From assembly GCA_014879565.1 (NCBI GenBank), contig JACSRW010000030.1, positions 62,001-126,000 on the forward strand: a stretch of 64,000 bases of DNA, in the 5' to 3' direction. Below are positions 1-64,000 of this stretch, one piece after another (positions within the stretch are counted from its first letter, which is position 1; each line of letters begins with the position of its first letter). The position numbers and the translations under genes are program-made. Below the pieces are notes generated by a model. That model searched no databases, had not been told where the DNA came from, and saw only the letters and a list, made by a program, of their open reading frames with translations. The DNA comes from Chitinophagaceae bacterium. GTDB lineage: Bacteria > Bacteroidota > Bacteroidia > Chitinophagales > Chitinophagaceae.

Positions 1-2
1 AT

Positions 3-647
3 TTTCTTTCCGGCTGGTTTGAGACCAATAATGCGAAGAAGTACAGCTTTTTTGCCAACCTGATGTTTATTGACCGTTCCCTGTTTAACAGCAAAAGGTA
101 TTCTGTTGAAACGCAAAACCGTTACCGTTTTAATAATAAACTGACGATTTCCCATAGCCTGTCACTCAACCCGCAGAAAAGAAATACCGGTTATGCCGGC
201 AGAGAGGGCTCGGCGATCATTTTCGGCAGAAGAGATATAGATGCGGTGGAAAACCTGTTGTCTGTTAAATACAGCTTTAACAGCAAAATGAATATCAATA
301 CCCGTGTCCGCCACTACTGGAGCCAGGTACATTACGATAGTTATTATACCCTGGAAGAGGACGGATCACTGGCCCCGAACAACAGTTTTTCCGGCAATGC
401 GGATTACAATATTAATTTCTTCAATATTGATATGGTGTATACCTGGCAATTTGCCCCGGGCAGTTTCCTGAATGTGGTCTGGAAAAACGCGGCTATCAGC
501 GGCAACCAGGATGTGACCGGCAATTATTTCAAAAATATCGGGCAGACTATGCGGGAAGATGATAACAATAATTTTTCCCTGAAAGTGATCTACTTCCTGG
601 ATTACCTGACACTGAGAAAACAAATGCGGAAAAAGAATACTGATTAA
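3..647 (+). CDS. DUF5916 outer-membrane protein, C-terminal part (5' truncated)
   Basis: The reading frame is open from the first bases of the window, so the true start lies upstream. The visible 214 residues alternate polar and aromatic residues in short strands, as in an outer-membrane beta barrel. The ending, with a charged tail after a hydrophobic strand, resembles the C-terminal half of DUF5916 proteins, which carry a carbohydrate-binding family-9-like N-terminal domain followed by a barrel. That N-terminal domain is outside the window, so the family call rests on the barrel alone. The substrate is unknown. The gene overlaps the convergent acyltransferase by four bases, with no visible terminator between them. 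Confidence 0.7.
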   Translation, partial: FLSGWFETNNAKKYSFFANLMFIDRSLFNSKRYSVETQNRYRFNNKLTISHSLSLNPQKRNTGYAGREGSAIIFGRRDIDAVENLLSVKYSFNSKMNINTRVRHYWSQVHYDSYYTLEEDGSLAPNNSFSGNADYNINFFNIDMVYTWQFAPGSFLNVVWKNAAISGNQDVTGNYFKNIGQTMREDDNNNFSLKVIYFLDYLTLRKQMRKKNTD

Positions 648-1603
648 AGCGGGGCCGGGGTTTCATCCACCCATTGTTCTCTGTACTCCGGTTTCCAGCC
701 GAGTTTCCAGCGGCGGTGACTCCAGAGATAGAGATCCGGTTGCTTTTCAATATTTTGCGCGAGGTGTTCTGCATACCGGCGCATCAGTTCACCTTCTGGC
801 AGGGAACCCGGATCATCTGTCAGCAGGAAATAATCAAAATGATAATGTCCTCTTTTGGGCCGGGTGGTGGTCATCATCACCACCGGCACATTTTGTATCC
901 GTGCAAATTTCTCGGGACCTTTTACAAAAGCAGCCGGCCGGTGCATGAAGTTTAACCAATACGCGTCGGGAGCATTGGGAGGGCTTTGATCAGCCCCCAG
1001 GGCCAGCAGGTATTGCTTTTTGCGCCAGGGGATAATGGCTTTGGCAATCTGGGTTGCCGGCAGCAGGGGATTCCCCCAGCGGCCGCGGATATACATCAGC
1101 AGCCGGTCGGCCACTGCACTGCTTTGCGGCAGATATACCGTTAAAAAAGTATAGGGCTGATTGATCCCGGTGTACAGGGTCATTATTTCCCAGTTAAAAA
1201 AATGACCGAGATTTACCTGCACAGAACGGCCGCTCTTATACAGCTCTTCCAGTACCGTCATATTACCGCTGATCCGTTTATTCAGTGACTTTCGGGAAAT
1301 GGAAATCAGCTTAACCGTTTCAATCCAGTTGTCCATAAAATTCCGGTAAAAGCGGCGGGCGATGCTTTTCAGTTCCTTTTCTGTCTTGCCGGGAAAACTT
1401 TTCCGGAGATTATCCATCACCACTTCTTTCCGGTAACCGGCTACATAATAGATCAGTACAAATAAAATATCCGCTATCCCGTACAGGATAAAAAAGGGAA
1501 GCAGGGATACCAGGTACAATAAACCAAAAACGATATAATACATAATAGCTGTAATATTTACTGATACGGCCGGTTTCTCCTCCGGTACCTTATCAGAGAA
1601 CAA
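644..1603 (-). CDS. LpxL/HtrB-like lysophospholipid (lipid A) acyltransferase
   Basis: Members of this family transfer a secondary acyl chain to the lipid A precursor at the inner membrane. The protein has 319 residues, close to the family length. A hydrophobic anchor spans roughly residues 21-55. The catalytic HX4E motif is visible as H134 and E139 in GHFFNWE, and a conserved WSHRRWK block lies near the C terminus. The start overlaps the end of nadB by 11 bases, suggesting translational coupling. M21 is an alternative start that would remove the overlap. The gene is the last of a long minus-strand run. Some Bacteroidota relatives acylate ornithine or other lipids, so lipid A as substrate is inference. 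Confidence 0.85.
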   Translation of the reverse strand: MFSDKVPEEKPAVSVNITAIMYYIVFGLLYLVSLLPFFILYGIADILFVLIYYVAGYRKEVVMDNLRKSFPGKTEKELKSIARRFYRNFMDNWIETVKLISISRKSLNKRISGNMTVLEELYKSGRSVQVNLGHFFNWEIMTLYTGINQPYTFLTVYLPQSSAVADRLLMYIRGRWGNPLLPATQIAKAIIPWRKKQYLLALGADQSPPNAPDAYWLNFMHRPAAFVKGPEKFARIQNVPVVMMTTTRPKRGHYHFDYFLLTDDPGSLPEGELMRRYAEHLAQNIEKQPDLYLWSHRRWKLGWKPEYREQWVDETPAPL

Positions 1604-3194
1604 TATTCTGCACGAGGCTGCTCTTCTCCGGATAATCCGTATTAAAATGAAGCCCGCGGCTTTCTTTCCGGAAACTGGCTCCTTTTACGATGAGATATCC
1701 CACCGAGATCATATTCCTCAGTTCGAGCAATTGTGGTGACAGGGTACTGCCCTGGTAAAGATTTTCCGTTTCCTCCCATAAAAGATCCAGGCGGCGCATC
1801 GCCCTTTGCAGACGGATATCATTCCGTACAATCCCGACATAATCGCTCATCACCTGTCGCAGTTCTTTGGCGCTTTGGGTAATCAGGATCATCTCCCTGG
1901 GTTCGGATGTGCCCTCTGCATTCCAGTCGGGAAGGGCATCATTCAGGGTTATCTTATCCACTTTTTCCGCAGCGTCCAGGAAACAGCGATGGGCAAAAAC
2001 CATGGCTTCCAGCAGGGAATTACTGGCCAGGCGGTTGGCTCCGTGTAAACCCGTGCTGGCACATTCACCCGCCGCATAAAGATTCCGGATAGAACTTCTG
2101 CCCCATTCATCCGTTTTAATCCCCCCGCAACTATAGTGAGCTGCAGGTGCAACGGGGATCATATCCCGGGTAATATCAATACCAATGGACAAACATTTTT
2201 CATAGATATTCGGGAAGTGCTCAATGAATTTCTCTCTGCTGAAATGACGGCAATCGAGCCAGACATGCTCTGTACCGGTTTTTTTCATTTCACTGTCAAT
2301 CGCCCTGGCCACAATATCACGGGGGGCCAGGTCTTTCCGGGCATCGTAGCGCTCCATAAAGGCTTCTCCCTTTTTATTCCGCAATATCCCGCCGTCACCT
2401 CTTACGGCCTCCGTAATCAGGAAAGCCTGCCCCAGCAACCCGGGTTCATAAAGGGCCGTCGGGTGAAACTGGATAAACTCCATGTTTTCAATCCGGCCCT
2501 TTGCCCTGTAAAACATGGCCACCCCGTCGCCCGTGGCAATAGTTGGATTGGTAGTGGTACGATAGACCTGCCCGTTGCCCCCGGTAGCCAGTAAGGTAAT
2601 CTTCGCCAGAATTTTTTCAATCCGGTTGGTCTCCAGGTTGAGTACATACACGCCATAACACTCAATATCGGGAGTGGATTTGGTCACCAGATAACCCAGG
2701 TGATGCTGGGTGATCAGGTCAATCACAAAACAGTGATTGACAAATTCAATATTGGGTAACCTGCTGACAGATTCCAGCAGGGCCCGTTCCATTTCTTTCC
2801 CGGTAACATCTTTGTGATGCAGGATACGGTATTCAGAGTGTCCGCCTTCTTTCCCGCGTTTGAAGTCACCATCCTCTTCCCGGTCAAAACTGGCCCCCCA
2901 TTCCACAATCTCTTCCACTCTTTCCGGGCCTTCTTTGACAACGATCTCCACGACCTTCTCGTTACAGATGCCATCACCTGCAATCAGGGTATCTTCAATA
3001 TGTTTGGCAAAACTGTCATTTTCCAGGTCATTCACCACCGCAATACCTCCCTGCGCATATTTGGTATTGGTTTCATCGGCTGCCGCCTTGGTGATCACCA
3101 GTACTTTTTTATCCGGGAACCGGGCGGCTGTTTTGAGGGCATAAGTAAGCCCCGCGATACCGGAACCAATCACCAGGAAGTCTGTTTTTTGCAT
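1593..3194 (-). CDS. nadB: L-aspartate oxidase NadB
   Basis: NadB is a flavoenzyme that oxidises L-aspartate to iminoaspartate, the first step of de novo NAD synthesis. NadA then makes quinolinate, but no nadA or nadC lies in this window. The 533 residues match the usual length. The N terminus carries the FAD dinucleotide-binding motif GSGIAGL. HPTALYEPG and the TGLHGANRLASNSLLE block near residue 390 are characteristic of the succinate dehydrogenase/fumarate reductase flavoprotein family in its NadB form. The gene lies 25 bases downstream of the YhhN gene on the same strand and overlaps the following acyltransferase. Confidence 0.95.
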   Translation of the reverse strand: MQKTDFLVIGSGIAGLTYALKTAARFPDKKVLVITKAAADETNTKYAQGGIAVVNDLENDSFAKHIEDTLIAGDGICNEKVVEIVVKEGPERVEEIVEWGASFDREEDGDFKRGKEGGHSEYRILHHKDVTGKEMERALLESVSRLPNIEFVNHCFVIDLITQHHLGYLVTKSTPDIECYGVYVLNLETNRIEKILAKITLLATGGNGQVYRTTTNPTIATGDGVAMFYRAKGRIENMEFIQFHPTALYEPGLLGQAFLITEAVRGDGGILRNKKGEAFMERYDARKDLAPRDIVARAIDSEMKKTGTEHVWLDCRHFSREKFIEHFPNIYEKCLSIGIDITRDMIPVAPAAHYSCGGIKTDEWGRSSIRNLYAAGECASTGLHGANRLASNSLLEAMVFAHRCFLDAAEKVDKITLNDALPDWNAEGTSEPREMILITQSAKELRQVMSDYVGIVRNDIRLQRAMRRLDLLWEETENLYQGSTLSPQLLELRNMISVGYLIVKGASFRKESRGLHFNTDYPEKSSLVQNIVL

Positions 3195-3219
3195 ATCGGG
3201 GCTGGGTTTGATTAAAGAA

Positions 3220-3900
3220 TCAGTTCTTTTTCAGGCAGCAAAGATACTCTATAAGTCCTTTTGCTATCAGTAACTGGGCCAGTCCGTAGGTAAGCATGAT
3301 CCAAAAACCGGCCACCGGCAACGGACTGACAAATTTATTGGCAGCCAGCAGAGAATCGGATAACACAAACAGACCCGCCCCGGCCATCAGCCAGTTGCCG
3401 GCAAAACCCGGCTGAAGATTTTTCAGCTGAAGCGCTGTTCCAAACATCAGGCTGATCACGGCTCCATAAACAAACACCGGCAGGCGCATGGCACCCAGGA
3501 AGGGGAAGAGCCAGGTCATCAGTACGGCATAATACAACACTACGGGTATGACCAACAATACCCGAAAAGGGATTTTATGCTGCCGGATACCTGTAAAAAA
3601 GATAATGACATAACAAATATGCGCCAGCAGGAAACTGACCAGACCACTGAGAAAAAAGAGTTCATGCTTACCCTGGAACATCAGTAACAGGTCTCCGCCC
3701 CAGGAAAAAAACAGGGCGGCCAGTAACCAGGAAAAAAGGCGATTCTTTTTAAGAGGAACAGCCAGCCATACATACAAGGCCAGAGCCGGCATCAGCAGGG
3801 GCTTACTGAGTGTGGCAGCCGGATTATAATCTATAAGCTGGGCCGTGGTATTTACGGCCAGCAAAAACAAAAAGGCGATTAACGCTGAATTTTTATTCAT
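3220..3900 (-). CDS. YhhN/TMEM86-family lysoplasmalogenase-like membrane protein
   Basis: This is a 226-residue multi-spanning membrane protein with about eight hydrophobic segments. Family landmarks are SKPLLMP near residue 33, SWGGDLLLM near residue 67, LAHICY near residue 92 and LSDSLLA near residue 180. They mark the YhhN family, whose mammalian members TMEM86A/B hydrolyse the vinyl-ether bond of lysoplasmalogens. The conserved aspartates are present. The start overlaps the stop of ispG by four bases (ATGA-type coupling). Bacterial substrates are poorly known, so only the family is claimed. Confidence 0.85.
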   Translation of the reverse strand: MNKNSALIAFLFLLAVNTTAQLIDYNPAATLSKPLLMPALALYVWLAVPLKKNRLFSWLLAALFFSWGGDLLLMFQGKHELFFLSGLVSFLLAHICYVIIFFTGIRQHKIPFRVLLVIPVVLYYAVLMTWLFPFLGAMRLPVFVYGAVISLMFGTALQLKNLQPGFAGNWLMAGAGLFVLSDSLLAANKFVSPLPVAGFWIMLTYGLAQLLIAKGLIEYLCCLKKN

Positions 3901-5906
3901 AACCCAACAGGTGCATCCGTCCAGGCACCATTTTCTTTGAGCAAACTGATCAGTTCATCCACCGCCACTTCGCTGTTAACATTCCGTTTCACTACTTCTT
4001 TCCCTTTATAAAGTGTGATTTTTCCGGGTCCGCTGCCCACATATCCGAAATCTGCATCCGCCATTTCGCCGGGACCGTTCACAATACATCCCATAATGGC
4101 AATTTTGAGTCCTTTAAGGTGGTTGGTGACCGCCCGGATTTTGGCCGTGGTTTCCTGCAGATCAAAGAGGGTGCGGCCGCAACTGGGACAACTGATATAT
4201 TCTGTTTTGGAAATACGCGTACGGGTGGCCTGGAGGATACTGAAGGCCGTATTATTGGTAAACTGGTAAATATCCTTTACCGGGAGATAGGTACGCCCCT
4301 TTACCTGAACATTCTCCATATGTGTATCGGCTGCATAGCCCAGTGAAAGACCATCTCCCATTCCGTCGAGCAGCAACGCCCCGGTCTCGGCGGCAAAATG
4401 AATCAGGTGTTCATCAGGTGTTTGCCCTTTACTGTCTGTTACCAGGATCAGCGGATTCCGGATATTTCTTATCTCCAGTTCCATGATCATCCGCCGCACT
4501 GACTGCATGGCATTTTCATTGGTACTGCTCAGGCAAAAAACAACCGTTGGATCGGCCGCCGTTTCTTCCAGGAAACTGAAATCATTCACCGGGGTATCAT
4601 CATTAAAACAATCCAGCATCACAAAATTGAGCCGGGGGTGTTTATGGGTGGCTTCGGCAAATCCTTTGGCTGCAAAAATGGGAAAACAGGATGTATGGCC
4701 GGCGGCTGCTTCCCAGGTATCCGGCCAGCAGATCACTTTCAAAGTACCGGGCAATTCAAAAGATGGCCGGTGGTTGCCGGTAAAAATAAAATCAGCGGCA
4801 GCATCCCCGATCATCCATTTATCGGTCGGTGCATCATAGGTATAGCCAACACTGCGCAAGTCAGCAGGACTAAGGCTGGTTAACCGGGAAAGATCTGCAA
4901 TCACAACCGGCACCTGTTTACCGCCGATAATATCCACCGGGAAACTTGCCCTTCTTTTATATTCAAAAGGAGAATAGGGCAGCTTTTCAATAGCAGGCAC
5001 TGCCTGGCCGGCAGTAGCCGGTCTGTCCCGGTAGCGTTTTACCAGGTCAAGGCAAACCGGGATTTCAAATTCAGGGTCTTCTGTCAGGGATACTCTGATG
5101 GTATCCCCGATTCCTTCTTCCAGCAGGGTGCCGATACCTACGGCGCTCTTGATACGGCCATCTTCCCCGTCGCCGGCTTCGGTTACACCCAGGTGCAGCG
5201 GATAAATTTCACCGAATTCCTCCCACATGGTTTTTACCAGCAAGCGGTAGGCCTGAACCATCACCTGCGGGTTACTGCTTTTCATGCTGAGGATAATATT
5301 GTGATAGGATTCTGCCCGGGCAATCCGGAGAAATTCCATAGCGCTTTCCACCATGCCATTGGCGGTATCGCCGTAGCGGCTCATAATCCGGTCGCTGAGA
5401 GAACCATGGTTGGTACCAATCCGCATCGCCGTGCCATATTCTTTGCAGATACGAACCAGGGGGGTGAACCTTTCCCGGATTCTTTCGATTTCTTCCGCAT
5501 ATTCGGCATCGGTATATTCCAGCTGTTCAAATTTCTTTTTGTCAACATAGTTTCCGGGATTTACCCGCACTTTCTCCACGATCCGGGCCGCTACTTCGGC
5601 GGCATTCGGTGTAAAGTGAATATCCGCCACCAGCGGCGTATTAAACCCTCTTTTCCGCAATTCTTCTTTAATCTGCTGCAGGTTTTCCGCTTCTTTTATA
5701 GAAGGGGCGGTGATCCGGACCAGTTCCGCGCCCGCTTCAATACAACGGATGGCCTGTTCCACCGTGGCCAGGGTATCCATGGTATCGGTGGTGGTCATGG
5801 TCTGAACACGGATGGGGTGGCCATTGCCCAGGAGCAGGCTGCCGATGCGGACTTCCCGGGTGCGCAGACGCGCATACCGGGTCAGAGAGGCACAATAGGA
5901 TTGCAT
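3897..5906 (-). CDS. ispG: (E)-4-hydroxy-3-methylbut-2-enyl-diphosphate synthase IspG (long form)
   Basis: IspG converts methylerythritol cyclodiphosphate to HMBPP in the non-mevalonate isoprenoid pathway, using a [4Fe-4S] cluster. The N-terminal TIM barrel runs to about residue 275. The cluster ligands are C573, C576 and C607 with E614 in the NGPGE motif. At 669 residues it is far longer than the roughly 370-residue E. coli enzyme because a central domain of about 250 residues separates barrel and cluster domains, as in plants and Bacteroidota. A TAGTTTTG match to the Bacteroidetes -7 promoter box lies just upstream on the minus strand (5912-5919), without a convincing -33 element. The gene may also be read from the bat genes 34 bases upstream. 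Confidence 0.96.
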   Translation of the reverse strand: MQSYCASLTRYARLRTREVRIGSLLLGNGHPIRVQTMTTTDTMDTLATVEQAIRCIEAGAELVRITAPSIKEAENLQQIKEELRKRGFNTPLVADIHFTPNAAEVAARIVEKVRVNPGNYVDKKKFEQLEYTDAEYAEEIERIRERFTPLVRICKEYGTAMRIGTNHGSLSDRIMSRYGDTANGMVESAMEFLRIARAESYHNIILSMKSSNPQVMVQAYRLLVKTMWEEFGEIYPLHLGVTEAGDGEDGRIKSAVGIGTLLEEGIGDTIRVSLTEDPEFEIPVCLDLVKRYRDRPATAGQAVPAIEKLPYSPFEYKRRASFPVDIIGGKQVPVVIADLSRLTSLSPADLRSVGYTYDAPTDKWMIGDAAADFIFTGNHRPSFELPGTLKVICWPDTWEAAAGHTSCFPIFAAKGFAEATHKHPRLNFVMLDCFNDDTPVNDFSFLEETAADPTVVFCLSSTNENAMQSVRRMIMELEIRNIRNPLILVTDSKGQTPDEHLIHFAAETGALLLDGMGDGLSLGYAADTHMENVQVKGRTYLPVKDIYQFTNNTAFSILQATRTRISKTEYISCPSCGRTLFDLQETTAKIRAVTNHLKGLKIAIMGCIVNGPGEMADADFGYVGSGPGKITLYKGKEVVKRNVNSEVAVDELISLLKENGAWTDAPVGL

Positions 5907-5940
5907 AATTGCAAAACTAACAAAGAAGCAGGAGCCTGGT

Positions 5941-6561
5941 TCACCAATCTTTGGCTTGTCCGGATCCGGTTTTGGCCTTTTCTTTCTGCATCCGCTGGCT
6001 GACTTCCTTTTCCTTTTGCTGAAGGAGTTTAAGACGCTGTTCAGCCTCTTTCTGATTCATCTTCGGGCGGGGCTTATTTTTTGATTTTTGGGGGTCGGGC
6101 TCTTTTTTCTTTTCTTTTTTAGGAGGCTCCTTCTTTTTCAGCTCCAGCAGGGCTTTCTGCAGGTTTTCCCTGGCCTGCTGGTCTGCGGGATTCAACCGGA
6201 GTGCGTTTTTATATGCGGCAATACTTTCGGGAAGTTTTTTTGCCTGGGAAAACAGAACACCGGTATTATACCAGGCATCGGCTTTCAGCCGGTTATCCCG
6301 GCTACTTTCCGTCAGCCGGCTAAAGAAGGACAGGGCCTCCTCAGTTTTTTCCTGCTTTTTCAGGCAAACAGCCAGATTATACGCTGCTTTTTCATCCGCA
6401 GGATTCCCTTCCATAGCCTGCCGGTAAAATACCTCCGCCTGCTGATACAACTGCAGTTTGTAAAGACGGTTGCCTTCCGCCAGCGGATTCGTTGCCTGCT
6501 GGGCATTCAGCAAGCCAGGACAAAACACCAACAGGAAAAAAACGGAAAGGATTCTCTTCAT
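5941..6561 (-). CDS. batC: BatC-like TPR protein
   Basis: This 206-residue exported protein has an N-terminal signal peptide (residues 1-20 ending LNAQ) and about three tetratricopeptide repeats between residues 27 and 150. A very lysine- and glutamate-rich tail follows. The architecture matches BatC of the Bacteroides aerotolerance (bat) operon. Its start overlaps the end of the upstream VWA gene by four bases, the usual batB-batC coupling. The commonly following batD (BatD/oxygen-tolerance membrane protein) is absent and ispG comes next. The role in stress tolerance is known from related operons and is not shown by the sequence. Confidence 0.8.
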   Translation of the reverse strand: MKRILSVFFLLVFCPGLLNAQQATNPLAEGNRLYKLQLYQQAEVFYRQAMEGNPADEKAAYNLAVCLKKQEKTEEALSFFSRLTESSRDNRLKADAWYNTGVLFSQAKKLPESIAAYKNALRLNPADQQARENLQKALLELKKKEPPKKEKKKEPDPQKSKNKPRPKMNQKEAEQRLKLLQQKEKEVSQRMQKEKAKTGSGQAKDW

Positions 6562-7559
6562 GTGTTGTTCTTTTTTGTTTCGCGGACAACTATTTCGGCC
6601 AGCAGCAATAGGAGCATCAGTCCTGCCAGCCAGGGCCAGCCCGGTTTAAACTGCATCAGGCTGATATCTTTGGTGGCTACTTTTTCAATTGTAGCCAGCT
6701 GACTGCGCAGCGCTTTTACGGCTACTTCGCTGCTCTCCAGTTTCTGGTAAATGCCACCGGTAGTTTGGGCGACTTCCTTAAGCACCTGTTCATTGAGCCG
6801 GGTGATTACGGTATTCCCGGTTTCATCTTTTTTTAAACCCCCGGAAAGCGGATCAGGTATGGAGCTTCCTTCTGTTGATCCGATGCCTATCGTGTTCACC
6901 ATGATCCCTCGTTTTTCCAGGTTACGGGCTATTTCCGCGGCACCCGCATCATGATCTTCTCCGTCGGAGATCAGCAGGATCGTCCGGAATCTTTTTTCCG
7001 CCGGGTTGAATACAGCGGCGCTCAGTTGCAGGGCTTCGCTGATAACGGTGCCTTGTTGCGGTACGGCATCTGTGGTAACAGAAGAAATATATAAGGCCGC
7101 GGCTCCGTGATCAATAGTCAGGGGCATTTGCAAATAGGCTTTGCCGGCAAAAAGAACCAGCGCGATCCGGTCATCTGGCATGGTGCCAATCAGTTTACTG
7201 ATCAGTTGTTTTGCCCGGGTGATCCTGTCAGGAGCGAGGTCGGCGGCCAGCATACTGCGGCTTACATCCAGCGCAATCACCATATCAAACCCTTTACGGC
7301 TGTTCGCTGCGGGCGTCCCGGGTTTACGGGGATTCATAACGGCCAGTATACCGGCGGACATGGCCAGGCCAAGCAGCAGCATTTTTATGCTGAATAGCCG
7401 TGCGGAATAATCCCGGATCAGTTCATTCACGAGCATCGGATCACCAATCCGGTGAAGGATTTTCTTTTTCCGGCGAAGCAGGAGGATGTATAATACGAGG
7501 AGAATACCCGTTGCCAGGAAAAGCAGGGAAGCCCCGGGATATTCAAATTGCCAGTTCAT
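6558..7559 (-). CDS. batB: BatB-like von Willebrand factor A membrane protein
   Basis: The protein has 333 residues: two N-terminal membrane segments (about residues 9-29 and 57-76), a VWA domain from about residue 91 to 285, and a C-terminal membrane helix. The metal-ion-dependent adhesion site is intact as D98-x-S100-x-S102, with the later SDGED motif. This is the BatA/BatB layout. The following TPR gene makes BatB the better fit. BatA and the MoxR ATPase that normally precede it are not here. The neighbour upstream is an OXA-type beta-lactamase gene 37 bases away. Confidence 0.85.
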   Translation of the reverse strand: MNWQFEYPGASLLFLATGILLVLYILLLRRKKKILHRIGDPMLVNELIRDYSARLFSIKMLLLGLAMSAGILAVMNPRKPGTPAANSRKGFDMVIALDVSRSMLAADLAPDRITRAKQLISKLIGTMPDDRIALVLFAGKAYLQMPLTIDHGAAALYISSVTTDAVPQQGTVISEALQLSAAVFNPAEKRFRTILLISDGEDHDAGAAEIARNLEKRGIMVNTIGIGSTEGSSIPDPLSGGLKKDETGNTVITRLNEQVLKEVAQTTGGIYQKLESSEVAVKALRSQLATIEKVATKDISLMQFKPGWPWLAGLMLLLLLAEIVVRETKKNNT

Positions 7560-7595
7560 GACGGATATGAAACAAAATTCATGCTAAAGAGCGTT

Positions 7596-8426
7596 TTACA
7601 TTTTCCCTTCCAGGAAGCCCAGATGTTTCAGGATATCTTTCAGCATCTGCTTCCGGATATTGATCATCGGGGCATTGCGGTCGGCTGTTTCCAGGTTCAG
7701 TACAAAGAAAAAAGGGTGATTATTTTCTTCAATCCAGCCCACGATCCAGCCCAGCATATTCCCGTTTTCGCGGTAACCGAGGCCGGTTTTATACCCAAGC
7801 CGGTAATTGGTATTGCTTTCGAAAAGCATGGCTCTTTTCACCGTTTCCTGGTAGGACTTAAAAAAGGGCAGCTGATCGAAATAAAGTCTCTTTACCAGGC
7901 CCAGTTGCTGATCGGGCGTTATTTTGAGGGAATTATCAATCCAGAAACTGTCAATGGCCGTACGGATAACGACCTGATCCGTATCACTGCGGGCGCCGTA
8001 TTTCAGGCTGTCGAGCCAGAACTGCATGGTGTCTTTTCCGATCCGGCGGGCTACTTCCTGGTAATAAGGCAGGGAGGAGACCCGGAAGGCTTCATACATA
8101 TTCAGGTCTTTATTCCAGTCGGGCATCCAGCGTTCCACTCCGTCCCACTGAATCACCATACTGTCGCTGCTGATTTTACCCGTTTGCAGCCCGATCAGGG
8201 AATTGACAATCTTAAAGGTGGAAGCCGGCAGATAACTGCTGTCGCGGTAACGGCCCAGGTTATAGACGGTGAATTTCCCGGAGGCGTTATCCATAATAGC
8301 AAAGCAACCCTCCATTTTATTATCGGTGAAAAACTTTCCGAGGCTGTTGTCCTCTTTCACATTATCGGGTGAACAGGCATTCAATAAAAAAAGGAAGGTG
8401 GCAATAACTGCTGTCAGTCGTTTCAT
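7596..8426 (-). CDS. Class D (OXA-like) beta-lactamase, lipoprotein
   Basis: Class D enzymes hydrolyse beta-lactams through an acyl-serine. I start at the ATG giving a 276-residue protein because it begins with a clean lipoprotein signal (FLFLLNAC, C18). The longer upstream frame lacks one. The active-site motif is S69-T-F-K72 in PASTFK, and the third motif is K213-T-G. Two conserved elements deviate: the SxV motif reads S-S-L (117-119) and YGN reads Y143-G-A145. The W-x-x-G-W stretch near residue 227 is kept. It is probably anchored facing the periplasm. Penicillin-binding or sensor relatives are possible, but the small soluble-domain size favours an enzyme. Confidence 0.85.
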   Translation of the reverse strand: MKRLTAVIATFLFLLNACSPDNVKEDNSLGKFFTDNKMEGCFAIMDNASGKFTVYNLGRYRDSSYLPASTFKIVNSLIGLQTGKISSDSMVIQWDGVERWMPDWNKDLNMYEAFRVSSLPYYQEVARRIGKDTMQFWLDSLKYGARSDTDQVVIRTAIDSFWIDNSLKITPDQQLGLVKRLYFDQLPFFKSYQETVKRAMLFESNTNYRLGYKTGLGYRENGNMLGWIVGWIEENNHPFFFVLNLETADRNAPMINIRKQMLKDILKHLGFLEGKM

Positions 8427-8490
8427 TGTCTGAAAAAATTTCAGCAAAGGTAAAGACCGGGGCTGCAGTTTTTCCGTACTGTTTAAAATA

Positions 8491-9009
8491 TTACTGCCGT
8501 AAGAGGCGGGCTGTCTGCTTTCCCGTAACCCGGTAACTATCCACAAACGGAATTTCTTCATCCCCCTTACCCGTGGTTGCAAGCGGTTTGGCTGCCAGGG
8601 AGAAAAAATCTATAACCAGTTCCTTGTTCTCCATCCGGTATGTATTCAGGATGGTGGAACCGGAAACGGTGAAGGCACCGGTGAGACAGTTGCCCACCCA
8701 GAACTGATCCAGCAGGATGCCGTTTTTCTCATCCACCACCCAATGTCCCTTTGAGCGGTCAACCGGTTTCAGGATATAGGGGCGGCTGTCTTCGCGGGGA
8801 GTACCGTATATCAGGTGCCAGGTCCAGGCAGCGCTGTCTGTTTTTTGGATCCGCAATTCCATGGGTACTTTTTGCAGCGCAGCCTGACCGGCTTTGTACC
8901 AGTGAAGCTCCCCCTTCCAGTTGCCGGTCCAGTCATCCGGAAAAACCGGAGATTGCGCAAACAGAACGGCACCTGTAAAAAGGAGCGGGAAACAGAGAAG
9001 GAATCGCAT
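8491..9009 (-). CDS. Secreted hypothetical protein
   Basis: I do not recognise this 172-residue protein. The ATG chosen gives a typical signal peptide ending in LFAQ at about residue 18; the longer frame adds 24 residues without signal character. The mature part is rich in tryptophan and short beta strands (DWTGNWKGELHWY, WTWHLIYG), suggesting a small lipocalin-like or single-domain beta barrel. It lies 64 bases upstream of the beta-lactamase on the same strand, and a strong hairpin separates it from the small lipoprotein gene. Confidence 0.7.
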   Translation of the reverse strand: MRFLLCFPLLFTGAVLFAQSPVFPDDWTGNWKGELHWYKAGQAALQKVPMELRIQKTDSAAWTWHLIYGTPREDSRPYILKPVDRSKGHWVVDEKNGILLDQFWVGNCLTGAFTVSGSTILNTYRMENKELVIDFFSLAAKPLATTGKGDEEIPFVDSYRVTGKQTARLLRQ

Positions 9010-9030
9010 GTAGAATATTTGGATAAAAGT

Positions 9031-9057
9031 AAAAAGTCCCGGGCATTCCGGGACTTT
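9031..9057 (-). terminator. Intrinsic terminator of the small lipoprotein gene
   Basis: A perfect 10-bp stem (AAAGTCCCGG with CCGGGACTTT) and a 5-base loop, followed on the minus strand by further T residues. It lies 24 bases beyond the stop of the 42-residue lipoprotein gene and before the next start, so it closes a separate short transcript. Confidence 0.75.
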
Positions 9058-9080
9058 CAAAAATCTTGTTGTGCATTCCA

Positions 9081-9209
9081 TTAAAGGTAAATACCGTTTT
9101 TAAGGCGGTAATGTTTGTTACCCTGGCAATCTCTTTTGGTGGCCGCGCAGGAGCTGAAGACAAAGGTCATCACTACCGCCGTTACCAGGCACCAGAAAAT
9201 TCTTTTCAT
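9081..9209 (-). CDS. Small 42-residue lipoprotein
   Basis: This frame was found by reading the minus strand. It encodes 42 residues starting MKRIFWCLVT. A hydrophobic segment runs into a lipobox-like FSSC with cysteine at position 21. The mature peptide is only about 22 residues (CAATKRDCQG, then a basic stretch ending NGIYL). A dedicated terminator follows the stop. Signal, lipobox and terminator together argue for a real gene. The second cysteine in RDCQG suggests a conserved short motif. No function can be assigned. Confidence 0.7.
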   Translation of the reverse strand: MKRIFWCLVTAVVMTFVFSSCAATKRDCQGNKHYRLKNGIYL

Positions 9210-9385
9210 GTTTCTGTACAGGTTGGGTACCTCCGTTTTTTCCGGGTGTACGGGTCAAAAATTACATTAATGGAAATTCCAGAGGAATTGGCGGGTAGAA
9301 TTTGTCTATAATTCTAAAACGAAAGTACTCTGCGAAAATTGCATTTCATAACTTTCTTCGTTTTTTTCCTGCGAAAATCAACGGC

Positions 9386-9428
9386 AAAAAAGAGCCGGAG
9401 ATTCGTAGAATTACGAGCACCCCGGCTG
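9386..9428 (-). terminator. Intrinsic terminator of kbl
   Basis: Read on the minus strand, an outer AGCCGG/CCGGCT stem encloses an inner TCGTA/TACGA stem and is followed by CTTTTTT. It sits 24 bases after the kbl stop codon. Confidence 0.7.
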
Positions 9429-9451
9429 TTATGTATTAATTATCAAGTGCT

Positions 9452-10639
9452 TTATTTCAGCACCCCCAGTTCCCTACCGACCTTGGTAAAGGCGCTGATG
9501 GCTTTATCCAGGTGGGCCTGTTCGTGCGCCGCGCTCAGTTGTACACGGATCCGGGCCTGTCCTTTTGCCACCACAGGGAAGAAGAAACCGATTACATAGA
9601 TACCTTCTTCCAGAAGACGGGCGGCCATGTTCTGCGCGAGCACGGCATCGTAGAGCATGATGGGTACAATGGGATGGTCACCGGCTTTAATATCAAAACC
9701 GGCTTCGGTCATTTTAGTCCTGAAATACCGGGTATTGAACTCCAGCTTGTCCCGCAGTTCGGTGGTTTCGGTCAGCATATCCAGCACGGCTATAGAGGCG
9801 CCGACGATAGAAGGAGCAAGGGTATTACTGAACAGGTAGGGTCTTGATTTCTGCCGGAGCATTTCAATGATTTCGCGGCGTCCGGAGGTAAAACCACCGG
9901 ATGCGCCTCCCAGTGCCTTGCCCAGCGTGCCGGTAATAATATCAATTTTGCCCATTACTCCGCGGTATTCATGGGTGCCGCGTCCGGTTTTACCCAAAAA
10001 ACCTGAGGAATGGCATTCATCCACCATGATGGCGGCGTCATATTTTTCTGCCAGTTCCACAATTTTGTCCAGCCGGGCAATTGTACCGTCCATACTGAAT
10101 GAGCCGTCGGTAACAATGATCCGGCTCCGGCAATCAGCCGCTTCCTGCAATTTTTTTTCCAGGTCTTCCATATCGTTGTGTTCATACCGGAAGCGCCGGG
10201 CTTTGCAGAGTCTGACCCCGTCTATAATGGAGGCATGATTGAGGGCATCGGAGATGATGGCATCCTCTTCGCCGAAAAGGGGTTCAAATACCCCGCCATT
10301 GGCATCAAAGGCTGCTGCATATAATATTGTATCTTCTGTACCCAGGAAAGCGGATATTTTGGCTTCCAGTTCTTTATGAATGTCCTGGGTACCGCAGATA
10401 AAGCGGACACTGCTCATTCCGTATCCTCTTTTATCAATGGCTTCGTGGGCGGCTTTAATTACTTTGGGGTGACTGGAAAGTCCCAGGTAGTTATTGGCAC
10501 AGAAGTTCAGTACGGTTTTCCCATTTACGGTTATTTCCGCCCCCTGAGGGCTTTCGATGATTCTTTCGGTCTTGAAAAGTCCGGATGCTTTGACTGCATC
10601 CAGTTCAGCGGCAATTCTTTGTACAAGATTTTCGTTCAT
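9452..10639 (-). CDS. kbl: Glycine C-acetyltransferase (2-amino-3-ketobutyrate CoA ligase)
   Basis: Kbl is a PLP enzyme that splits 2-amino-3-ketobutyrate with CoA into glycine and acetyl-CoA, following threonine dehydrogenase. The chosen ATG gives 395 residues (E. coli Kbl has 398). An in-frame ATG six codons earlier overlaps a likely promoter box. The alpha-oxoamine synthase signatures are present: NNYLGL near the N terminus, DECHSSG, and the PLP lysine in TGTLGKALGGASGG. The GTQDIHKELE block and overall length favour Kbl over serine palmitoyltransferase or BioF. No tdh is adjacent. Confidence 0.92.
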   Translation of the reverse strand: MNENLVQRIAAELDAVKASGLFKTERIIESPQGAEITVNGKTVLNFCANNYLGLSSHPKVIKAAHEAIDKRGYGMSSVRFICGTQDIHKELEAKISAFLGTEDTILYAAAFDANGGVFEPLFGEEDAIISDALNHASIIDGVRLCKARRFRYEHNDMEDLEKKLQEAADCRSRIIVTDGSFSMDGTIARLDKIVELAEKYDAAIMVDECHSSGFLGKTGRGTHEYRGVMGKIDIITGTLGKALGGASGGFTSGRREIIEMLRQKSRPYLFSNTLAPSIVGASIAVLDMLTETTELRDKLEFNTRYFRTKMTEAGFDIKAGDHPIVPIMLYDAVLAQNMAARLLEEGIYVIGFFFPVVAKGQARIRVQLSAAHEQAHLDKAISAFTKVGRELGVLK

Positions 10640-11052
10640 ACGGCAAATTTTGGGCAAAGATAATTCAAGCTGATACTCCTTCAGGATTCTTTACTGTTTA
10701 CCAAAGCAAAAGCTGTTTTCCCTAAAATGAGGCGAGGGCCGTGTCTGACCAATTTCGGTACCTCTACAGGCTGAATTTTAAACCCCGGACTAAAGCACTG
10801 AAAGTCCTGCAAATTATAGGTGCCAGGTGTGGTAATAGCAGTGTCCGGAAGATCTTTTTTCCTCTACATCTTCTTTACAAAAGCCGCGGTTCTCAGTAAA
10901 ACCACCACTACATGACCCCTTTTTAGTATTGATTTTCATACGCCTAACGAAAATCATACCTGTACACGTGCTTCTGTTAACAGCATAACTGACTTTACTC
11001 ACCTGCTAAGGAGCAGTTAGCGGTCTACTTTTAACTAATCAAAACAAATTGC
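10640..11052. other. Divergent intergenic region without genes
   Basis: About 410 bases between the kbl start (minus) and the DUF47 start (plus). Apart from the kbl -7 match I see no conserved ORF, tRNA-like fold, strong hairpin or tandem repeat. It presumably carries both divergent promoters, and any control site for the phosphate locus would be expected here. Confidence 0.5.
10655..10662 (-). promoter_or_regulatory. kbl: Possible kbl promoter -7 box
   Basis: The minus strand reads TATCTTTG, an exact match to the Bacteroidetes -7 consensus TAnnTTTG, 16 bases before the chosen kbl ATG. No good TTG -33 element is seen at the expected spacing, so this is a weak call. Confidence 0.3.
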
Positions 11053-11700
11053 ATGTTCCGTTTTCAAAAATCGAATAAGTCTATAGAACTGATTGACAGC
11101 TTTTTTAATTGCGTTGACCAGAGTGTATTGCTTTTTAAAGAGGGAGTTAAGAACTATTTATATAAGAATGCAGAAAACTTTAATAATAACCTCCAGTCGC
11201 TTGCCAACCTGGAAACGGAATCGGATCTGATTCGCCGTAAAATAGAAAATACCCTTTACACGCAGTCGCTGATGCCCCAGTTGCGCGGTGACATTTTGCG
11301 TTTACTTGAGGAATTGGACAATCTGATTGACTTGTCCAAGAAAAATCTATTTCAATTTGACGTGGAAACACCCCTTATTCCCCAGGAACTGGTTCAGGAT
11401 TTTGTCAAACTGACCCAGATTTCTGTTTCGGCGGCTGAATCTGTCATACCGGCCGCTAAATCCTATTTCAATGAGCCGGCTTCGGTCAATGAGAAAATTC
11501 ACCGGGTTTATTTCTTTGAAAAGGAAACGGATGTCTTTGCGGATGTGCTGCGCCGGAAAATTTTCCGGGAAATGCCCGGGCTGAAGCTGAGTGAAAAATT
11601 TCACCTGCGCTATTTCACCCTTCATATAGAAAACATATCCGATACCGCTGAAAAAGTGGCAGATCTGCTGACTATAATGGCAATCAAAAGAATTGTATAA
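11053..11700 (+). CDS. DUF47 (PhoU-like) phosphate-transport accessory protein
   Basis: This 215-residue, mostly alpha-helical, cytoplasmic protein has the charged helical pattern of the DUF47/TIGR00153 family, relatives of PhoU. Such proteins are commonly encoded directly before PiT low-affinity phosphate permeases and are thought to modulate them. Here the stop codon is two bases before the start of a PiT gene, so translational coupling is very likely. The family match is by pattern (paired E-x-x-x-D helical repeats and the terminal HIENISDTAEKVADLL helix). It opens a plus-strand run of nine genes. Confidence 0.88.
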   Translation: MFRFQKSNKSIELIDSFFNCVDQSVLLFKEGVKNYLYKNAENFNNNLQSLANLETESDLIRRKIENTLYTQSLMPQLRGDILRLLEELDNLIDLSKKNLFQFDVETPLIPQELVQDFVKLTQISVSAAESVIPAAKSYFNEPASVNEKIHRVYFFEKETDVFADVLRRKIFREMPGLKLSEKFHLRYFTLHIENISDTAEKVADLLTIMAIKRIV

Positions 11701-11702
11701 CC

Positions 11703-13454
11703 ATGTTGTTCCTTCTCTTTATAACAAGCGGTTTGTTTCTTGGCTGGTCACTGGGAGCCAATGATGCCGCCAATGTTTTTGGAACAGCTGTCGGATCGCG
11801 CATGATCAAATTCCGCACGGCTGCCCTGGTAGCAGGAATCTTTGTAATTATTGGTTCCACCCTGCAAGGTGGCGGGGCAACAGCAACCTTATCCGAACTG
11901 GGGTCAATTGACGCTTTGGGCGGAGCCTTTACGGTAGCGTTGTGCTCGGGACTGGTGGTAACGGTCATGACCACTTACCGGTTGCCTGTTTCCACCAGTC
12001 AGGCGATTGTCGGAGCCATTATCGGCTGGTGTTTTTATACATCCAATCCTGTTGATTATGGCACGCTGGGAATTATTGCCTCCACCTGGGTGGTCAGCCC
12101 GGTACTGGGAGGAATTTTTTCCGCTTTATTATACCTGGGCTTACGCCGTTATATCCGCACCACCCGGACGCATGTTATTCTGCTCGACCGGAAAATCCGT
12201 TACAGCCTTCTCCTTGTGGGCGCTTTCGGCGCGTACAGTCTCGGCGCCAATAATATTGCCAATGTGATGGGGGTATTTGTTAATTCAGCTTCCTTTAACC
12301 TGAACATCGGGGGGTATAATCTGAATGATAATCAGGTTTTGTTTTTCCTCGGCGGACTGGCTATTGCCACAGGTATTTTCACCTATGGCCGAAAAGTAAT
12401 GCATACGGTTGGCCAGGGTATTCTGGAGGTAACCCCCGAAACGGCCATCGTGGTGGTTTTATCGCAGGCCCTTGTACTTTTCCTGTTTTCATCCGCTTCA
12501 TTCTCGCACCTTATTCAGCGTATCGGTTTACCGGGTATTCCGCTGGTTCCCGTGTCCAGCACCCAGGTGGTGATAGGCGCCCTGATCGGAATAGGCGCAG
12601 TTAAGGGAGTACAGGAAATACGGTTCCGTCAACTGGGTCATATTATGCTGGGCTGGCTGCTTACCCCTTTAATGGCCGGGCTGACCACGTTTATCAGTCT
12701 CTTCTTTATTAATAATGTATTCCGGATTGCCATCACACATAAAAACCTGCCGGAAGTGACCAGCGGACTGCCTGCAGGCAATACACATACTGAAATCAAT
12801 CTGCCAGTTAATACAGTTATTATTATAACGGGTTTATTAGCGCTGCTGGTTATAAGCGTGTCCGCCTATTGGGTTTATCGCCATTTCCGGATGAAAGCGG
12901 AACAGTCGGAAACCAGTAAGCGGTTGTTTGAACAGTTGCAATATGCCGAATTACAAAAATCACTTTCCGAAATTGAAATGAAAAATGTCAAATCGGAAAA
13001 CTATTCCCTGGTAAACAGACTCGAGGAAAAGAGAAGAGAACTGGTAACCTATGCGCTCAGCATCGCCGAACAGAGACAGTTCCTGGAAAACACTCTGGAA
13101 GAACTGGAAGCGGTCCGGCTGGAATCAGGAATTAATGAAAAAAATGTGCGGTTGCAGGAACTCATCAGGGGAATCAGGCAAAAAATGAATTTCTCCGGTG
13201 AAATTGAACGGATTTACCAGCAGGCAGAACAGGTCAATGATGATTTTCCGAGCCGCTTATCCACCCATTCGCCTCAATTATCCGCACAGGAAAAGAAACT
13301 TGCTTTATTACTCCGCATCGGGTTTTCCAGCAAGGAAATCGCACCACTCATGAACATTTCTCCCAAGAGTGTGGAGATCGCCCGTTACCGTTTACGAAAA
13401 AAGCTGGATCTCAAAAAAGAAACCAATTTAACAGACTTTATAAAAACAATCTGA
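11703..13454 (+). CDS. PiT-family phosphate permease fused to a coiled coil and LuxR-like HTH
   Basis: Residues 1 to about 405 form a PiT inorganic phosphate:cation symporter. The inverted-repeat signatures GANDAAN (18-24) and GANNIAN, and the paired PVSTSQ and PVSSTQ motifs, are intact. The last membrane helix is near residues 378-402. A long coiled coil follows to about 505. The C terminus (about 525-583) is a helix-turn-helix of the Bacteroidetes LuxR-like type: SSKEIAPLMNIS, then recognition helix SPKSVEIARYRLRKKL. Plain PiT proteins end after the last helix. The fusion suggests a transporter that also acts as, or senses for, a membrane-bound transcription factor. That role is inference. 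No frameshift or internal stop breaks the join. Confidence 0.9.
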   Translation: MLFLLFITSGLFLGWSLGANDAANVFGTAVGSRMIKFRTAALVAGIFVIIGSTLQGGGATATLSELGSIDALGGAFTVALCSGLVVTVMTTYRLPVSTSQAIVGAIIGWCFYTSNPVDYGTLGIIASTWVVSPVLGGIFSALLYLGLRRYIRTTRTHVILLDRKIRYSLLLVGAFGAYSLGANNIANVMGVFVNSASFNLNIGGYNLNDNQVLFFLGGLAIATGIFTYGRKVMHTVGQGILEVTPETAIVVVLSQALVLFLFSSASFSHLIQRIGLPGIPLVPVSSTQVVIGALIGIGAVKGVQEIRFRQLGHIMLGWLLTPLMAGLTTFISLFFINNVFRIAITHKNLPEVTSGLPAGNTHTEINLPVNTVIIITGLLALLVISVSAYWVYRHFRMKAEQSETSKRLFEQLQYAELQKSLSEIEMKNVKSENYSLVNRLEEKRRELVTYALSIAEQRQFLENTLEELEAVRLESGINEKNVRLQELIRGIRQKMNFSGEIERIYQQAEQVNDDFPSRLSTHSPQLSAQEKKLALLLRIGFSSKEIAPLMNISPKSVEIARYRLRKKLDLKKETNLTDFIKTI

Positions 13455-13473
13455 AAACCTAAACAATAACATC

Positions 13474-14832
13474 ATGAAACGCTTCTTACTTTTCATGACA
13501 TTGGCACTGACAATAAGCAGTGTGAATGCCCAGGACACCAGCAGACAGGACCGATTTAACCAATACGGCCGGCTGGTAAGCCGCTCTCCGCTTGATGTGG
13601 AGAACAGAAATGGTATCCTTGTATTTGAATCCAAAGATCAGGGCTACCGGCTCTGGTTTGATATTCGTGTGCAGGTGGATGCACAGCTTTTTTCCAATAA
13701 AACCATGAACCCGATTGGTAACGGGGTATCCATACGTCGCGCACGTTTTGCGACAAAAACCAATCTGACCAAAAACTGGTATGGAGAAATTGACCTGGAT
13801 TTCTCCAACGGTGTGCTGGAACTTAATGATGCCTATATCCAGTACGACTTCCTCAATGGCCTGGCAACCCGGGTTGGTAATTTTAAAGAGCGCTTTTCCA
13901 TGGCGCAAACCTCTTCCTCCCGCTACCTGAATTTCCTGGAAAGGGCCATGGTGGTTACCGCTTTTGCCCCTTCCCGTCATGTGGGCTGGGAGACCTCCTA
14001 CAGCCATCCCTATTTCTTCACAGCCGGCGGCGTATTCTTCCAGGAAGTGGAGGATGCAGAAATGCGGACTTTTGTAGAAGATAATAACAAGGACTTCGGA
14101 AGAGATGAAGGCGTTTCGTTTACCGGTAAGTTCGTCCTGCAGCCCTTTGGCACGAAGAAAGATTTCGGCGCCCATGTGGGATATTCTACTTCCTACCGCC
14201 AGCCTAAAACCAGTGTGGAAACATCTGAATACGGAGGCGTACGCTACAGCACCCGTTCTCTGAGCAGTATAAACAGAAAAAAATACCTGGATACTGACGT
14301 AATTCCGGATGTGGATCACACCCAATTGGGCAATGTGGAAGTTGCCGCATTTTATAAGGGTTTTGGCTTCCAGAGTGAATACATTACCAGCAAAGTTGTA
14401 CGCAACAACAAACTCTCCACCCTCAAATACAATGGCTTTTATGCACAGGCAGCCTGCCTGCTTTTTGGGGGAAGGCAGTTTTACAACCATACAGAAGCCG
14501 AATTCAGCCAGCCTTACCGCGGTAAAAAATGGGGTGATGTGGAACTGGCTTTCCGGTATGACAATATTGACATGAATGATAAATCCGTAAATGGCGGCTC
14601 AGCCGAAGCCTATACGGCAGGTGTCAATGTGTATGCCGCAAAAAACGTACGCTTCCAGATTAACTACAGCTATGTAAATCACGACCGGTATGCCAGTGGA
14701 AAGAACAAGCTGTATGTAGGCCACGACCTGACCGGAGCCCTTACCAAGGACCCGACGAAAGTAGCTGACCCGAAAGGAAAAGCCGGAGAAGATTATGGTA
14801 TGATGGGTGTACGTTTTGAAATCAACTTCTGA
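13474..14832 (+). CDS. Porin_O_P family (phosphate-selective type) outer-membrane porin
   Basis: The protein has 452 residues with a signal peptide ending in VNAQ (about residue 19). A run of amphipathic strands follows and ends in the aromatic VRFEINF, as for an outer-membrane barrel. The early RRARF stretch, the GNFKERFSM motif and the strand pattern fit the OprO/OprP-like Porin_O_P family, whose Pseudomonas members pass phosphate and pyrophosphate. Selectivity cannot be read from the sequence, but the gene starts 19 bases after the phosphate permease, which supports phosphate or polyphosphate as substrate. Confidence 0.85.
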   Translation: MKRFLLFMTLALTISSVNAQDTSRQDRFNQYGRLVSRSPLDVENRNGILVFESKDQGYRLWFDIRVQVDAQLFSNKTMNPIGNGVSIRRARFATKTNLTKNWYGEIDLDFSNGVLELNDAYIQYDFLNGLATRVGNFKERFSMAQTSSSRYLNFLERAMVVTAFAPSRHVGWETSYSHPYFFTAGGVFFQEVEDAEMRTFVEDNNKDFGRDEGVSFTGKFVLQPFGTKKDFGAHVGYSTSYRQPKTSVETSEYGGVRYSTRSLSSINRKKYLDTDVIPDVDHTQLGNVEVAAFYKGFGFQSEYITSKVVRNNKLSTLKYNGFYAQAACLLFGGRQFYNHTEAEFSQPYRGKKWGDVELAFRYDNIDMNDKSVNGGSAEAYTAGVNVYAAKNVRFQINYSYVNHDRYASGKNKLYVGHDLTGALTKDPTKVADPKGKAGEDYGMMGVRFEINF

Positions 14833-14855
14833 TCACAACCTTAAAACAAAAAAAC

Positions 14856-15689
14856 ATGAAACGCTTTTTTCTTATATCCGGACTGGCTGCCCTTCTCCTT
14901 GGCACCGGCTCCTGCGTTAAAGATGACATCTTTGACGGCCCCGCCTCTATCAGCAATGTAAGCATAACACCGGCTGCCCCGCAATCATCGGAAAGTCCGG
15001 CAGTAACCGCCAAAGTAATGGACCTGAAAGGCGTGGTATCTGTAACACTTTACTACCGCACCGCTGCTGGTGGCAGTTTTCTCACTGTTGACATGACCCT
15101 GTCCGGCACCGATTTCATTTATTCCGGAAATATCCCTGCCCTGCCGAAAGACACCAAAGTGGATTATTATATAGAAGTAAAAAACAAGGGCGGTTTCACA
15201 ACGGTTTATCCCGCCAGTGCGCCCGCGCAACTGGCCACTTATACTGTCGGAGCTTCCACCTTAATCAAGTTACATATAAACGAAGCGCTGGCAGACGGGA
15301 CCAAGGATGTGAGTGATCCGGATTGGGTAGAAGTTTATAATGAATCCGAAATCCCTGTGGACCTCAGCGGTTACTATTTTTATGATGAAGGAATAAGAAC
15401 TTCCAACGGTACCAAAGCAAAACGGGTCATCAATGCCGGCACTGTTATTCCTGCGAAAGGATTCCTCGTATTCAAAACAGAATACACCGGCGGAGAATAC
15501 AGTGTGGAATTCGGACTGAGCACTTCGGGGGATGCCGTGTACCTGGAAAATCCTTCCGGTGTGCTGGTGGCTTCCCTGGATTTCCTGACGATTAATCTCA
15601 GCGGTAAAAAATCATACGGACGCCAGCCTGACGGCTCAAGCAACCTGGTCATTTTCACCACACCCACCCGGGGCAGTACCAACAACTAA
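14856..15689 (+). CDS. Lamin-tail-domain lipoprotein
   Basis: This 277-residue protein starts with a lipoprotein signal (LLGTGSC, C20). Residues of about 30-130 form an Ig-like/fibronectin-like beta domain. Residues of about 140-275 form a lamin-tail domain, recognisable from HINEALADG, DWVEVYN, LSGYYFYDEG, the IPAKGFLVF strand and the closing KKSYGRQPDG stretch. Such proteins are surface or periplasmic in Bacteroidota and often occur with phosphatases or nucleases, but no enzyme domain is visible here. It lies 23 bases after the porin in the same run. Confidence 0.85.
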   Translation: MKRFFLISGLAALLLGTGSCVKDDIFDGPASISNVSITPAAPQSSESPAVTAKVMDLKGVVSVTLYYRTAAGGSFLTVDMTLSGTDFIYSGNIPALPKDTKVDYYIEVKNKGGFTTVYPASAPAQLATYTVGASTLIKLHINEALADGTKDVSDPDWVEVYNESEIPVDLSGYYFYDEGIRTSNGTKAKRVINAGTVIPAKGFLVFKTEYTGGEYSVEFGLSTSGDAVYLENPSGVLVASLDFLTINLSGKKSYGRQPDGSSNLVIFTTPTRGSTNN

Positions 15690-15707
15690 ATACCGGGGTT
15701 CTCATAC

Positions 15708-15733
15708 GGCCATGCACATTCGGGTGCATGGCC
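15708..15733 (+). other. Strong stem-loop between lipoprotein and CYTH-like genes
   Basis: A perfect 10-bp stem, GGCCATGCAC with GTGCATGGCC, around a 6-base loop. No T-run follows, so it is not a standard intrinsic terminator. It may stabilise the upstream transcript or partly attenuate the downstream genes. Confidence 0.6.
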
Positions 15734-15761
15734 ACCCCCTCCATTCAAAAAATCACATACA

Positions 15762-16403
15762 ATGAGTAAAGAAGAATTAAAAATCGGCGAACAGTCAAAA
15801 CCCCGTTTTGAATTTCGCTCTTTCGGTCAGGATTTTGATAAGGCGGCATTCCGGATGGCCAGGCTTTCTGCGCCGGTACCGGAAAAAGTATGGGAAAGAG
15901 TCAGTGAAGAAATTTACATCCTCTCACGTACCAACGATATCAACAATACAAAAATCCGGGATGGCAAAATGGATATCAAAACCTATGTACAGACAGTTGA
16001 CGGGCTTGAGCAATGGAATCCCCTGATGAAAGGTAGTTTTCCGCTTCCCGTTTCTGTATTGTTGCAGGAAGTCTTTCCCGCTTTCCAGGTAAGGGTACCG
16101 GAACTTACAAAGGAAACATACAGCTATGAAGAGTTTATGCAACTGATTGAAGCCCATCCCGACCTGCAGGCAGTACGGGTACGTAAACAGCGTTTCGGCT
16201 ATATGGTGAATAATACTATCTGCGAAACAGGGAATGTATGGGTGAATGGAGCCCGGATAGCCACGATTAACTCAGAGTCCACTGAAGTGGCTGATATTCT
16301 TAAAACCATCGGCGATGTGGGTCTGGAAGGGGTAGAGAATATAAACTATTTACAGGCCATCAAACGGGTGATTGGTATGATTAATAAACCACTGGCAAAT
16401 TAA
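15762..16403 (+). CDS. Divergent CYTH/triphosphate-tunnel-like protein
   Basis: This 213-residue soluble protein is not a clear family member, but its order of motifs resembles the CYTH tunnel fold. An early E-x-R-S-F strand is followed by SEEIYILS, then the basic strand KIRDGKMDIKTY. Later come a K-x-RF strand (VRKQRFGY) and the acidic strand INSESTE, which parallel the R-x-K, K-x-RY and E-x-E strands of triphosphate tunnel enzymes. A typical CYTH gene follows after 11 bases. I infer a divergent paralogue, possibly binding a phosphate polymer. The gene itself is certain; the fold is moderately supported. Confidence 0.8.
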   Translation: MSKEELKIGEQSKPRFEFRSFGQDFDKAAFRMARLSAPVPEKVWERVSEEIYILSRTNDINNTKIRDGKMDIKTYVQTVDGLEQWNPLMKGSFPLPVSVLLQEVFPAFQVRVPELTKETYSYEEFMQLIEAHPDLQAVRVRKQRFGYMVNNTICETGNVWVNGARIATINSESTEVADILKTIGDVGLEGVENINYLQAIKRVIGMINKPLAN

Positions 16404-16414
16404 ATATTTACAAT

Positions 16415-16885
16415 ATGGCACAGGAAATTGAAAAAAAATTTTTAGTGGATTCAGATCATTTCAAAACGGAAGCGTCCAGGTCCACCCGTATTATACAAGG
16501 CTACCTTTCTTCCATTCCGGAACGGACTGTACGGATACGGGTGAAAGGAGAAAAGGGATTTATAACAATAAAAGGCAAAGGAAATGACTCAGGCGCCTCC
16601 CGGTATGAATGGGAAAAAGAAATTCCGGTTGCCGAGGCGGAGGAACTGATGCGCATTTGTGAACCCGGGGTCATTGACAAAACACGCTACGAAGTAAAAG
16701 CCGGCCCACACACTTTTGAAGTGGATGAATTTTATGGAGAAAACCAGGGGTTGGTGGTTGCAGAAGTGGAACTGGAAAATGAAGACGAACAATTTGAAAA
16801 ACCGGGCTGGTTAGGTCAGGAAGTGACCGGCGATACCCGGTATTACAACTCCATGCTGATGAAGCATCCCTACAGCAAATGGTAA
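16415..16885 (+). CDS. CYTH-domain (triphosphate tunnel) protein
   Basis: CYTH proteins bind triphosphate-containing substrates in an eight-stranded tunnel; many bacterial members hydrolyse tripolyphosphate. All landmark strands are present in 156 residues: EIEKKFLV (ExExK), VRIRVKG, FITIKGKG, RYEWEKEI, IDKTRYEV, EVDEFYGENQGL and VAEVELENE. The length equals that of single-domain bacterial tripolyphosphatases, with no CHAD domain. Its position downstream of phosphate permease and porin genes fits oligophosphate turnover. An adenylate cyclase (class IV) or thiamine triphosphatase activity cannot be excluded. Confidence 0.92.
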   Translation: MAQEIEKKFLVDSDHFKTEASRSTRIIQGYLSSIPERTVRIRVKGEKGFITIKGKGNDSGASRYEWEKEIPVAEAEELMRICEPGVIDKTRYEVKAGPHTFEVDEFYGENQGLVVAEVELENEDEQFEKPGWLGQEVTGDTRYYNSMLMKHPYSKW

Positions 16886-16943
16886 TATTGTTTAGGTTGC
16901 GTATGCGGCCGGCTGACATTTGTTTACCGGCCGCTTCCTGATT

Positions 16944-17693
16944 ATGAAAAAGAATACTCCGCTAATCCTTGCTTTTTTAGCCGCTGTTCTGACGGAAAGC
17001 TGCCGCAAAGAGAATGAAGCATCCCCGGCGGAAGAGGTATATACCGTTTTTCAGACACCGGTAACCGGACTTTCAGGGCTTTGTTTTGCCGCAGACAAAA
17101 GCGGCTTTTATGCTGTAAGTGACAAAACCGGTATTTATGAATTGAATACAGACGGCACATTGCGCCGGAAACTGAACTACGGCGGAAGTAATGACTTTGA
17201 GGCAATTTCTCTTCACCCCGTCAGCCGTTCGCTGTACCTGGCAGATGAGAGCCAGATGAATGTTATAAAACTCAGCCCGGACGAAACCGGATTTATTCCG
17301 GTAGTTCAGATCAGTATTCCCGGAGGCATCGCCAACAAGGGGCTGGAAGGACTGAGCTGCGGAACAGATACCTTGTATATTACCAATCAGGAATCTCCTG
17401 CCCTGCTGATTAAATATGTTTTGTCCACAGGAAATGAAGCCAGCCGCACCCGCCTGGATTTTGCCTCTTATCTTTCTGATATTTTTTTTGACAGCAGTGA
17501 TCAGACCATATGGATCTGCGACAGTCAGGAGCAGGCTTTGTATCATTGCACCCTCAGCGGAGCCCTGATAGCCTCCCAGGATATCCCTTTTATTCAAAAA
17601 GCAGAAGCCCTGGTCATTGACCGGGCTGCCGGTTTCGCCTGGATTGGTTGCGACGCCAGTGGCAAACTGTACAAAATAAAACTCAGTATCTGA
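16944..17693 (+). CDS. SdiA-regulated-family beta-propeller lipoprotein
   Basis: The protein has 249 residues from the ATG eight codons into the open frame, chosen because a signal peptide starts there. The signal ends in LTESC, a lipobox-like site with an unusual glutamate at -2. The rest has the short repeated strands of the SdiA-regulated/esterase-like propeller family: SGLCFAADKSGFYAVSDK, NDFEAISL, NKGLEGLSC and EALVIDR. These families include phytase-like propellers. A phosphate-releasing role would fit the locus but no catalytic residues can be assigned. A second member of the family is encoded on the minus strand at 61367-62224. Confidence 0.8.
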   Translation: MKKNTPLILAFLAAVLTESCRKENEASPAEEVYTVFQTPVTGLSGLCFAADKSGFYAVSDKTGIYELNTDGTLRRKLNYGGSNDFEAISLHPVSRSLYLADESQMNVIKLSPDETGFIPVVQISIPGGIANKGLEGLSCGTDTLYITNQESPALLIKYVLSTGNEASRTRLDFASYLSDIFFDSSDQTIWICDSQEQALYHCTLSGALIASQDIPFIQKAEALVIDRAAGFAWIGCDASGKLYKIKLSI

Positions 17694-17708
17694 TATAAAA
17701 TCAATGGC

Positions 17709-19322
17709 ATGCCTGTAACGGAACCGATAAAAACCTCACCAGTCTTTGATCCCCTGGATATGAATAATTACCGGGTGGAAAAACTTAAAAAAGCTGAAAA
17801 AAAGGGGTTCGAAAAATGGATGGAACGGTTGGGCGGTCCATTGGCTATTCTCAGTTTTATTCTTATCTACTATTTTGCCGACATTTCTTATCTCAACGAT
17901 ATTAATCCGGATATTCTGAAAGAAACATCTCTGAAAAGACTTAAAGATACCGGGATGGAAAACTTTTCCCGGATCAACTATGCCATGCTCGGAATATTCG
18001 CCGCTTCAATCATTCTGTGGATTACCGAGTCCATTCCAAGTTATCTGACCTCCCTGATAGTAGTAATCGCGATGGTACTGACAGGGGTCACTACAGAAAA
18101 AGAAGCCTATGCACAACTGGGGCACCCGGTGATGTGGCTGAATATTCTTTCATTCGTACTGGCCAGCATGCTGGTTACCACCCGGGCAGCCAAACGGTTT
18201 GCGCTCTGGTTTGTGCTGCGATTCGGAAAAAATGCCACCTGGATTTTTTTCAGTTTTATTGTCATCAATATCGTGTTATCCGTATTCATATCCGCCACAA
18301 CTGCCAAAGCTACCATCCTGCTCCCGATCTTTATGGTAATCGCGGCCATCTATGGTGCCACCTCCGAGCGGCGGAATAATTTCGGGCGAAATATTGTACT
18401 GCAAAACCTTTTCCAGATCAATATCGGTGCCAGCGGATTTATTACCGGATCCGGGGCCAACCTGCTGGCCGGTTCTCTGATTGCCGGTGCGATGGGGCAA
18501 TCCCTCTTTGGATTTCAGGATTGGTTTATCGCAGCCTTCCCCCTTTGCCTGATCCTGATTGTACTGGGTTGGCTGATTGGCACAAAAATTATTTTCCCGA
18601 TGAAAAAAGAGGAACAGGTGCCCAGCATTCAGGGAGGTATGGAACGCCTGCGAACAGAATATGAATCACTGGGCAGGATGACCATAAATGAATATAAATC
18701 CATTGGAATATTTGTCGTTGTGCTTATACTTTGGGCTACCGACAAGCAGCATGGCATCTCCCAGACCGCCGTAGCTTTTCTGGGCGCCGTGACTGCCCTG
18801 CTCCCGGGAATCGGCGTTGTAAAATGGAATGATGTGGATATACCCTGGCACCTGATGCTCTTTTCTGCAGGAGCCTATACACTCGGGGCGGGTCTTGAGG
18901 CTACAGATCTGCCCGCAAGCCTGGTGGATGCGCTGTTCAGTTATTTTGGCATTACCGCTCAGACGCCTTTCTGGGTTCTGTATCTCGGCCTTACCTTTCT
19001 GATGCTTTTCAGCGCAATCCTCTTCCAGTCAAAAACAATGCGGGCCCTGATATTTGTACCCATGGCCATCGGTATCGCACAGAAATTCGGCTACCCGGTT
19101 ATGAGTCTCGCGTTTCCGGTTGCCCTGCTGATTGAGCACGTTTATGTACTCCCCTTTAACAGTAAGCCCTCCGCATTGCTTTATACTACCAACCATTACA
19201 GTATGAGCGATTCATTTAAGTTCGGATTTACCATGATGGTGATAGCCTGGATAATGATTATCCTCTGGGGAGAAACGGTACTGCGGCTGCTTGGATATAC
19301 AGCACAAGGGGTCTTTTTCTGA
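17709..19322 (+). CDS. SLC13/DASS-family anion permease
   Basis: A 537-residue membrane protein with a charged cytoplasmic N terminus of about 55 residues and around twelve hydrophobic segments. Family landmarks are ISATTAKATILLP, the GSGANLLAG segment, and the paired segments SKTMRALIFVPMA and FNSKPSALLYTTNHYSMS. SLC13 symporters carry dicarboxylates, citrate, sulfate or phosphate with sodium. The yeast low-affinity phosphate carriers Pho87/90/91 belong to the same superfamily. Its place 15 bases after the propeller gene in a phosphate-linked run suggests an oxyanion such as phosphate, but the sequence alone does not settle the substrate. Confidence 0.88.
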   Translation: MPVTEPIKTSPVFDPLDMNNYRVEKLKKAEKKGFEKWMERLGGPLAILSFILIYYFADISYLNDINPDILKETSLKRLKDTGMENFSRINYAMLGIFAASIILWITESIPSYLTSLIVVIAMVLTGVTTEKEAYAQLGHPVMWLNILSFVLASMLVTTRAAKRFALWFVLRFGKNATWIFFSFIVINIVLSVFISATTAKATILLPIFMVIAAIYGATSERRNNFGRNIVLQNLFQINIGASGFITGSGANLLAGSLIAGAMGQSLFGFQDWFIAAFPLCLILIVLGWLIGTKIIFPMKKEEQVPSIQGGMERLRTEYESLGRMTINEYKSIGIFVVVLILWATDKQHGISQTAVAFLGAVTALLPGIGVVKWNDVDIPWHLMLFSAGAYTLGAGLEATDLPASLVDALFSYFGITAQTPFWVLYLGLTFLMLFSAILFQSKTMRALIFVPMAIGIAQKFGYPVMSLAFPVALLIEHVYVLPFNSKPSALLYTTNHYSMSDSFKFGFTMMVIAWIMIILWGETVLRLLGYTAQGVFF

Positions 19323-19340
19323 TATTTCAACCCTGAACCT

Positions 19341-20798
19341 ATGATCGAAGAAGTAATTAAAATACATGACCGTCATTCAGCTGAAATAAAAGTTGGCTTT
19401 GTAGCCCGCAAAAAAAAGAAGGATAACCTGTTTTCGTTCAATATCTGGATGTTTTTGCCCGGCAGCCTGGATATCAACCGGCATACATACAGCAAAGCTG
19501 ATTTTTACCGCGATACCAAATCCAATATCCGGCTGATTACGCCTGTGTATATATTACGTGATATTGCAGAAGGCGGAAACAGCTGTTTTACCTATCTGGA
19601 AAAATCATTTACGGCACTGGCTTCCTCCCCTACCCGTACCCACCGGACAGCATATGAGTACCAGATTAAAATGTTCCTCTCCATTCTGAAAAGTTCTCTT
19701 CGCGAGGAAGTGTCCCACATTTCCGCCGCAGCTGACAGCGACCTGGATTACCTGGTATACAATTTCATAATGTACACCAGCCGGATCGCCGAAAGATACC
19801 GGGCACTCTATAAAATAATTAATGTTCCCACCATAGACACGCCCATGATGGAAGTGTTCCGTTACGGGGATGAATTCATGAGTAATACCATTGAATTTCA
19901 TTGTTTCCGTCTGATCCGGAACCTGAAAAAAAGAAACCCGGAGCAGATCATGCAGCAACAAACCTCGCTTTCAGGACTGATTGAACAGGAAATCAGCTAC
20001 CGGCAGGAAAAAAATTACCCGGTAGCCTCCCTGCACAACCGGCGGAACAATAACGACCTTATTTACCGGCTGAGCACCCTGAAAAAATATGCGGAAAGTC
20101 ACCTGTTCCTTAACGTGGACAAGCGAAAGGACGGCATATTGATTGAACAATTACTTTACAGCCTGGCTGCTGGTATCTCTATGATTTTTGCAACGGTGGT
20201 CGCCTTTTCTGTTCAGCAGAAATTCGGCAACTTAACCATGCCGCTTTTTGTCGCCCTGGTAGTTAGTTATATGCTTAAAGACCGGATCAAGGATTTTGCC
20301 CGGTACTATTTTGCCCATAAACTGGGCTCCCGTTACTTTGATCACAAGATCAAAATGAAAATCCGGCATCAGCCTATTGGCTGGGAACGGGAGAGCATGG
20401 ATTTTATTTCCCCCAATAAAGTACCGCCCGAAATCAGCAAAACCCGCAACCGGACCTTATTCTTTAACTCAAACAGTGCAGTAAATACCGAAAAAGTACT
20501 GCTGTACAGAACCCGGATGTATATTAACCGCAAAAAACTGGACCAGTCAAACAGTTATACAATAGAAGGAGTAAATTCCATTATCCGCTTTAATGTACTG
20601 CAACTCATGCGGAATATGGATAATGCAGAATTTCCCCTCTATTGCCCCGATGAAAAAGAGGGCTACCAGGTGGTGTACGGAGATAAATTATACTATATCA
20701 ACCTCGTTATCCAAAAACAACACGACGAGCAACGCGCCCTGCAACGTTACAGGATCGGCATCAGCAGAAAAGGGATTCAGCACATTGAAAAATTTTAA
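19341..20798 (+). CDS. Unrecognised protein with a central two-helix membrane hairpin
   Basis: I do not recognise this 485-residue family. Residues of about 1-260 are soluble and mostly helical, with a beta-rich start and RTHR, ERYRALY and HCFRLIRNLKKR basic helices. Two hydrophobic segments follow at roughly 272-312, separated by a short loop (FSVQQKFGNLT). A basic region comes next, then a C-terminal beta-rich domain (about 390-485) ending YRIGISRKGIQHIEKF. There is no signal peptide, so both domains probably face the cytoplasm. It starts 18 bases after the SLC13 permease and closes the phosphate-linked run. Confidence 0.85.
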   Translation: MIEEVIKIHDRHSAEIKVGFVARKKKKDNLFSFNIWMFLPGSLDINRHTYSKADFYRDTKSNIRLITPVYILRDIAEGGNSCFTYLEKSFTALASSPTRTHRTAYEYQIKMFLSILKSSLREEVSHISAAADSDLDYLVYNFIMYTSRIAERYRALYKIINVPTIDTPMMEVFRYGDEFMSNTIEFHCFRLIRNLKKRNPEQIMQQQTSLSGLIEQEISYRQEKNYPVASLHNRRNNNDLIYRLSTLKKYAESHLFLNVDKRKDGILIEQLLYSLAAGISMIFATVVAFSVQQKFGNLTMPLFVALVVSYMLKDRIKDFARYYFAHKLGSRYFDHKIKMKIRHQPIGWERESMDFISPNKVPPEISKTRNRTLFFNSNSAVNTEKVLLYRTRMYINRKKLDQSNSYTIEGVNSIIRFNVLQLMRNMDNAEFPLYCPDEKEGYQVVYGDKLYYINLVIQKQHDEQRALQRYRIGISRKGIQHIEKF

Positions 20799-20903
20799 CG
20801 CCTGATATTCAATCCCTTACAAAGCCTGCCTTTTTAAGCTTCTTTTTATCCTATCCTGTAACCTTTCCCTCTCTACCTTCGTCTCAGACAAAAACCAGCC
20901 CAA

Positions 20904-21119
20904 ATGCCAAGGAACCTTATTATTACCGCTGCCGCCCTCCTGATTCTCGGGATTATCGTTTACGCCCGGCCGGCCGGCAAAGCAATGCCGGTAAAAACAG
21001 AAACAGAACCCTGCACCAACGGACAGGCAACCTGTCTCCCGAAAGAGAATTTCCGGTCAGAAGAATGGATACCCGAAAATCCAAACCGGCAACTGATTTT
21101 TATATCAAATTTTAATTAA
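20904..21119 (+). CDS. Small hypothetical membrane or exported protein
   Basis: A 71-residue frame with an N-terminal hydrophobic segment (residues 4-20) and a polar remainder containing two cysteines (ETEPCTNGQATC). The intrinsic terminator 20 bases after the stop supports a real transcript. No family recognised. Confidence 0.55.
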   Translation: MPRNLIITAAALLILGIIVYARPAGKAMPVKTETEPCTNGQATCLPKENFRSEEWIPENPNRQLIFISNFN

Positions 21120-21137
21120 TTGAATTTCATTAATTTA

Positions 21138-21166
21138 TAAAAGCCGGCAAAAGCCGGTTTTTTTTT
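21138..21166 (+). terminator. Intrinsic terminator
   Basis: A CCGGC/GCCGG stem with a four-A loop, extended by a G-T and three A-T pairs and followed by nine T residues. It ends the small gene at 20904 and insulates the sigma-factor gene. Confidence 0.8.
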
Positions 21167-21246
21167 GCCCGCTGTAACAAATCCGGTCCTGTTGCGTATT
21201 ATAGCTGAATCTGTTCCCCGGAACAGTACCTTTACCCCACCTGTTT

Positions 21247-21732
21247 ATGACCGAAAGAGAATACAATGAATGTGTAAGGCAGTATGCAGATAATGTGTAC
21301 CGCTTCATCCTGAAAAATCTCCGCCATGAGGAGGATGCCCGGGATGTGGTACAAACGGCCTTTGAAAAGATGTGGCGGAACCGGGAAGAAGTGGATGTCC
21401 GGAAAAGCAAATCCTATTTGTTTACCGTGGCTTATCACCAGATGATTGACCATATCCGGAAAGTAAAAAGAATCCAGTTGCGGGAGGAGTTCAAAGAAGA
21501 GCTGAAAGTGGAAAACCGCCCGTCCAATAACCTGAAAAAGATCCTGGACGAAGCACTGAGCCGGCTGAATGATACCCAGCGTTCACTGGTTATGCTGAAG
21601 GATTATGAAGGGTACAGTTATGAAGAAATCGGCCAGATCATGAACCTGAACCCCAGCCAGGTGAAAGTTTACCTGCACCGGGCCAGGGTACAACTGAAAG
21701 AATATCTTGTCAGAATGGAAAATGTGATTTAA
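21247..21732 (+). CDS. ECF-type RNA polymerase sigma factor
   Basis: 161 residues with the two ECF regions. Sigma region 2 (about 5-75) contains RHEEDARDVVQTAFEKMWRN. Region 4 (about 100-155) contains the HTH YSYEEIGQIMNLNPSQVKVYLHRAR. The stop is two bases before the start of the anti-sigma-like gene, the usual sigma/anti-sigma coupling. Targets are unknown, but the outer-membrane barrel gene downstream is a likely member of the regulon. Confidence 0.93.
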   Translation: MTEREYNECVRQYADNVYRFILKNLRHEEDARDVVQTAFEKMWRNREEVDVRKSKSYLFTVAYHQMIDHIRKVKRIQLREEFKEELKVENRPSNNLKKILDEALSRLNDTQRSLVMLKDYEGYSYEEIGQIMNLNPSQVKVYLHRARVQLKEYLVRMENVI

Positions 21733-21734
21733 TC

Positions 21735-22817
21735 ATGAACATCAACCGCCATAATTACGAAGAGTTTTTTATCCTGTACCTGGATAATGAACTGGATGCT
21801 GCCGGCCGGAAAGCGGTAGAAACATTTGCGGCTGAACATCCGGACCTGAAAGAAGAACTGGAACTTTTGCAACAGTACCGGCTGGAACCGGATGCTTCCA
21901 TCGTTTATCCCGGGAAAGAAGAATTGCTCAAAGGGGAAGAGGGGACCGCTATCACCCTGCAGAACTATGAAGAATTTCTGTTACTGTATACCGATCATGA
22001 ACTCAATGACCAGGACCGCCAGTCGGTAGAAAAATTTGCCGGGGAAAATGCCGCTGTAAAAAAAGAACTCGAACTCTTACTGCAAACTCGCCTCGAGCCG
22101 GAACAAATTTCCTTCCCGGATAAAAATAGCTTATACAAAAGCGAAGAAAAAGTACGGGTCCTTCCGGTCCGGTGGTGGCGGGCTGCCGCCGCTGTTTTGC
22201 TGCTCGGCGCCGGTATTACCACTGTGCTGCTGAATAAAAAAGAAAGTCCGGTTTCTGATGATGCAGTAGCCGTGCAACCGGCCGGACAACTTCCCTCCGA
22301 TACTATACGTGCACAAAAAAATCCGGCGGCTGCAGAAGATCCTGTAACCCGCTATGAAAATGCATTTGCCCTGAAAGACGATGAGGCGGTGCAACCTGCA
22401 GTACGCAGCCCACGGAAAGATAATTCCGTACAGACAGCCGGTAAAGTCACTGCGGATCCCCAGCCGGAACTCGCCCAAAATGAAAATCCGAAAACAAATA
22501 ACCTGCCGGTTCCTGTCAGCTATCCTTACATAAGGGAGGAAAAACAGGAAAGTACCCTGGCCAGGCTGGAACTGTCACCTGAAAAAACAAAACAACCAGA
22601 TAAGAACTCCTTAACAAATCCGGTTGTAACAAACCCTGACCCCTCTCCGTCCGATATAATGACCGCCTCTTTTAAAGAGGATAATGGTCAGAAGAAAAAC
22701 AAACTCCGTGGCTTCTTCCGGAAAGTAACACGGACCTTTGAAAAAAGAACAAATATTGATCCCACCGACGAGGACAACCGGTTACTGGTAGGCGGGCTCG
22801 CGATTAAACTCAATTAG
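21735..22817 (+). CDS. Anti-sigma-factor-like membrane protein with duplicated N-terminal domain
   Basis: 360 residues. The N terminus contains two copies of a roughly 60-residue helical unit (about 7-66 and 77-136). Both begin NYEEF and continue LY-D-EL, then a KEELELL or KKELELL helix and a RLEP turn. A single membrane helix spans residues 147-166, followed by a long polar, proline- and asparagine-rich region that should be periplasmic. No zinc-binding HxxxCxxC is seen, so it is not a ZAS anti-sigma factor. Position next to the ECF gene and the cytoplasm-helix-periplasm layout support an anti-sigma role. The duplication is unusual. Confidence 0.8.
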   Translation: MNINRHNYEEFFILYLDNELDAAGRKAVETFAAEHPDLKEELELLQQYRLEPDASIVYPGKEELLKGEEGTAITLQNYEEFLLLYTDHELNDQDRQSVEKFAGENAAVKKELELLLQTRLEPEQISFPDKNSLYKSEEKVRVLPVRWWRAAAAVLLLGAGITTVLLNKKESPVSDDAVAVQPAGQLPSDTIRAQKNPAAAEDPVTRYENAFALKDDEAVQPAVRSPRKDNSVQTAGKVTADPQPELAQNENPKTNNLPVPVSYPYIREEKQESTLARLELSPEKTKQPDKNSLTNPVVTNPDPSPSDIMTASFKEDNGQKKNKLRGFFRKVTRTFEKRTNIDPTDEDNRLLVGGLAIKLN

Positions 22818-22844
22818 CATTAACAGACTGAAAAAAGCAATCGT

Positions 22845-23675
22845 ATGAAAAGGATTTTTACCCTTATGACTCTTTTATGCCTCGCTGCCGGCACTATGGC
22901 CCAGACAGACAGCACAAAAACTCCCCAAAACGATACCATCCGTATCGGCAATATGGTGATCATCCGGAAGGCGGGCAGCAAAGACAAACAGATAATCCGG
23001 GATAAGGAGTACCGGATGCGGAACCGAAAATCAGAAAAGCCGTCCAATGTCAGTACAAACTGGTGGATACTGGATCTTGGTTTCTCCAACTACACGGATA
23101 AATCAAACTATACCACCGCCGCTTTTGACGGTTTTGTAGGCAGTGGCATCAATAAGGATGACCTGAAACTGCGTGCCGGCAAATCCCGGAATGTCAATCT
23201 CTGGTTCTTTATGCAGAAACTGAATATCAGTAAACATGTACTGAACCTGAAATACGGGCTGGGACTGGAAATGAACAATTATCATTTCGATAATGATAAG
23301 ATCGTATTCAGCAAAAATCCGACCCTGATTACAGAAGGCAGTACCTCATTCAAAAAAGTGAAACTCGCGGCAGACTATCTGACCGTACCAATCATGCTGA
23401 ATATTAATTTCACCCCCACCCGGAAAAAAGGCTTTGGCCTGAGCGCCGGTATCAGCGCCGGTTATCTCTACTCAGCCAGGTATAAAACCAAGGTGAGCGG
23501 TGATATCAACAAAGTAAAAAGCGATTTTGACCTGGAGCCTTTTAAAATCTCCTATATCGGCGAACTTTCTCTTGGACCTGTACGGCTTTACGGCAGTTAT
23601 TCGAACCGCAACATGTGGGAAAAAGGGCTGAATATGACTCCCTACAATTTCGGTTTCCGCTTCAGCAACTGGTAA
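22845..23675 (+). CDS. Outer-membrane beta-barrel protein
   Basis: 276 residues with a signal peptide ending TMAQ (residue 20). A short charged linker is followed by a PorT/OmpW-like barrel of about eight to ten strands that ends in the aromatic NFGFRFSNW. It starts 27 bases after the anti-sigma gene, so the three genes are probably cotranscribed. Barrels of this size linked to sigma pairs are common in Bacteroidota and often of unknown role. Confidence 0.82.
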   Translation: MKRIFTLMTLLCLAAGTMAQTDSTKTPQNDTIRIGNMVIIRKAGSKDKQIIRDKEYRMRNRKSEKPSNVSTNWWILDLGFSNYTDKSNYTTAAFDGFVGSGINKDDLKLRAGKSRNVNLWFFMQKLNISKHVLNLKYGLGLEMNNYHFDNDKIVFSKNPTLITEGSTSFKKVKLAADYLTVPIMLNINFTPTRKKGFGLSAGISAGYLYSARYKTKVSGDINKVKSDFDLEPFKISYIGELSLGPVRLYGSYSNRNMWEKGLNMTPYNFGFRFSNW

Positions 23676-23699
23676 GCAATTTACTCATCTTCATACACG

Positions 23700-23731
23700 G
23701 CCGGACTGTTCCCAGTCCGGCTTCCTTTTTT
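23700..23731 (+). terminator. Intrinsic terminator of the sigma/barrel operon
   Basis: A perfect 9-bp stem, GCCGGACTG with CAGTCCGGC, a TTCC loop, then a T-rich tail. It lies 24 bases after the barrel gene. Confidence 0.85.
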
Positions 23732-23896
23732 CCGGGACATTCCACGAAGAAAAAATACTTTCCTGTTTCTAAACGCCCTGTTAAATCCATCCCGGTCTTC
23801 ATACTAAAAAAAGATGGCATTGCGTTTGCGTAATACAAGCGTCACCATTCCCACCAGGCAGGTTACATTTTTCTGACAAGTAAACACTAAACGGAT

Positions 23897-24454
23897 ATGA
23901 AGTATACGGGGTTCCTGTTATTCCTTTTATTGGGCAGCAGCCTGACTGCCTCCGATTTCAGCCGGCTCAAAAGACCGGCCGTACTCCAACGCCAGGGTAC
24001 CGCCGGACCGGAAGGGCGCATCAGTATCCGGGTAGATAAGTCAGACTATGAACTGACTGTTTATGATGAGCAGGGCTGGTATGCCACTTACCCGGTGGTT
24101 TTCGGGAACAACAGCCTGGAAGACAAAAAAATGGAAGGGGATAAAAACACACCGGAAGGATCATTCCGGATCAGCAGCAAACGGGTGCATGAGAAATGGA
24201 GCCGGTTTCTGGCCCTTGACTATCCCACGCGGGAGAGTTATCAGAAATTCAATGCCCGTAAGCAACGGGGAGAAATACCCGCCAGCGCGCGGATTGGCGG
24301 AGGCATCGGCATTCACGGCACCTGGCCGCATGAGGATTTTGTGGTGGACCGGTTTAAGAACTGGACACTGGGTTGTATCTCTATGAAGAACGGGGATGTT
24401 AAGGAGCTCTATCAGTTTACGGTACCCGGCACCGAAGTCATTATCCGAAAATAA
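23897..24454 (+). CDS. L,D-transpeptidase (YkuD family)
   Basis: YkuD enzymes form 3-3 cross-links in peptidoglycan or attach proteins to it. The 185-residue protein has an N-terminal signal segment (residues 1-18). The catalytic motif is complete: H140 in GIHGTW and C160 in LGCISM. The substrate-binding strand ISIRVDKSDYELTVYD at about 42-57 is typical. It is a minimal single-domain form without a peptidoglycan-binding domain. The gene stands alone and abuts the convergent hydrolase gene without a gap. Confidence 0.92.
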   Translation: MKYTGFLLFLLLGSSLTASDFSRLKRPAVLQRQGTAGPEGRISIRVDKSDYELTVYDEQGWYATYPVVFGNNSLEDKKMEGDKNTPEGSFRISSKRVHEKWSRFLALDYPTRESYQKFNARKQRGEIPASARIGGGIGIHGTWPHEDFVVDRFKNWTLGCISMKNGDVKELYQFTVPGTEVIIRK

Positions 24455-25432
24455 TCAGTGACTGCCTTTTTCCAGGAACAGGGATACTTCTCTTTGCCAG
24501 CGAGAGGGATCGTGCTGCAGCAATGATTCATGATCGGCAAAAGGATATGCAATCTTTATTTTATCTGCAGCGGGTATCGCCTTATAAACTTCTTCAATTT
24601 CTTCTTTTAAAACATAACTGTCGCGGGCACCGTATTGCAGTAATACCGGGCATTGAACCGATGCCGCATAACGTGTGGCGGTATGCCGGAACCCGTTAAA
24701 GCCCTGTTCCATGCCGATCCAACCTGTAACCAGGAAGGCAAAGGGCTGTTGTGGGAATCCAAGAACCCGGGCTCTGGCTTTCAGGTGTGATTGAAGGGAG
24801 AGGAAAGGCATTTCCAGGATCACCCCTGCGGGTTGAAGCGGAAAATCATGCAGGGCCTTTAGTAAAACAACTGCTCCCATGGATACCCCCCAGAGAAATA
24901 CCGGTTGTGAACTATTGGCCCGTACAAAATCAAAGGCCAGTTTTACTTCCTCCGTTTCTTTTCGCCCCATGGTGGTAACCAGCCCCCCGCTGTTACCATG
25001 CGCCCGGAAATCCACCATACATACCGCATAGCCCATTTCCCTGAAAGCCTCTGCTTCCCGCACCATATAACTTTTACTGGCACTGATACCATGAAAAAGG
25101 ATTACGGTTCCCTTTGCCGAATCGGGCCGGCTGTACCAGGCATCAATGGAGGTTCCCTCTTTCGTTTGAAGAGTAATGGTGTCATAAGAGAAAGAAGGAG
25201 TAACCCGGATCTGGGATTTCGGAAATTCGGGTCCGGTGAAGATTTTCCAGGTTTTGCGGAAGATATTAGTTTGCCGGGGCGCCTGGCGCAGAGCCGGGTC
25301 ATTACTGAAATGGGTTAGCCGGTAGGCATAAATAGAAGCGCTGATATTGATCAGTACAAACTGGAAAAGCAGGACCCAGCCCGTCCAGCGCAGGAATACC
25401 CGCCAACTCCGCCTGCTTTTTGTTTGTTCCAT
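24455..25432 (-). CDS. Membrane-anchored alpha/beta hydrolase
   Basis: About 325 residues from the ATG ten codons into the frame, placed just before the basic segment and membrane helix (about residues 15-37). The rest is an alpha/beta hydrolase: oxyanion region FHGISASK, nucleophile serine in GVSMG, acid in YGARDSY and base in DHESLL. It resembles the YqkD/BAAT-like serine hydrolases (lipase, esterase or acyl hydrolase). The substrate is unknown. The catalytic domain is probably periplasmic if the N-terminal helix stays uncleaved. Confidence 0.87.
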   Translation of the reverse strand: MEQTKSRRSWRVFLRWTGWVLLFQFVLINISASIYAYRLTHFSNDPALRQAPRQTNIFRKTWKIFTGPEFPKSQIRVTPSFSYDTITLQTKEGTSIDAWYSRPDSAKGTVILFHGISASKSYMVREAEAFREMGYAVCMVDFRAHGNSGGLVTTMGRKETEEVKLAFDFVRANSSQPVFLWGVSMGAVVLLKALHDFPLQPAGVILEMPFLSLQSHLKARARVLGFPQQPFAFLVTGWIGMEQGFNGFRHTATRYAASVQCPVLLQYGARDSYVLKEEIEEVYKAIPAADKIKIAYPFADHESLLQHDPSRWQREVSLFLEKGSH

Positions 25433-25495
25433 AAGGTAATTTCTCCGGTCTCTTTCCGTCAAAAATATATTTTACCCGGCAGAGAAACGAGTGTT

Positions 25496-25527
25496 TTGAA
25501 AAAAAACGCCCCGCTTAAAGCGGGGCG
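25496..25527 (-). terminator. Intrinsic terminator of acs
   Basis: On the minus strand, a perfect 8-bp GC-rich stem (CGCCCCGC with GCGGGGCG) and a 5-base loop are followed by a long T-run. It lies 10 bases after the acs stop codon. Confidence 0.9.
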
Positions 25528-25537
25528 GCTGTTATGA

Positions 25538-27463
25538 TCAGAGTTTTCCTCGTTTAATTTCTTCCACCACTGACGGATCCAGCAGGGTGCTGGTATCGCC
25601 CAGGTTTTCCAGGTCTCCTTCAGCGATCTTGCGTAAAATGCGGCGCATGATTTTTCCGCTGCGTGTTTTGGGAAGTCCCGGTACAAACTGAATCTTGTCC
25701 GGTTTGGCGATGGGGCCGATCACCCGTGTAACCGTCTGCAGGATATCCTGGCGGGTGAGATTTTCATCGCCGTGTACATGTTCATAAATGATAAAGGCAT
25801 ACACGCCCTGGCCTTTGATCTCATGCGGGTAACCTACCACGGCACTTTCCACCACACCTGCGTGCATGTTGATCGCATTTTCCACTTCCGCGGTGCCCAG
25901 CCGGTGACCACTTACATTCAGCACATCATCTACCCGGCCGGTAATGCGGTAATTGCCATTTTCGTCGCGGTAGGCACCATCACCCGTAAAATAATAACCG
26001 GGATAAGTAGAGAAGTAATTCAGCCGGCAGCGTTCATGATCTCCGTAGGTGGTCCGGATCGTGGAGGGCCAGGGATGCCGGATACATAGATTACCGCTGA
26101 CATTATTGCCTTCGATCTCCTTTCCGTTTTCATCCACCAGTACCGGCTCCACTCCCGGGAGCGGAAGGGTGGCGAAAGTGGGCCTGGCGGGAGTTACCCC
26201 GGCCATATTGGAGATCAGGATACCACCGGTTTCTGTCTGCCACCAGGTGTCAACAATGGGACATTTGTTTTTCCCGATATTATCATCATACCAGTGCCAG
26301 GCTTCCTGGTTAATGGGCTCACCTACTGTACCCAGCACTTTCAGGCTGTCAAGTTTATGTCCATGTACATGTCCCAGGCCGAAACCCATCAGGGAGCGGA
26401 TAGCCGTGGGCGCTGTATACAGGATATTGACCTTGTATTTATCAATAATATCCCAGAAACGTCCCGCATCCGGCCAGGTGGGAATGCCTTCAAACATCAT
26501 CGTGGTGGCTCCGGCACTTAAGGGGCCGTATAATATATAACTGTGTCCGGTAATCCAGCCGATATCCGCAGTACAGAAATGGATATCGCCGGGTTCATAC
26601 TGGAAAACATTGACAAAAGAATAGGCTGTATACACCATATAACCGGCACAGCTGTGTACCACGCCTTTGGGTTTGCCCGTAGATCCGGACGTATACAGAA
26701 TAAACAGGGGATCTTCCGCATCCATTTCTTCCGCGGGAAAAGACACTTTGCCTTCCTGTTCCACCTGGTGTTCGGCATGTTCCATTTCATCTTCCCACCA
26801 TACATCCCGTCCTTTGATCATGGAAACCGGGGTGCGGGTGCGGGTATACACGATTACTTTTTTGACGGTGCGGTTGCCGATCAGGGCATCATCAATCACA
26901 CTTTTCAGGGGAATATCTTTATTGCCGCGGAAGGCGCCGTCACAGGTTACAATATATTCCGCGTTGGCATCATAAAGCCGGTCGGCAATACTCTGGGCTG
27001 AGAACCCCCCGAAGATCACACTGTGTATTGCCCCGATCCGGGCGCAACCCAGCACGGCATAGGCGAGTTCGGGAACCATGCCCATATAGATACAGACCCG
27101 GTCTCCTTTTTTTACCCCGTTATTCTTCAGTACCTGGGCAAACTGGCAAACCCTTTTATGCAGCCGGTTATAGGTCACAACCCGGGTACGTTCTTCCGGA
27201 TTATTGGGTTCCCAGATAATGGCGGGTTTATCCCCCAGTTTCTCCAGGTGACGGTCGATACAGTTTTCGGTAATATTCAGTTTCGCACCTTTAAACCATT
27301 CCACCCGGGGGTCGGTAAAATTCCAGTCCAGTACTTTATCCCAATGCTTGCGCCAGTAAAAATGAGAAGCCACTTCACTCCAGAATCCTTCCGGATCCTC
27401 CACACTTTTTTTATAGGCGGCCTGGTACTGTTCTGCATTCTTAATCTGATAGGGGTATGACAT
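25538..27463 (-). CDS. acs: Acetate-CoA ligase (acetyl-CoA synthetase)
   Basis: Acs activates acetate to acetyl-CoA through acetyl-AMP. The 641 residues match the family length (about 650). The adenylate-forming motif YTSGSTGKPKG, the WWQTETGG acetate-pocket motif, YFTGDGAYRDENG, the hinge RVDDVLNVSGHRLGTAE and the C-terminal catalytic lysine in PKTRSGKIMRR are all intact. That lysine is the usual site of regulatory acetylation. The gene is divergent from the zinc-ribbon regulator and ends in a strong terminator, so it is probably monocistronic. Confidence 0.96.
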   Translation of the reverse strand: MSYPYQIKNAEQYQAAYKKSVEDPEGFWSEVASHFYWRKHWDKVLDWNFTDPRVEWFKGAKLNITENCIDRHLEKLGDKPAIIWEPNNPEERTRVVTYNRLHKRVCQFAQVLKNNGVKKGDRVCIYMGMVPELAYAVLGCARIGAIHSVIFGGFSAQSIADRLYDANAEYIVTCDGAFRGNKDIPLKSVIDDALIGNRTVKKVIVYTRTRTPVSMIKGRDVWWEDEMEHAEHQVEQEGKVSFPAEEMDAEDPLFILYTSGSTGKPKGVVHSCAGYMVYTAYSFVNVFQYEPGDIHFCTADIGWITGHSYILYGPLSAGATTMMFEGIPTWPDAGRFWDIIDKYKVNILYTAPTAIRSLMGFGLGHVHGHKLDSLKVLGTVGEPINQEAWHWYDDNIGKNKCPIVDTWWQTETGGILISNMAGVTPARPTFATLPLPGVEPVLVDENGKEIEGNNVSGNLCIRHPWPSTIRTTYGDHERCRLNYFSTYPGYYFTGDGAYRDENGNYRITGRVDDVLNVSGHRLGTAEVENAINMHAGVVESAVVGYPHEIKGQGVYAFIIYEHVHGDENLTRQDILQTVTRVIGPIAKPDKIQFVPGLPKTRSGKIMRRILRKIAEGDLENLGDTSTLLDPSVVEEIKRGKL

Positions 27464-27524
27464 AGCAATCCGTTTTGTTCCCGATAAAAGTAAAAAAAGA
27501 TCAGCCGCGGGCGTGTTTTTATAT

Positions 27525-27550
27525 TGCTAAATAAGTATATTTATGCTAAA
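27525..27550. promoter_or_regulatory. Possible operator: TGCTAAA direct repeat with TAAATA/TATTTA palindrome
   Basis: The 119-base gap between acs (minus) and the zinc-ribbon/HTH gene (plus) contains TGCTAAA twice with 19-bp spacing, about two helical turns. They flank an imperfect palindrome TAAATA-agta-TATTTA (27528-27543). This is a plausible binding site for the adjacent HTH protein or for the acs-controlling regulator. No experimental or comparative support is available here. Confidence 0.35.
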
Positions 27551-27582
27551 CTGGTATAGCTGACTGCCAGACTGCCCTTTTT

Positions 27583-28011
27583 ATGCAACAGATTGCCTGT
27601 CCCAAATGCAAGAGTGAAACGCTTATCAAAAGCGGAATTGTCAAGGGAAGACAGCGTTTTCGCTGTAAGGAATGCAATTATTTTTTTACCGTACTCAAGG
27701 AAGGTAAAAATATTGACCCTTACTATGTAATCAAGGCCCTGCAACTGTATATTGAAGGGGTCACCTACCGGGAAATAGAAAGAATTCTGGGCATCAGCCA
27801 TGTTTCGGTGATGAACTGGGTGAAAAAATACCATATCAAAGCCCCGGAAAATTATGAATACAGACCCACGTACAAGGTCCTTTCTCACCCCGAACTGCTG
27901 GATTTTTTCCGGGAGAAGGAAAGTCTGAAAGGAGCCGGCTGTATGATCACCGAGCTGGGGGACAAATTCATGGTGATCAAGTGGGAGCGTTTCCGTAAAA
28001 ACGTGCTGTAA
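27583..28011 (+). CDS. IS1 InsA-like zinc-ribbon/HTH protein, probable domesticated regulator
   Basis: 142 residues. An N-terminal zinc ribbon (C6, C9, C28, C31) as in IS1-family InsA is followed by a helix-turn-helix near residues 60-82 (TYREIERILGISHVSVMNWVKKY). The C-terminal portion has no DDE catalytic triad. No InsB frame follows and I see no terminal inverted repeats, so this is not an intact insertion sequence. Its setting between acs and a porin/MFS pair suggests a transcription factor derived from a transposase. That function is inference. Confidence 0.82.
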   Translation: MQQIACPKCKSETLIKSGIVKGRQRFRCKECNYFFTVLKEGKNIDPYYVIKALQLYIEGVTYREIERILGISHVSVMNWVKKYHIKAPENYEYRPTYKVLSHPELLDFFREKESLKGAGCMITELGDKFMVIKWERFRKNVL

Positions 28012-28104
28012 AAAATATAATAGTTAGCAGCAATATATCCGGCATTTGAACAAAGCGGAAGGTTTCTTGAATTTGGTGACATCAAATTTTTTAAACCAAC
28101 TGCC

Positions 28105-29496
28105 ATGTTAAGAAAAACGATTGCTTCCATGTTGGTGATGATGGCTGCCCATGGTCTTTCTGCACAGGGAACTTCGGTTCCGGGCGTGGATCACAGCTAC
28201 AAACCAATGCTGTTAAAACTGGATGAAAAGGGGTCCAAGTTTATCCGGCTGATTACCTGGCACCAGATGTGGATCACCCATACTGCCAACAACCCCGGCA
28301 CCCTTGATGTAAACGGAAATGTTCAAAAATCTGCTACGGATATGGCGATCCGCCGTTCCCGTTTCCTGGTGCAGGCCCAGGTATCTCCCCGCTTTATGAT
28401 CGTCAGTCACTGGGGTATTAATAACCAGAGTTTCCTGAACGGGGGCAGCGCCGGCACCCTCGGAAATGGCTCCAGCGCCACCGGCCAGGGGGGTAAGAGA
28501 CCTCAGTTATATGTGCATGATGCCTGGACGGAATTTGCCGTTAAACCGGTGAAATTTCACCTGGGAGCCGGCCTCCATTACTGGAACGGGGTAAGCCGGC
28601 TGAGCAGCCAGAGTACGCTTAACTTTATGACCCTGGATGCCCCGATTGTAAACTGGTATAATATAGAAACCACCGATCAGTTTGCCCGGCAGCTGGGCGT
28701 TTATGCCAAAGGCCAGCTGGGCCGTTTTGATTACAGGATCCATGCCAACAAACCTTTTGCCTTCGGCTCAGCCCTGTCGGCCATCAGTACCCCAACCGCT
28801 GCCAATGTGCTGAATGAGCACTGGAGTACAGGCGGCTATTTCAATTATATGTTCTGGGATAAGGAAAGTAATGTACTGCCCTTTTTTGTGGGCAGTTATC
28901 TAGGCGCCAAAAAAGTTTTCAATATCGGCGCAGGATGGTACAGTCAGAAAGGAGCGACTGCCAGTAAAGCCAGTACCACAGCTCCCGTAAAAGAACATAC
29001 GCAGAAAAACCTGGGGGTGGATGTTTTCCTGGATATGCCGCTTGACAGGAAAAAAGGGACCGCCATCAGTGCTTATTCCGTATTTTACCATTCCGACTAC
29101 GGGCCCAATTATCTCCGGAATATCGGCATCCTGAACCTGCATGGCAACACACAGCCAGTTTCCTCTAATCCGGATGCCAGCTGGGCCGGGGGAGGAAATG
29201 CGCAACCAACCCTGGGTACCGGTAATAGCTGGTATACCCAGCTGGGTTATGTGTTACCCAAACTGAAAAACGGTACATCGTTTATGCCTTATGCCACTTT
29301 TACCTATAAAAATTTTGACCGGATCGGCAAGGCATCGGGGCAGTTTGACCTGGGTATGCATTATCTGCTCAGCGGTCATAATGCCAAGGTTACACTTCAA
29401 TACAGCAGCCGGCCCGTATATAAAACTGTTGCCGGTAATCCCGCACGCAACGGATCAAAAGGCGAACTGATTCTCCAGACACATATTTTTCTCTAA
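28105..29496 (+). CDS. Outer-membrane porin of the short-chain acid locus
   Basis: 463 residues with a signal peptide ending LSAQ (about residue 20). The beta-barrel pattern is clear: the RRSRFLVQAQVSPRFMIVSHW strand pair, long loops rich in glycine and serine, and a terminal strand ending in phenylalanine-leucine. It resembles general or anion porins of Bacteroidota rather than a TonB receptor, as there is no plug domain. It starts 19 bases before an MFS symporter gene. Together they would take an organic acid across both membranes. Substrate specificity is inferred from context only. Confidence 0.82.
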   Translation: MLRKTIASMLVMMAAHGLSAQGTSVPGVDHSYKPMLLKLDEKGSKFIRLITWHQMWITHTANNPGTLDVNGNVQKSATDMAIRRSRFLVQAQVSPRFMIVSHWGINNQSFLNGGSAGTLGNGSSATGQGGKRPQLYVHDAWTEFAVKPVKFHLGAGLHYWNGVSRLSSQSTLNFMTLDAPIVNWYNIETTDQFARQLGVYAKGQLGRFDYRIHANKPFAFGSALSAISTPTAANVLNEHWSTGGYFNYMFWDKESNVLPFFVGSYLGAKKVFNIGAGWYSQKGATASKASTTAPVKEHTQKNLGVDVFLDMPLDRKKGTAISAYSVFYHSDYGPNYLRNIGILNLHGNTQPVSSNPDASWAGGGNAQPTLGTGNSWYTQLGYVLPKLKNGTSFMPYATFTYKNFDRIGKASGQFDLGMHYLLSGHNAKVTLQYSSRPVYKTVAGNPARNGSKGELILQTHIFL

Positions 29497-29514
29497 ACCA
29501 AAAATCAACCCAAC

Positions 29515-31089
29515 ATGAGTTTTCAAACAGAAAAAAAGGGGCTGGCCGGTATCATCGCGGCTTCCTCCGTGGGTACGCTGATCGAATGGTACGACTTCTA
29601 TATTTTCGGAAGTCTGGCCACCATCATTGCCACCAAATTCTTTCCTTCAGGCAACCAGACCCTGGCCCTGCTTTCCACCCTGGCCACTTTTGCGGCCGGT
29701 TTTGTGGTGCGTCCTTTCGGCGCTCTTTTCTTCGGCAGACTGGGCGACCTGATCGGCCGGAAATATACTTTCCTGCTGACCCTGGTACTGATGGGACTGT
29801 CCACTTTCCTTATTGGCTGTATACCGGGTTATGATACCATCGGCATCTTTGCGCCCATCCTGGTACTTATCCTGCGTCTGCTCCAGGGCCTGGCACTTGG
29901 GGGCGAATACGGCGGTGCCGCCACCTATGTGGCCGAACACTCCCCGGCGGAAAGAAGAGGTTTCTGGACTTCCTGGATTCAGACCACGGCCACTATTGGT
30001 CTTTTTGTTTCCCTGCTGGTGATTATTACGGTAAAAGGCGCGATGAGCGAGCAATCATTCAGTGACTGGGGATGGCGGGTTCCCTTCTGGATTTCTATCA
30101 TCATGGTGGGTATTTCCATTGTTATCCGGATGCGGATGTCGGAATCACCCCTGTTCGCCAAGGTAAAAGCGGAGGGCAAACACTCTGTCAATCCCCTCAA
30201 AGAAAGTTTCGGCCATAAACTCAATTTCAAATTCGTACTGCTGGCATTATTCGGTGCCACGATGGGGCAGGGTGTTGTCTGGTACACCGGTCAGTTCTAT
30301 GCCCTGAGTTTTATCCAGAACACCCTGAGTGTGGATGTATCACAGGCCAGCCGGCTGATTATGTGGGCCCTTCTCTTTGGCACGCCATTTTTTGTTTTCT
30401 TCGGCTGGTTATCCGACCGGATAGGCCGGAAATGGATCATGATGTTCGGAATGCTGATTGCGATCCTGAGTTACCGCTATATTTATTCTTCCATGTATGA
30501 AGCCGGTAGTGTGCAGGTAAAAACTGAAATTGCCGCCCGCACCACTACCGAAGAAAAAACACAGGCAGATCCCAAAACAGCCGGCGACAGTATCCGGGTC
30601 ACCACCACCCAAAAAACCTATGAAGACGGCACCACCTACAAAGAAGTAAAAAAACTGCATCTGCACGCCGACCCGGGTAAGGCAGATCTGAAAAAAGATG
30701 TCACTGTTAACAAAACGGTGGTACTGGATGGCAGTTCATTCTGGAAACTGGTGTTCTGGGTATTTGTCCAGGTATTGTTTGTAACCATGGTATACGGACC
30801 GATTGCTGCCTTCCTGGTGGAAATGTTCCCCACCCGTATCCGGTATACATCTATGTCGCTCCCCTATCATATCGGTAATGGCATTTTCGGCGGATTGCTG
30901 CCCGCAGTCGCTACTTTCCTGGCTACCAAGGCCACACAGGCAAATGAAGCCGCGAAAGCAGCCGGCGCAGCACTTCCCTATGACAAACCCTTCCTGGAAG
31001 GGCTCTGGTACCCGATTATTATTGCCGGTGTCAGCTTTATCATAGGTGTCCTGTATATCAACGGGGAGGATAACCGGATTGAAGATTAA
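29515..31089 (+). CDS. MFS transporter, metabolite:H+ symporter (MHS) type
   Basis: 524 residues, twelve membrane segments. The MHS subfamily is recognisable from the first helix (GTLIEWYDFYIFG), the loop 2-3 motif GRLGDLIGRKY and the RLLQGLALGGEYGGAATYVAEH segment. Members move shikimate, proline/betaine, alpha-ketoglutarate or short-chain acids with protons. A charged insertion of about 70 residues (about 335-405, rich in T, K, E and D) interrupts the second half after the IGRKW loop and is absent from the classical ProP or KgtP layout. The locus points to acetate or propionate uptake. Confidence 0.9.
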   Translation: MSFQTEKKGLAGIIAASSVGTLIEWYDFYIFGSLATIIATKFFPSGNQTLALLSTLATFAAGFVVRPFGALFFGRLGDLIGRKYTFLLTLVLMGLSTFLIGCIPGYDTIGIFAPILVLILRLLQGLALGGEYGGAATYVAEHSPAERRGFWTSWIQTTATIGLFVSLLVIITVKGAMSEQSFSDWGWRVPFWISIIMVGISIVIRMRMSESPLFAKVKAEGKHSVNPLKESFGHKLNFKFVLLALFGATMGQGVVWYTGQFYALSFIQNTLSVDVSQASRLIMWALLFGTPFFVFFGWLSDRIGRKWIMMFGMLIAILSYRYIYSSMYEAGSVQVKTEIAARTTTEEKTQADPKTAGDSIRVTTTQKTYEDGTTYKEVKKLHLHADPGKADLKKDVTVNKTVVLDGSSFWKLVFWVFVQVLFVTMVYGPIAAFLVEMFPTRIRYTSMSLPYHIGNGIFGGLLPAVATFLATKATQANEAAKAAGAALPYDKPFLEGLWYPIIIAGVSFIIGVLYINGEDNRIED

Positions 31090-31121
31090 CCCGATTCATT
31101 AACTTTATTAAAGAGAAAATT

Positions 31122-31379
31122 ATGAACCTGATCAGAAAATATATGGGATTTGTCTGGATGGCGCTGGCTATTGCGGCCGGGTACTACCTGATCGTATCCC
31201 AGGCTATTCCCAAATTTGAAAGCCCCAAACCCGAAGACCGGATACCGGCGATTATCTATGCTTTTATCCTGACCCCGATTATCGTGGGCGGACTGATGGT
31301 ATTTGGTTATTATGCCATCACCAGTGAGTATGACATCTATGAGGATCCGGAACACCACCTGCATATAAAAGAGGATTAA
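31122..31379 (+). CDS. Small two-helix membrane protein (DUF6814-like)
   Basis: 85 residues with two membrane helices (about 10-28 and 45-68) and an acidic, histidine-containing tail (YEDPEHHLHIKED). It begins 32 bases after the MFS gene. Proteins of this sort regularly follow MHS symporters in Bacteroidota and may be accessory subunits. The DUF number is recalled, not searched. Confidence 0.75.
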   Translation: MNLIRKYMGFVWMALAIAAGYYLIVSQAIPKFESPKPEDRIPAIIYAFILTPIIVGGLMVFGYYAITSEYDIYEDPEHHLHIKED

Positions 31380-31472
31380 AGAGCTTCTTTTTCCGGGTTG
31401 ATTTTGCCGGGAATAACATTCTTTCCTAAATTCAGGTTTGGGAAGACTGTTATTCCCTTTTTTATTACTGCT

Positions 31473-31688
31473 ATGCCCGACCGGATCAAACGTCAACGTT
31501 TTATATTCCTTTCCCTGCTTTTGCTGGCCCTTTTTGTTTTTCCGCTGATCAGCCTGGCGGATAAACCGGTTCGAATCGGCGGAATACCTTTGCTGTTTGT
31601 TTATTTTTTTACGGTTTGGCTGATAGCCATCGGACTCCTGTACCGGTATGCAGAAAAGAATAATAAGCCCCCCGGACCCTTTTCATGA
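31473..31688 (+). CDS. Small membrane protein preceding a sodium:solute symporter (DUF3311-like)
   Basis: 71 residues from the ATG just before the basic start MPDRIKRQ; the longer frame adds 25 residues unlike the family. Two helices (about 12-30 and 40-60) surround a GGIPLLFVYFF stretch. This resembles DUF3311/YhdT small subunits that accompany solute:sodium symporters. Its stop overlaps the start of the symporter-kinase gene by four bases, so the two are translationally coupled. Confidence 0.65.
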   Translation: MPDRIKRQRFIFLSLLLLALFVFPLISLADKPVRIGGIPLLFVYFFTVWLIAIGLLYRYAEKNNKPPGPFS

Positions 31689-34387
31689 GTAACTGGATTG
31701 TCATAGCGGGAGCCCTGCTCTATCTCTGCCTGCTGTTCGGGGTAGCCTGGTATGCAGAACACCGGCAACGTCATGGCCGCAGCCTTATTAATAACCCGTA
31801 TGTATATGCGTTTTCGCTGGCTGTTTACTGTACGGCCTGGACTTTTTACGGAAGTGTGGGACAAGCCTCTCAGAAAGGAATAGAATTCCTGGCTGTCTAT
31901 ATCGGGCCCACCATTATGGCGGCCCTTTTCTGGCCTGTTTTGCGCAAACTGATCCGCATTTGTAAAGTTCAGCGCATCAACAGTCTGGCCGATTTTATTT
32001 CCACCCGTTATGGCAAAAACTTTTCACTGGCCGTGGTGGTCACCCTGCTCTGCGTCATTGGCATTATTCCTTACATCGCCCTGCAGCTGAAAGCGATTTC
32101 CTCCAGCATGAATATTCTTTCAGGCAGTGCGGCGCACCAGGGTCTCAGGGGTATTCTGAGCGACAATACACTATATATTTCTGTGGGATTGCTGTTTTTT
32201 ATCATTCTGTTTGGTACCCGCTCCATAGATGCTTCAGAAAAACATACCGGTCTGGTAGCGGCCGTGGCTTTTGAATCAGTGGTCAAACTGATTGCCTTTC
32301 TTGCTGCCGGACTCTTTGTAACCTATGGCTTATTTGACGGCTTCACTGATATTTTCAACCGGGTGGAAAGCCATACGGGTATGCGGGACCTTTTTCTTTT
32401 CTCCGGAACTCAATCCTACACCACCTGGACAGGGCTGGTATTACTGTCCATGCTGGCCGTGGTATTTCTTCCCCGTCAGTTTCAGCTGGCTGTTGTGGAA
32501 AATGTACAGGAAAGTCACCTGAAAAAGGCCATCTGGCTTTTCCCGCTGTATTTATTCCTGATCACCCTCTTTGTACTGCCGGTTGCATTTGGCGGACGCC
32601 TGCTCTTAGGCGAAAGCGGCATCAGTGCCGACAATTATGTACTGGCGCTTCCGATGCAGCAGGGTGCGGGCTGGCTGAGCCTTTTTATTTTTATCGGAGG
32701 CTTTTCGGCTGCCACCAGTATGATCATTGTGGAAACGATAGCCATCAGCACCATGATGAGTAATAATATTGCCACCCCCCTGCTGCTGACCACAAGGCAT
32801 TTTACCATCAGAAGAGACGGACAGCTAAAAGGACTGATCCTGCAGATCCGGCGTCTCAGTATCCTGCTGATTATCGCCCTGGCCTATTTATACGATAAAC
32901 TGGTGGCGCAGCATTTCAGCCTGGTCTCAATCGGTATGGTATCCTTTGCCGCAGTGGCACAACTGGCCCCTTCTGTACTGGGTGGTATATACTGGAAAAA
33001 TGCCTCACAGAAAGGAGCCATGGCCGGTATGCTGACCGGTTTTGCCATCTGGTTTTACACCGCAGTGGTACCCTCCATGGCCAGTGCCGGCATCGTACCA
33101 CTGGAACTGATTGATAACGGACCCTGGAATATTCAGTGGCTGCGGCCTTTGTCGTTTTTTGGCATGGAAAGCATGGATTCGGTCACCCATTGTTTTTTCT
33201 GGAGCATGCTTTTCAATTTACTGGTTTTTGTTGCCGTTTCCCTGCACAGCAGCCGGTCGGCACAGGAAATTTACCAGGCGGAAATGTTTGTGGATATATT
33301 CCGGCATTCGGGGCCGGGAGAAAATAATGTGGTATGGAAAGGCACGGCGTACCTGCCTGACCTGAATTCCTTACTGGGTAATTTCCTGGGTCAGGAAAGG
33401 GCAGAGAAAATTATCAGCGGTTATGCGCAGCGGAATAAAATCTCCCTGGAAGGGAAAAAAGCGGATCCCCGGCTGGTCAACTTTGCGGAAAAGGTACTGA
33501 GCGGAGTAATCGGTTCTGCCTCGGCCCGTATAATGGTCAGTAGTGTGACGAAAGAAGAAGAACTCAAGATCAATGAGGTCATCCATATTCTGCGGGAATC
33601 GCAGCAGATGATGGAACTTAATAAAGAGTTACGCCGGAAATCTGCCGACTTGCAGAAAGCCACCGAACAGCTGACGGTGGTAAATGCCCAGCTGAAGGAT
33701 ATGGATATGGTAAAAGATGAGTTTCTCTATACGGTAACCCATGAACTGCGAACGCCGCTTACTTCCATACGGGCCATGGCCGAATTGGTACACGACAATC
33801 CCGATATGGAACCTGCACAGCAACAGCAGTTCCTGTCAGGTATGATCCGGGAAACCGAACGGCTCAGTCACCTGATCACCCAGGTACTTAACCTGGAAAA
33901 ATATGAGAGCGGCCGCCAGCAACTGAATCTTTCCCCGGTGATGCTGAATACTCTGATCAGGGAATCGGTACAGTCGGTCACGCCCCTGGCCCTGGAAAAA
34001 AATGCAGTTATCACTTTACAGATACCCGATTCTATGTTCATTATCCGCTGTGATGCCGACCTGGTAATGCAGGTAATGAACAACCTGCTCTCCAATGCAA
34101 TCAAATTTGTAGACCGGGATACGGGCCAGATACGGGTCAGCCTTCACCAGGAAGCCGGTGAATTACAGGTTTGGGTGGAAGACAACGGCAAAGGCATACC
34201 TGCTGAATTACATGAACTGGTATTTGATAAATTCTTCCAGGCCCGTAACCAGACCCTGAAGAAGCCGCAGGGAAGCGGACTGGGGCTGGCGATCTGTAAA
34301 AAAATCATTGAAATGCACGGAGGCAGAATCCGGGTGGAAAGTGAAGAAGGAAAGGGATCGAAGTTTATCTTTACACTGCCTGATTAA
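31685..34387 (+). CDS. CrbS-like sodium:solute symporter-histidine kinase
   Basis: A 900-residue fusion. Residues 1 to about 510 are an SLC5/SSS symporter domain with about thirteen helices. Residues of about 540-640 match a STAC-type linker. A coiled coil follows, then a HisKA domain with phospho-acceptor H686 in THELRTPLTSIR, and a HATPase domain with NNLLSNAIKF (N box), DNGKGIP (G1) and GSGLGLAI (G2). CrbS/CbrA proteins of this layout control acetyl-CoA synthetase in Vibrio and Pseudomonas. Co-location with acs, prpE and a porin/symporter pair supports acetate or propionate sensing here. Whether it also transports the ligand is unknown. No PAS domain is visible between STAC and HisKA. Confidence 0.92.
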   Translation: MSNWIVIAGALLYLCLLFGVAWYAEHRQRHGRSLINNPYVYAFSLAVYCTAWTFYGSVGQASQKGIEFLAVYIGPTIMAALFWPVLRKLIRICKVQRINSLADFISTRYGKNFSLAVVVTLLCVIGIIPYIALQLKAISSSMNILSGSAAHQGLRGILSDNTLYISVGLLFFIILFGTRSIDASEKHTGLVAAVAFESVVKLIAFLAAGLFVTYGLFDGFTDIFNRVESHTGMRDLFLFSGTQSYTTWTGLVLLSMLAVVFLPRQFQLAVVENVQESHLKKAIWLFPLYLFLITLFVLPVAFGGRLLLGESGISADNYVLALPMQQGAGWLSLFIFIGGFSAATSMIIVETIAISTMMSNNIATPLLLTTRHFTIRRDGQLKGLILQIRRLSILLIIALAYLYDKLVAQHFSLVSIGMVSFAAVAQLAPSVLGGIYWKNASQKGAMAGMLTGFAIWFYTAVVPSMASAGIVPLELIDNGPWNIQWLRPLSFFGMESMDSVTHCFFWSMLFNLLVFVAVSLHSSRSAQEIYQAEMFVDIFRHSGPGENNVVWKGTAYLPDLNSLLGNFLGQERAEKIISGYAQRNKISLEGKKADPRLVNFAEKVLSGVIGSASARIMVSSVTKEEELKINEVIHILRESQQMMELNKELRRKSADLQKATEQLTVVNAQLKDMDMVKDEFLYTVTHELRTPLTSIRAMAELVHDNPDMEPAQQQQFLSGMIRETERLSHLITQVLNLEKYESGRQQLNLSPVMLNTLIRESVQSVTPLALEKNAVITLQIPDSMFIIRCDADLVMQVMNNLLSNAIKFVDRDTGQIRVSLHQEAGELQVWVEDNGKGIPAELHELVFDKFFQARNQTLKKPQGSGLGLAICKKIIEMHGGRIRVESEEGKGSKFIFTLPD

Positions 34388-34407
34388 AAAAACCAAACCT
34401 GTTCCGC

Positions 34408-34779
34408 GTGGCTGAACCCAAAAAAATACTGGTGGTGGATGATGATCCGTATATCCTGATGTCGCTTGAGTTCCTGATGAAAAAGAACGGCTTTGACGTT
34501 ATGGTAGCCCGCAACGGAACCGAAGCCCTGGAACTGGCGGGCAAACAGGTACCCGATATAGTATTGCTGGATATCATGATGCCGGATGTGGACGGATATG
34601 CCATCTGCAAACACATCAAATCCAGCAAAAAACTCAAAGAAGCCAAAGTAGTATTTATGAGCGCCAAAAGCCGTGAGGCCGATATAAAAAAAGGGTATGA
34701 ACTGGGCGCCTCTCTCTATATCACCAAACCCTTCAGCACCCGTCAGCTGCTCAAGCAGGTTCAGGAACTGATCAGCTGA
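34408..34779 (+). CDS. Single-domain response regulator (receiver only)
   Basis: 123 residues starting at GTG. A complete receiver: acidic pocket D11-D12, phospho-acceptor D55 in LLDIMMPD, S85 and K107 in ITKPF. There is no output domain. The CrbR partner of CrbS in other bacteria carries a LuxR HTH, so here the output must go through another protein; the zinc-ribbon/HTH protein in the same locus is one candidate. It lies 20 bases after the kinase gene and is certainly cotranscribed. Confidence 0.93.
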   Translation: MAEPKKILVVDDDPYILMSLEFLMKKNGFDVMVARNGTEALELAGKQVPDIVLLDIMMPDVDGYAICKHIKSSKKLKEAKVVFMSAKSREADIKKGYELGASLYITKPFSTRQLLKQVQELIS

Positions 34780-34856
34780 ACAAAATCCTGGTTAATTGGT
34801 ATATTTTTGATGCCCGGGCAAGGGGGTGGTTGTAATTTGTAGTAACGAATTGCACC

Positions 34857-36761
34857 ATGGAAAAATACCGCTCCTTTTACCGTCAGAGTATCGAAGACAA
34901 AGAAAATTTCTGGGCCGCACAGGCCCGGCGTATTCATTGGTTCAGGGAACCTTCTGTGATACTGTCACAGAATGAAAAGGGATTTTACCGTTGGTTTGCT
35001 GATGGCGAGCTCAATCTTTGCTGGTTATGCCTGGATGAACAGGTAAACCATGGCCGGGGAGAACAGACAGCCCTGCTCTACGATTCTCCGGTCTCCCATA
35101 CAAAACAAAGCTTCACTTATTTTGCATTGCTGGACAAGGTCAGCCGTTTTGCCGGAGGGCTTTTACAACTTGGCATCCGCAAAGGTGATACGGTTGTGAT
35201 CTATATGCCGATGATCCCGGAGGCCGTGATTGCCATGCTGGCCTGTGCCCGTATCGGCGCGATTCACTCGGTGGTATTTGGCGGATTTGCCCCGCATGAG
35301 CTGGCTATGCGGATTGACGATGCCCATCCGAAAGCCATTATTTCGGCGAGTTACGGTATCGAATTTGACAAAATCATTCCGTATAAACCACTTGTTGACC
35401 GCGCCATAGAAGAAGCGCTGCATAAACCACCACTCCATATTTTTTATGAACGTACACCCGGGTATGATCAGCTGGACGGCAAAGGGGAAATCGATTATAA
35501 CAGTCTGTTAGAAGCTGACCCGGCTCCATGTGTACCGGTACTATCCACAGATCCGCTCTATATCCTGTATACCTCCGGCACAACCGGTAAACCCAAGGGG
35601 ATTATCCGGGACCATGGCGGGTATGCCACAGCGCTTAAGTTCAGTATGGATTATATCTATAATGCGGCTCCGGATGAAGTATTCTGGGCAGCCAGCGATG
35701 TGGGCTGGGTGGTAGGCCACAGCTATATCGTGTATGGTCCCCTGCTGCAGGGATGTACAACGATCTTATATGAAGGAAAACCTGTCCGCACACCCGATGC
35801 CGGCGCTTTCTGGCGGATGATCAGTGAGTATAAAGTGAATGTGATGTTTACAGCCCCAACGGCCATCCGGGCGATAAAAAAGGAAGATCACGAAGGAGAA
35901 AAACTGAAACAGTATGATCTGCAATCCCTCAAATATCTTTTCCTGGCCGGTGAGCGCTGTGATCCGCCCACTTATCACTGGATCAAGGACCTGTTGCAGA
36001 TACCGGTGATTGACCACTGGTGGCAGACTGAAACAGGCTGGCCCATGGTGGGAATTATGATGGGCCTGGAAGTTTTGCCTCCCCGGGCCGGTTCAGCCGG
36101 TTTACCGGTTTGCGGATATGAGCTGCATATACTGTCTGATGAAGGCGATGAACTGGAAAAAGGCAAAGAAGGGTATATCGCGGTTAAATTGCCCCTGCCT
36201 CCCGGCTGCCTGCCTACTTTATGGAACAATGATGACCGGTTTATAGCGGGTTACCTGCAGCATTTTCCCGGTTATTACCAGACCGGGGATGGTGGTTACC
36301 TGGACCAGGATGGATATTGTTATATCATGGGCAGGGTGGATGATGTGATCAATGTCAGCGGTCACCGGCTGAGTACCGGGGAAATGGAAGAACTGGTAGC
36401 TTCACACCCGGCTATTGCCGAGTGTGCCGTGATGGGTATTGCCGATGAATTAAGGGGACAGCGGCCGGTAGCCCTGGTTGTCCTGAAAGACGGACACCGG
36501 GAAGAGGAAGACCTGATTGAAGAGGAACTGGTAGCGCTGATCCGTGAAAAAATCGGGGCTGTGGCTTATTTCCGCAATGCCGCGGTGGTGAAAAGACTGC
36601 CCAAAACGAGAAGCGGAAAAATCCTCCGCAAAACCATCCGGCAGATGGCCGACGGGGAGACATTTACCATACCGTCTACCATTGACGATCCGCATATACT
36701 GGAAGAAATACGGGAAGTACTGGAAGAAAGAAAAATGGGACTTGCCTGGAATAAAATCTGA
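34857..36761 (+). CDS. prpE: Propionyl/acyl-CoA synthetase (PrpE-like, AMP-forming)
   Basis: 634 residues of the acetyl-CoA synthetase family: YTSGTTGKPKG (ATP loop), WWQTETGWPMVG, the GRVDDVINVSGHRLSTGE hinge and catalytic lysine PKTRSGKILRK. Compared with acs at 25538 it lacks the extended N terminus. It carries IRDHGGY and the pocket residues GWPMVG in place of GGILIS, which fit PrpE-like enzymes for propionate or another short acid. It is distinct enough from acs that it is not a recent duplicate. It lies 77 bases after the response regulator and converges on nhaA. Confidence 0.88.
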   Translation: MEKYRSFYRQSIEDKENFWAAQARRIHWFREPSVILSQNEKGFYRWFADGELNLCWLCLDEQVNHGRGEQTALLYDSPVSHTKQSFTYFALLDKVSRFAGGLLQLGIRKGDTVVIYMPMIPEAVIAMLACARIGAIHSVVFGGFAPHELAMRIDDAHPKAIISASYGIEFDKIIPYKPLVDRAIEEALHKPPLHIFYERTPGYDQLDGKGEIDYNSLLEADPAPCVPVLSTDPLYILYTSGTTGKPKGIIRDHGGYATALKFSMDYIYNAAPDEVFWAASDVGWVVGHSYIVYGPLLQGCTTILYEGKPVRTPDAGAFWRMISEYKVNVMFTAPTAIRAIKKEDHEGEKLKQYDLQSLKYLFLAGERCDPPTYHWIKDLLQIPVIDHWWQTETGWPMVGIMMGLEVLPPRAGSAGLPVCGYELHILSDEGDELEKGKEGYIAVKLPLPPGCLPTLWNNDDRFIAGYLQHFPGYYQTGDGGYLDQDGYCYIMGRVDDVINVSGHRLSTGEMEELVASHPAIAECAVMGIADELRGQRPVALVVLKDGHREEEDLIEEELVALIREKIGAVAYFRNAAVVKRLPKTRSGKILRKTIRQMADGETFTIPSTIDDPHILEEIREVLEERKMGLAWNKI

Positions 36762-36768
36762 TTTTCGT

Positions 36769-37941
36769 CTATTCTTTACCGTTATCAATTCCCTTTATCG
36801 TCTGTTTCATCAGGAAGAGTCCTGCCAGGGCCGCGAACACAGAGGCCGTCAGAATGGCAATTTTGGAAGCCGTTATCATCCCCTCATCACCAAAAGCCAG
36901 CAGGGTGATAAATATGGACATTGTAAATCCGATCCCGGCCAGCATACCAGCTCCCCCCACCATTTTCCAGTTGACTGCCTGTGGCAGCCGACAGCAGCCT
37001 GCTTTGACCGATAACCAGGTAAAAAGCAGGATACCGGCAGGTTTGCCGAGCAGCAATCCGCCCAGGATACCCAGACTGTTCAGGGAGAGAAGTGTATTAT
37101 AAAAACCGGGTTCCAGCCGGATGCCGGTATTGGCCAGTGCAAAAAGCGGCAGAATACCAAAAGCTACCGGGTAGTGAAGTCCGTGCTGTAAGCGGAAGGA
37201 GGGAGAATGTTCATCTCCTTTACCAAAAGGTATGGCAAAAGCCAGCAATACGCCGCTGATGGTGGCGTGTACTCCCGAACGGTACATACAATACCACATC
37301 AGGGCGCCGGGTACCAGGAAAAAAACAAGCCGGTTCATCCCTTTTTTCCCGGCAATAAAGAGCGCTGCAAAAATCAGGAGTGCCGCCCCGAGGTACAAAA
37401 GAGAGACGGAACTGGTATAAAAAACCGCAATTACCAGGATAGCGCCCAGGTCGTCAATAATGGCCAGTGCGGTCAGAAATATTTTTAAACCGGCCGGTAC
37501 ATTTTTGCCGGCGAGGGATAAAATTCCCAGTGCAAAAGCAATATCCGTAGCCATCGGAATTCCGAAACCCGCCTGGCCTGCCGTACCCGCATTCAGCAGG
37601 AAGTGAATTCCCGCAGGCAATAACATGCCCCCCAGCGCGGCTGCCACGGGTAATAAGGCGTTCCGGAAATCCGCAAGTTCCCCGATATAGATTTCCCTTT
37701 CAATTTCCAGTCCCACCAGCAGGAAAAAAACGGCCATCAGCCCGTCATTGATCCAGTGTGAGAGGGAGAGCCCGCCCAAATAGGTTTGCCAGAAAGCCGC
37801 ATAGGCTTCTCCCCAGACCGAATTTGCAATCAGCAGGGAAAGCAGAGTTCCCCCGATCAGCACCAGGCCTCCGGCTTTCTCCGTGTTGAAGAATTCGGCA
37901 AACAGGTTTGTCAGCTTTATGTCAGGTAGCACTCTTTTCAT
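36769..37941 (-). CDS. nhaA: Na+/H+ antiporter NhaA
   Basis: 390 residues from the ATG giving the typical cytoplasmic start MKRVLPD; the longer frame adds a non-conserved leader. NhaA exchanges sodium for protons at alkaline pH. About twelve helices are visible. The ion-binding aspartate pair lies in LTALAIIDDLGAI, and the family block PMATDIAFALGIL precedes it. The gene is divergent from a small exported-protein gene. Confidence 0.95.
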   Translation of the reverse strand: MKRVLPDIKLTNLFAEFFNTEKAGGLVLIGGTLLSLLIANSVWGEAYAAFWQTYLGGLSLSHWINDGLMAVFFLLVGLEIEREIYIGELADFRNALLPVAAALGGMLLPAGIHFLLNAGTAGQAGFGIPMATDIAFALGILSLAGKNVPAGLKIFLTALAIIDDLGAILVIAVFYTSSVSLLYLGAALLIFAALFIAGKKGMNRLVFFLVPGALMWYCMYRSGVHATISGVLLAFAIPFGKGDEHSPSFRLQHGLHYPVAFGILPLFALANTGIRLEPGFYNTLLSLNSLGILGGLLLGKPAGILLFTWLSVKAGCCRLPQAVNWKMVGGAGMLAGIGFTMSIFITLLAFGDEGMITASKIAILTASVFAALAGLFLMKQTIKGIDNGKE

Positions 37942-38059
37942 AATCGGCTGATTATTAATAGAAAAATACAATATTAAGCAACTGGGTGCTGCCAAAAAAA
38001 TCAATCCGCTTTCTTAAACAAAAGAAGAACCTTATTGTTATATACCGGACTAAACCTGC

Positions 38060-38347
38060 ATGAAACGGATTGCCCTTATTTTATTGTTGATTTTTGCCTT
38101 TGTACAGGTGGTACCGGGTATACTTTCCTTTGGTGAAAAAGACCGGATCGGGGTCTTTTTTAATGTGGATGAGGAAAAGACCGCGGAAAAGATGGTGCAG
38201 GAAAAAGCAAAAGAGAAAAAAGAGTATACGTCTCTCCTCTTATTATCAGCCGCCTGTGGTAAAGAAATGGCACTGGCCCTTCACCAGGCTGAAAAAATAC
38301 TGCCCGCTCCCTGTCTGGAACAGCAGGCCCCCCCTCCCAACTCCTGA
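38060..38347 (+). CDS. Small exported hypothetical protein with PPPN tail
   Basis: 95 residues with a signal-like N terminus (residues 1-21), a lysine/glutamate-rich middle and the C-terminal tail QAPPPNS. The function is unknown. It shares the proline-rich PPPN ending and general size with the protein at 49726-50094, suggesting one loose family of small exported proteins placed next to transporters. It sits upstream of the export operon. Confidence 0.55.
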   Translation: MKRIALILLLIFAFVQVVPGILSFGEKDRIGVFFNVDEEKTAEKMVQEKAKEKKEYTSLLLLSAACGKEMALALHQAEKILPAPCLEQQAPPPNS

Positions 38348-38416
38348 ATGATAGACTATCCTGATCATTCCCGGTATGTTGTACATACCTTTATTTAGCT
38401 GTTTAAATTACATATA

Positions 38417-40093
38417 ATGAGTAAGAATGCCAGTCCGGTTTCCAGGATTCTGAACCTGGTAAAACTGGAGCGGAAAGAAATATCCGCCATATATTTTTAC
38501 GCGATCCTGAACGGATTGATTCAGTTATCCCTGCCGGTAGGTGTACAGGCCATCATCGGCTTTGTGCTGGGGGGCAGTTTTTCCACTTCCCTGGTAGTAC
38601 TGATTTCCCTGGTGGTACTGGGTGTACTCAGCACCGGTATGCTGCAGATTGGCCAGATGCAGCTGATTGAAAAAATCCAGCAAAAGATTTTTGTCCGTTA
38701 TTCCTTTGTATTCGCCGAAAGGATTCCGCGGCTTGACCTGAAAAAAACGGATGCTTTTTATTTGCCGGAACTGGTCAACCGGTTTTTCGAAATTCCCTCC
38801 CTGCAGAAAGGACTGGCCAAACTGCTGCTGGATATTCCCACCGCCAGTATCCAGATCCTGTTCGGACTGGTGCTGTTGTCATTTTATCATCCGGCCTTTA
38901 TCCTGTTTGGCCTCTTACTGGTTCTCATCCTGTGGCTGATTCTGTACTATACCGGCAGCCGGGGATTACAAACCAGCCTGGCAGAAAGCGCCTATAAATA
39001 CGGTGTGGCGGCCTGGCTGGAAGAACTGGCCCGGCTGATTAAATCCTTTAAATTTTCAAAAGGCTCCCGGATCAACCTGCAAAAAGCCGATGAAAAAGTG
39101 GCCGGCTACCTGGATGCCCGCAACAGTCATTTCCAGATTCTGCAGTTCCAGTTCCGGATGCTTGTTGCCTTTAAAGTGCTGATCACTGCCGCCATGCTGA
39201 TCATTGGCTCTTTACTGCTTGTTAACCAGCAGCTGAATATCGGCCAGTTTATCGCTGCCGAAATTGTGATCATCACCGTGATCGCCTCCGTGGAAAAACT
39301 GATCGGGAATCTTGACAGTGTATATGATGTACTGACTTCTGTTGAAAAAATCGGCAAACTGACAGATAAGCCTGTAGAGCAGAACGGCAGTTATATATTA
39401 CCTGAAACGGAAAAGGGTCTTTCGGTAGAAGCGAAAGACCTGGGATTCAGTTATGATGACCGTCAATATATTCTCCGGCATCTTGATTTCCGCATTGAAC
39501 CGGGGGAAAATGTCTGTATCACGGGAAAGGAAGGAAGCGGTAAGTCAACCCTGCTGAAACTGCTCTGCGGTGCCTACCAGGAATTTGACGGGGCACTGCT
39601 GCTTGATGGTATTCCTTCCGGTAATTACCAGTTATCCGCCCTGCGGGCCCAGACAGGCATCCTGCTTTCTCAACAGGAAATTTTTCATGGCACGCTGCTG
39701 GAAAACATCACCATGGGTAATACGGCTATTGATCAACGTCAGATTGTTCGCTTGTTTGAACAGGTTGGTCTTACTGATTTCCTGGCCTCTCAAAAAGACG
39801 GGTTTGACACCTGGCTGGATCCGACCGGGAAACGCCTGCCGGGCAATGTGATTAATAAAATTCTGCTGGTCAGGGCCCTGGTGGGTAAACCCAGGCTGCT
39901 CTTACTGGAAGACCCCTGGGCCAGTCTGGAAGAACCTTTCCGCAGCCGGATTCAGGATTTACTGCTGCGTGAATACCCGGAGACCACCATGATAGTAAGC
40001 ACCAATGATACCTCCTTTGCAGACCGCTGTGACCAGGTAATAAGTATACTGGCAGAGGGATGTGAGGTGAAAAAGAAGACAAGTGATAAGTGA
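38417..40093 (+). CDS. Type I-like ABC exporter with degenerate ATPase
   Basis: 558 residues: a six-helix transmembrane domain (to about 310) and one nucleotide-binding domain, with no N-terminal peptidase. Walker A is intact (GKEGSGKST, from residue 370). The signature LSGGQ is replaced by LPGNV (474-478). In the Walker B region the usual DE pair reads E498-D499, and the switch histidine is replaced (STND at about 528-531). The HlyD and TolC genes follow, giving a tripartite exporter layout. ATP hydrolysis is doubtful unless a partner supplies the missing residues. The last codons run into a 7-bp tandem repeat. Confidence 0.88.
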   Translation: MSKNASPVSRILNLVKLERKEISAIYFYAILNGLIQLSLPVGVQAIIGFVLGGSFSTSLVVLISLVVLGVLSTGMLQIGQMQLIEKIQQKIFVRYSFVFAERIPRLDLKKTDAFYLPELVNRFFEIPSLQKGLAKLLLDIPTASIQILFGLVLLSFYHPAFILFGLLLVLILWLILYYTGSRGLQTSLAESAYKYGVAAWLEELARLIKSFKFSKGSRINLQKADEKVAGYLDARNSHFQILQFQFRMLVAFKVLITAAMLIIGSLLLVNQQLNIGQFIAAEIVIITVIASVEKLIGNLDSVYDVLTSVEKIGKLTDKPVEQNGSYILPETEKGLSVEAKDLGFSYDDRQYILRHLDFRIEPGENVCITGKEGSGKSTLLKLLCGAYQEFDGALLLDGIPSGNYQLSALRAQTGILLSQQEIFHGTLLENITMGNTAIDQRQIVRLFEQVGLTDFLASQKDGFDTWLDPTGKRLPGNVINKILLVRALVGKPRLLLLEDPWASLEEPFRSRIQDLLLREYPETTMIVSTNDTSFADRCDQVISILAEGCEVKKKTSDK

Positions 40094-40113
40094 TAAGTTA
40101 TAAGTATTAAGTT
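40081..40113. repeat. AAGTGAT heptamer tandem repeat
   Basis: About 4.7 copies of a 7-bp unit: AAGTGAT, AAGTGAT, AAGTTAT, AAGTATT, AAGTT. It overlaps the last codons and stop of the ABC gene and fills the gap to the HlyD gene, supplying extra in-frame stops. Confidence 0.8.
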
Positions 40114-40125
40114 AAAAAAAGAAAT

Positions 40126-41451
40126 ATGGATACTATCCATTACAATAATAACTGGACGTCGAATACACATGTATACAGGTACAACCGGAACAGCCGGATC
40201 CGCTACTGGTTTTACGGACTGATCGCGGTACTGATCATTGTCCTGTTTCTGCCATGGACCCAAAATATCCGGGCGAAGGGCCAGGTAACCACGCTGCGGC
40301 AGGAACAGCGACCCCAGCAGGTAAACAGCATTATCCCGGGTAAAGTCATCAGGTGGCATGTGAAGGAAGGAGATTTTGTGCAGGCCGGTGATACCCTGCT
40401 GCAACTCGCGGAGATCAAAGATGATTACCTGGATCCGTCCCTGCTGAGCCGCACAAAAGAACAGTTATCAGCCAAAGCCCTGACCATAGATTATTACAAG
40501 AATAAAGTGGACGCGGGCAGTACACAGATCCGGGCACTCGGGGAAGGACTTACCCTTAAGATGGAACAGTTGCGCAACAAATTACAGCAGCTGGAACTTA
40601 AACTGCAAAGTGACAGTATGGAAGCAAGGGCGGCGGCCAATGAATATTCCATTGCAGCCCTTCAGCTTTCCAGGCAAAAAGCCATGTACGACAGCGGGCT
40701 GGTTTCCCTCACGCAACTTGAGCAACGCAACCTGGCCTGGCAAAACAGCCTGGCAAAAAAAATCAGCGCCGAAAATAAACTGGGGGCCACCCGGCAGGAA
40801 CTGGGCATCACCCGGCTTGAGATGAATGCCACAGAACAGGAATATTCGGAAAAAATTGCGAAAGCCCGGGGAGAACAGTTTCAGTCACTTTCCCAGATTG
40901 CCAGCGGGCAGGGTGATATTGCCAAACTGGAAAACCAATACAGCAACTATTCTATCCGGAATGGCATGTATGTGATCACTGCCCCGCAAAGCGGACAGGT
41001 GACCAAGGCGCGAAAGGCCGGTATCGGGGAGATTGTAAAAGACGGGGAAATGATTGTGGAAATTGTACCCGACCGGATTCAGTATGCGGTGGAGTTATTT
41101 ATACGCCCGGTTGACCTGCCCCTGGTTTCAACCGGCCAGAAAGTCCGGTTCCTGTTTGATGGCTTCCCGGCAATTGTTTTCAGCGGATGGCCCAATACTT
41201 CCTACGGAACTTTTGGAGGGGTGGTAACGGCCGTGGAAACATCTGTAAGCTCCAACGGACTCTTCCGTATACTCGTCACCGAAGACCCTGCCGATAAACC
41301 CTGGCCCCCCGAACTGAGAATGGGGACCGGCGCGCAGGGTATGGCTTTGCTTAAAGATGTGCCGGTCTGGTATGAGTTATGGCGGAACATCAACGGATTT
41401 CCTCCGGATTATTATCATGCAGAAAATAAACAGGAAAAAAGCAGCAAATGA
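40126..41451 (+). CDS. HlyD-family membrane fusion protein
   Basis: 441 residues with one membrane helix (about 24-45), a first lipoyl half-domain around VIRWHVKEGDFVQAGDTLLQL, and a long coiled-coil hairpin (about 105-275). A second lipoyl half (APQSGQVTKARKAGIGEIVKDGEMIVEIVP) and a beta-barrel end follow. It links the inner-membrane ABC protein to a TolC-type duct. The stop overlaps the start of the TolC gene by four bases. Confidence 0.92.
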   Translation: MDTIHYNNNWTSNTHVYRYNRNSRIRYWFYGLIAVLIIVLFLPWTQNIRAKGQVTTLRQEQRPQQVNSIIPGKVIRWHVKEGDFVQAGDTLLQLAEIKDDYLDPSLLSRTKEQLSAKALTIDYYKNKVDAGSTQIRALGEGLTLKMEQLRNKLQQLELKLQSDSMEARAAANEYSIAALQLSRQKAMYDSGLVSLTQLEQRNLAWQNSLAKKISAENKLGATRQELGITRLEMNATEQEYSEKIAKARGEQFQSLSQIASGQGDIAKLENQYSNYSIRNGMYVITAPQSGQVTKARKAGIGEIVKDGEMIVEIVPDRIQYAVELFIRPVDLPLVSTGQKVRFLFDGFPAIVFSGWPNTSYGTFGGVVTAVETSVSSNGLFRILVTEDPADKPWPPELRMGTGAQGMALLKDVPVWYELWRNINGFPPDYYHAENKQEKSSK

Positions 41452-42875
41452 AAAAAAATATAACCGGCCGCTTGTTGCTTATTGTGTGTTGTATGCTGTT
41501 TGCAGCAACGAAGCTACAGGGCCAGACGGAAATGAATGACAAAACGCTCTCTCCGGAATCATTCTCGGAAATTGTTCGCGCCTATCATCCTGTTGCCAAA
41601 ATGGCTGGTATTACCGTGGAAAAAGCAAAAGCCGGTGTAACCATCGCCCGGGGGCTTTTTGATCCTGTTTTTTACAGTTCCAATGCGCAAAAAACTTTTG
41701 ACGGCACAGAATATTACAACTATAACCGTCCGGAACTGACCATACCGACCTGGTATGGCATTACCCTCAGCACCGGTCTGGAATATTTATCCGGCACCCG
41801 GACAGATCCGCAGGAGACGGCCGGCAAAAGCAGTTATGCGGGTATCTCGGTACCTCTCGCGAAAAACCTGCTGATGGATAAACGCCGGGCCACGCTTCTA
41901 ACTGCAAAGATCAGCCGGGATGCCAGTCAGGCTGAAAGAAGAGCCCTGCTCAATGATCTGATGTATGAAGCACTCACCGCCTATTGGTTATGGGTGCAGT
42001 ATTATGAGAACTTCCGGCTGCTGACAGAAGCCGTTACTGTGAATACAAAAAGACTTGAACTGGTACGTACTGCCGTGAGGCAGGGTGACCGTCCTGCAAT
42101 AGACAGTACGGAAGCTATGACCCAGTTACAGCAGTTTCTTTTGCAACAATCGGAAGCAGCGGTGGCTTTTCAGAATCAGGGGCTTGAACTCTCCACCTAT
42201 TTGTGGAATGAAAAAGGAGATCCCGTACTGTTACCAGACGGCGTACTACCCGCTGTATCCATCCAGCGGACAGATCTCCTGAATTATCCTGTGGCAGACA
42301 GCAGCCGTTTGCTCGACAGTGCCTTGTCTGTTCACCCGGAGTTACAGCAATACCGGTTTAAGCTGAAAAGCCTCGCTGTTGAGAAAAAACTCAAATTCCA
42401 GGAACTGCTCCCCACTGTAAACTTCCGGTATAACCAGCTGGGAAAAGACTATACCATGCTGAAGACCGTCACCGGTCCTTTGTTTGAAAATAATTTTCAG
42501 TATGGTCTTACCCTTGGATTGCCGCTTCGTTTCTCCCAGGGACGCGGGGAGTACAAACAGGCCAGGCTCAAGATAATGGAAACCTCCCTTCAGCAGGACA
42601 TGAAACAAGTTTCCATCCTGAATAAGATGCGGGCTGTATACAATGATATCAGGGCCTTGCAGGAACAGGACAGGGTGCAGAGCGGGGCGGTGCGGAATTT
42701 CGAAGCGCTTCAACGAGGTGAAGAAACCCGGTTTATGGCCGGAGAAAGTTCGCTTTTCCTGGTGAATGCCCGGGAAAATAAAACCCTGGAAGCCCGGCAG
42801 AAACTGGCCGCGATCAAAACAAAATACATGCAAAAACAGGCCGCTCTCTTCTGGAGTGCCGGGCTGCTGCAATAA
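41448..42875 (+). CDS. TolC-family outer-membrane efflux protein
   Basis: 475 residues with a signal peptide ending LQGQ (about residue 26). Two related halves of long coiled-coil helices with short barrel strands are visible, as in TolC. RRALLNDLMYEALTAYWLWVQYYENF and the later KQVSILNKMRAVYNDIRALQEQDRVQ helix are typical. It completes the tripartite export operon and is convergent with dabB, five bases away. Confidence 0.9.
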   Translation: MKKNITGRLLLIVCCMLFAATKLQGQTEMNDKTLSPESFSEIVRAYHPVAKMAGITVEKAKAGVTIARGLFDPVFYSSNAQKTFDGTEYYNYNRPELTIPTWYGITLSTGLEYLSGTRTDPQETAGKSSYAGISVPLAKNLLMDKRRATLLTAKISRDASQAERRALLNDLMYEALTAYWLWVQYYENFRLLTEAVTVNTKRLELVRTAVRQGDRPAIDSTEAMTQLQQFLLQQSEAAVAFQNQGLELSTYLWNEKGDPVLLPDGVLPAVSIQRTDLLNYPVADSSRLLDSALSVHPELQQYRFKLKSLAVEKKLKFQELLPTVNFRYNQLGKDYTMLKTVTGPLFENNFQYGLTLGLPLRFSQGRGEYKQARLKIMETSLQQDMKQVSILNKMRAVYNDIRALQEQDRVQSGAVRNFEALQRGEETRFMAGESSLFLVNARENKTLEARQKLAAIKTKYMQKQAALFWSAGLLQ

Positions 42876-42880
42876 GCCTC

Positions 42881-44731
42881 TCAGGAGTTGCGGAATGCAA
42901 CCGGGTGATACAATTTTTTGTGCGGACCAAAATAAATCCGGAGCAGGATCCGCAGCGAAGCCAGTTCCAGAAACAGGAAACAAAGGGCGGTCAGTGCCAT
43001 CAGACTGTACTGCTGACTGCCGATATAGGTAAACAATACATCAATGCCGATAAAAGCCGCTGTAACCGGGAAGCCCAGTAACCCGATTGCCGCGAAAAGG
43101 AAGAGAAGTCCTGAATTCTCCGTTTCATACACATAGCCGTGAAAAAGGGACAGGGAAATATCCTTGTCCCTTTTCGCAGTTTTTTTCAGCAGAAAAAGTC
43201 CCAGCAGAAAAGCCGGCAGTATACCGCTGGCATACAGGATCATTTCAGCCGGGAGGATATGACGGGCATTATATTGCACCGCAGACAGGATAAAGACATG
43301 GGCGATAATTAACGCGAACCATGCTCTCGTGGCGGGTCCGCGATAGCTGAAGGCAAAGAGAATCAGTATAAGTGCAAGTGCCATCGCTGTATGCGCAAGT
43401 ATTTCCGGGGTCAGACCCGGAACGCGGAAAACCACCAGAGATCCTGCCAGCCATACGAGTGACAGCAGGGCGGTTATTCCAAAAATTAATCCGGAACGCA
43501 TAAAACCAAACTGTCTTCCCGCCCATTTAAAGGGAGACCACAGGCACAGATACATGATGCGGTCCAGGTTCCATTCTTTTACCCCCAGCATATAGAGGGT
43601 TGTTTTAAATTTTCCGGGCTCCCGGTTGCCGGGAGCCGTATAATGAAAAATCTGGTGATGTACGAGATAATTCAGCACAGAGGGGGAAACCAGGAGCTGA
43701 TAGGTGCGGAGAAAAGCATTACCGGCAAAATGGAGTAATACCAGCCAGTGGAAGCCGAGCGCGATCTCAATAAACATCAGCCCGATCTGCGCGGAAGAAG
43801 CGTACGCGATCTGTGTTTTAACTGTTGGCTGAACCCTGGCCATTACAGTGGAAGTTATAGCCGTCAAAGCGCCTGTAACAACAATGGTAATTTTCGCCCA
43901 TTCCATCTGTTCCCAGAAGGGGTAGGTACGCAGCAGCAGGAATACACCAATATGCACGCTGAGCGATCCGTAAAAAATGGCGGAAGAAGAAGTAGGACCT
44001 TCCAGGGCCCGGGGCAGCCAGGTAGAGAACGGAAACTGCGCGGATTTTACAGCAGCCGGTACAATCAGGAAAAGCACTATGACAAAGGCCATGACCGGCG
44101 CAGTAAGCGCTGCTTCCCGGGCAAGCCCCAGTTCGGGAAAACTGATATTCCGCTGCATGAGGTGATGCAGCATCCACATCACGATCATCAGTGATATATC
44201 GCTTATGCGGTAATAGGAAACAGCTTTAAAGGCATTTTTTACCGGCAGGTAACGGTCTCTGTAAAAAGCGATGAGCAGGAAGGAACAGAGACCCTTCATT
44301 TCCCACCCGATAAACAGGGTTTCAAAATTGCCGGACAGGATAATAAAGTTATAAGCTGTTGAAAACAGCAAAATGGTGTTAAAGAACCGTTTGTACCCGG
44401 CATCCCGGTGCATATAATATTTGCTGAATGTGGCCACAAGGAAAAACAGTATCGCACCGGTGATACTGAATACCACGGTGATTTCATCATAATAGAAATG
44501 AAGGGCGAAAACAAAATGTTCTGTCTGGTACAGGGTAAGCAACGGATCATCCACAGGCTGCATCCCACTGATCAGCCACCATACAGCAAAACCAAAAGCC
44601 ATCAGGAGGTTGAGGCTCTTGGCCAGTCTGACAGCCAGGCCGATTTCACGTTCATGTTTATTATCCCACAGCATGGAGGCCAAAAAGGCCAGCAGGGGAA
44701 CCAGGATAAAAAGAATAAGCAGTTGGGCCAT
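42881..44731 (-). CDS. dabB: DabB: NuoL/MrpA-like proton-conducting subunit of an inorganic carbon pump
   Basis: 616 residues with about fifteen helices. The complex I antiporter-like domain is clear: GWEMKGLCSFLLIAFYRDR, AAVKSAQFPFSTWLPRALEGPTSSSAIFYG with its conserved lysine and proline, and ARVQPTVKTQIAYASSAQIG. It lies 21 bases after dabA, and no other nuo or mrp genes are nearby. This marks it as DabB, which with DabA couples cation flux to capture of CO2 as bicarbonate. Confidence 0.9.
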   Translation of the reverse strand: MAQLLILFILVPLLAFLASMLWDNKHEREIGLAVRLAKSLNLLMAFGFAVWWLISGMQPVDDPLLTLYQTEHFVFALHFYYDEITVVFSITGAILFFLVATFSKYYMHRDAGYKRFFNTILLFSTAYNFIILSGNFETLFIGWEMKGLCSFLLIAFYRDRYLPVKNAFKAVSYYRISDISLMIVMWMLHHLMQRNISFPELGLAREAALTAPVMAFVIVLFLIVPAAVKSAQFPFSTWLPRALEGPTSSSAIFYGSLSVHIGVFLLLRTYPFWEQMEWAKITIVVTGALTAITSTVMARVQPTVKTQIAYASSAQIGLMFIEIALGFHWLVLLHFAGNAFLRTYQLLVSPSVLNYLVHHQIFHYTAPGNREPGKFKTTLYMLGVKEWNLDRIMYLCLWSPFKWAGRQFGFMRSGLIFGITALLSLVWLAGSLVVFRVPGLTPEILAHTAMALALILILFAFSYRGPATRAWFALIIAHVFILSAVQYNARHILPAEMILYASGILPAFLLGLFLLKKTAKRDKDISLSLFHGYVYETENSGLLFLFAAIGLLGFPVTAAFIGIDVLFTYIGSQQYSLMALTALCFLFLELASLRILLRIYFGPHKKLYHPVAFRNS

Positions 44732-44752
44732 GGGTGTTTTTTTTCGCGGGGA

Positions 44753-47278
44753 TCAGTCAAGCAGGCATACGGGCAGATTTTCTTCCGTCGCGTGAACAAT
44801 ATGATTCGTTTCCATTTCTTTTGCCCCTTCAATAAAGGCTTCCATGTTGTGAATCCGGCCAATCTCTGTTTCCGCTGTAAGGGGATGGTATTCTTCAAAA
44901 CGGCCTTCCCGGAAATACCAGCACTGTTTAGTTTCCGGATCCGCTGCCACGATATGCACCCATTCATTGGCATACCATTCAAACACTTCCGGGGTGGATT
45001 GAATGGCCTTTAACACAATTTCCGGTTTGTGTTCCACTATCACGAGCAGCCTAACCGGATCGTGCACTTCAATCATCTGCCAGGGCAGACCGGGACGCAG
45101 ATCACCATCGCTGCTGTTAGCCACTCCGAAGAGACCCATAACATTATGCGGCAATTTGGTGCCGGCGCCCATGCGGATATTATCCACCCGGGAAAAATAA
45201 TATTCCAGGTTAATACCCCCGCATACAAGGCCGATGGGCCGCATCACAGCAGTGAGAATGGTGCCATCGGGGTCGGTACTGCTGTCATAACTGTTCAGAA
45301 AGGCGCGGCGGTCGAGAAACAGTCCCTTGCTGAATTGTCTTCTCCCTATGATTGCCAGGGTATTGGTACCGTGTCCCAGTTCAGGCCTTGGCTCAAACAG
45401 GGAAACAGAACGGTTATGGATGGCCTTACGAACCTGTTCCAGTTCCTGCCGGGTATTAACCGAAGCAAAACGACGGCTGCGTTCTTTGGCATTCAGGTTA
45501 AGCGCGGTTTCGAATCGCTGCATGGCATCCAGGTGCCCCTGTACATTCGCCCCGCTGAGAAAATCTTCATCATAATAATCCATCACATCGGCCGCGGTGT
45601 CATGCATACAACCTACGAATTGGGTACTGGCGGGAATATAAATTCCGTTTTCAGCCAGGCGGGCTCTTACTCCTTCATGATTCAGTATAAAAGCCATGAC
45701 CCGGGCATTGGTGGCACCGGGACGACCGCTGCAGGCTCCGCAATCATGCGCCCCGTGATGCGGGTTGTTGGCACTGCTGCTGCCATGTGCCACAATGTAA
45801 ACCAGGGGAGCAAACTCCCTGATCAGCCCTATCCCTCTCAGGAAAGCTTCGGCTCTTGTAAACATCTCGGCCAGTGTATATCCAATCTGCAAACCGTTTT
45901 CCCGGTCTTCGGGGTTTTTATTTTCAATTGTCAAAACCGATTTCTTGTCCATATGGCCGTATGCATTGGAAATAGCCGGGCTCATACGCGGCCGGAAAAG
46001 TAGCTGCATTTTCCGCAGAAGGGCCCAGAAGCCGAAGCCAATACTGAGGAAAAAACCGGAAAGCACCCCATGTGTGTACCGGGTGTAAATAAGTTCTTCC
46101 TTTCTTCCCGCTGTTGCTTCGGTTTCTTTGATCAGGTATTTGGGTGTAACCGGAGCCGGGCAGAGTTTATCATAGAACTTGCTGCCCTGTTGCTGAAAAT
46201 AAAATTCGACGCCAAAAAATCCCGGCGCACCAAATGTTTCCGCCAGCGGATCTACCGCTTCTATATGGCGGCGAATGGAATCTTCCCTTTCATCAATACA
46301 GAATATGGCCTGCATACTGCGGCTGATGGCCAGCGGACGCGGTTTAGCCAGTTGCAGTCCTTTCAGTACGCTGTCATAGTAACTCCATTCAAAAGCATCC
46401 TGCCAGAGGCGGATTACTTCTTCAAAATCCGTAAAGCTAACCGGAGCCAGCAGGTCTTCCGGTGGTTGTGAGCGTTCTGCGGCGATTGGTTTCCAGTTAT
46501 CCCCCCGCAGGGCATAAAGCGCATCCAGTTCCAGGAGTAATTCAAAGCTCACCAGCTCTTTCAGGCTGATTTTTTTCCTGTCGAGCAGTGTCTGCGGGTT
46601 ATCTTCCACGGCGCTGACAAAACCGCTCCAGCCATTGTGGGCAAACTGCTGGTCAAACAGGTATTGCTCAAAATATTCTTCCCGGCCAACCAGACTTTTC
46701 AGTAAACCCGTCAGCGTGTACTGTTCGCGGAGAAAGATCTGCCGCATTTTCCGGGTTCGGAAAAAACTGACCAGCGATTTTGATTCCAGTTCCCGCAGGG
46801 TTTCAGTAAATCCTTTGCCGGTCACCGGGTATTCGCCAAAGGCAATGCCCTGATCCAGGAAACTGCAGAGAATCCTGAAGAGCAGGGGATGCACTTCATT
46901 ATCCAGATCCAGTGCATACTGATCTTTCCATTCTTCCCTCAGCCGGCCGATACGCGGTGAACGGGCGGCCTGGTAAGTGCCTGTCAGCATTTTTTCTTTC
47001 CATAGGGACCGCTGCTCCTCTCCTTTTCTCCAGACAATCATCCGGTGCAATACGTCTTCCCTGATCCGGCCGGTGCGGAAAAGCTCCCGGTATTCTTCCA
47101 GCTGCAGGTGCACCTGGTAGCCAAAAATAGCGGCCGCCGTAAAAATTCCCTCATAGAATTTCAGCTGCTGAAAGGCATGCAGGGAATTGTGATGGATAAA
47201 ATCCTTCAGGGCCTGCTGGGCGGGCAGGTAATGTTTCAGTTTATGAATCACCTGAGATTCATCGAAAGCAGTATGCAT
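44753..47278 (-). CDS. dabA: DabA (UPF0753/DUF2309) inorganic carbon accumulation protein
   Basis: 841 residues. DabA is a beta-carbonic-anhydrase-like zinc protein that, with DabB, is proposed to hydrate CO2 vectorially. The active-site residues are present with the spacing of the Halothiobacillus protein: C327 and D329 in FCIDERED, H498 in VAHGSSS and C513 in HDCGAC. The adjacent R331 is also kept. The gene follows a beta-carbonic anhydrase (23 bases) and precedes dabB (21 bases) in one minus-strand run. DAB systems are known in autotrophs and also in heterotrophs that need bicarbonate in air. Confidence 0.95.
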   Translation of the reverse strand: MHTAFDESQVIHKLKHYLPAQQALKDFIHHNSLHAFQQLKFYEGIFTAAAIFGYQVHLQLEEYRELFRTGRIREDVLHRMIVWRKGEEQRSLWKEKMLTGTYQAARSPRIGRLREEWKDQYALDLDNEVHPLLFRILCSFLDQGIAFGEYPVTGKGFTETLRELESKSLVSFFRTRKMRQIFLREQYTLTGLLKSLVGREEYFEQYLFDQQFAHNGWSGFVSAVEDNPQTLLDRKKISLKELVSFELLLELDALYALRGDNWKPIAAERSQPPEDLLAPVSFTDFEEVIRLWQDAFEWSYYDSVLKGLQLAKPRPLAISRSMQAIFCIDEREDSIRRHIEAVDPLAETFGAPGFFGVEFYFQQQGSKFYDKLCPAPVTPKYLIKETEATAGRKEELIYTRYTHGVLSGFFLSIGFGFWALLRKMQLLFRPRMSPAISNAYGHMDKKSVLTIENKNPEDRENGLQIGYTLAEMFTRAEAFLRGIGLIREFAPLVYIVAHGSSSANNPHHGAHDCGACSGRPGATNARVMAFILNHEGVRARLAENGIYIPASTQFVGCMHDTAADVMDYYDEDFLSGANVQGHLDAMQRFETALNLNAKERSRRFASVNTRQELEQVRKAIHNRSVSLFEPRPELGHGTNTLAIIGRRQFSKGLFLDRRAFLNSYDSSTDPDGTILTAVMRPIGLVCGGINLEYYFSRVDNIRMGAGTKLPHNVMGLFGVANSSDGDLRPGLPWQMIEVHDPVRLLVIVEHKPEIVLKAIQSTPEVFEWYANEWVHIVAADPETKQCWYFREGRFEEYHPLTAETEIGRIHNMEAFIEGAKEMETNHIVHATEENLPVCLLD

Positions 47279-47301
47279 GCCGGTTATTTGTTTATGGAAG
47301 G

Positions 47302-47991
47302 TCAGTGACGGAGTTCCGCGACACTGAATTCCGGGTTTTTCTCGTCTTTGATGTACATCACATCCTCATAAAACTCCACTTTCCCGGTTTCAATATTGTA
47401 CATCGCTCCCACCACCCCGATGGCGCCGGATTCCACCATCTGCTCAATGATATAACTTCTTTCAATGATACTTTTCACGGAACGGCGTACATTGATAGCC
47501 GATACATTCTCCACAAAAGCGGGATTGGCAGAATTTCTCTTATCAGGGGATGTAATACTCCTTTCTTCATAAACTGCCGGCTGTAATTTGGACAGCAATT
47601 CAGTCAGGTTACCCATTTCCACGTGGTCGCAAGCGCCTTTCACTGCGCCGCATTTGGTATGCCCCAGCACCACGATCAGTTTAGAACCGGCCACTTTGCA
47701 GGCAAATTCCATACAACCGAGTATGTCGGTATTGACAATATTGCCGGCAATACGAATGGAGAAGATATCACCGAGTCCCTGGTCAAATACCAGTTCGGCT
47801 CCCGTCCGGCTGTCCATACAGCTCAGTACGGTGGCAAAGGGCCACTGGCCGTCGCGGGTAGCATTCACCTGTGCCAGCAGGTCACGCTGAGCTTTCAGGT
47901 TTTTCACAAACCGGTCATTTCCTTCTTTCAGGATGTTCAGGGCCATGCGGGGAGTAAGGTTAGCCTGGGTTTCTTTGGTATGTACGCGCAT
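47302..47991 (-). CDS. Beta-class carbonic anhydrase (SulP-associated)
   Basis: 229 residues. The enzyme interconverts CO2 and bicarbonate. The zinc ligands C58, H111 and C114, and the D60/R62 dyad in CMDSR, are present, with GHTKCGAVKGA as in clade members associated with SulP transporters. It is 22 bases after the sulP gene and 23 bases before dabA, so the enzyme is probably made together with both bicarbonate-handling systems. It differs clearly from the second beta-carbonic anhydrase at 50299. Confidence 0.94.
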   Translation of the reverse strand: MRVHTKETQANLTPRMALNILKEGNDRFVKNLKAQRDLLAQVNATRDGQWPFATVLSCMDSRTGAELVFDQGLGDIFSIRIAGNIVNTDILGCMEFACKVAGSKLIVVLGHTKCGAVKGACDHVEMGNLTELLSKLQPAVYEERSITSPDKRNSANPAFVENVSAINVRRSVKSIIERSYIIEQMVESGAIGVVGAMYNIETGKVEFYEDVMYIKDEKNPEFSVAELRH

Positions 47992-48013
47992 ATAATTAGG
48001 TTTTTAAAGTGAA

Positions 48014-49630
48014 TTAATGTACGGATTGTACGTGTGAATAATTTTCAATATTGTAGGCCTCTTTGAATCCCACCAGCTGAAGCCGGATGTTTTTCAGGGG
48101 GGCTTTGATATCCCGGAATTCCTTTATCAGTTCCAGCACATCATAATCAATATACTTTGTGTTATGAGCATCAATGATTACGTTTGATTTCTCCGGCATA
48201 TGATCGAGGGTCTGCCGGATGGCGGCTTTATTCAGAAATGATACTTCTTCGGAAAGCCGTATATTGATCATGTCTCCTTCCTGGTGATTTTCCGAATGGA
48301 AATAATAAGAATTTTTGAGATTGCCGTACAGGATAGAAACAGTAGCGGCTACAATCCCGGTCATCACCCCCACCAGAAGTCCTTTACCGCTCAGTGCCGG
48401 TATAATCCCAAACAGATCCACCGCGATAATCACGAGCACGGTAATGATAAAAGGAGCAAACTGGTATTTTCCGGCAGTCCAGAAGTTCCGGAACACGGCC
48501 GGTTTGGCCAGTTTGTAACCGGTCAGCAGCAGGATAGCCGCGAGGGAAGAAAGCGGAATCTTATTCAGCAGGCCGGGTATCAGGATGATGGAAAGCAACA
48601 GCATGGAGCCGTGAATGATGGTTGACAATTTGGATTTCGCTCCGGAGTTTACGTTGGCACTGCTGCGTACTATCACGCTGGTAACAGGCAATCCACCGAT
48701 CAGTCCGGCTACGGTATTCCCTACACCCTGGGCTATGAGTTCCTTATTGGTGCTGGTCACCCGTCTTTGCGGATCCAGGTTATCCACCGCTTCAATACTG
48801 AGCAGGGTTTCCAGGGAGGCAATAATAGCGATCACCACCCCATATACTATCACCGTGCTGTTCATAAACCCATTAAAGTCGGGCAGGGTAAAGAAACTGA
48901 AAAATTCAGCTGCGCTGCCTGCCACTTTGATCTGAACCAGGTGTTCATTGGTTACGGCGAGGGCGCTTCCTGAACTGATCCAGATCTCATTAATGACCAC
49001 GGAAACAATTACGGCTACCAGGGCTCCGGGTACAAAACTCACTCTTTTCTTTATAAAGGGTTTTTCCCAGACAATCATAATCAGCAGGGAAAGTAAACAG
49101 AGCAGGAAAACGCCTACATGGATATGATGCAGGGGCTGAAGTAACTCGTGCATATCCTCCTGGCCAAACGGGAAGAGTTCGGTTACATTTCCTTTTTCAT
49201 CTTTGTCATAGCCGAAAGCATGGGGAATTTGTTTGGCAATAATCAGGATACCGATACTGGTCAGCATCCCCTTGATCACACTGCCCGGAATATAATTGGC
49301 AATGCCTCCCATTTTTGCCAGGCCAAGCGCCATTTGCAGGAGACCGGCAATAAAAACGGCACAAAGAAAGAGACTGAAATCGCCTATGGAAGTAATGGCC
49401 CCGAGTACCAGGGCAGCCAGGCCGGCAGCGGGACCACTCACACTCAGGGGTGAGTTACTGAGCATGCCGATTACAATGCCCCCGATTATCCCCGAAATAA
49501 TCCCACTGAAAAAAGGGGCTCCGGATGCCAGGGCAATACCCAGGCAAAGCGGGAGGGCTACTAAGAAAACCACCAGACCGGCGGGCAAATCAAATTTCAG
49601 ATTTGCAAACAGACTTTTTTGCTGATTCAT
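48014..49630 (-). CDS. SulP-family anion (probably bicarbonate) transporter with STAS domain
   Basis: 538 residues: a SulP transport domain with about fourteen helices (SGIISGIIGGIVIGMLSNSPLSVSGPAAGL near the start; GNTVAGLIGGLPVTSVIVRSSANVNSGAKS in the middle), then a cytoplasmic STAS domain (about 440-538). Some SulP proteins carry sulfate, others bicarbonate (BicA). The immediately following carbonic anhydrase gene and the dabAB genes favour bicarbonate, with sodium as likely co-ion. It begins the four-gene carbon run. Confidence 0.92.
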   Translation of the reverse strand: MNQQKSLFANLKFDLPAGLVVFLVALPLCLGIALASGAPFFSGIISGIIGGIVIGMLSNSPLSVSGPAAGLAALVLGAITSIGDFSLFLCAVFIAGLLQMALGLAKMGGIANYIPGSVIKGMLTSIGILIIAKQIPHAFGYDKDEKGNVTELFPFGQEDMHELLQPLHHIHVGVFLLCLLSLLIMIVWEKPFIKKRVSFVPGALVAVIVSVVINEIWISSGSALAVTNEHLVQIKVAGSAAEFFSFFTLPDFNGFMNSTVIVYGVVIAIIASLETLLSIEAVDNLDPQRRVTSTNKELIAQGVGNTVAGLIGGLPVTSVIVRSSANVNSGAKSKLSTIIHGSMLLLSIILIPGLLNKIPLSSLAAILLLTGYKLAKPAVFRNFWTAGKYQFAPFIITVLVIIAVDLFGIIPALSGKGLLVGVMTGIVAATVSILYGNLKNSYYFHSENHQEGDMINIRLSEEVSFLNKAAIRQTLDHMPEKSNVIIDAHNTKYIDYDVLELIKEFRDIKAPLKNIRLQLVGFKEAYNIENYSHVQSVH

Positions 49631-49725
49631 TTTTATTAATCATTAACCTGACGGTGAATAAAAGACAGAAAGGAGGTTCAGATACAAGAATCCCCTGCAG
49701 AAGTAATAAGTGCTAAAAAAGTAAA

Positions 49726-50094
49726 TCAGGCCTGGTTTGGAGGAGGTACCAGCAGTTCACCGTGAAAAGCCACATAGGTAGCGGCTTTTTCATTCATACG
49801 GCGGGTAGTGCGTAATAAAAATGAATAGGCGTGTTCCTGCTGATCGTGCAGGTATTCTTCGGATAAATTATTGCTTCCCGGCACCTTTTCTTCGGTGTTA
49901 TTGCCAAAAGGATTGGTGGTATCTTCCTCTCCCGAGGTATCTGGGAAGTTATCAAAAGATCCCGTAACCTGCCCGGTCATCAGCTGCCGGCAGGCCAGCA
50001 CATAAGGAGCCGATACGGTCAGCCACATGAGCGTCACTATCATCAGTAATGATGACATTTTTTGTAATAACGGGTATATCGGTTTATTTCCCAT
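49726..50094 (-). CDS. Small exported hypothetical protein with PPPN tail
   Basis: 122 residues from the ATG that begins MGNKPIYPLL. A membrane or signal helix (about 11-35) is followed by an acidic, glycine-asparagine-rich linker and a helical segment (HDQQEHAYSFLLRTTRRMNEKA). The last residues are LLVPPPNQA. The function is unknown. It lies 95 bases upstream of sulP on the same strand and may share its transcript. It is compared with the protein at 38060, which ends similarly. Confidence 0.65.
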   Translation of the reverse strand: MGNKPIYPLLQKMSSLLMIVTLMWLTVSAPYVLACRQLMTGQVTGSFDNFPDTSGEEDTTNPFGNNTEEKVPGSNNLSEEYLHDQQEHAYSFLLRTTRRMNEKAATYVAFHGELLVPPPNQA

Positions 50095-50298
50095 GAAGTG
50101 GCGCAAAATAGTCTTTTCGTCAAACCTGTCCAAACCGCCTGAAATACAATAACATTTTGCTAATTTTAAAATCAGGTACCGGCTGCCGGACAGCGATCAA
50201 ATATAACAGCGGAAAACAAAACTTGTTGAAGTTTTTTTTACCAAAACGGGGTGTTTTTTTAACAAACAACTGTTCGTGTAAAAGCGGTGTCGAGGCGT

Positions 50299-50934
50299 AT
50301 GAAACCCTACGAAGTATTGCTGCATGATAATAAACACTGGGCGATCAAAAAGAAACAGGAAGATCCTGGTTTTTTTGAGCGGCTGCTGCATGTGCAAACA
50401 CCGGAGTTTTTGTGGATTGGCTGCAGCGACAGCCGGGTACCGCCGGATCAGATCACCCAGACAGAGCCCGGGGAAATCTTTATTCACCGGAATGTGGCCA
50501 ACCTGGTGGTGAATACCGATGTAAACCTGATGAGTGTGGTGGATTATGCCGTGAACCACCTGAAGATAAAACACGTGGTGGTCTGCGGGCATTATGGCTG
50601 CGGGGGGATAAAGGCTGCCATGTCCAACCGGGACTTTAACCAGGTACTGAATATGTGGCTGCGGAATATCAAGGATATTTACCGTATTCACCGGAAAGAA
50701 ATGGAAGCAATCACCAATGAGGAAGAAAGAGTGAACCGGTTGGTGGAGTTAAATGTAAAAGAGCAGGTATTCAACCTGGCCAAAACGGCCCTGATTCAGC
50801 GGGCCTGGAGTACTGAAAACCGACCCGATCTGCATGGCTGGGTATATGATCTTCATGACGGACTGATCAAACCCATTGTTGAAATGAAGGCAGGGGCTGA
50901 TATGGATGACCTTTATGAGTTTGAGAATCTCTGA
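50299..50934 (+). CDS. can: Beta-class carbonic anhydrase (Can-like)
   Basis: 211 residues from the ATG that aligns with the start of E. coli Can. A GTG four codons earlier is possible. Zinc ligands C42, H98 and C101 and the D44/R46 dyad lie in GCSDSRVP and CGHYGCGG. HRNVANLVVNTD and the EDPGFFERL start are typical of the Can clade. It supplies bicarbonate for carboxylations. The gene is monocistronic, divergent from the small exported-protein gene and converges with nhaD with no gap. Confidence 0.95.
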   Translation: MKPYEVLLHDNKHWAIKKKQEDPGFFERLLHVQTPEFLWIGCSDSRVPPDQITQTEPGEIFIHRNVANLVVNTDVNLMSVVDYAVNHLKIKHVVVCGHYGCGGIKAAMSNRDFNQVLNMWLRNIKDIYRIHRKEMEAITNEEERVNRLVELNVKEQVFNLAKTALIQRAWSTENRPDLHGWVYDLHDGLIKPIVEMKAGADMDDLYEFENL

Positions 50935-52212
50935 TCAGAAAAGTGAATCCTGTAATATAAATACAGCAGCACCTGCGAGATAACCCAGCAGGGCCAGCCA
51001 ACCGATTTTTTTCAGGTACCAGAAAAAATTGATTTTCTCCAGACCCATAGCCGCTACCCCGGCTGCTGAACCAATGATGAGAATACTGCCTCCTGTTCCC
51101 GCGCAATAGGCCAGGAATTCCCAGTAGTAATGATCTGTGGGATACTGAGCAAGGGGGTACATACCCTGGGCTCCGGCTACCAGGGGTACATTGTCCACAA
51201 TAGCCGACAGAAATCCGATGGTAATGGAAATGGCGGAAATATTACCAATCACTTTATCCAGCCAGTTTGCCATGGCTGCGAGCAGGTGGGTGGATTCCAG
51301 TACGGAAATGCAAAGCAGGATACCGAGGAAAAACAGCACACTGGGCGTATCAATCTTACGCAGGGCGTGATTGACAGACAGGATCCCTTTTTCCCTTTCA
51401 TCCTTTTCACTGTGGATCATTTCGGTAAGCACCCACATCAGGCCCAGGCCGAATAAAATACCCATATAGGGGGGCAAATGGGTAATGGTTTTAAATACAG
51501 GTACCATCAGGAGGGATCCGATTCCCAGCCAGAATACCAGGTTTCGTTCCCGGCTGTTATGGGTAAAATTCTTGTTTTGCAGGGTAGCCGGCCGCTGGCT
51601 GACATTCCCCTTCATACCCCGGCTGATTATAAAGGCCGGTACCAGCATACAAACCAGGCTGGGCAGAAAAGCAGTGACAATAATATTAGCAGCCGTAATC
51701 TGTCCCCCGATCCAGAGCATAGTCGTGGTTACGTCACCGATCGGCGACCAGGCGCCCCCGGCATTGGCAGCAATCACCACCATGCCTGCGTAAAGCAGTC
51801 TTTCCTGTCTGTCTGCAATGATTTTACGCAACAGGGAAACGAGTACAATGGTGGTGGTCAGGTTATCCAGGGCCGCAGAAAGGAAAAATGTGATAAAGGA
51901 AATCAGCCAGACCAGTTTACGTTTATCGGTGGTACGGATCTTTCGGGTAATCAGTTCAAATCCATCATGCGCGTCAATCAGTTCCACAATCACCATGGCC
52001 CCCAACAGAAAAAAGAGAATGCCGGAAATATCCCCCAGGTGTTGCTCCAGCTGATGCGTCACGGCTTCCTTATCAGTGGAAAAAAGGGCATACACTGACC
52101 AGCATAGGGCGGCAGTCAGCAGGGCTGAAGCCGCTTTATTTATCCTGAAGGAATGTTCAAAAGCGATCAGGATATAACCCAATAAGAAAAGACTGATCAG
52201 AAGTACCTGCAT
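50935..52212 (-). CDS. nhaD: NhaD-type Na+/H+ antiporter
   Basis: 425 residues from the ATG giving MQVLLISLFLLGYILIAFEH; the longer frame adds 71 unlikely residues. It belongs to the ion transporter superfamily and has about twelve helices. NhaD landmarks are ALDNLTTTIVLVSLL, AANAGGAWSPIGDVTTTMLWIGGQ and SAIVDNVPLVAGAQGMY. Sodium extrusion by NhaD could support the sodium-dependent bicarbonate uptake expected from SulP. Confidence 0.92.
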   Translation of the reverse strand: MQVLLISLFLLGYILIAFEHSFRINKAASALLTAALCWSVYALFSTDKEAVTHQLEQHLGDISGILFFLLGAMVIVELIDAHDGFELITRKIRTTDKRKLVWLISFITFFLSAALDNLTTTIVLVSLLRKIIADRQERLLYAGMVVIAANAGGAWSPIGDVTTTMLWIGGQITAANIIVTAFLPSLVCMLVPAFIISRGMKGNVSQRPATLQNKNFTHNSRERNLVFWLGIGSLLMVPVFKTITHLPPYMGILFGLGLMWVLTEMIHSEKDEREKGILSVNHALRKIDTPSVLFFLGILLCISVLESTHLLAAMANWLDKVIGNISAISITIGFLSAIVDNVPLVAGAQGMYPLAQYPTDHYYWEFLAYCAGTGGSILIIGSAAGVAAMGLEKINFFWYLKKIGWLALLGYLAGAAVFILQDSLF

Positions 52213-52279
52213 GAAAATGGTTTTGGTTAGTCCGAAAGGATGCAAATTAAGCAAAGTCAATTTTATGTAGGTTTGCAGT

Positions 52280-53209
52280 ATGTCCATCGAAGTCAGCAAC
52301 CTGCTTAAGGAATATGGCACACAGAAAGCCGTTAATAATATCTCTTTCCGGGCAGGGAAGGGTGAAATAGTGGGGTTTCTGGGTCCCAACGGGGCGGGTA
52401 AGTCCACCACCATGAAAATAATCACCGGTTACCTTCAGCCTACTGCCGGGGAGGCCAGGGTCTGCGGGATCAGCGTGGCGGAGAATCCCCTGGAAACCCG
52501 GAAAAAGATCGGGTACCTGGCCGAACTCAACGCCCTTTATTATGACATGTATGTACGAGAGTACCTGTCATTCCTGGCCGGTGTACACGGGCTGCCTGAC
52601 AAAAATCAGGCGGTGGAACGGGTGATAGACATTGTGGGCCTCCGGCCCGAGGCCCGGAAAAAAATCGGGCAGTTATCCAAAGGGTATAAGCAAAGAGTGG
52701 GACTGGCTGCCGCCCTGATTCATGATCCGGAAGTGCTGATCCTGGATGAACCCACCACCGGTCTGGACCCGAATCAGATCGTGGAAATAAGGGAGGTTAT
52801 ACGCCGGCAGGGATCCAGTAAAACGGTGCTTTTCTCCTCTCATATCCTGCAGGAAGTGGAAGCTATTTGCGACCGGGTGATCATTATCCATAAAGGCAGC
52901 CTGGTGGCTGATGATACCCTGTCCAATCTCCGTAAGAAATCTTCCACGGGCCTGGTAACGGTTCGTTTCGGAGAAAAAGTGGAGAGAGCCCTGATTGCTG
53001 AACTGCCGGCCCTCAGTGAAATAATCAGCGAAGAAGCGAACAATTGGCAGTTAGCCACACCTGATGCAGATCAGTTGCGCAAACAAATTTTATCCCTTGC
53101 TTTGCAGCACAATTTCAACATCGTTTCTTTGCACAGCGAGAACCAGCGGCTGGAAGACATATTCAGATCCCTGACCGCCGCCGCCAGCGAAAGTCCTGCC
53201 CTGCAATAG
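52280..53209 (+). CDS. gldA: GldA-like ABC transporter ATP-binding protein
   Basis: 309 residues with a complete nucleotide-binding domain: Walker A GPNGAGKST, signature LSKGYKQRVGLA, Walker B VLILDEPTTGLD and switch histidine FSSHIL. A C-terminal domain of about 90 residues follows. Length and motif variants fit GldA, the ATPase of the GldAFG ABC complex needed for gliding in Flavobacterium. gldF/gldG are not adjacent, so another DrrA/NatA-type exporter ATPase remains possible. Confidence 0.85.
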   Translation: MSIEVSNLLKEYGTQKAVNNISFRAGKGEIVGFLGPNGAGKSTTMKIITGYLQPTAGEARVCGISVAENPLETRKKIGYLAELNALYYDMYVREYLSFLAGVHGLPDKNQAVERVIDIVGLRPEARKKIGQLSKGYKQRVGLAAALIHDPEVLILDEPTTGLDPNQIVEIREVIRRQGSSKTVLFSSHILQEVEAICDRVIIIHKGSLVADDTLSNLRKKSSTGLVTVRFGEKVERALIAELPALSEIISEEANNWQLATPDADQLRKQILSLALQHNFNIVSLHSENQRLEDIFRSLTAAASESPALQ

Positions 53210-53238
53210 AAAAACTACTTACGATTGCCTGTCTTTAA

Positions 53239-54570
<1,332 letters not shown>

Positions 54571-54587
54571 TTTGCTGTAAAAGAGTA

Positions 54588-54635
54588 CTCAAAACAATTG
54601 TCTTCATCTAAAGACAGTTGTTTTGAGGCCCTTTT
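54588..54635 (+). terminator. Intrinsic terminator of eno
   Basis: A 17-bp stem with one G-T pair (CTCAAAACAATTGTCTT against AAGACAGTTGTTTTGAG), a 6-base loop and a CCCTTTT tail, 17 bases after the eno stop. Confidence 0.85.
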
Positions 54636-54644
54636 AACCAACCA

Positions 54645-54959
54645 ATGAAACTCATCAACCGCATACCAGCCTGGATCCGGAATAAATACCTGATCAGTTT
54701 TGCCCTTTTTTGTGTAGTTATCCTGTTCCTGGACAAAAATGACCTGTTTACCCAGCTTGACCGCCAGCGGGAACTGCGGAAACTGGAAAAAAGCAAAACC
54801 TACTATTCCACCCAGATTGCCGCAGAACGTAAAGAATTAGAGGCACTTAAGTCAAATCCCGCCACCCTGGAACGCTATGCCCGCGAGAAATACCTGATGA
54901 AAAGGGACCATGAAGACCTGTTTCTGGTACCGGAAAAGTCCGATAAAGCAAAGAATTAA
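54645..54959 (+). CDS. ftsB: FtsB/DivIC-family septum formation initiator
   Basis: 104 residues with a short cytoplasmic start, one membrane helix (about 14-32) and a periplasmic coiled coil (about 38-75). The family end ATLERYAREKYLMKRDHEDLFLV is present. FtsB/DivIC links FtsL and FtsQ in the divisome. The location after eno is the conserved bacterial arrangement. Confidence 0.9.
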   Translation: MKLINRIPAWIRNKYLISFALFCVVILFLDKNDLFTQLDRQRELRKLEKSKTYYSTQIAAERKELEALKSNPATLERYAREKYLMKRDHEDLFLVPEKSDKAKN

Positions 54960-55071
54960 GGATTTCCACACAATAAGCCCCCTGCCTCCCCGTTTAGATA
55001 CAGGACATTCGAGATTTACCAGCTACCATAGAGGACAACATCTGATTTCTGGACAAATTAATGGTTTGCTC

Positions 55072-55305
55072 ATGACAAATTTTACACCTGAAGATCTTTT
55101 GCTGTATCTGTACAAGGAAACGGACACAGAACAGACCACAGCTATTGAAAAAGCCCTTTCCCTGGACTGGACACTCCGGGAAAAACTGGCGGTACTTAAA
55201 GCCTCCATGCAAAGGCTTGACAAAATCACAGAATCACCCCGCACCCAGGTAGTATTAAACGTGCTCAATTATGCCCGTTTACAAACTGCCCAGGAAGTGG
55301 AATAA
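55072..55305 (+). CDS. Small hypothetical protein, anti-sigma N-terminal-like
   Basis: 77 residues from the ATG beginning MTNFTPEDLLLYLYKETD. The pattern (an LLxYLYKE start, then an EKALSLDWTLREKLAVLK helix) resembles the N-terminal helical unit found twice in the anti-sigma-like protein at 21735, but there is no membrane segment. The tail predicts a helix. The function is unknown. It is followed by an intrinsic terminator. Confidence 0.72.
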   Translation: MTNFTPEDLLLYLYKETDTEQTTAIEKALSLDWTLREKLAVLKASMQRLDKITESPRTQVVLNVLNYARLQTAQEVE

Positions 55306-55327
55306 AAACCGCCGGAAAAAATTACTG

Positions 55328-55353
55328 AAGCATCCCTGAGGGATGCTTTTTTT
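55328..55353 (+). terminator. Intrinsic terminator
   Basis: A perfect 9-bp stem (AAGCATCCC with GGGATGCTT), a TGA loop and a T-run. It ends the ftsB/small-gene transcript. Confidence 0.88.
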
Positions 55354-55364
55354 ATATTCTCCAT

Positions 55365-55392
55365 CCATTGTCCATTGCCTATTGCCCATTGC
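55365..55392. repeat. CCATTGC heptamer tandem repeat
   Basis: Four 7-bp units: CCATTGT, CCATTGC, CTATTGC, CCATTGC. It lies between the terminator and the nth start. Confidence 0.75.
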
Positions 55393-55414
55393 CTGCTCTC
55401 TCCTAACTTGCAAC

Positions 55415-56059
55415 ATGACCCGCAAAGAACGTTACGAGTATATTATCCGCTGGTTCCAGGAGCACAGCCCGGAAGCAGAAACAGAATTGCTGTATGATAA
55501 CCCTTATCAGTTACTGGTAGCCGTCATTCTTTCAGCCCAGTGCACGGATAAAAGAGTGAACCTTACCACCCCGGCGCTCTTTGAAAAATACCCGGACGTA
55601 CAGTCCCTTTCAAAAGCCGGGTTTGATGAGTTGTTTACGCTGATCCGGAGTATATCTTATCCAAATAACAAAACAAAACACCTGATCGGAATGGCCCAAC
55701 GGGTGAAGGAACAGTTCGGAGGCACTATTCCGATGACGGTGGAAGAACTGGTACAACTACCCGGAGTGGGAAGAAAAACAGCGAATGTCATTACATCCGT
55801 AATTGACCGGCAGCCCAATATGGCGGTTGATACACATGTATTCCGTGTGAGCAAGCGGATTGGCCTCGTTCCGGCCACTGCCAGTACCCCGCTGGCGGTA
55901 GAAAAAATACTGATAAAAAATATCCCCGAATCCCTGGTGCATAAAGCGCATCACTGGCTGATCCTTCACGGGCGGTATACCTGCCTGGCCCGGAACCCGA
56001 AATGCAGTAACTGCGGATTACAAAAGGCCTGTCGTTTTTTTCAGCAGGAAAATCGCTGA
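55415..56059 (+). CDS. nth: Endonuclease III (DNA glycosylase/AP lyase)
   Basis: 214 residues. The enzyme removes oxidised pyrimidines and cuts the resulting abasic site. The chosen ATG gives MTRKERYEYI; the longer frame would translate the repeat tract. The helix-hairpin-helix LPGVGRKTANVI with its catalytic lysine, the aspartate in VDTHVFRVSKR, and the [4Fe-4S] loop C-x6-C-x2-C-x5-C near the C terminus are all present. Confidence 0.96.
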   Translation: MTRKERYEYIIRWFQEHSPEAETELLYDNPYQLLVAVILSAQCTDKRVNLTTPALFEKYPDVQSLSKAGFDELFTLIRSISYPNNKTKHLIGMAQRVKEQFGGTIPMTVEELVQLPGVGRKTANVITSVIDRQPNMAVDTHVFRVSKRIGLVPATASTPLAVEKILIKNIPESLVHKAHHWLILHGRYTCLARNPKCSNCGLQKACRFFQQENR

Positions 56060-56163
56060 GTAAAAATTCATGGAGAAACCGTAAAAACTTATCCCCGGAT
56101 TTAAAAATGTAGCACAGTCCTTGTTTCAGATGCCTGTCCCAAAACCAAATTAATAGGCATCTT

Positions 56164-58092
56164 GTGAAATTCCTGAAACCTATCCTGCTGCTTCTCTTTT
56201 TCCATCCCGGCTATCTGACCGGCCAGCCCGCCCCCCGGCAATGGGCTACCCGTTATGGAGGGGGGAATGTGGATATTCCCTTTTCTATAAAAATGACCGC
56301 AGACGGCGGTACCATTACCGCGGGGTATACAGACTCCCGGGACGGGGATATTCTTCCGCATCCTCAACGCGATTACTGGGATCTCTGGCTGTTAAAACTG
56401 GATAAATGCGGCCGTATAGAATGGGAAAGATCGCTGGGTGGCACCGGGTATGAATCAGCCCGGGATGTACTGCCCACCCCGGACGGAGGATACCTGGTTC
56501 TGGGAGAAACCAATTCAACCGACGGTAATGTGGTAGCCGGATATGGCGGAACCAAGGATATCTGGCTCCTTCGTTTTTCCGCTGCGGGCAACCTGGAATG
56601 GCAAAAAAGGTATGGCGGGACCGGGCTGGATATCGGAAATAAGCTGCTTCGGTTAGAGGATGGTAATTTCCTGATTGCCGCCTCCTCTACATCCAATGAC
56701 GGACAAATAAACGGAAATCACAGCACGGGTACTTATACTGATGCCGTTCTGCTAAAAGTGGACCCGGCCGGCAACCTGCTCTGGAGCCGTTGTTACGGAG
56801 GCAGTAAAAACGAAGAACTGTTTGCCCTGGAACTTATCAATGGTACCGTTTACGCCAGTGGCTTTACCAACTCAACAGACGGAGACATTCCCCCGGATCA
56901 GAAAAACTATGATATCTGGCTGCTCGCGGTGGATGCCGGGGGCAATAAAATGATGAGCAAAATTTACGGCGGTTCCCAGAATGATGTCGGTTACTGTATG
57001 ACAAAAGGAGCAGACGGCACACTCAGCATTGCCGGCTACACCACGTCAACCGACGGAGATGTAACGGGGGCCAGAGGGGCACAGGATTACTGGATTATCA
57101 ATGTGACATTACGGGGAAAACTGAACTGGCAGAAAACATTTGGCGGCTCAGATGCCGAATACGCAAAGACCATCGTAACAGACAGGGACAGTGGCTATCT
57201 CGTGGGCGGAGTGGCCTATTCCCGTGACGGAGATTGTGACGCGGCAAGAGGGGAAGGTGATTTCTGGTTACTAAAACTCAGCCCGTCGGGCACCCTTCTC
57301 TGGAAAAGACATTTTGGTGGCAGCGGTAACGATCATTTGCGGGCCATGGTACTGGATACCCGGAAAAAGGAATACTACCTGGCCGGAGATGCTGATTCAG
57401 ATGACGGCGATTTCAGTAATGGCCGGGGGGATGCGGATTTTGCCATTCTAAAAATGAAAGAGCCGGACACAGCTGAAAAAGATTCCGCGGTATGCCGGCT
57501 GACAGAATTTGTTCCGGTGCGCGATACACTGACTGATATCTGTGGTTATGATTCAGTGATTATAAATTACCGGCCTGTTCAACTCAGCGGACCTTTTGAT
57601 AAGCTCCGCCAGTCCGACACTGTGTTTGCCGGTCAGCAGATCACCCTTCAAGCCGCCGGAAACGGACAAATAATATGGAACAGTCACCCCACCCTGAGCT
57701 GCACTGATTGTACAGACCCCGTGGCCAGTCCGCGGGAAACCACAGTATATACCGCCACCAATCTGTCCCCCCTGGGATGCAGGGTCAGTGGCACATTTAC
57801 CGTAGTGGTACTGACAGATGCTGTGATTGCTATTCCCTCCGGTTTTACACCCAACGGAGACGGGTTGAATGATTATTTCGGCCCCCTGGGCAAAGTGCCG
57901 GGTTTTTTCCGGCTGCAGGTATATAACCGCAACGGAGAACTCATCTTCCGCAGTTCGGCTCCTGAACAAAGATGGAATGGCCGGATACGCGGAGAGTTGC
58001 AACCCCCGGGTGTATATATCTACCAGGTTGAATACACCGATATGCTGCAAAGAACCCACCGGCAAAAAGGAACATTTGTATTAATACGATAA
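56164..58092 (+). CDS. Secreted beta-propeller-like protein with T9SS type B (CHU_C) C-terminal domain
   Basis: 642 residues, GTG start, signal peptide ending LTGQ (about 21). Seven repeats of roughly 55-60 residues, each starting YGG or a near variant and carrying TxSxDGD, span about 23-430. They probably form a seven-bladed propeller. An Ig-like linker with paired cysteines (SCTDCTDP) follows. The last 90 residues are a gliding motility-associated C-terminal domain (FTPNGDGLNDYF, VYNRNGELIF, PPGVYIYQVEY), the T9SS type B sorting signal. It should therefore be exported to the cell surface. The ligand is unknown. Confidence 0.9.
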   Translation: MKFLKPILLLLFFHPGYLTGQPAPRQWATRYGGGNVDIPFSIKMTADGGTITAGYTDSRDGDILPHPQRDYWDLWLLKLDKCGRIEWERSLGGTGYESARDVLPTPDGGYLVLGETNSTDGNVVAGYGGTKDIWLLRFSAAGNLEWQKRYGGTGLDIGNKLLRLEDGNFLIAASSTSNDGQINGNHSTGTYTDAVLLKVDPAGNLLWSRCYGGSKNEELFALELINGTVYASGFTNSTDGDIPPDQKNYDIWLLAVDAGGNKMMSKIYGGSQNDVGYCMTKGADGTLSIAGYTTSTDGDVTGARGAQDYWIINVTLRGKLNWQKTFGGSDAEYAKTIVTDRDSGYLVGGVAYSRDGDCDAARGEGDFWLLKLSPSGTLLWKRHFGGSGNDHLRAMVLDTRKKEYYLAGDADSDDGDFSNGRGDADFAILKMKEPDTAEKDSAVCRLTEFVPVRDTLTDICGYDSVIINYRPVQLSGPFDKLRQSDTVFAGQQITLQAAGNGQIIWNSHPTLSCTDCTDPVASPRETTVYTATNLSPLGCRVSGTFTVVVLTDAVIAIPSGFTPNGDGLNDYFGPLGKVPGFFRLQVYNRNGELIFRSSAPEQRWNGRIRGELQPPGVYIYQVEYTDMLQRTHRQKGTFVLIR

Positions 58093-58114
58093 AATCTATA
58101 ACCAAAACCATTCT

Positions 58115-59740
58115 ATGGACCGGAGAACTTTTCTGAAATCAGCAGGCCGCCGGCAAGCAGGCAGAGGGAAGCAACAACAATTGCTCGCCGGACTGGCCCC
58201 TTATAATGGCCCCTGGACCGAAAGCGAAGTCAGTCATTTATTGCGTCGTTGCCTTTTTGGCGCCAGCCAGCCGGAAACAGCCTATTTTCTGTCACTGAAC
58301 CCGGCTGCCGCAGTAGATGAACTGATAAATAACACTCATACAGCTGCTCCACCGGTCAGGGATTATGGATTGCTGGAAGATGAAGGAGTGCTGTATGACG
58401 ATCTGGGAGTGGCCATCGGACAAACCTGGGTAAATGATCCGAATACAGCCAGTGACCCGGTGATCCGGAGCCAGATCAATGGCAGAAGAGTGCAAAGTCT
58501 GAAAAAATGGTGGGCAGGTCTGATCCTGAACCGGCAACGGAGTATTCAGGAAAAGATGGTTCTGTTCTGGCATCACCATTTTTCCATTCAGGAATCTGAA
58601 GTGAGTGATGCTGCCATGTTATACCGCCATCACCGGCTGCTCCGTGATAATGCCCTCGGGAATTTTAAAACCCTGGTGCGGGAAGTAACGATTGATCCGG
58701 CGATGCTGCTTCACCTGAACGGGTATCTGAACAGCAAACAGGCACCGGATGAAAACTATGCCCGCGAACTGCAGGAATTGTTTACGGTTGGCAAGGGCAA
58801 TGATTCTCTTTACACGGAAGACGATGTTATTGCGGCTGCCCGGGTGCTCACCGGCTGGCGGATCAGTGACAATCCATTGGGTGTTTATGCAGATACCGAC
58901 GCACACGATACAGGCAATAAAACTTTTTCCTCCTTTTATAATAACAGTACCATCAGCGGGAGTACCGATCTCTACCAGGAACTGGACGCCCTGATTGATA
59001 TGATTTTTTCCACGACAGAAGCGGCCCGTTTTATCTGCCGGAAGCTGTATAAATGGTTTGTCTATTATGAGATCAGTGAAGCCACGGAGACAGAAGTGAT
59101 TCTGCCAATGGCAGACAGGCTGATGCAGGACAATTTTGATATCCGGCCGGCCCTGGCGCTGCTGCTGAAAAGTGAACATTTTTTCGCACTCAGCAGCCAG
59201 GCCTGTTATATTAAAACACCTTTTGATTTTATCGCCGGCACCCTCCGGGAATTCAGTGTGCCCATCCCCCCGTATACAGACTATGTCAACGGGTATCCCT
59301 TTTTCGGGAATATCTACCAGCAGGCCGCCCGGATGCAGCAGCAGCTTTTTCAGCCGCCGGATGTATCGGGATGGCCTTCCTATTACCAGGAACCGATGTT
59401 TTACGAATTGTGGGTGAACAGCAACTCCCTGCCCAGGAGGGCTGATTATACCAATGCCCTGGTGGATGAGGGGGTGCTGGATCTGCGGGCCTATGTATTA
59501 CAGACAAGTAATCCGGCTGATCCGGACCAGCTGGTCAGCGATATATGTGAACGGCTGCTTCGTTATCCGCTGTCTGACACATCCAGGAACTATGTAAAAA
59601 CCCGCTTCCTGACAAATAATACAGCTGAAAACAGCATCTGGATCAATGCCTGGAACAGCCAGAACAACAGTTATATTGACAATGCGCTCCGGGATTTATT
59701 CCGGTTCCTGATGAACCTGCCTGAATTCCACCTGTGCTGA
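58115..59740 (+). CDS. DUF1800 family protein
   Basis: 541 residues with a basic start resembling a Tat-type leader (MDRRTFLKSAGRR) but no clear hydrophobic core. DUF1800 landmarks are HLLRRCLFGAS near the start, KMVLFWHHHFS, LNGYLNSKQAPDENYARELQELFTVGKGN and VLTGWR. It is paired with a DUF1501 gene 19 bases downstream, a frequent bacterial gene pair of unknown biochemical role. Confidence 0.9.
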   Translation: MDRRTFLKSAGRRQAGRGKQQQLLAGLAPYNGPWTESEVSHLLRRCLFGASQPETAYFLSLNPAAAVDELINNTHTAAPPVRDYGLLEDEGVLYDDLGVAIGQTWVNDPNTASDPVIRSQINGRRVQSLKKWWAGLILNRQRSIQEKMVLFWHHHFSIQESEVSDAAMLYRHHRLLRDNALGNFKTLVREVTIDPAMLLHLNGYLNSKQAPDENYARELQELFTVGKGNDSLYTEDDVIAAARVLTGWRISDNPLGVYADTDAHDTGNKTFSSFYNNSTISGSTDLYQELDALIDMIFSTTEAARFICRKLYKWFVYYEISEATETEVILPMADRLMQDNFDIRPALALLLKSEHFFALSSQACYIKTPFDFIAGTLREFSVPIPPYTDYVNGYPFFGNIYQQAARMQQQLFQPPDVSGWPSYYQEPMFYELWVNSNSLPRRADYTNALVDEGVLDLRAYVLQTSNPADPDQLVSDICERLLRYPLSDTSRNYVKTRFLTNNTAENSIWINAWNSQNNSYIDNALRDLFRFLMNLPEFHLC

Positions 59741-59759
59741 TCATTCAAAAACCAATCCC

Positions 59760-61361
59760 ATGAACAGAAGAAATTTTCTCCGTAATACCGTACCCCTGGC
59801 TGTAACCATGCCCGGGCTGCTGAATGGCTTTCACTTCACAGCGCGGGGCGCAGAGAGTCCCCTGGCTCGTTTACTCAGCCAGACATTTACCGACACCGAC
59901 CATGTATTTGTACTGGTGCAATTATCCGGCGGCAATGACGGACTGAATATGGTGATTCCCCTGGATATCTATGGTAATTATTACAATGCCCGTAGTAATG
60001 TTGCCATTCCGCAAAGCCAGGTGCTGCGGCTGGATGGTACAGATAAGTCTGGTCTGCATCCGGCGATGACCGCTATGCAACGCATGTTTAATGAAGGGAA
60101 GCTGAATATTGTTCAATCGGTGGGTTATGCCCAGCCGAATTTTTCCCATTTCCGGGCCACAGATATCTGGAACAGCGGTGATACCCGAAGCAACCGGCGT
60201 GAACGGGTGAAAACCGGCTGGATGGGCCGCTATCTGGAAACAGAATACCCCGGTTACCCGGATGCATTTCCTTCAGCCTCCATGCCGGATCCGCTGGCCA
60301 TTCAGATCAGCGAATTTCCCACCCTGACCGTACAGGGTGATATCTATTCCATGGGCCTCTCTATCAGTAATCCTGAAAATATTTACAGTTTCACTAATCC
60401 CTTTTCAGATTACCCGATGGCTTCTGAACCCGCCAATAAAGAGCTTCGTTTCCTCCGCGTGGTTTCCGAGAAAACAAAAATCTATTCAGATATCATCCGT
60501 GCTGCTTACCAGCGTGCAGCCACCCTGGCCACCTACCCGGAAAGCGGGCTGGCCGACCAGTTAAAAATTGTGGCCAGGCTGATCCGCGGCGGACTGAAGA
60601 CAAGAGTTTACACCGTAAGTATGGGAGGTTTTGACACCCATAAAAAACAGGTCAATGCAAGCGACACCAGCACCGGTATGCATGCCCGTTTACTGAAAGA
60701 CCTTTCCGGTGCGGTCGCGGCTTTCCAGAGCGACCTGGAAATGATGGGACTGGAAGAAAGGGTGATGGGCATGACTTTTTCCGAGTTTGGCCGGAGGATT
60801 AAATCCAATGCCAGCCTGGGAACGGATCACGGCGCTGCGGCTCCCCTGCTTATGTTCGGTAAAAATGCCAAAAAGGGCATCCTGGGTACCAGCCCTGAAA
60901 TTCCGGCTGATATCCAGGTCGTGAATAATATCCCCTTCCAGTATGATTTCAGAAGTGTCTATGCCTCTGTACTTGAACAGTGGTTCTGTGTACAGCAGCC
61001 GGCCCTGCAAACTATCCTGCTGGAAAATTACCAGTCATTGCCCCTGATTACCGGCCCCTGTGGGGTGGAAGATGATCCCGAAGACAGCAATGAAAACGCG
61101 GCCAGACTGATCCTGAAATGCTGGCCCAATCCCTATGGCATCAATGCCACCGTTCAGTTTTCCACCAATGGCGGTCATACCCTGGTACAGCAGATTGACG
61201 GCCTGGGGCGGGTGGTAAAAGTGCTGACAAACCAGGACTATGCGGCCGGAACATTTAATCTTGATATTTATAATGACGGATTATCAGCAGGTGTTTATTT
61301 CCTTCGTTTGCAGAACCGTTCTTTACAGAAAGTAATAACGGTAGTTAAAATGGCGGAATAA
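59760..61361 (+). CDS. DUF1501 family protein with T9SS type A sorting domain
   Basis: 533 residues with a basic start MNRRNFLRNT and a weak signal segment (to about 33). The DUF1501 domain (about 40-435) resembles alkaline-phosphatase-superfamily proteins: VLVQLSGGNDGLNMVIP, TVSMGGFDTHKKQ and FSEFGRRIKSNASLGTDHGAA carry possible metal ligands. The last 80 residues (WPNPYG, then VYFLRLQNRSLQKVITVVK) are a type A T9SS C-terminal domain, so it should be exported and surface-anchored or released. Confidence 0.9.
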   Translation: MNRRNFLRNTVPLAVTMPGLLNGFHFTARGAESPLARLLSQTFTDTDHVFVLVQLSGGNDGLNMVIPLDIYGNYYNARSNVAIPQSQVLRLDGTDKSGLHPAMTAMQRMFNEGKLNIVQSVGYAQPNFSHFRATDIWNSGDTRSNRRERVKTGWMGRYLETEYPGYPDAFPSASMPDPLAIQISEFPTLTVQGDIYSMGLSISNPENIYSFTNPFSDYPMASEPANKELRFLRVVSEKTKIYSDIIRAAYQRAATLATYPESGLADQLKIVARLIRGGLKTRVYTVSMGGFDTHKKQVNASDTSTGMHARLLKDLSGAVAAFQSDLEMMGLEERVMGMTFSEFGRRIKSNASLGTDHGAAAPLLMFGKNAKKGILGTSPEIPADIQVVNNIPFQYDFRSVYASVLEQWFCVQQPALQTILLENYQSLPLITGPCGVEDDPEDSNENAARLILKCWPNPYGINATVQFSTNGGHTLVQQIDGLGRVVKVLTNQDYAAGTFNLDIYNDGLSAGVYFLRLQNRSLQKVITVVKMAE

Positions 61362-61366
61362 TACGA

Positions 61367-62224
61367 TCAGGGCCGGTAAACAAACCGCAGTAAGGTAGCA
61401 CTTCCCTTCCGGGCTTCATTGGAGATATACATATCCCCATTGGACTTAAATGTAATCCCCTCGGGTTGCGGAAAGAGGGTGCGTCCCAGCTCATATACAC
61501 CCTCCGGTTCCCCGTTGAGACCGGCAATCAGCAACTGACGGCTGCCCGAGGAAAGTATAAATAATTTTTTGAGTACCGGGTGAACGGCCGCTGCGGAGGG
61601 CTCCAGCCGGCTGCTTTGAAAAGGAGAGGCTTTTTTTATCTTTCCGATATCCAGGCGATAAACAGGTTCCGGTGAAAAGCCGGCCGAATCTGGGTACAGG
61701 GCAAAAGCGCTGATGGTTTGTTTCTGGTCTGATGCACAGTTTTTACACAGCAGGATCAGTGCTTTTCTTACCGGATCATAGTACATGGCTTCAAAATCAT
61801 TGGTTCCGGCAATTGGTACCTTCCCCAGAATTTCCGGAATTATTTTACCGGTACTGTCTTTACGCACCCGGGTTACCTGTCCGTCACTCCTCAGCACATA
61901 GGGCACACTGCTGACAACAACCACCTCTTCATAATCCCCTTTAGGGCCAAAACTGATTTCAGATTTAATGAGTTTTGTTTCCTTATCCAGGTAGAAGAGT
62001 TTTCCCGCTTCATCATTATGCGCAATAAACTCATCCAGCCGGTTATCCCAGGCTATACCGGATATTTCCCGGAGAGCCGGATCCAGCTTATGAGAGAATA
62101 CCTGGCCGAAATTATAATGCGGAGGGGATTTAATTTTCCTGATGGTTTCATTCCGGCAGGAGGCGGCAAGCACCCATAATAAAACCGGGCCTGTCATCCG
62201 CCATATGGTAAGGGAAAGAGGCAT
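61367..62224 (-). CDS. SdiA-regulated-family beta-propeller lipoprotein
   Basis: 285 residues from the ATG that gives a lipoprotein signal ending VLAASC; the longer frame adds 27 residues without signal character. Propeller-type strands recur: ISGIAWDNRLDEFIAHNDEAGKLFYLD, GTNDFEAMYYDPVRKALILLC, LEPSAAAVHPVLKKLFILSS and PEGITFKSNGDMYISNE. The gene is a divergent homologue of the one at 16944. The NDFEA motif is shared. No catalytic assignment. Confidence 0.82.
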   Translation of the reverse strand: MPLSLTIWRMTGPVLLWVLAASCRNETIRKIKSPPHYNFGQVFSHKLDPALREISGIAWDNRLDEFIAHNDEAGKLFYLDKETKLIKSEISFGPKGDYEEVVVVSSVPYVLRSDGQVTRVRKDSTGKIIPEILGKVPIAGTNDFEAMYYDPVRKALILLCKNCASDQKQTISAFALYPDSAGFSPEPVYRLDIGKIKKASPFQSSRLEPSAAAVHPVLKKLFILSSGSRQLLIAGLNGEPEGVYELGRTLFPQPEGITFKSNGDMYISNEARKGSATLLRFVYRP

Positions 62225-62270
62225 TCCTCTAATTTTGATTAAATTTATCAAAACTAAGCCGTTTATCAGC

Positions 62271-63500
62271 ATGGAAAATGGATCAGCGCTCCTGCAGGAA
62301 GCCAAAAATTTTGCCAGTCAGATTCTGTCCTCCCGGCTCAGTGAACAGGTTCGGTTTCATACACTGGGACACACGGAAGATGTGGTGGCCGCCTGCGAAC
62401 TGATCACGGAACAGGAAGCGCTCAGTGCCGAAGAGCGGACTGCCCTCTTCATCGCTGCCTGGTTTCACGATACCGGTTACAGCGGGGGAGTGGCGCGTGA
62501 TCATGAAGAGATCAGCCTGCAGCATGTCCGCGATTTTTTTGCGCAGCATCCTGCTGAAGCATCCTTTGTGCAAAAAGTAACAGCTTGTATCCTTGCCACC
62601 CGTATGCCCCAGCATCCGACAGACCGTATCGGTGAAATTCTTTGTGATGCCGACCTGGCCCACCTGGGTTCTCCCCGCTTCCGGGAAAAAAGCAGACTGC
62701 TGCGCGAGGAAATGGCCCTTTTAAACGGCGAAGAATGGTCAAAAAAAGACTGGCGGCAGAACAATATTGCTTTCCTGGGCGCTCATCATTATTTCACGGC
62801 ATACGGCCAATCCGTCTTACAGCCTTTAAAGGAAAAGAACCTGGCAGAACTGGAAGCAAAAGCGGCGGAACAAAAAGACAATAAAAAAGAAACCGGCAAT
62901 TCCGACCAGGATAGTCATCCGGCCGGGGAGAAAAAAAATAAAAAAAATCAGACAGACCGGGGGGCTTCCACCGTATTCCGGATCATGGCACAGAACCAGT
63001 CAAACCTGAGCCAGATGGCCGACTCCAAAGCGAATATCCTGATTTCGGTTAATTCGATTATCCTGACCATCGTGATTTCCACCCTGTCTACCAAACTGGA
63101 AAATAACAGTTACCTGCAGGCGCCGGTATTCCTGCTGGTGACCGTATGTGTGGCCGCTATTGTATTTTCCATCCTGGCCACCCGGCCTAATGTGACCAGC
63201 GGCACCTTCACTGCGGAGGATATCAAAAACAAAAAAACCAACCTGCTGTTTTTCGGCAATTTTTATAAGATGAGTCTGCCCGACTATGACTGGGCTATGC
63301 AGGAAATGCTGGCCGATAAAAAATATCTCCACAGCAGCCTCGTCAAGGATAATTATTTCCTGGGGGTGGTACTGGCTAAAAAATACCGCTGGCTGCGGAT
63401 TGCCTATAATGTCTTTATGTACGGCATCATTCTTTCTATGATTGCTTTTGCAGTGGCAGTGGCGATACCCCGGGCCACGGAGATTTATACGCCGGGATGA
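62271..63500 (+). CDS. HD-domain phosphohydrolase fused to a Pycsar-effector (DUF5706/PycTM) membrane domain
   Basis: 409 residues from the ATG beginning MENGSALLQE. Residues of about 10-190 are an HD-type metal phosphohydrolase with H34, H66-D67 (WFHDTGYSG), H78 and D126 (CDADLAHLG). A lysine-rich, disordered linker (about 190-230) leads to a PycTM-like domain (about 232-409). That domain has ADSKANILISVNSIILTIV and membrane helices near 255-273, 284-302 and 378-398. PycTM domains are effectors of the cyclic-pyrimidine Pycsar antiphage systems. No cyclase gene is nearby, so cyclic nucleotide sensing with its own hydrolase is inference. Confidence 0.9.
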   Translation: MENGSALLQEAKNFASQILSSRLSEQVRFHTLGHTEDVVAACELITEQEALSAEERTALFIAAWFHDTGYSGGVARDHEEISLQHVRDFFAQHPAEASFVQKVTACILATRMPQHPTDRIGEILCDADLAHLGSPRFREKSRLLREEMALLNGEEWSKKDWRQNNIAFLGAHHYFTAYGQSVLQPLKEKNLAELEAKAAEQKDNKKETGNSDQDSHPAGEKKNKKNQTDRGASTVFRIMAQNQSNLSQMADSKANILISVNSIILTIVISTLSTKLENNSYLQAPVFLLVTVCVAAIVFSILATRPNVTSGTFTAEDIKNKKTNLLFFGNFYKMSLPDYDWAMQEMLADKKYLHSSLVKDNYFLGVVLAKKYRWLRIAYNVFMYGIILSMIAFAVAVAIPRATEIYTPG

Positions 63501-63502
63501 GG

Positions 63503-63590
63503 GGAGACGGGAGACGGGAGACGAGAGACAGGAGACGGGAGACGGGAGACGGGAGACAGGAGACGGGAGACAGGAGACGAGAGACAGGAG
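63503..63590. repeat. GGAGACG heptamer tandem repeat
   Basis: About 12.5 copies of a 7-bp unit, GGAGACG with variants GGAGACA and AGAGACA, starting two bases after the HD-PycTM stop codon. Confidence 0.92.
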
Positions 63591-63600
63591 TATCGGAATG

Positions 63601-63625
63601 TCACCCTGAGCGTGTCGAAGGGTGA
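63601..63625. repeat. Dispersed CACCCTGAGCG-TCGAAGGGTG-type stem-loop element
   Basis: A 7-bp inverted repeat TCACCCT/AGGGTGA around an 11-base loop containing GAGCGTGTCGA. The sequence matches a short motif I recall as dispersed in many bacterial genomes. Here it follows directly after the heptamer tract. Confidence 0.6.
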
Positions 63626-63626
63626 A

Positions 63627-63668
63627 GTTAGTAGTTAGCAGATAGGAGTTAGTAGTTTGAAGTTTGAA
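63627..63668. repeat. GTTAGTA/GTTTGAA heptamer tandem repeat
   Basis: Six consecutive 7-bp units: GTTAGTA, GTTAGCA, GATAGGA, GTTAGTA, GTTTGAA, GTTTGAA. Confidence 0.75.
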
Positions 63669-63672
63669 GGGG

Positions 63673-63720
63673 TAATAATAAAAAAAGGAAACTGTTTACG
63701 CAGTTTCCTTTTTTATTATT
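63673..63720. terminator. Bidirectional intrinsic terminator
   Basis: A stem of A-run plus GGAAACTG pairing with CAGTTTCC plus T-run, around a TTTACG loop. A/T runs on both sides let it serve the converging HD-PycTM and 2-oxoacid oxidoreductase genes. Confidence 0.85.
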
Positions 63721-63731
63721 CCTTGTTTTTA

Positions 63732-64000
63732 TCAGTTGGAACGGCCGAGCATTTCTTCGAGTTTCATCACCAGTTCTGTTTTAGTGATAGGCACTCCCAT
63801 GATCTTATTGTAACCTTTGGCATCTATCAGAAACTCGTCCCGGATAATTTTTATAAGCTGGCCATTGTTGATTTCCGGTATCAGTACCTGTTCGAAATTC
63901 TTCAGCATCGCGCCCAGGTTTTTGGGGAAGGGGCGGATATAACGAAGATGTGCATGACTTACCGGATAACCCTGTGCCTGCAGTTCGGCCACGGCTGATT
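63732..64000 (-). CDS. korA: 2-oxoacid:ferredoxin oxidoreductase alpha subunit, C-terminal end (5' truncated)
   Basis: The frame is open to the window edge. The visible 88 residues match the end of KorA-type subunits: HLRYIRPFPKNLGAMLKNFEQVLIPEINNGQL, then an IRDEFLIDAKGYNKIMG stretch and a short helical tail. These subunits pair with KorB to decarboxylate 2-oxoglutarate (or another 2-oxoacid) to the acyl-CoA with ferredoxin reduction. The thiamine and CoA regions are beyond the window, so the substrate class is inferred. Confidence 0.85.
   Translation of the reverse strand, partial: SAVAELQAQGYPVSHAHLRYIRPFPKNLGAMLKNFEQVLIPEINNGQLIKIIRDEFLIDAKGYNKIMGVPITKTELVMKLEEMLGRSN

Follow-up and report, generated by a model that had tools for sequence, protein, structure and literature searches.

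A PiT-family transporter fused to a LuxR-type helix-turn-helix: a candidate transporter-transcription factor hybrid in Bacteroidota

Transport-coupled signalling usually runs through partner proteins (kinases, PhoU, co-sensors). In the window (the whole 64,000-nucleotide stretch of Chitinophagaceae DNA analyzed here), a single gene encodes a PiT-family transporter continued by a LuxR-type helix-turn-helix (HTH), which raises the question of whether a carrier could itself be the transcription factor; if confirmed, this would be the shortest possible route. A first-pass annotation of this DNA had proposed such a role, with phosphate as the signal and no kinase or PhoU/PhoR relay. Here, we ask whether the fusion is real, what it might bind, and what its transporter part might sense.

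Domain layout and reality of the fusion

The first-pass annotation described one uninterrupted frame in which a PiT symporter is joined to a coiled coil and a C-terminal LuxR-like HTH (Table 1). No stop lies between the parts, and the domain search of the tail that it called for placed a GerE/LuxR HTH at residues 525-578 (Pfam, 33.9 bits; cut-off 23.5), behind a PHO4 domain at residues 18-328 (210.4 bits; cut-off 33.7). The layout is thus borne out, except that an extra transmembrane helix at about residues 369-390 had been overlooked; a hydrophobic helix in this place, after the PiT core and before the long helix, is seen by hydropathy in all 12 fused proteins. GerE also passes in five of the six other fused proteins scanned, the sixth (G1381) falling slightly below the cut-off (22.4 bits). 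The PiT core matches TmPiT (6l85) by sequence (E 1.4e-26) and as top fold match (E 2.4e-12), and the HTH resembles the C-terminal domain of DosR (1zlj) by fold with a TMt of 0.73 but an E of only 0.26. Domain profile scans of the fusion protein found no HisKA, HATPase or receiver domain, so that PHO4, the extra helix and GerE in a single chain give it the architecture of a one-component transmembrane regulator.

Table 1. Features of the fused operon and its upstream region (window positions)
Feature	Position	Strand	Basis
Candidate operator, distal dyad CTCTACA-N4-CTTTACA (two heptamers, 11 bp period)	10862-10879	+	pattern CTNTACANNNNCTNTACA
Candidate operator heptamer CACTACA, upstream member of 54-bp pair	10906-10912	+	
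Candidate operator heptamer CTGTACA, promoter-proximal	10960-10966	+	
Presumed Bacteroidota -7 promoter box TACTTTTA	11026-11033	+	one mismatch to consensus; 27 bp before DUF47 start codon
PhoU-like DUF47 protein, 215 aa, first operon gene	11053-11700	+	Pfam PhoU_div 79.9 bits
PiT-TM helix-long helix-HTH fusion protein, 583 aa	11703-13454	+	single open frame
PiT transporter core, residues 1-340	11703-12722	+	PHO4; 6l85 by sequence and fold
Extra transmembrane helix, about residues 369-387	12807-12863	+	hydropathy peak; start of predicted helix 369-472
Long helix/presumed coiled coil, residues 394-520	12882-13262	+	AF2 helices; regulator-tail likeness
LuxR/GerE HTH, residues 525-578	13275-13436	+	Pfam GerE above cut-off
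Phosphate-selective porin O/P family protein, 452 aa	13474-14832	+	Pfam Porin_O_P 153.9 bits
Lamin-tail-domain protein, 277 aa, lipoprotein-like start (by eye)	14856-15689	+	Pfam LTD 50.6 bits; conserved position
Conserved 213-aa protein, no Pfam match	15762-16403	+	
CYTH (triphosphate-tunnel) protein, 156 aa	16415-16885	+	Pfam CYTH 56.6 bits
SdiA-regulated/phytase-like protein, 257 aa	16920-17693	+	Pfam SdiA-regulated 44.9 bits, Phytase-like 37.3 bits
SLC13/DASS family anion permease, 537 aa	17709-19322	+	TIGR00785 dass 202.6 bits (cut-off 198.6); Pfam Na_sulph_symp 176.3 bits

An AF2 model of only moderate confidence (pLDDT 60.5, eight sequences in the alignment) has helices at residues 369-472 (continuous), 477-495 and 499-522. 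From helix through HTH, the tail is similar in sequence to the output tails of a 961-aa Reg_prop/Y_Y_Y/GerE protein and a 597-aa TPR protein, and by this likeness it is a known module, akin to the output tail found in membrane-bound regulators of Bacteroidota. The HTH is predicted to be cytoplasmic because the ends of PiT homologues would lie outside and the fusion adds one helix; the charges after that helix agree. In the passages of PMC3126765 that bear on this point, PiT topology is debated: tag-based models place the ends outside, and an older model has them inside. It is very improbable, in our judgment, that the tail acts only on the transporter itself, through oligomerization or gating, and has no part in transcription. 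Among the 12 tail-less loci of the phylum sample, nine do have a C-terminal tail of another kind behind the PiT core, as such a role might lead one to expect, but the tail of the fusion resembles the output of one-component membrane regulators, its GerE score is above the cut-off, and it tracks the array of sites described below. Tail-less relatives with frames of 490-530 aa, and G964 with a match over 5-500, were rejected as same-tail intermediates, as their tails are of this other kind.

The fusion is genuine, and neither a frameshift nor a chimera. The window's genome is split into 44 contigs, and each of the six other fused genomes that have a record title is titled as a metagenome assembly, which could point to an artefact of assembly or sequencing, or to accidental read-through. 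However, the same fusion occurs in 12 genomes, with purifying selection on the tail and no stop between the parts, and an artefact is scarcely credible. Of the 11 full-length homologues, nine are 84, 71, 67, 57, 55, 54, 53, 50 and 47% identical to the window protein, and the other two about 43-44%; no frameshift joins two genes here. The architecture is found in Chitinophagales, one further family and Bacteroidales, and is thus present in relatives; it is nevertheless rare (3 of 42 genomes of the genus), and the idea that it typifies the family fails, since the window's own genome is the only carrier among 394 family genomes sampled.

In a tree of PiT cores, 10 fused cores lie on one side of a branch and 14 others on the opposite side (82/91, unstarred). 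In a tail tree of 42 rows, in which two proteins appear twice because L087 and L094 overlap, and the L096 entry is truncated, 10 fused tails group apart from 32 other membrane-regulator tails (95/79, unstarred; with a long-branch warning). L124 and L125 were later additions and are in neither tree. An earlier, smaller tail tree (13 rows, with three tails of other regulators) did not bring all fused tails together: that of L072 (G1193) was placed with those three. A single origin of the fusion is the simplest reading, and a probable one, because fused cores and fused tails each group and their trees share the deepest branches. Between the window protein and that of L039, the fraction of nonsynonymous sites changed is 0.041 in the HTH, 0.415 in the linker and 0.073 in the strongly conserved PiT core; dN/dS is 0.02 for the HTH and 0.60 for the linker, with dS near saturation. 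The HTH is under purifying selection.

The operon and its candidate operator

The fusion gene is the second gene of a DUF47-PiT-porin operon, and a DUF47 gene lies directly upstream in all 12 fused loci. An idea by eye that the 213-aa protein of the window's operon is a divergent CYTH was dropped after a profile comparison gave a probability of only 0.6%.

Each of the 12 fused operons is preceded by a co-oriented pair of CTNTACA-like heptamers 53-56 bp apart, placed before a presumed -7 box; none was present in the 11 tail-less loci tested. The division into fused and tail-less goes back in essence to a single evolutionary split with one reversal, so the loci are not independent. The tail-less set comprised 10 of the 12 phylum-sample loci (L061, with its first gene uncalled, and L063, at a contig end, were left out), including L059, which has only DUF47 and PiT; L073 and L045 were also excluded, and L126 was added later. 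The spacing of 54-56 bp was chosen after the pairs of L075 and L072 had been seen, and was widened to 53-57 bp for L124-L126, which came later. In the two fused loci added once the motif had been settled, the pair is spaced at 54 and 53 bp. Shuffled sequences gave as good a pair in 0 or 1 of 200 trials in ten fused loci and in 0 of 500 in the other two. The pair is degenerate in L039, L074 and L075, and pairs of comparable score occur at two further places in the window. A congener without the tail keeps the operon genes and lacks both tail and array, with no heptamer in the region upstream of its operon. A single heptamer of at least 7.5 bits precedes the internal DUF47 gene in 3 of 9 tail-less loci.

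In the window, the candidate operator (10862-10966) falls inside the region picked out in the first pass (10640-11052). The consensus of the Bacteroidota -7 box is TAnnTTTG, and the distance from the proximal heptamer to a -7-like box is 65-66 bp in eight fused loci (66 bp in the window) and 82 bp in four; each box was picked out of as many as five candidates in its locus, and most carry one mismatch. In an alignment of four species, 23 of 28 columns are invariant inside the four heptamers, versus 33 of 134 outside them.

The exact dyad CTNTACANNNNCTNTACA is present at the operon in 7 of the 12 fused loci and missing in five. A survey of 30 genomes yielded 18 matches, versus 13 for the reversed control; 11 are left once the seven at operons are subtracted, and matches away from the operon are at background level. 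Among extra matches in fused genomes, that of G036 and one of the two in G023 are inside called ORFs, and the other in G023 overlaps the 3' end of one; that of G000 lies early in a called ORF, just 5' of the first ATG, and may be intergenic. One of G627's two extra matches fell outside this check of ORF context.

The E. coli Pho box is a 7-bp direct repeat with an 11-bp period, and the array resembles it in layout. The array could accordingly be the site of another regulator, such as a PhoB-type response regulator, with the HTH acting elsewhere or not on DNA. We consider this improbable: the array tracks the tail, being present at all 12 fused loci and at none of the 11 tail-less loci tested, with both absent in the congener, and in four fused genomes the exact dyad occurs once, at the fused operon, unlike a global Pho box, which this survey of the site pattern disfavours. 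The pairing at 53-56 bp is also like that predicted for SusR-like regulators in passages of PMC3878776.

A probable regulator exchange and the transporter core

The operon core is kept in 11 of the 12 tail-less relatives of the phylum sample. Adjoining it in 10 of these 12 is a divergent binding-protein/histidine-kinase unit, accompanied by a sigma54 regulator in nine; the units of L064 and L055 were scanned with Pfam, and the other eight were assigned by sequence clustering. A strong match to the PhnD-like binding protein is present in 11 of the 12 tail-less genomes of this sample, and no strong or linked match was found in any of the 12 fused genomes. The tail-less genomes G802, G1167 and G1439 also have no binding protein, and the fused operon of G1193 is preceded, at about 4 kb, by a kinase/LytTR regulator pair of a different kind.

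The PiT part had been called complete in the first pass, with its signatures intact. This is right for the first signature, GANDAAN with D21 kept, and for both PVSxxQ motifs; the second signature is altered to SLGANNIAN, with L180 in place of the histidine and N184 in place of the aspartate, so that the two aspartates of PiT signatures are not both present (GANDAAN first, GANNIAN second). Passages of PMC3126765 give this histidine and aspartate as critical in human PiT2. V48 is the equivalent of human PiT2 E55, and V252, by our own mapping, that of E575. V48, L180, N184 and V252 are found in all 12 fused proteins, replacing the critical residues of human PiT2. The substrate of the fusion protein, and its competence for transport, are uncertain from its sequence because these four phosphate-linked positions are replaced, and the earlier claim of phosphate sensing is for the same reason not supported. 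The same replacements are common in 15 tail-less relatives (N184 in 15, V252 in 14, L180 in 12, V48 in 10), and therefore mark the subfamily and not a loss through fusion. D21 is kept by all 12 fused proteins and absent from 9 of the 15 tail-less ones.

Could the core be a receptor only? The HTH would then control the operon, the PiT core would be a degenerate sensor, and transport would fall to the SLC13 permease or a PitA-like transporter. The four replaced positions, critical for phosphate in human PiT2 according to the same passages (PMC3126765), are in line with this reading, as are the SLC13 permease in the fused operon and a PitA-like gene elsewhere in the genome (PHO4, 316 bits) that has canonical residues and its own DUF47 neighbour. 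On the other hand, the replacements are frequent in tail-less relatives too, and the fused core is strongly conserved, with D21 retained throughout. We regard a receptor-only core as a possible but rather unlikely explanation. The NCBIfam model NF053884 for CysP, a sulfate permease of the PiT family, scores 80.4 bits, far under its cut-off of 400, and sulfate may still be a substrate. CysP has the same change of the C-terminal signature aspartate to asparagine, in the account of it seen in PMC5840216; the fusion protein differs in keeping the N-terminal aspartate.

Proposed mechanism and comparison with known systems

We think it likely, from the sequence evidence, that the fusion protein is a transporter/transcription-factor hybrid that controls its own operon, most likely as an activator. 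The PiT-family core, a putative oxyanion transporter, would be the input domain, with phosphate or a similar oxyanion as the signal; the added helix would bring the C terminus back to the cytoplasmic side, and the long helix there, a probable coiled coil, would carry the LuxR-type HTH, probably as a dimer. The HTH would bind the CTNTACA-like heptamers, an array in phase with the DNA helix that lies about 65-190 bp upstream of the presumed -7 box, and regulate the operon from DUF47 to the SLC13 permease by the substrate state of the transporter. The fusion protein may thereby replace the divergent binding-protein/histidine-kinase/sigma54 unit that flanks the operon in most tail-less relatives. 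Of the original proposal, the permease with its own DNA-binding domain has gained from a conserved and selected fusion, an array that tracks the tail and the missing binding protein of the sensor unit, while phosphate as the signal has not; the permease most likely acts at its own promoter, with neither a kinase nor a PhoU/PhoR relay in between.

Chances are about even that the protein goes further: as a secondary transporter with a DNA-binding domain on its own chain, it would set transcription directly by its conformation or substrate state. Such a transceptor and transcription factor in one would act from the membrane on its own uptake operon through a phased operator array, and in evolution would have displaced a three-protein pathway (binding protein, kinase, sigma54 activator). 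If so, it would be a simple system in which to ask whether a transporter reports flux or occupancy. The question lends itself to direct testing, since there are a congener lacking both tail and array, tail-less operons flanked by the kinase unit, and an operator recognizable in the sequence. The Bacteroidota tail could turn other membrane proteins into reporters as well.

We found no PiT-HTH fusion in the open-licence literature (titles and starts of abstracts, which is weak evidence), and none of it names PF01384 together with PF00196. In CadC/LysP and other transporter co-sensors, a membrane-bound transcription factor is informed by a transporter; the fusion would couple the same two functions, but in one protein instead of two. 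With TmPiT and human PiT2, the fusion protein shares the fold, PHO4, the first signature GANDxAN and the serines of both PVS motifs, and it differs from them in the second signature, two lost acidic residues, the extra helix and the regulatory tail. CbrA and other SSS-type transporter/sensor-kinase fusions, in the parts of PMC7918813 that treat them, also join a secondary transporter to a signalling output. CbrA, however, signals via its histidine kinase to a separate response regulator, whereas the fusion has no HisKA and HATPase after the transporter, and its output is a DNA-binding domain on the transporter itself.

A close likeness in plan is to the membrane one-component regulators of Bacteroidota, in which, as far as the relevant passages go, one protein likewise has an input part followed by a membrane helix, a long helix and, at the C terminus, an HTH (transmembrane transcription regulators, PMC10269533; SusR-like regulators, PMC3878776). 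Their input is a sensor domain, and in SusR-like regulators a periplasmic carbohydrate-sensing one, whereas that of the fusion is a whole secondary transporter. Operator layouts, likened by sequence only, agree in having direct repeats many helical turns apart: passages of PMC3878776 predict that SusR-like regulators bind repeats 67 or 77 bp apart on one helix face, compared with 53-56 bp for the fusion, and the operon targeted here would serve anion uptake and not glycans.

A PiT transporter with a membrane-regulator-like tail

The first-pass annotation had described a phosphate permease that carries its own DNA-binding helix-turn-helix (HTH) in one frame, and this layout is borne out: PiT-HTH is a single unbroken frame of 583 aa in which Pfam recognizes PHO4 (residues 18-328) and GerE (residues 525-578), both above their cut-offs. 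TmPiT (6l85) is the closest solved structure, both in sequence (E 1.4e-26) and when an AF2 model is compared by fold (E 2.4e-12). This model, which is moderate (pLDDT 60.5, pTM 0.46, 8 sequences), has a single helix over residues 369-472, followed by shorter ones and by a four-helix HTH whose fold resembles that of DosR's C-terminal domain (1zlj; TMt 0.73, E 0.26). An extra helix must be added to the earlier description: in 12/12 fused proteins, the PiT core and a variable linker lead into a strongly hydrophobic segment. Tag-based models of PiT1 and PiT2 place both ends outside, and an older PiT model places both inside (PMC3126765). With the ends outside, one added helix would bring the tail to the cytoplasm; the residues directly after this helix in the window protein (YRHFRMK) are positively charged. 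A cytoplasmic tail is thereby predicted.

Similar tails occur on membrane regulators. A 961-aa protein from the window's genome combines Reg_prop, Y_Y_Y, and GerE domains, and its C-terminal 200 residues share 34% identity with the PiT-HTH tail. The tail of a 597-aa TPR protein, from a different genome of the genus, is also similar (GerE is absent from its Pfam listing at E 0.01). In PiT-HTH a transporter takes the place of the sensor part of such a membrane regulator. Transmembrane transcription regulators are widespread, some having up to 22 transmembrane regions; in the parts of PMC10269533 cited here no transporter input domain is described. We rate PiT-HTH as a probable membrane-bound one-component regulator of a variant type, its input being an entire secondary transporter. 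Within the literature searched, we know of no earlier example of such an input.

Both GAND-type signatures had been called intact; the first is (GANDAAN), and the second, GANNIAN, is the one correction. E55, H502, and D506 of human PiT2 are critical for phosphate transport (PMC3126765); via the 6l85 alignment they correspond to V48, L180, and N184 in PiT-HTH, and by our own mapping PiT2 E575 corresponds to V252. These four residues are present, and D21, S97, and S285 kept, in 12/12 fused proteins. Among 15 tail-less relatives (PiT proteins without this tail), N184 occurs in 15, V252 in 14, L180 in 12, V48 in 10, and D21 in only six, and H or N replaces the first signature aspartate in nine. 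A PitA-like gene elsewhere in the window's genome has D at 184, H at 180, and E at 252, and in CysP of B. subtilis the two signature aspartates are replaced by G and N (PMC5840216). Given these residues, the substrate is probably an oxyanion, though which one is uncertain; the DUF47 and Porin_O_P neighbors favor phosphate, with sulfate or another anion as less favored candidates. The phosphate part of the original interpretation is plausible but, with critical residues replaced, uncertain.

Distribution and origin of the fusion

The samples searched (genus, family, order, class, phylum, and contig scan) overlap, and their counts cannot be summed. The fusion architecture was found in 3/42 genomes of the genus sample (the window's own included), 1/394 of the family sample (only the window's own), the window's own and two others of 348 in the order sample, and 6/7 loci of a GTDB contig scan (one labeled Petrimonas, one Bacteroidales; two of the six match G023 and G036). 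In the class sample (345 genomes), G1193 is also fused and G1167 tail-less. Among 219 genomes from G665's family, five match, of which four are fused (G665, G627, G1470, and G1381) and G1439 is tail-less. In the phylum sample (395 genomes), 12 carry a PiT core that lacks this tail. In total, 12 distinct genomes are fused.

In a tree of 24 PiT cores, a single branch (82/91) separates the 10 fused cores known by then from the rest, and a single branch (95/79) likewise separates their tails from 32 other membrane-regulator tails; a smaller tail tree did not group the fused tails together. Because both larger trees have L072 (the G1193 locus) and then L048 as the deepest fused branches, one fusion event is the simplest reading. 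Bacteroidales members nest within the Chitinophagales group, a position that suggests transfer. Between the window and the fused locus L039, the HTH has a share of 0.041 of its nonsynonymous sites changed, the PiT core 0.073, the two parts of the long helix region 0.104 and 0.129, and the linker 0.415. Ratios to synonymous change are rough, as synonymous sites are near saturation, but the HTH is constrained at least as much as the transporter.

Operon and apparent exchange of regulators

The operon genes all share one strand, with short gaps between them. Across ten fused loci on long enough contigs (the window, L039-L044, L072, L075, and L125), the first six genes are found in all, SLC13 in nine (absent from L125), and the SdiA-regulated protein in six (absent from L042-L044 and L075). 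SLC13, a called DUF47, and the porin each occur in 11 of the 12 tail-less phylum-sample loci, where the usual order is 213-aa protein, CYTH, SLC13, DUF47, PiT, porin, LTD, SdiA-regulated; tail-less G802 has DUF47 and PiT only. The 213-aa protein is 76%-85% identical to four aligned fused relatives and is without a Pfam match even at E 10. A 485-aa protein after the SLC13 gene, with no Pfam match and a 50% identical neighbor in L075, is possibly a further operon member. Nine of 12 tail-less PiT relatives (L056-L058 and L060-L065) carry a different C-terminal extension of ~140 aa; the one extension scanned, in L046, had no Pfam match.

A divergent unit adjoins the operon in 10/12 tail-less phylum-sample loci (assigned by clustering, two also domain-scanned). 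It comprises a PhnD-like phosphonate/phosphite-type binding protein and a sensor histidine kinase, with an NtrC-type sigma54 response regulator in nine, and resembles the arsenite sensor AioX-AioS-AioR in gene content. Whole-genome searches for the binding protein, with a query from one tail-less genome of the phylum sample, gave a strong match in 11/12 tail-less genomes of that sample (the query's own included) and none in 10/12 fused genomes, the remaining two having weak, unlinked matches (G1193, 4e-9; G1381, 1.1e-11, with one internal stop). G1193 has a different pair, His_kinase and a LytTR regulator, ~4 kb upstream of the operon. Absence of the binding protein does not imply fusion, because tail-less G802, G1167, and G1439 also lack it.

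Coordinates of features in the window and at related loci
Location	Strand	Feature
10862, 10873, 10906, 10960		co-oriented candidate heptamers CTCTACA, CTTTACA, CACTACA, CTGTACA, upstream of DUF47
11703-13454	+	PiT-HTH
Operon, in order	+	DUF47, PiT-HTH, Porin_O_P, LTD protein, 213-aa protein, CYTH, SdiA-regulated/phytase-like, SLC13 permease
15762-16403	+	213-aa protein
19341-20798		485-aa protein
7596-8582		transpeptidase-domain protein
L125:7757-9649		PiT gene, fused
L126:8890-10050		PiT gene, same genus as L125, ends soon after core
L046:3902-5395		tail-less PiT, extension scanned
L064:2083-5961; L062:13823-17570		divergent binding-protein/kinase unit (also at eight other tail-less loci)
L116:4667-4684		dyad CTATACAAAAACTATACA (G627)

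Candidate operator

In a four-species alignment of 10850-11020, 23/28 columns within the heptamers are invariant vs. 33/134 others (p 1.7e-8). A weight matrix built from seven loci finds a pair 54-56 bp apart, a range fixed after some of the pairs were known, in 10/10 fused loci, where no more than one of 200 shuffles does equally well, and in 0/10 tail-less loci, where 46 to 199 of 200 do. The pair is degenerate in L039, L074, and L075. Three genomes compared later provide a cleaner test. With spacings of 8 to 150 allowed, the best pairs are CTATACA-CTATACA at 54 bp in G1470 and CTCTACA-CTATACA at 53 bp in G1381 (locus L125; 0/500 shuffles each). G1439 (locus L126) belongs to the genus of G1381 and shares its operon genes, but the PiT of G1439 lacks the extra helix, the long helix, and the HTH; no heptamer there reaches 6 bits (353/500 shuffles as good), so the array is missing.

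The proximal heptamer lies 65-66 bp upstream of a TAnnTTTG-like box in 8/12 fused loci and 82 bp in 4/12, several candidate boxes being present at some loci, and the heptamer spacings (11, 33, 43, and 53-56 bp) approximate whole helical turns. The candidate operator precedes the promoter, as expected of an activator's site, and PiT-HTH is probably an activator. The layout resembles that predicted for SusR-like membrane regulators, whose direct repeats would share one helix face at distances of 67 or 77 bp (PMC3878776), but spans five turns vs. six or seven there. The regulatory side of the first-pass interpretation appears well supported by comparative evidence (operator, conservation, and regulator exchange).

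The exact dyad CTNTACA-N4-CTNTACA occurs once per genome, at this operon, in G1339-G1342. G000, G023, and G036 have two, three, and two copies, of which one per genome is at the operon. The dyad is absent from G665 and G1193 and matches twice in G627, neither time at the operon; none of the 20 comparison genomes has more than one copy. Only the operon matches stand out, because all 30 genomes together have 18 matches vs. 13 for the reversed control. One G627 match falls in the gap that separates a gene judged susC-like by eye from a membrane regulator, in opposite orientation; that regulator's tail is of the same family as the PiT-HTH tail, and the match is perhaps its site, or chance. Elsewhere in the window, a protein combines a penicillin-binding transpeptidase domain (106.7 bits) with an STFK motif; by eye, it resembles a relative of class D beta-lactamases.
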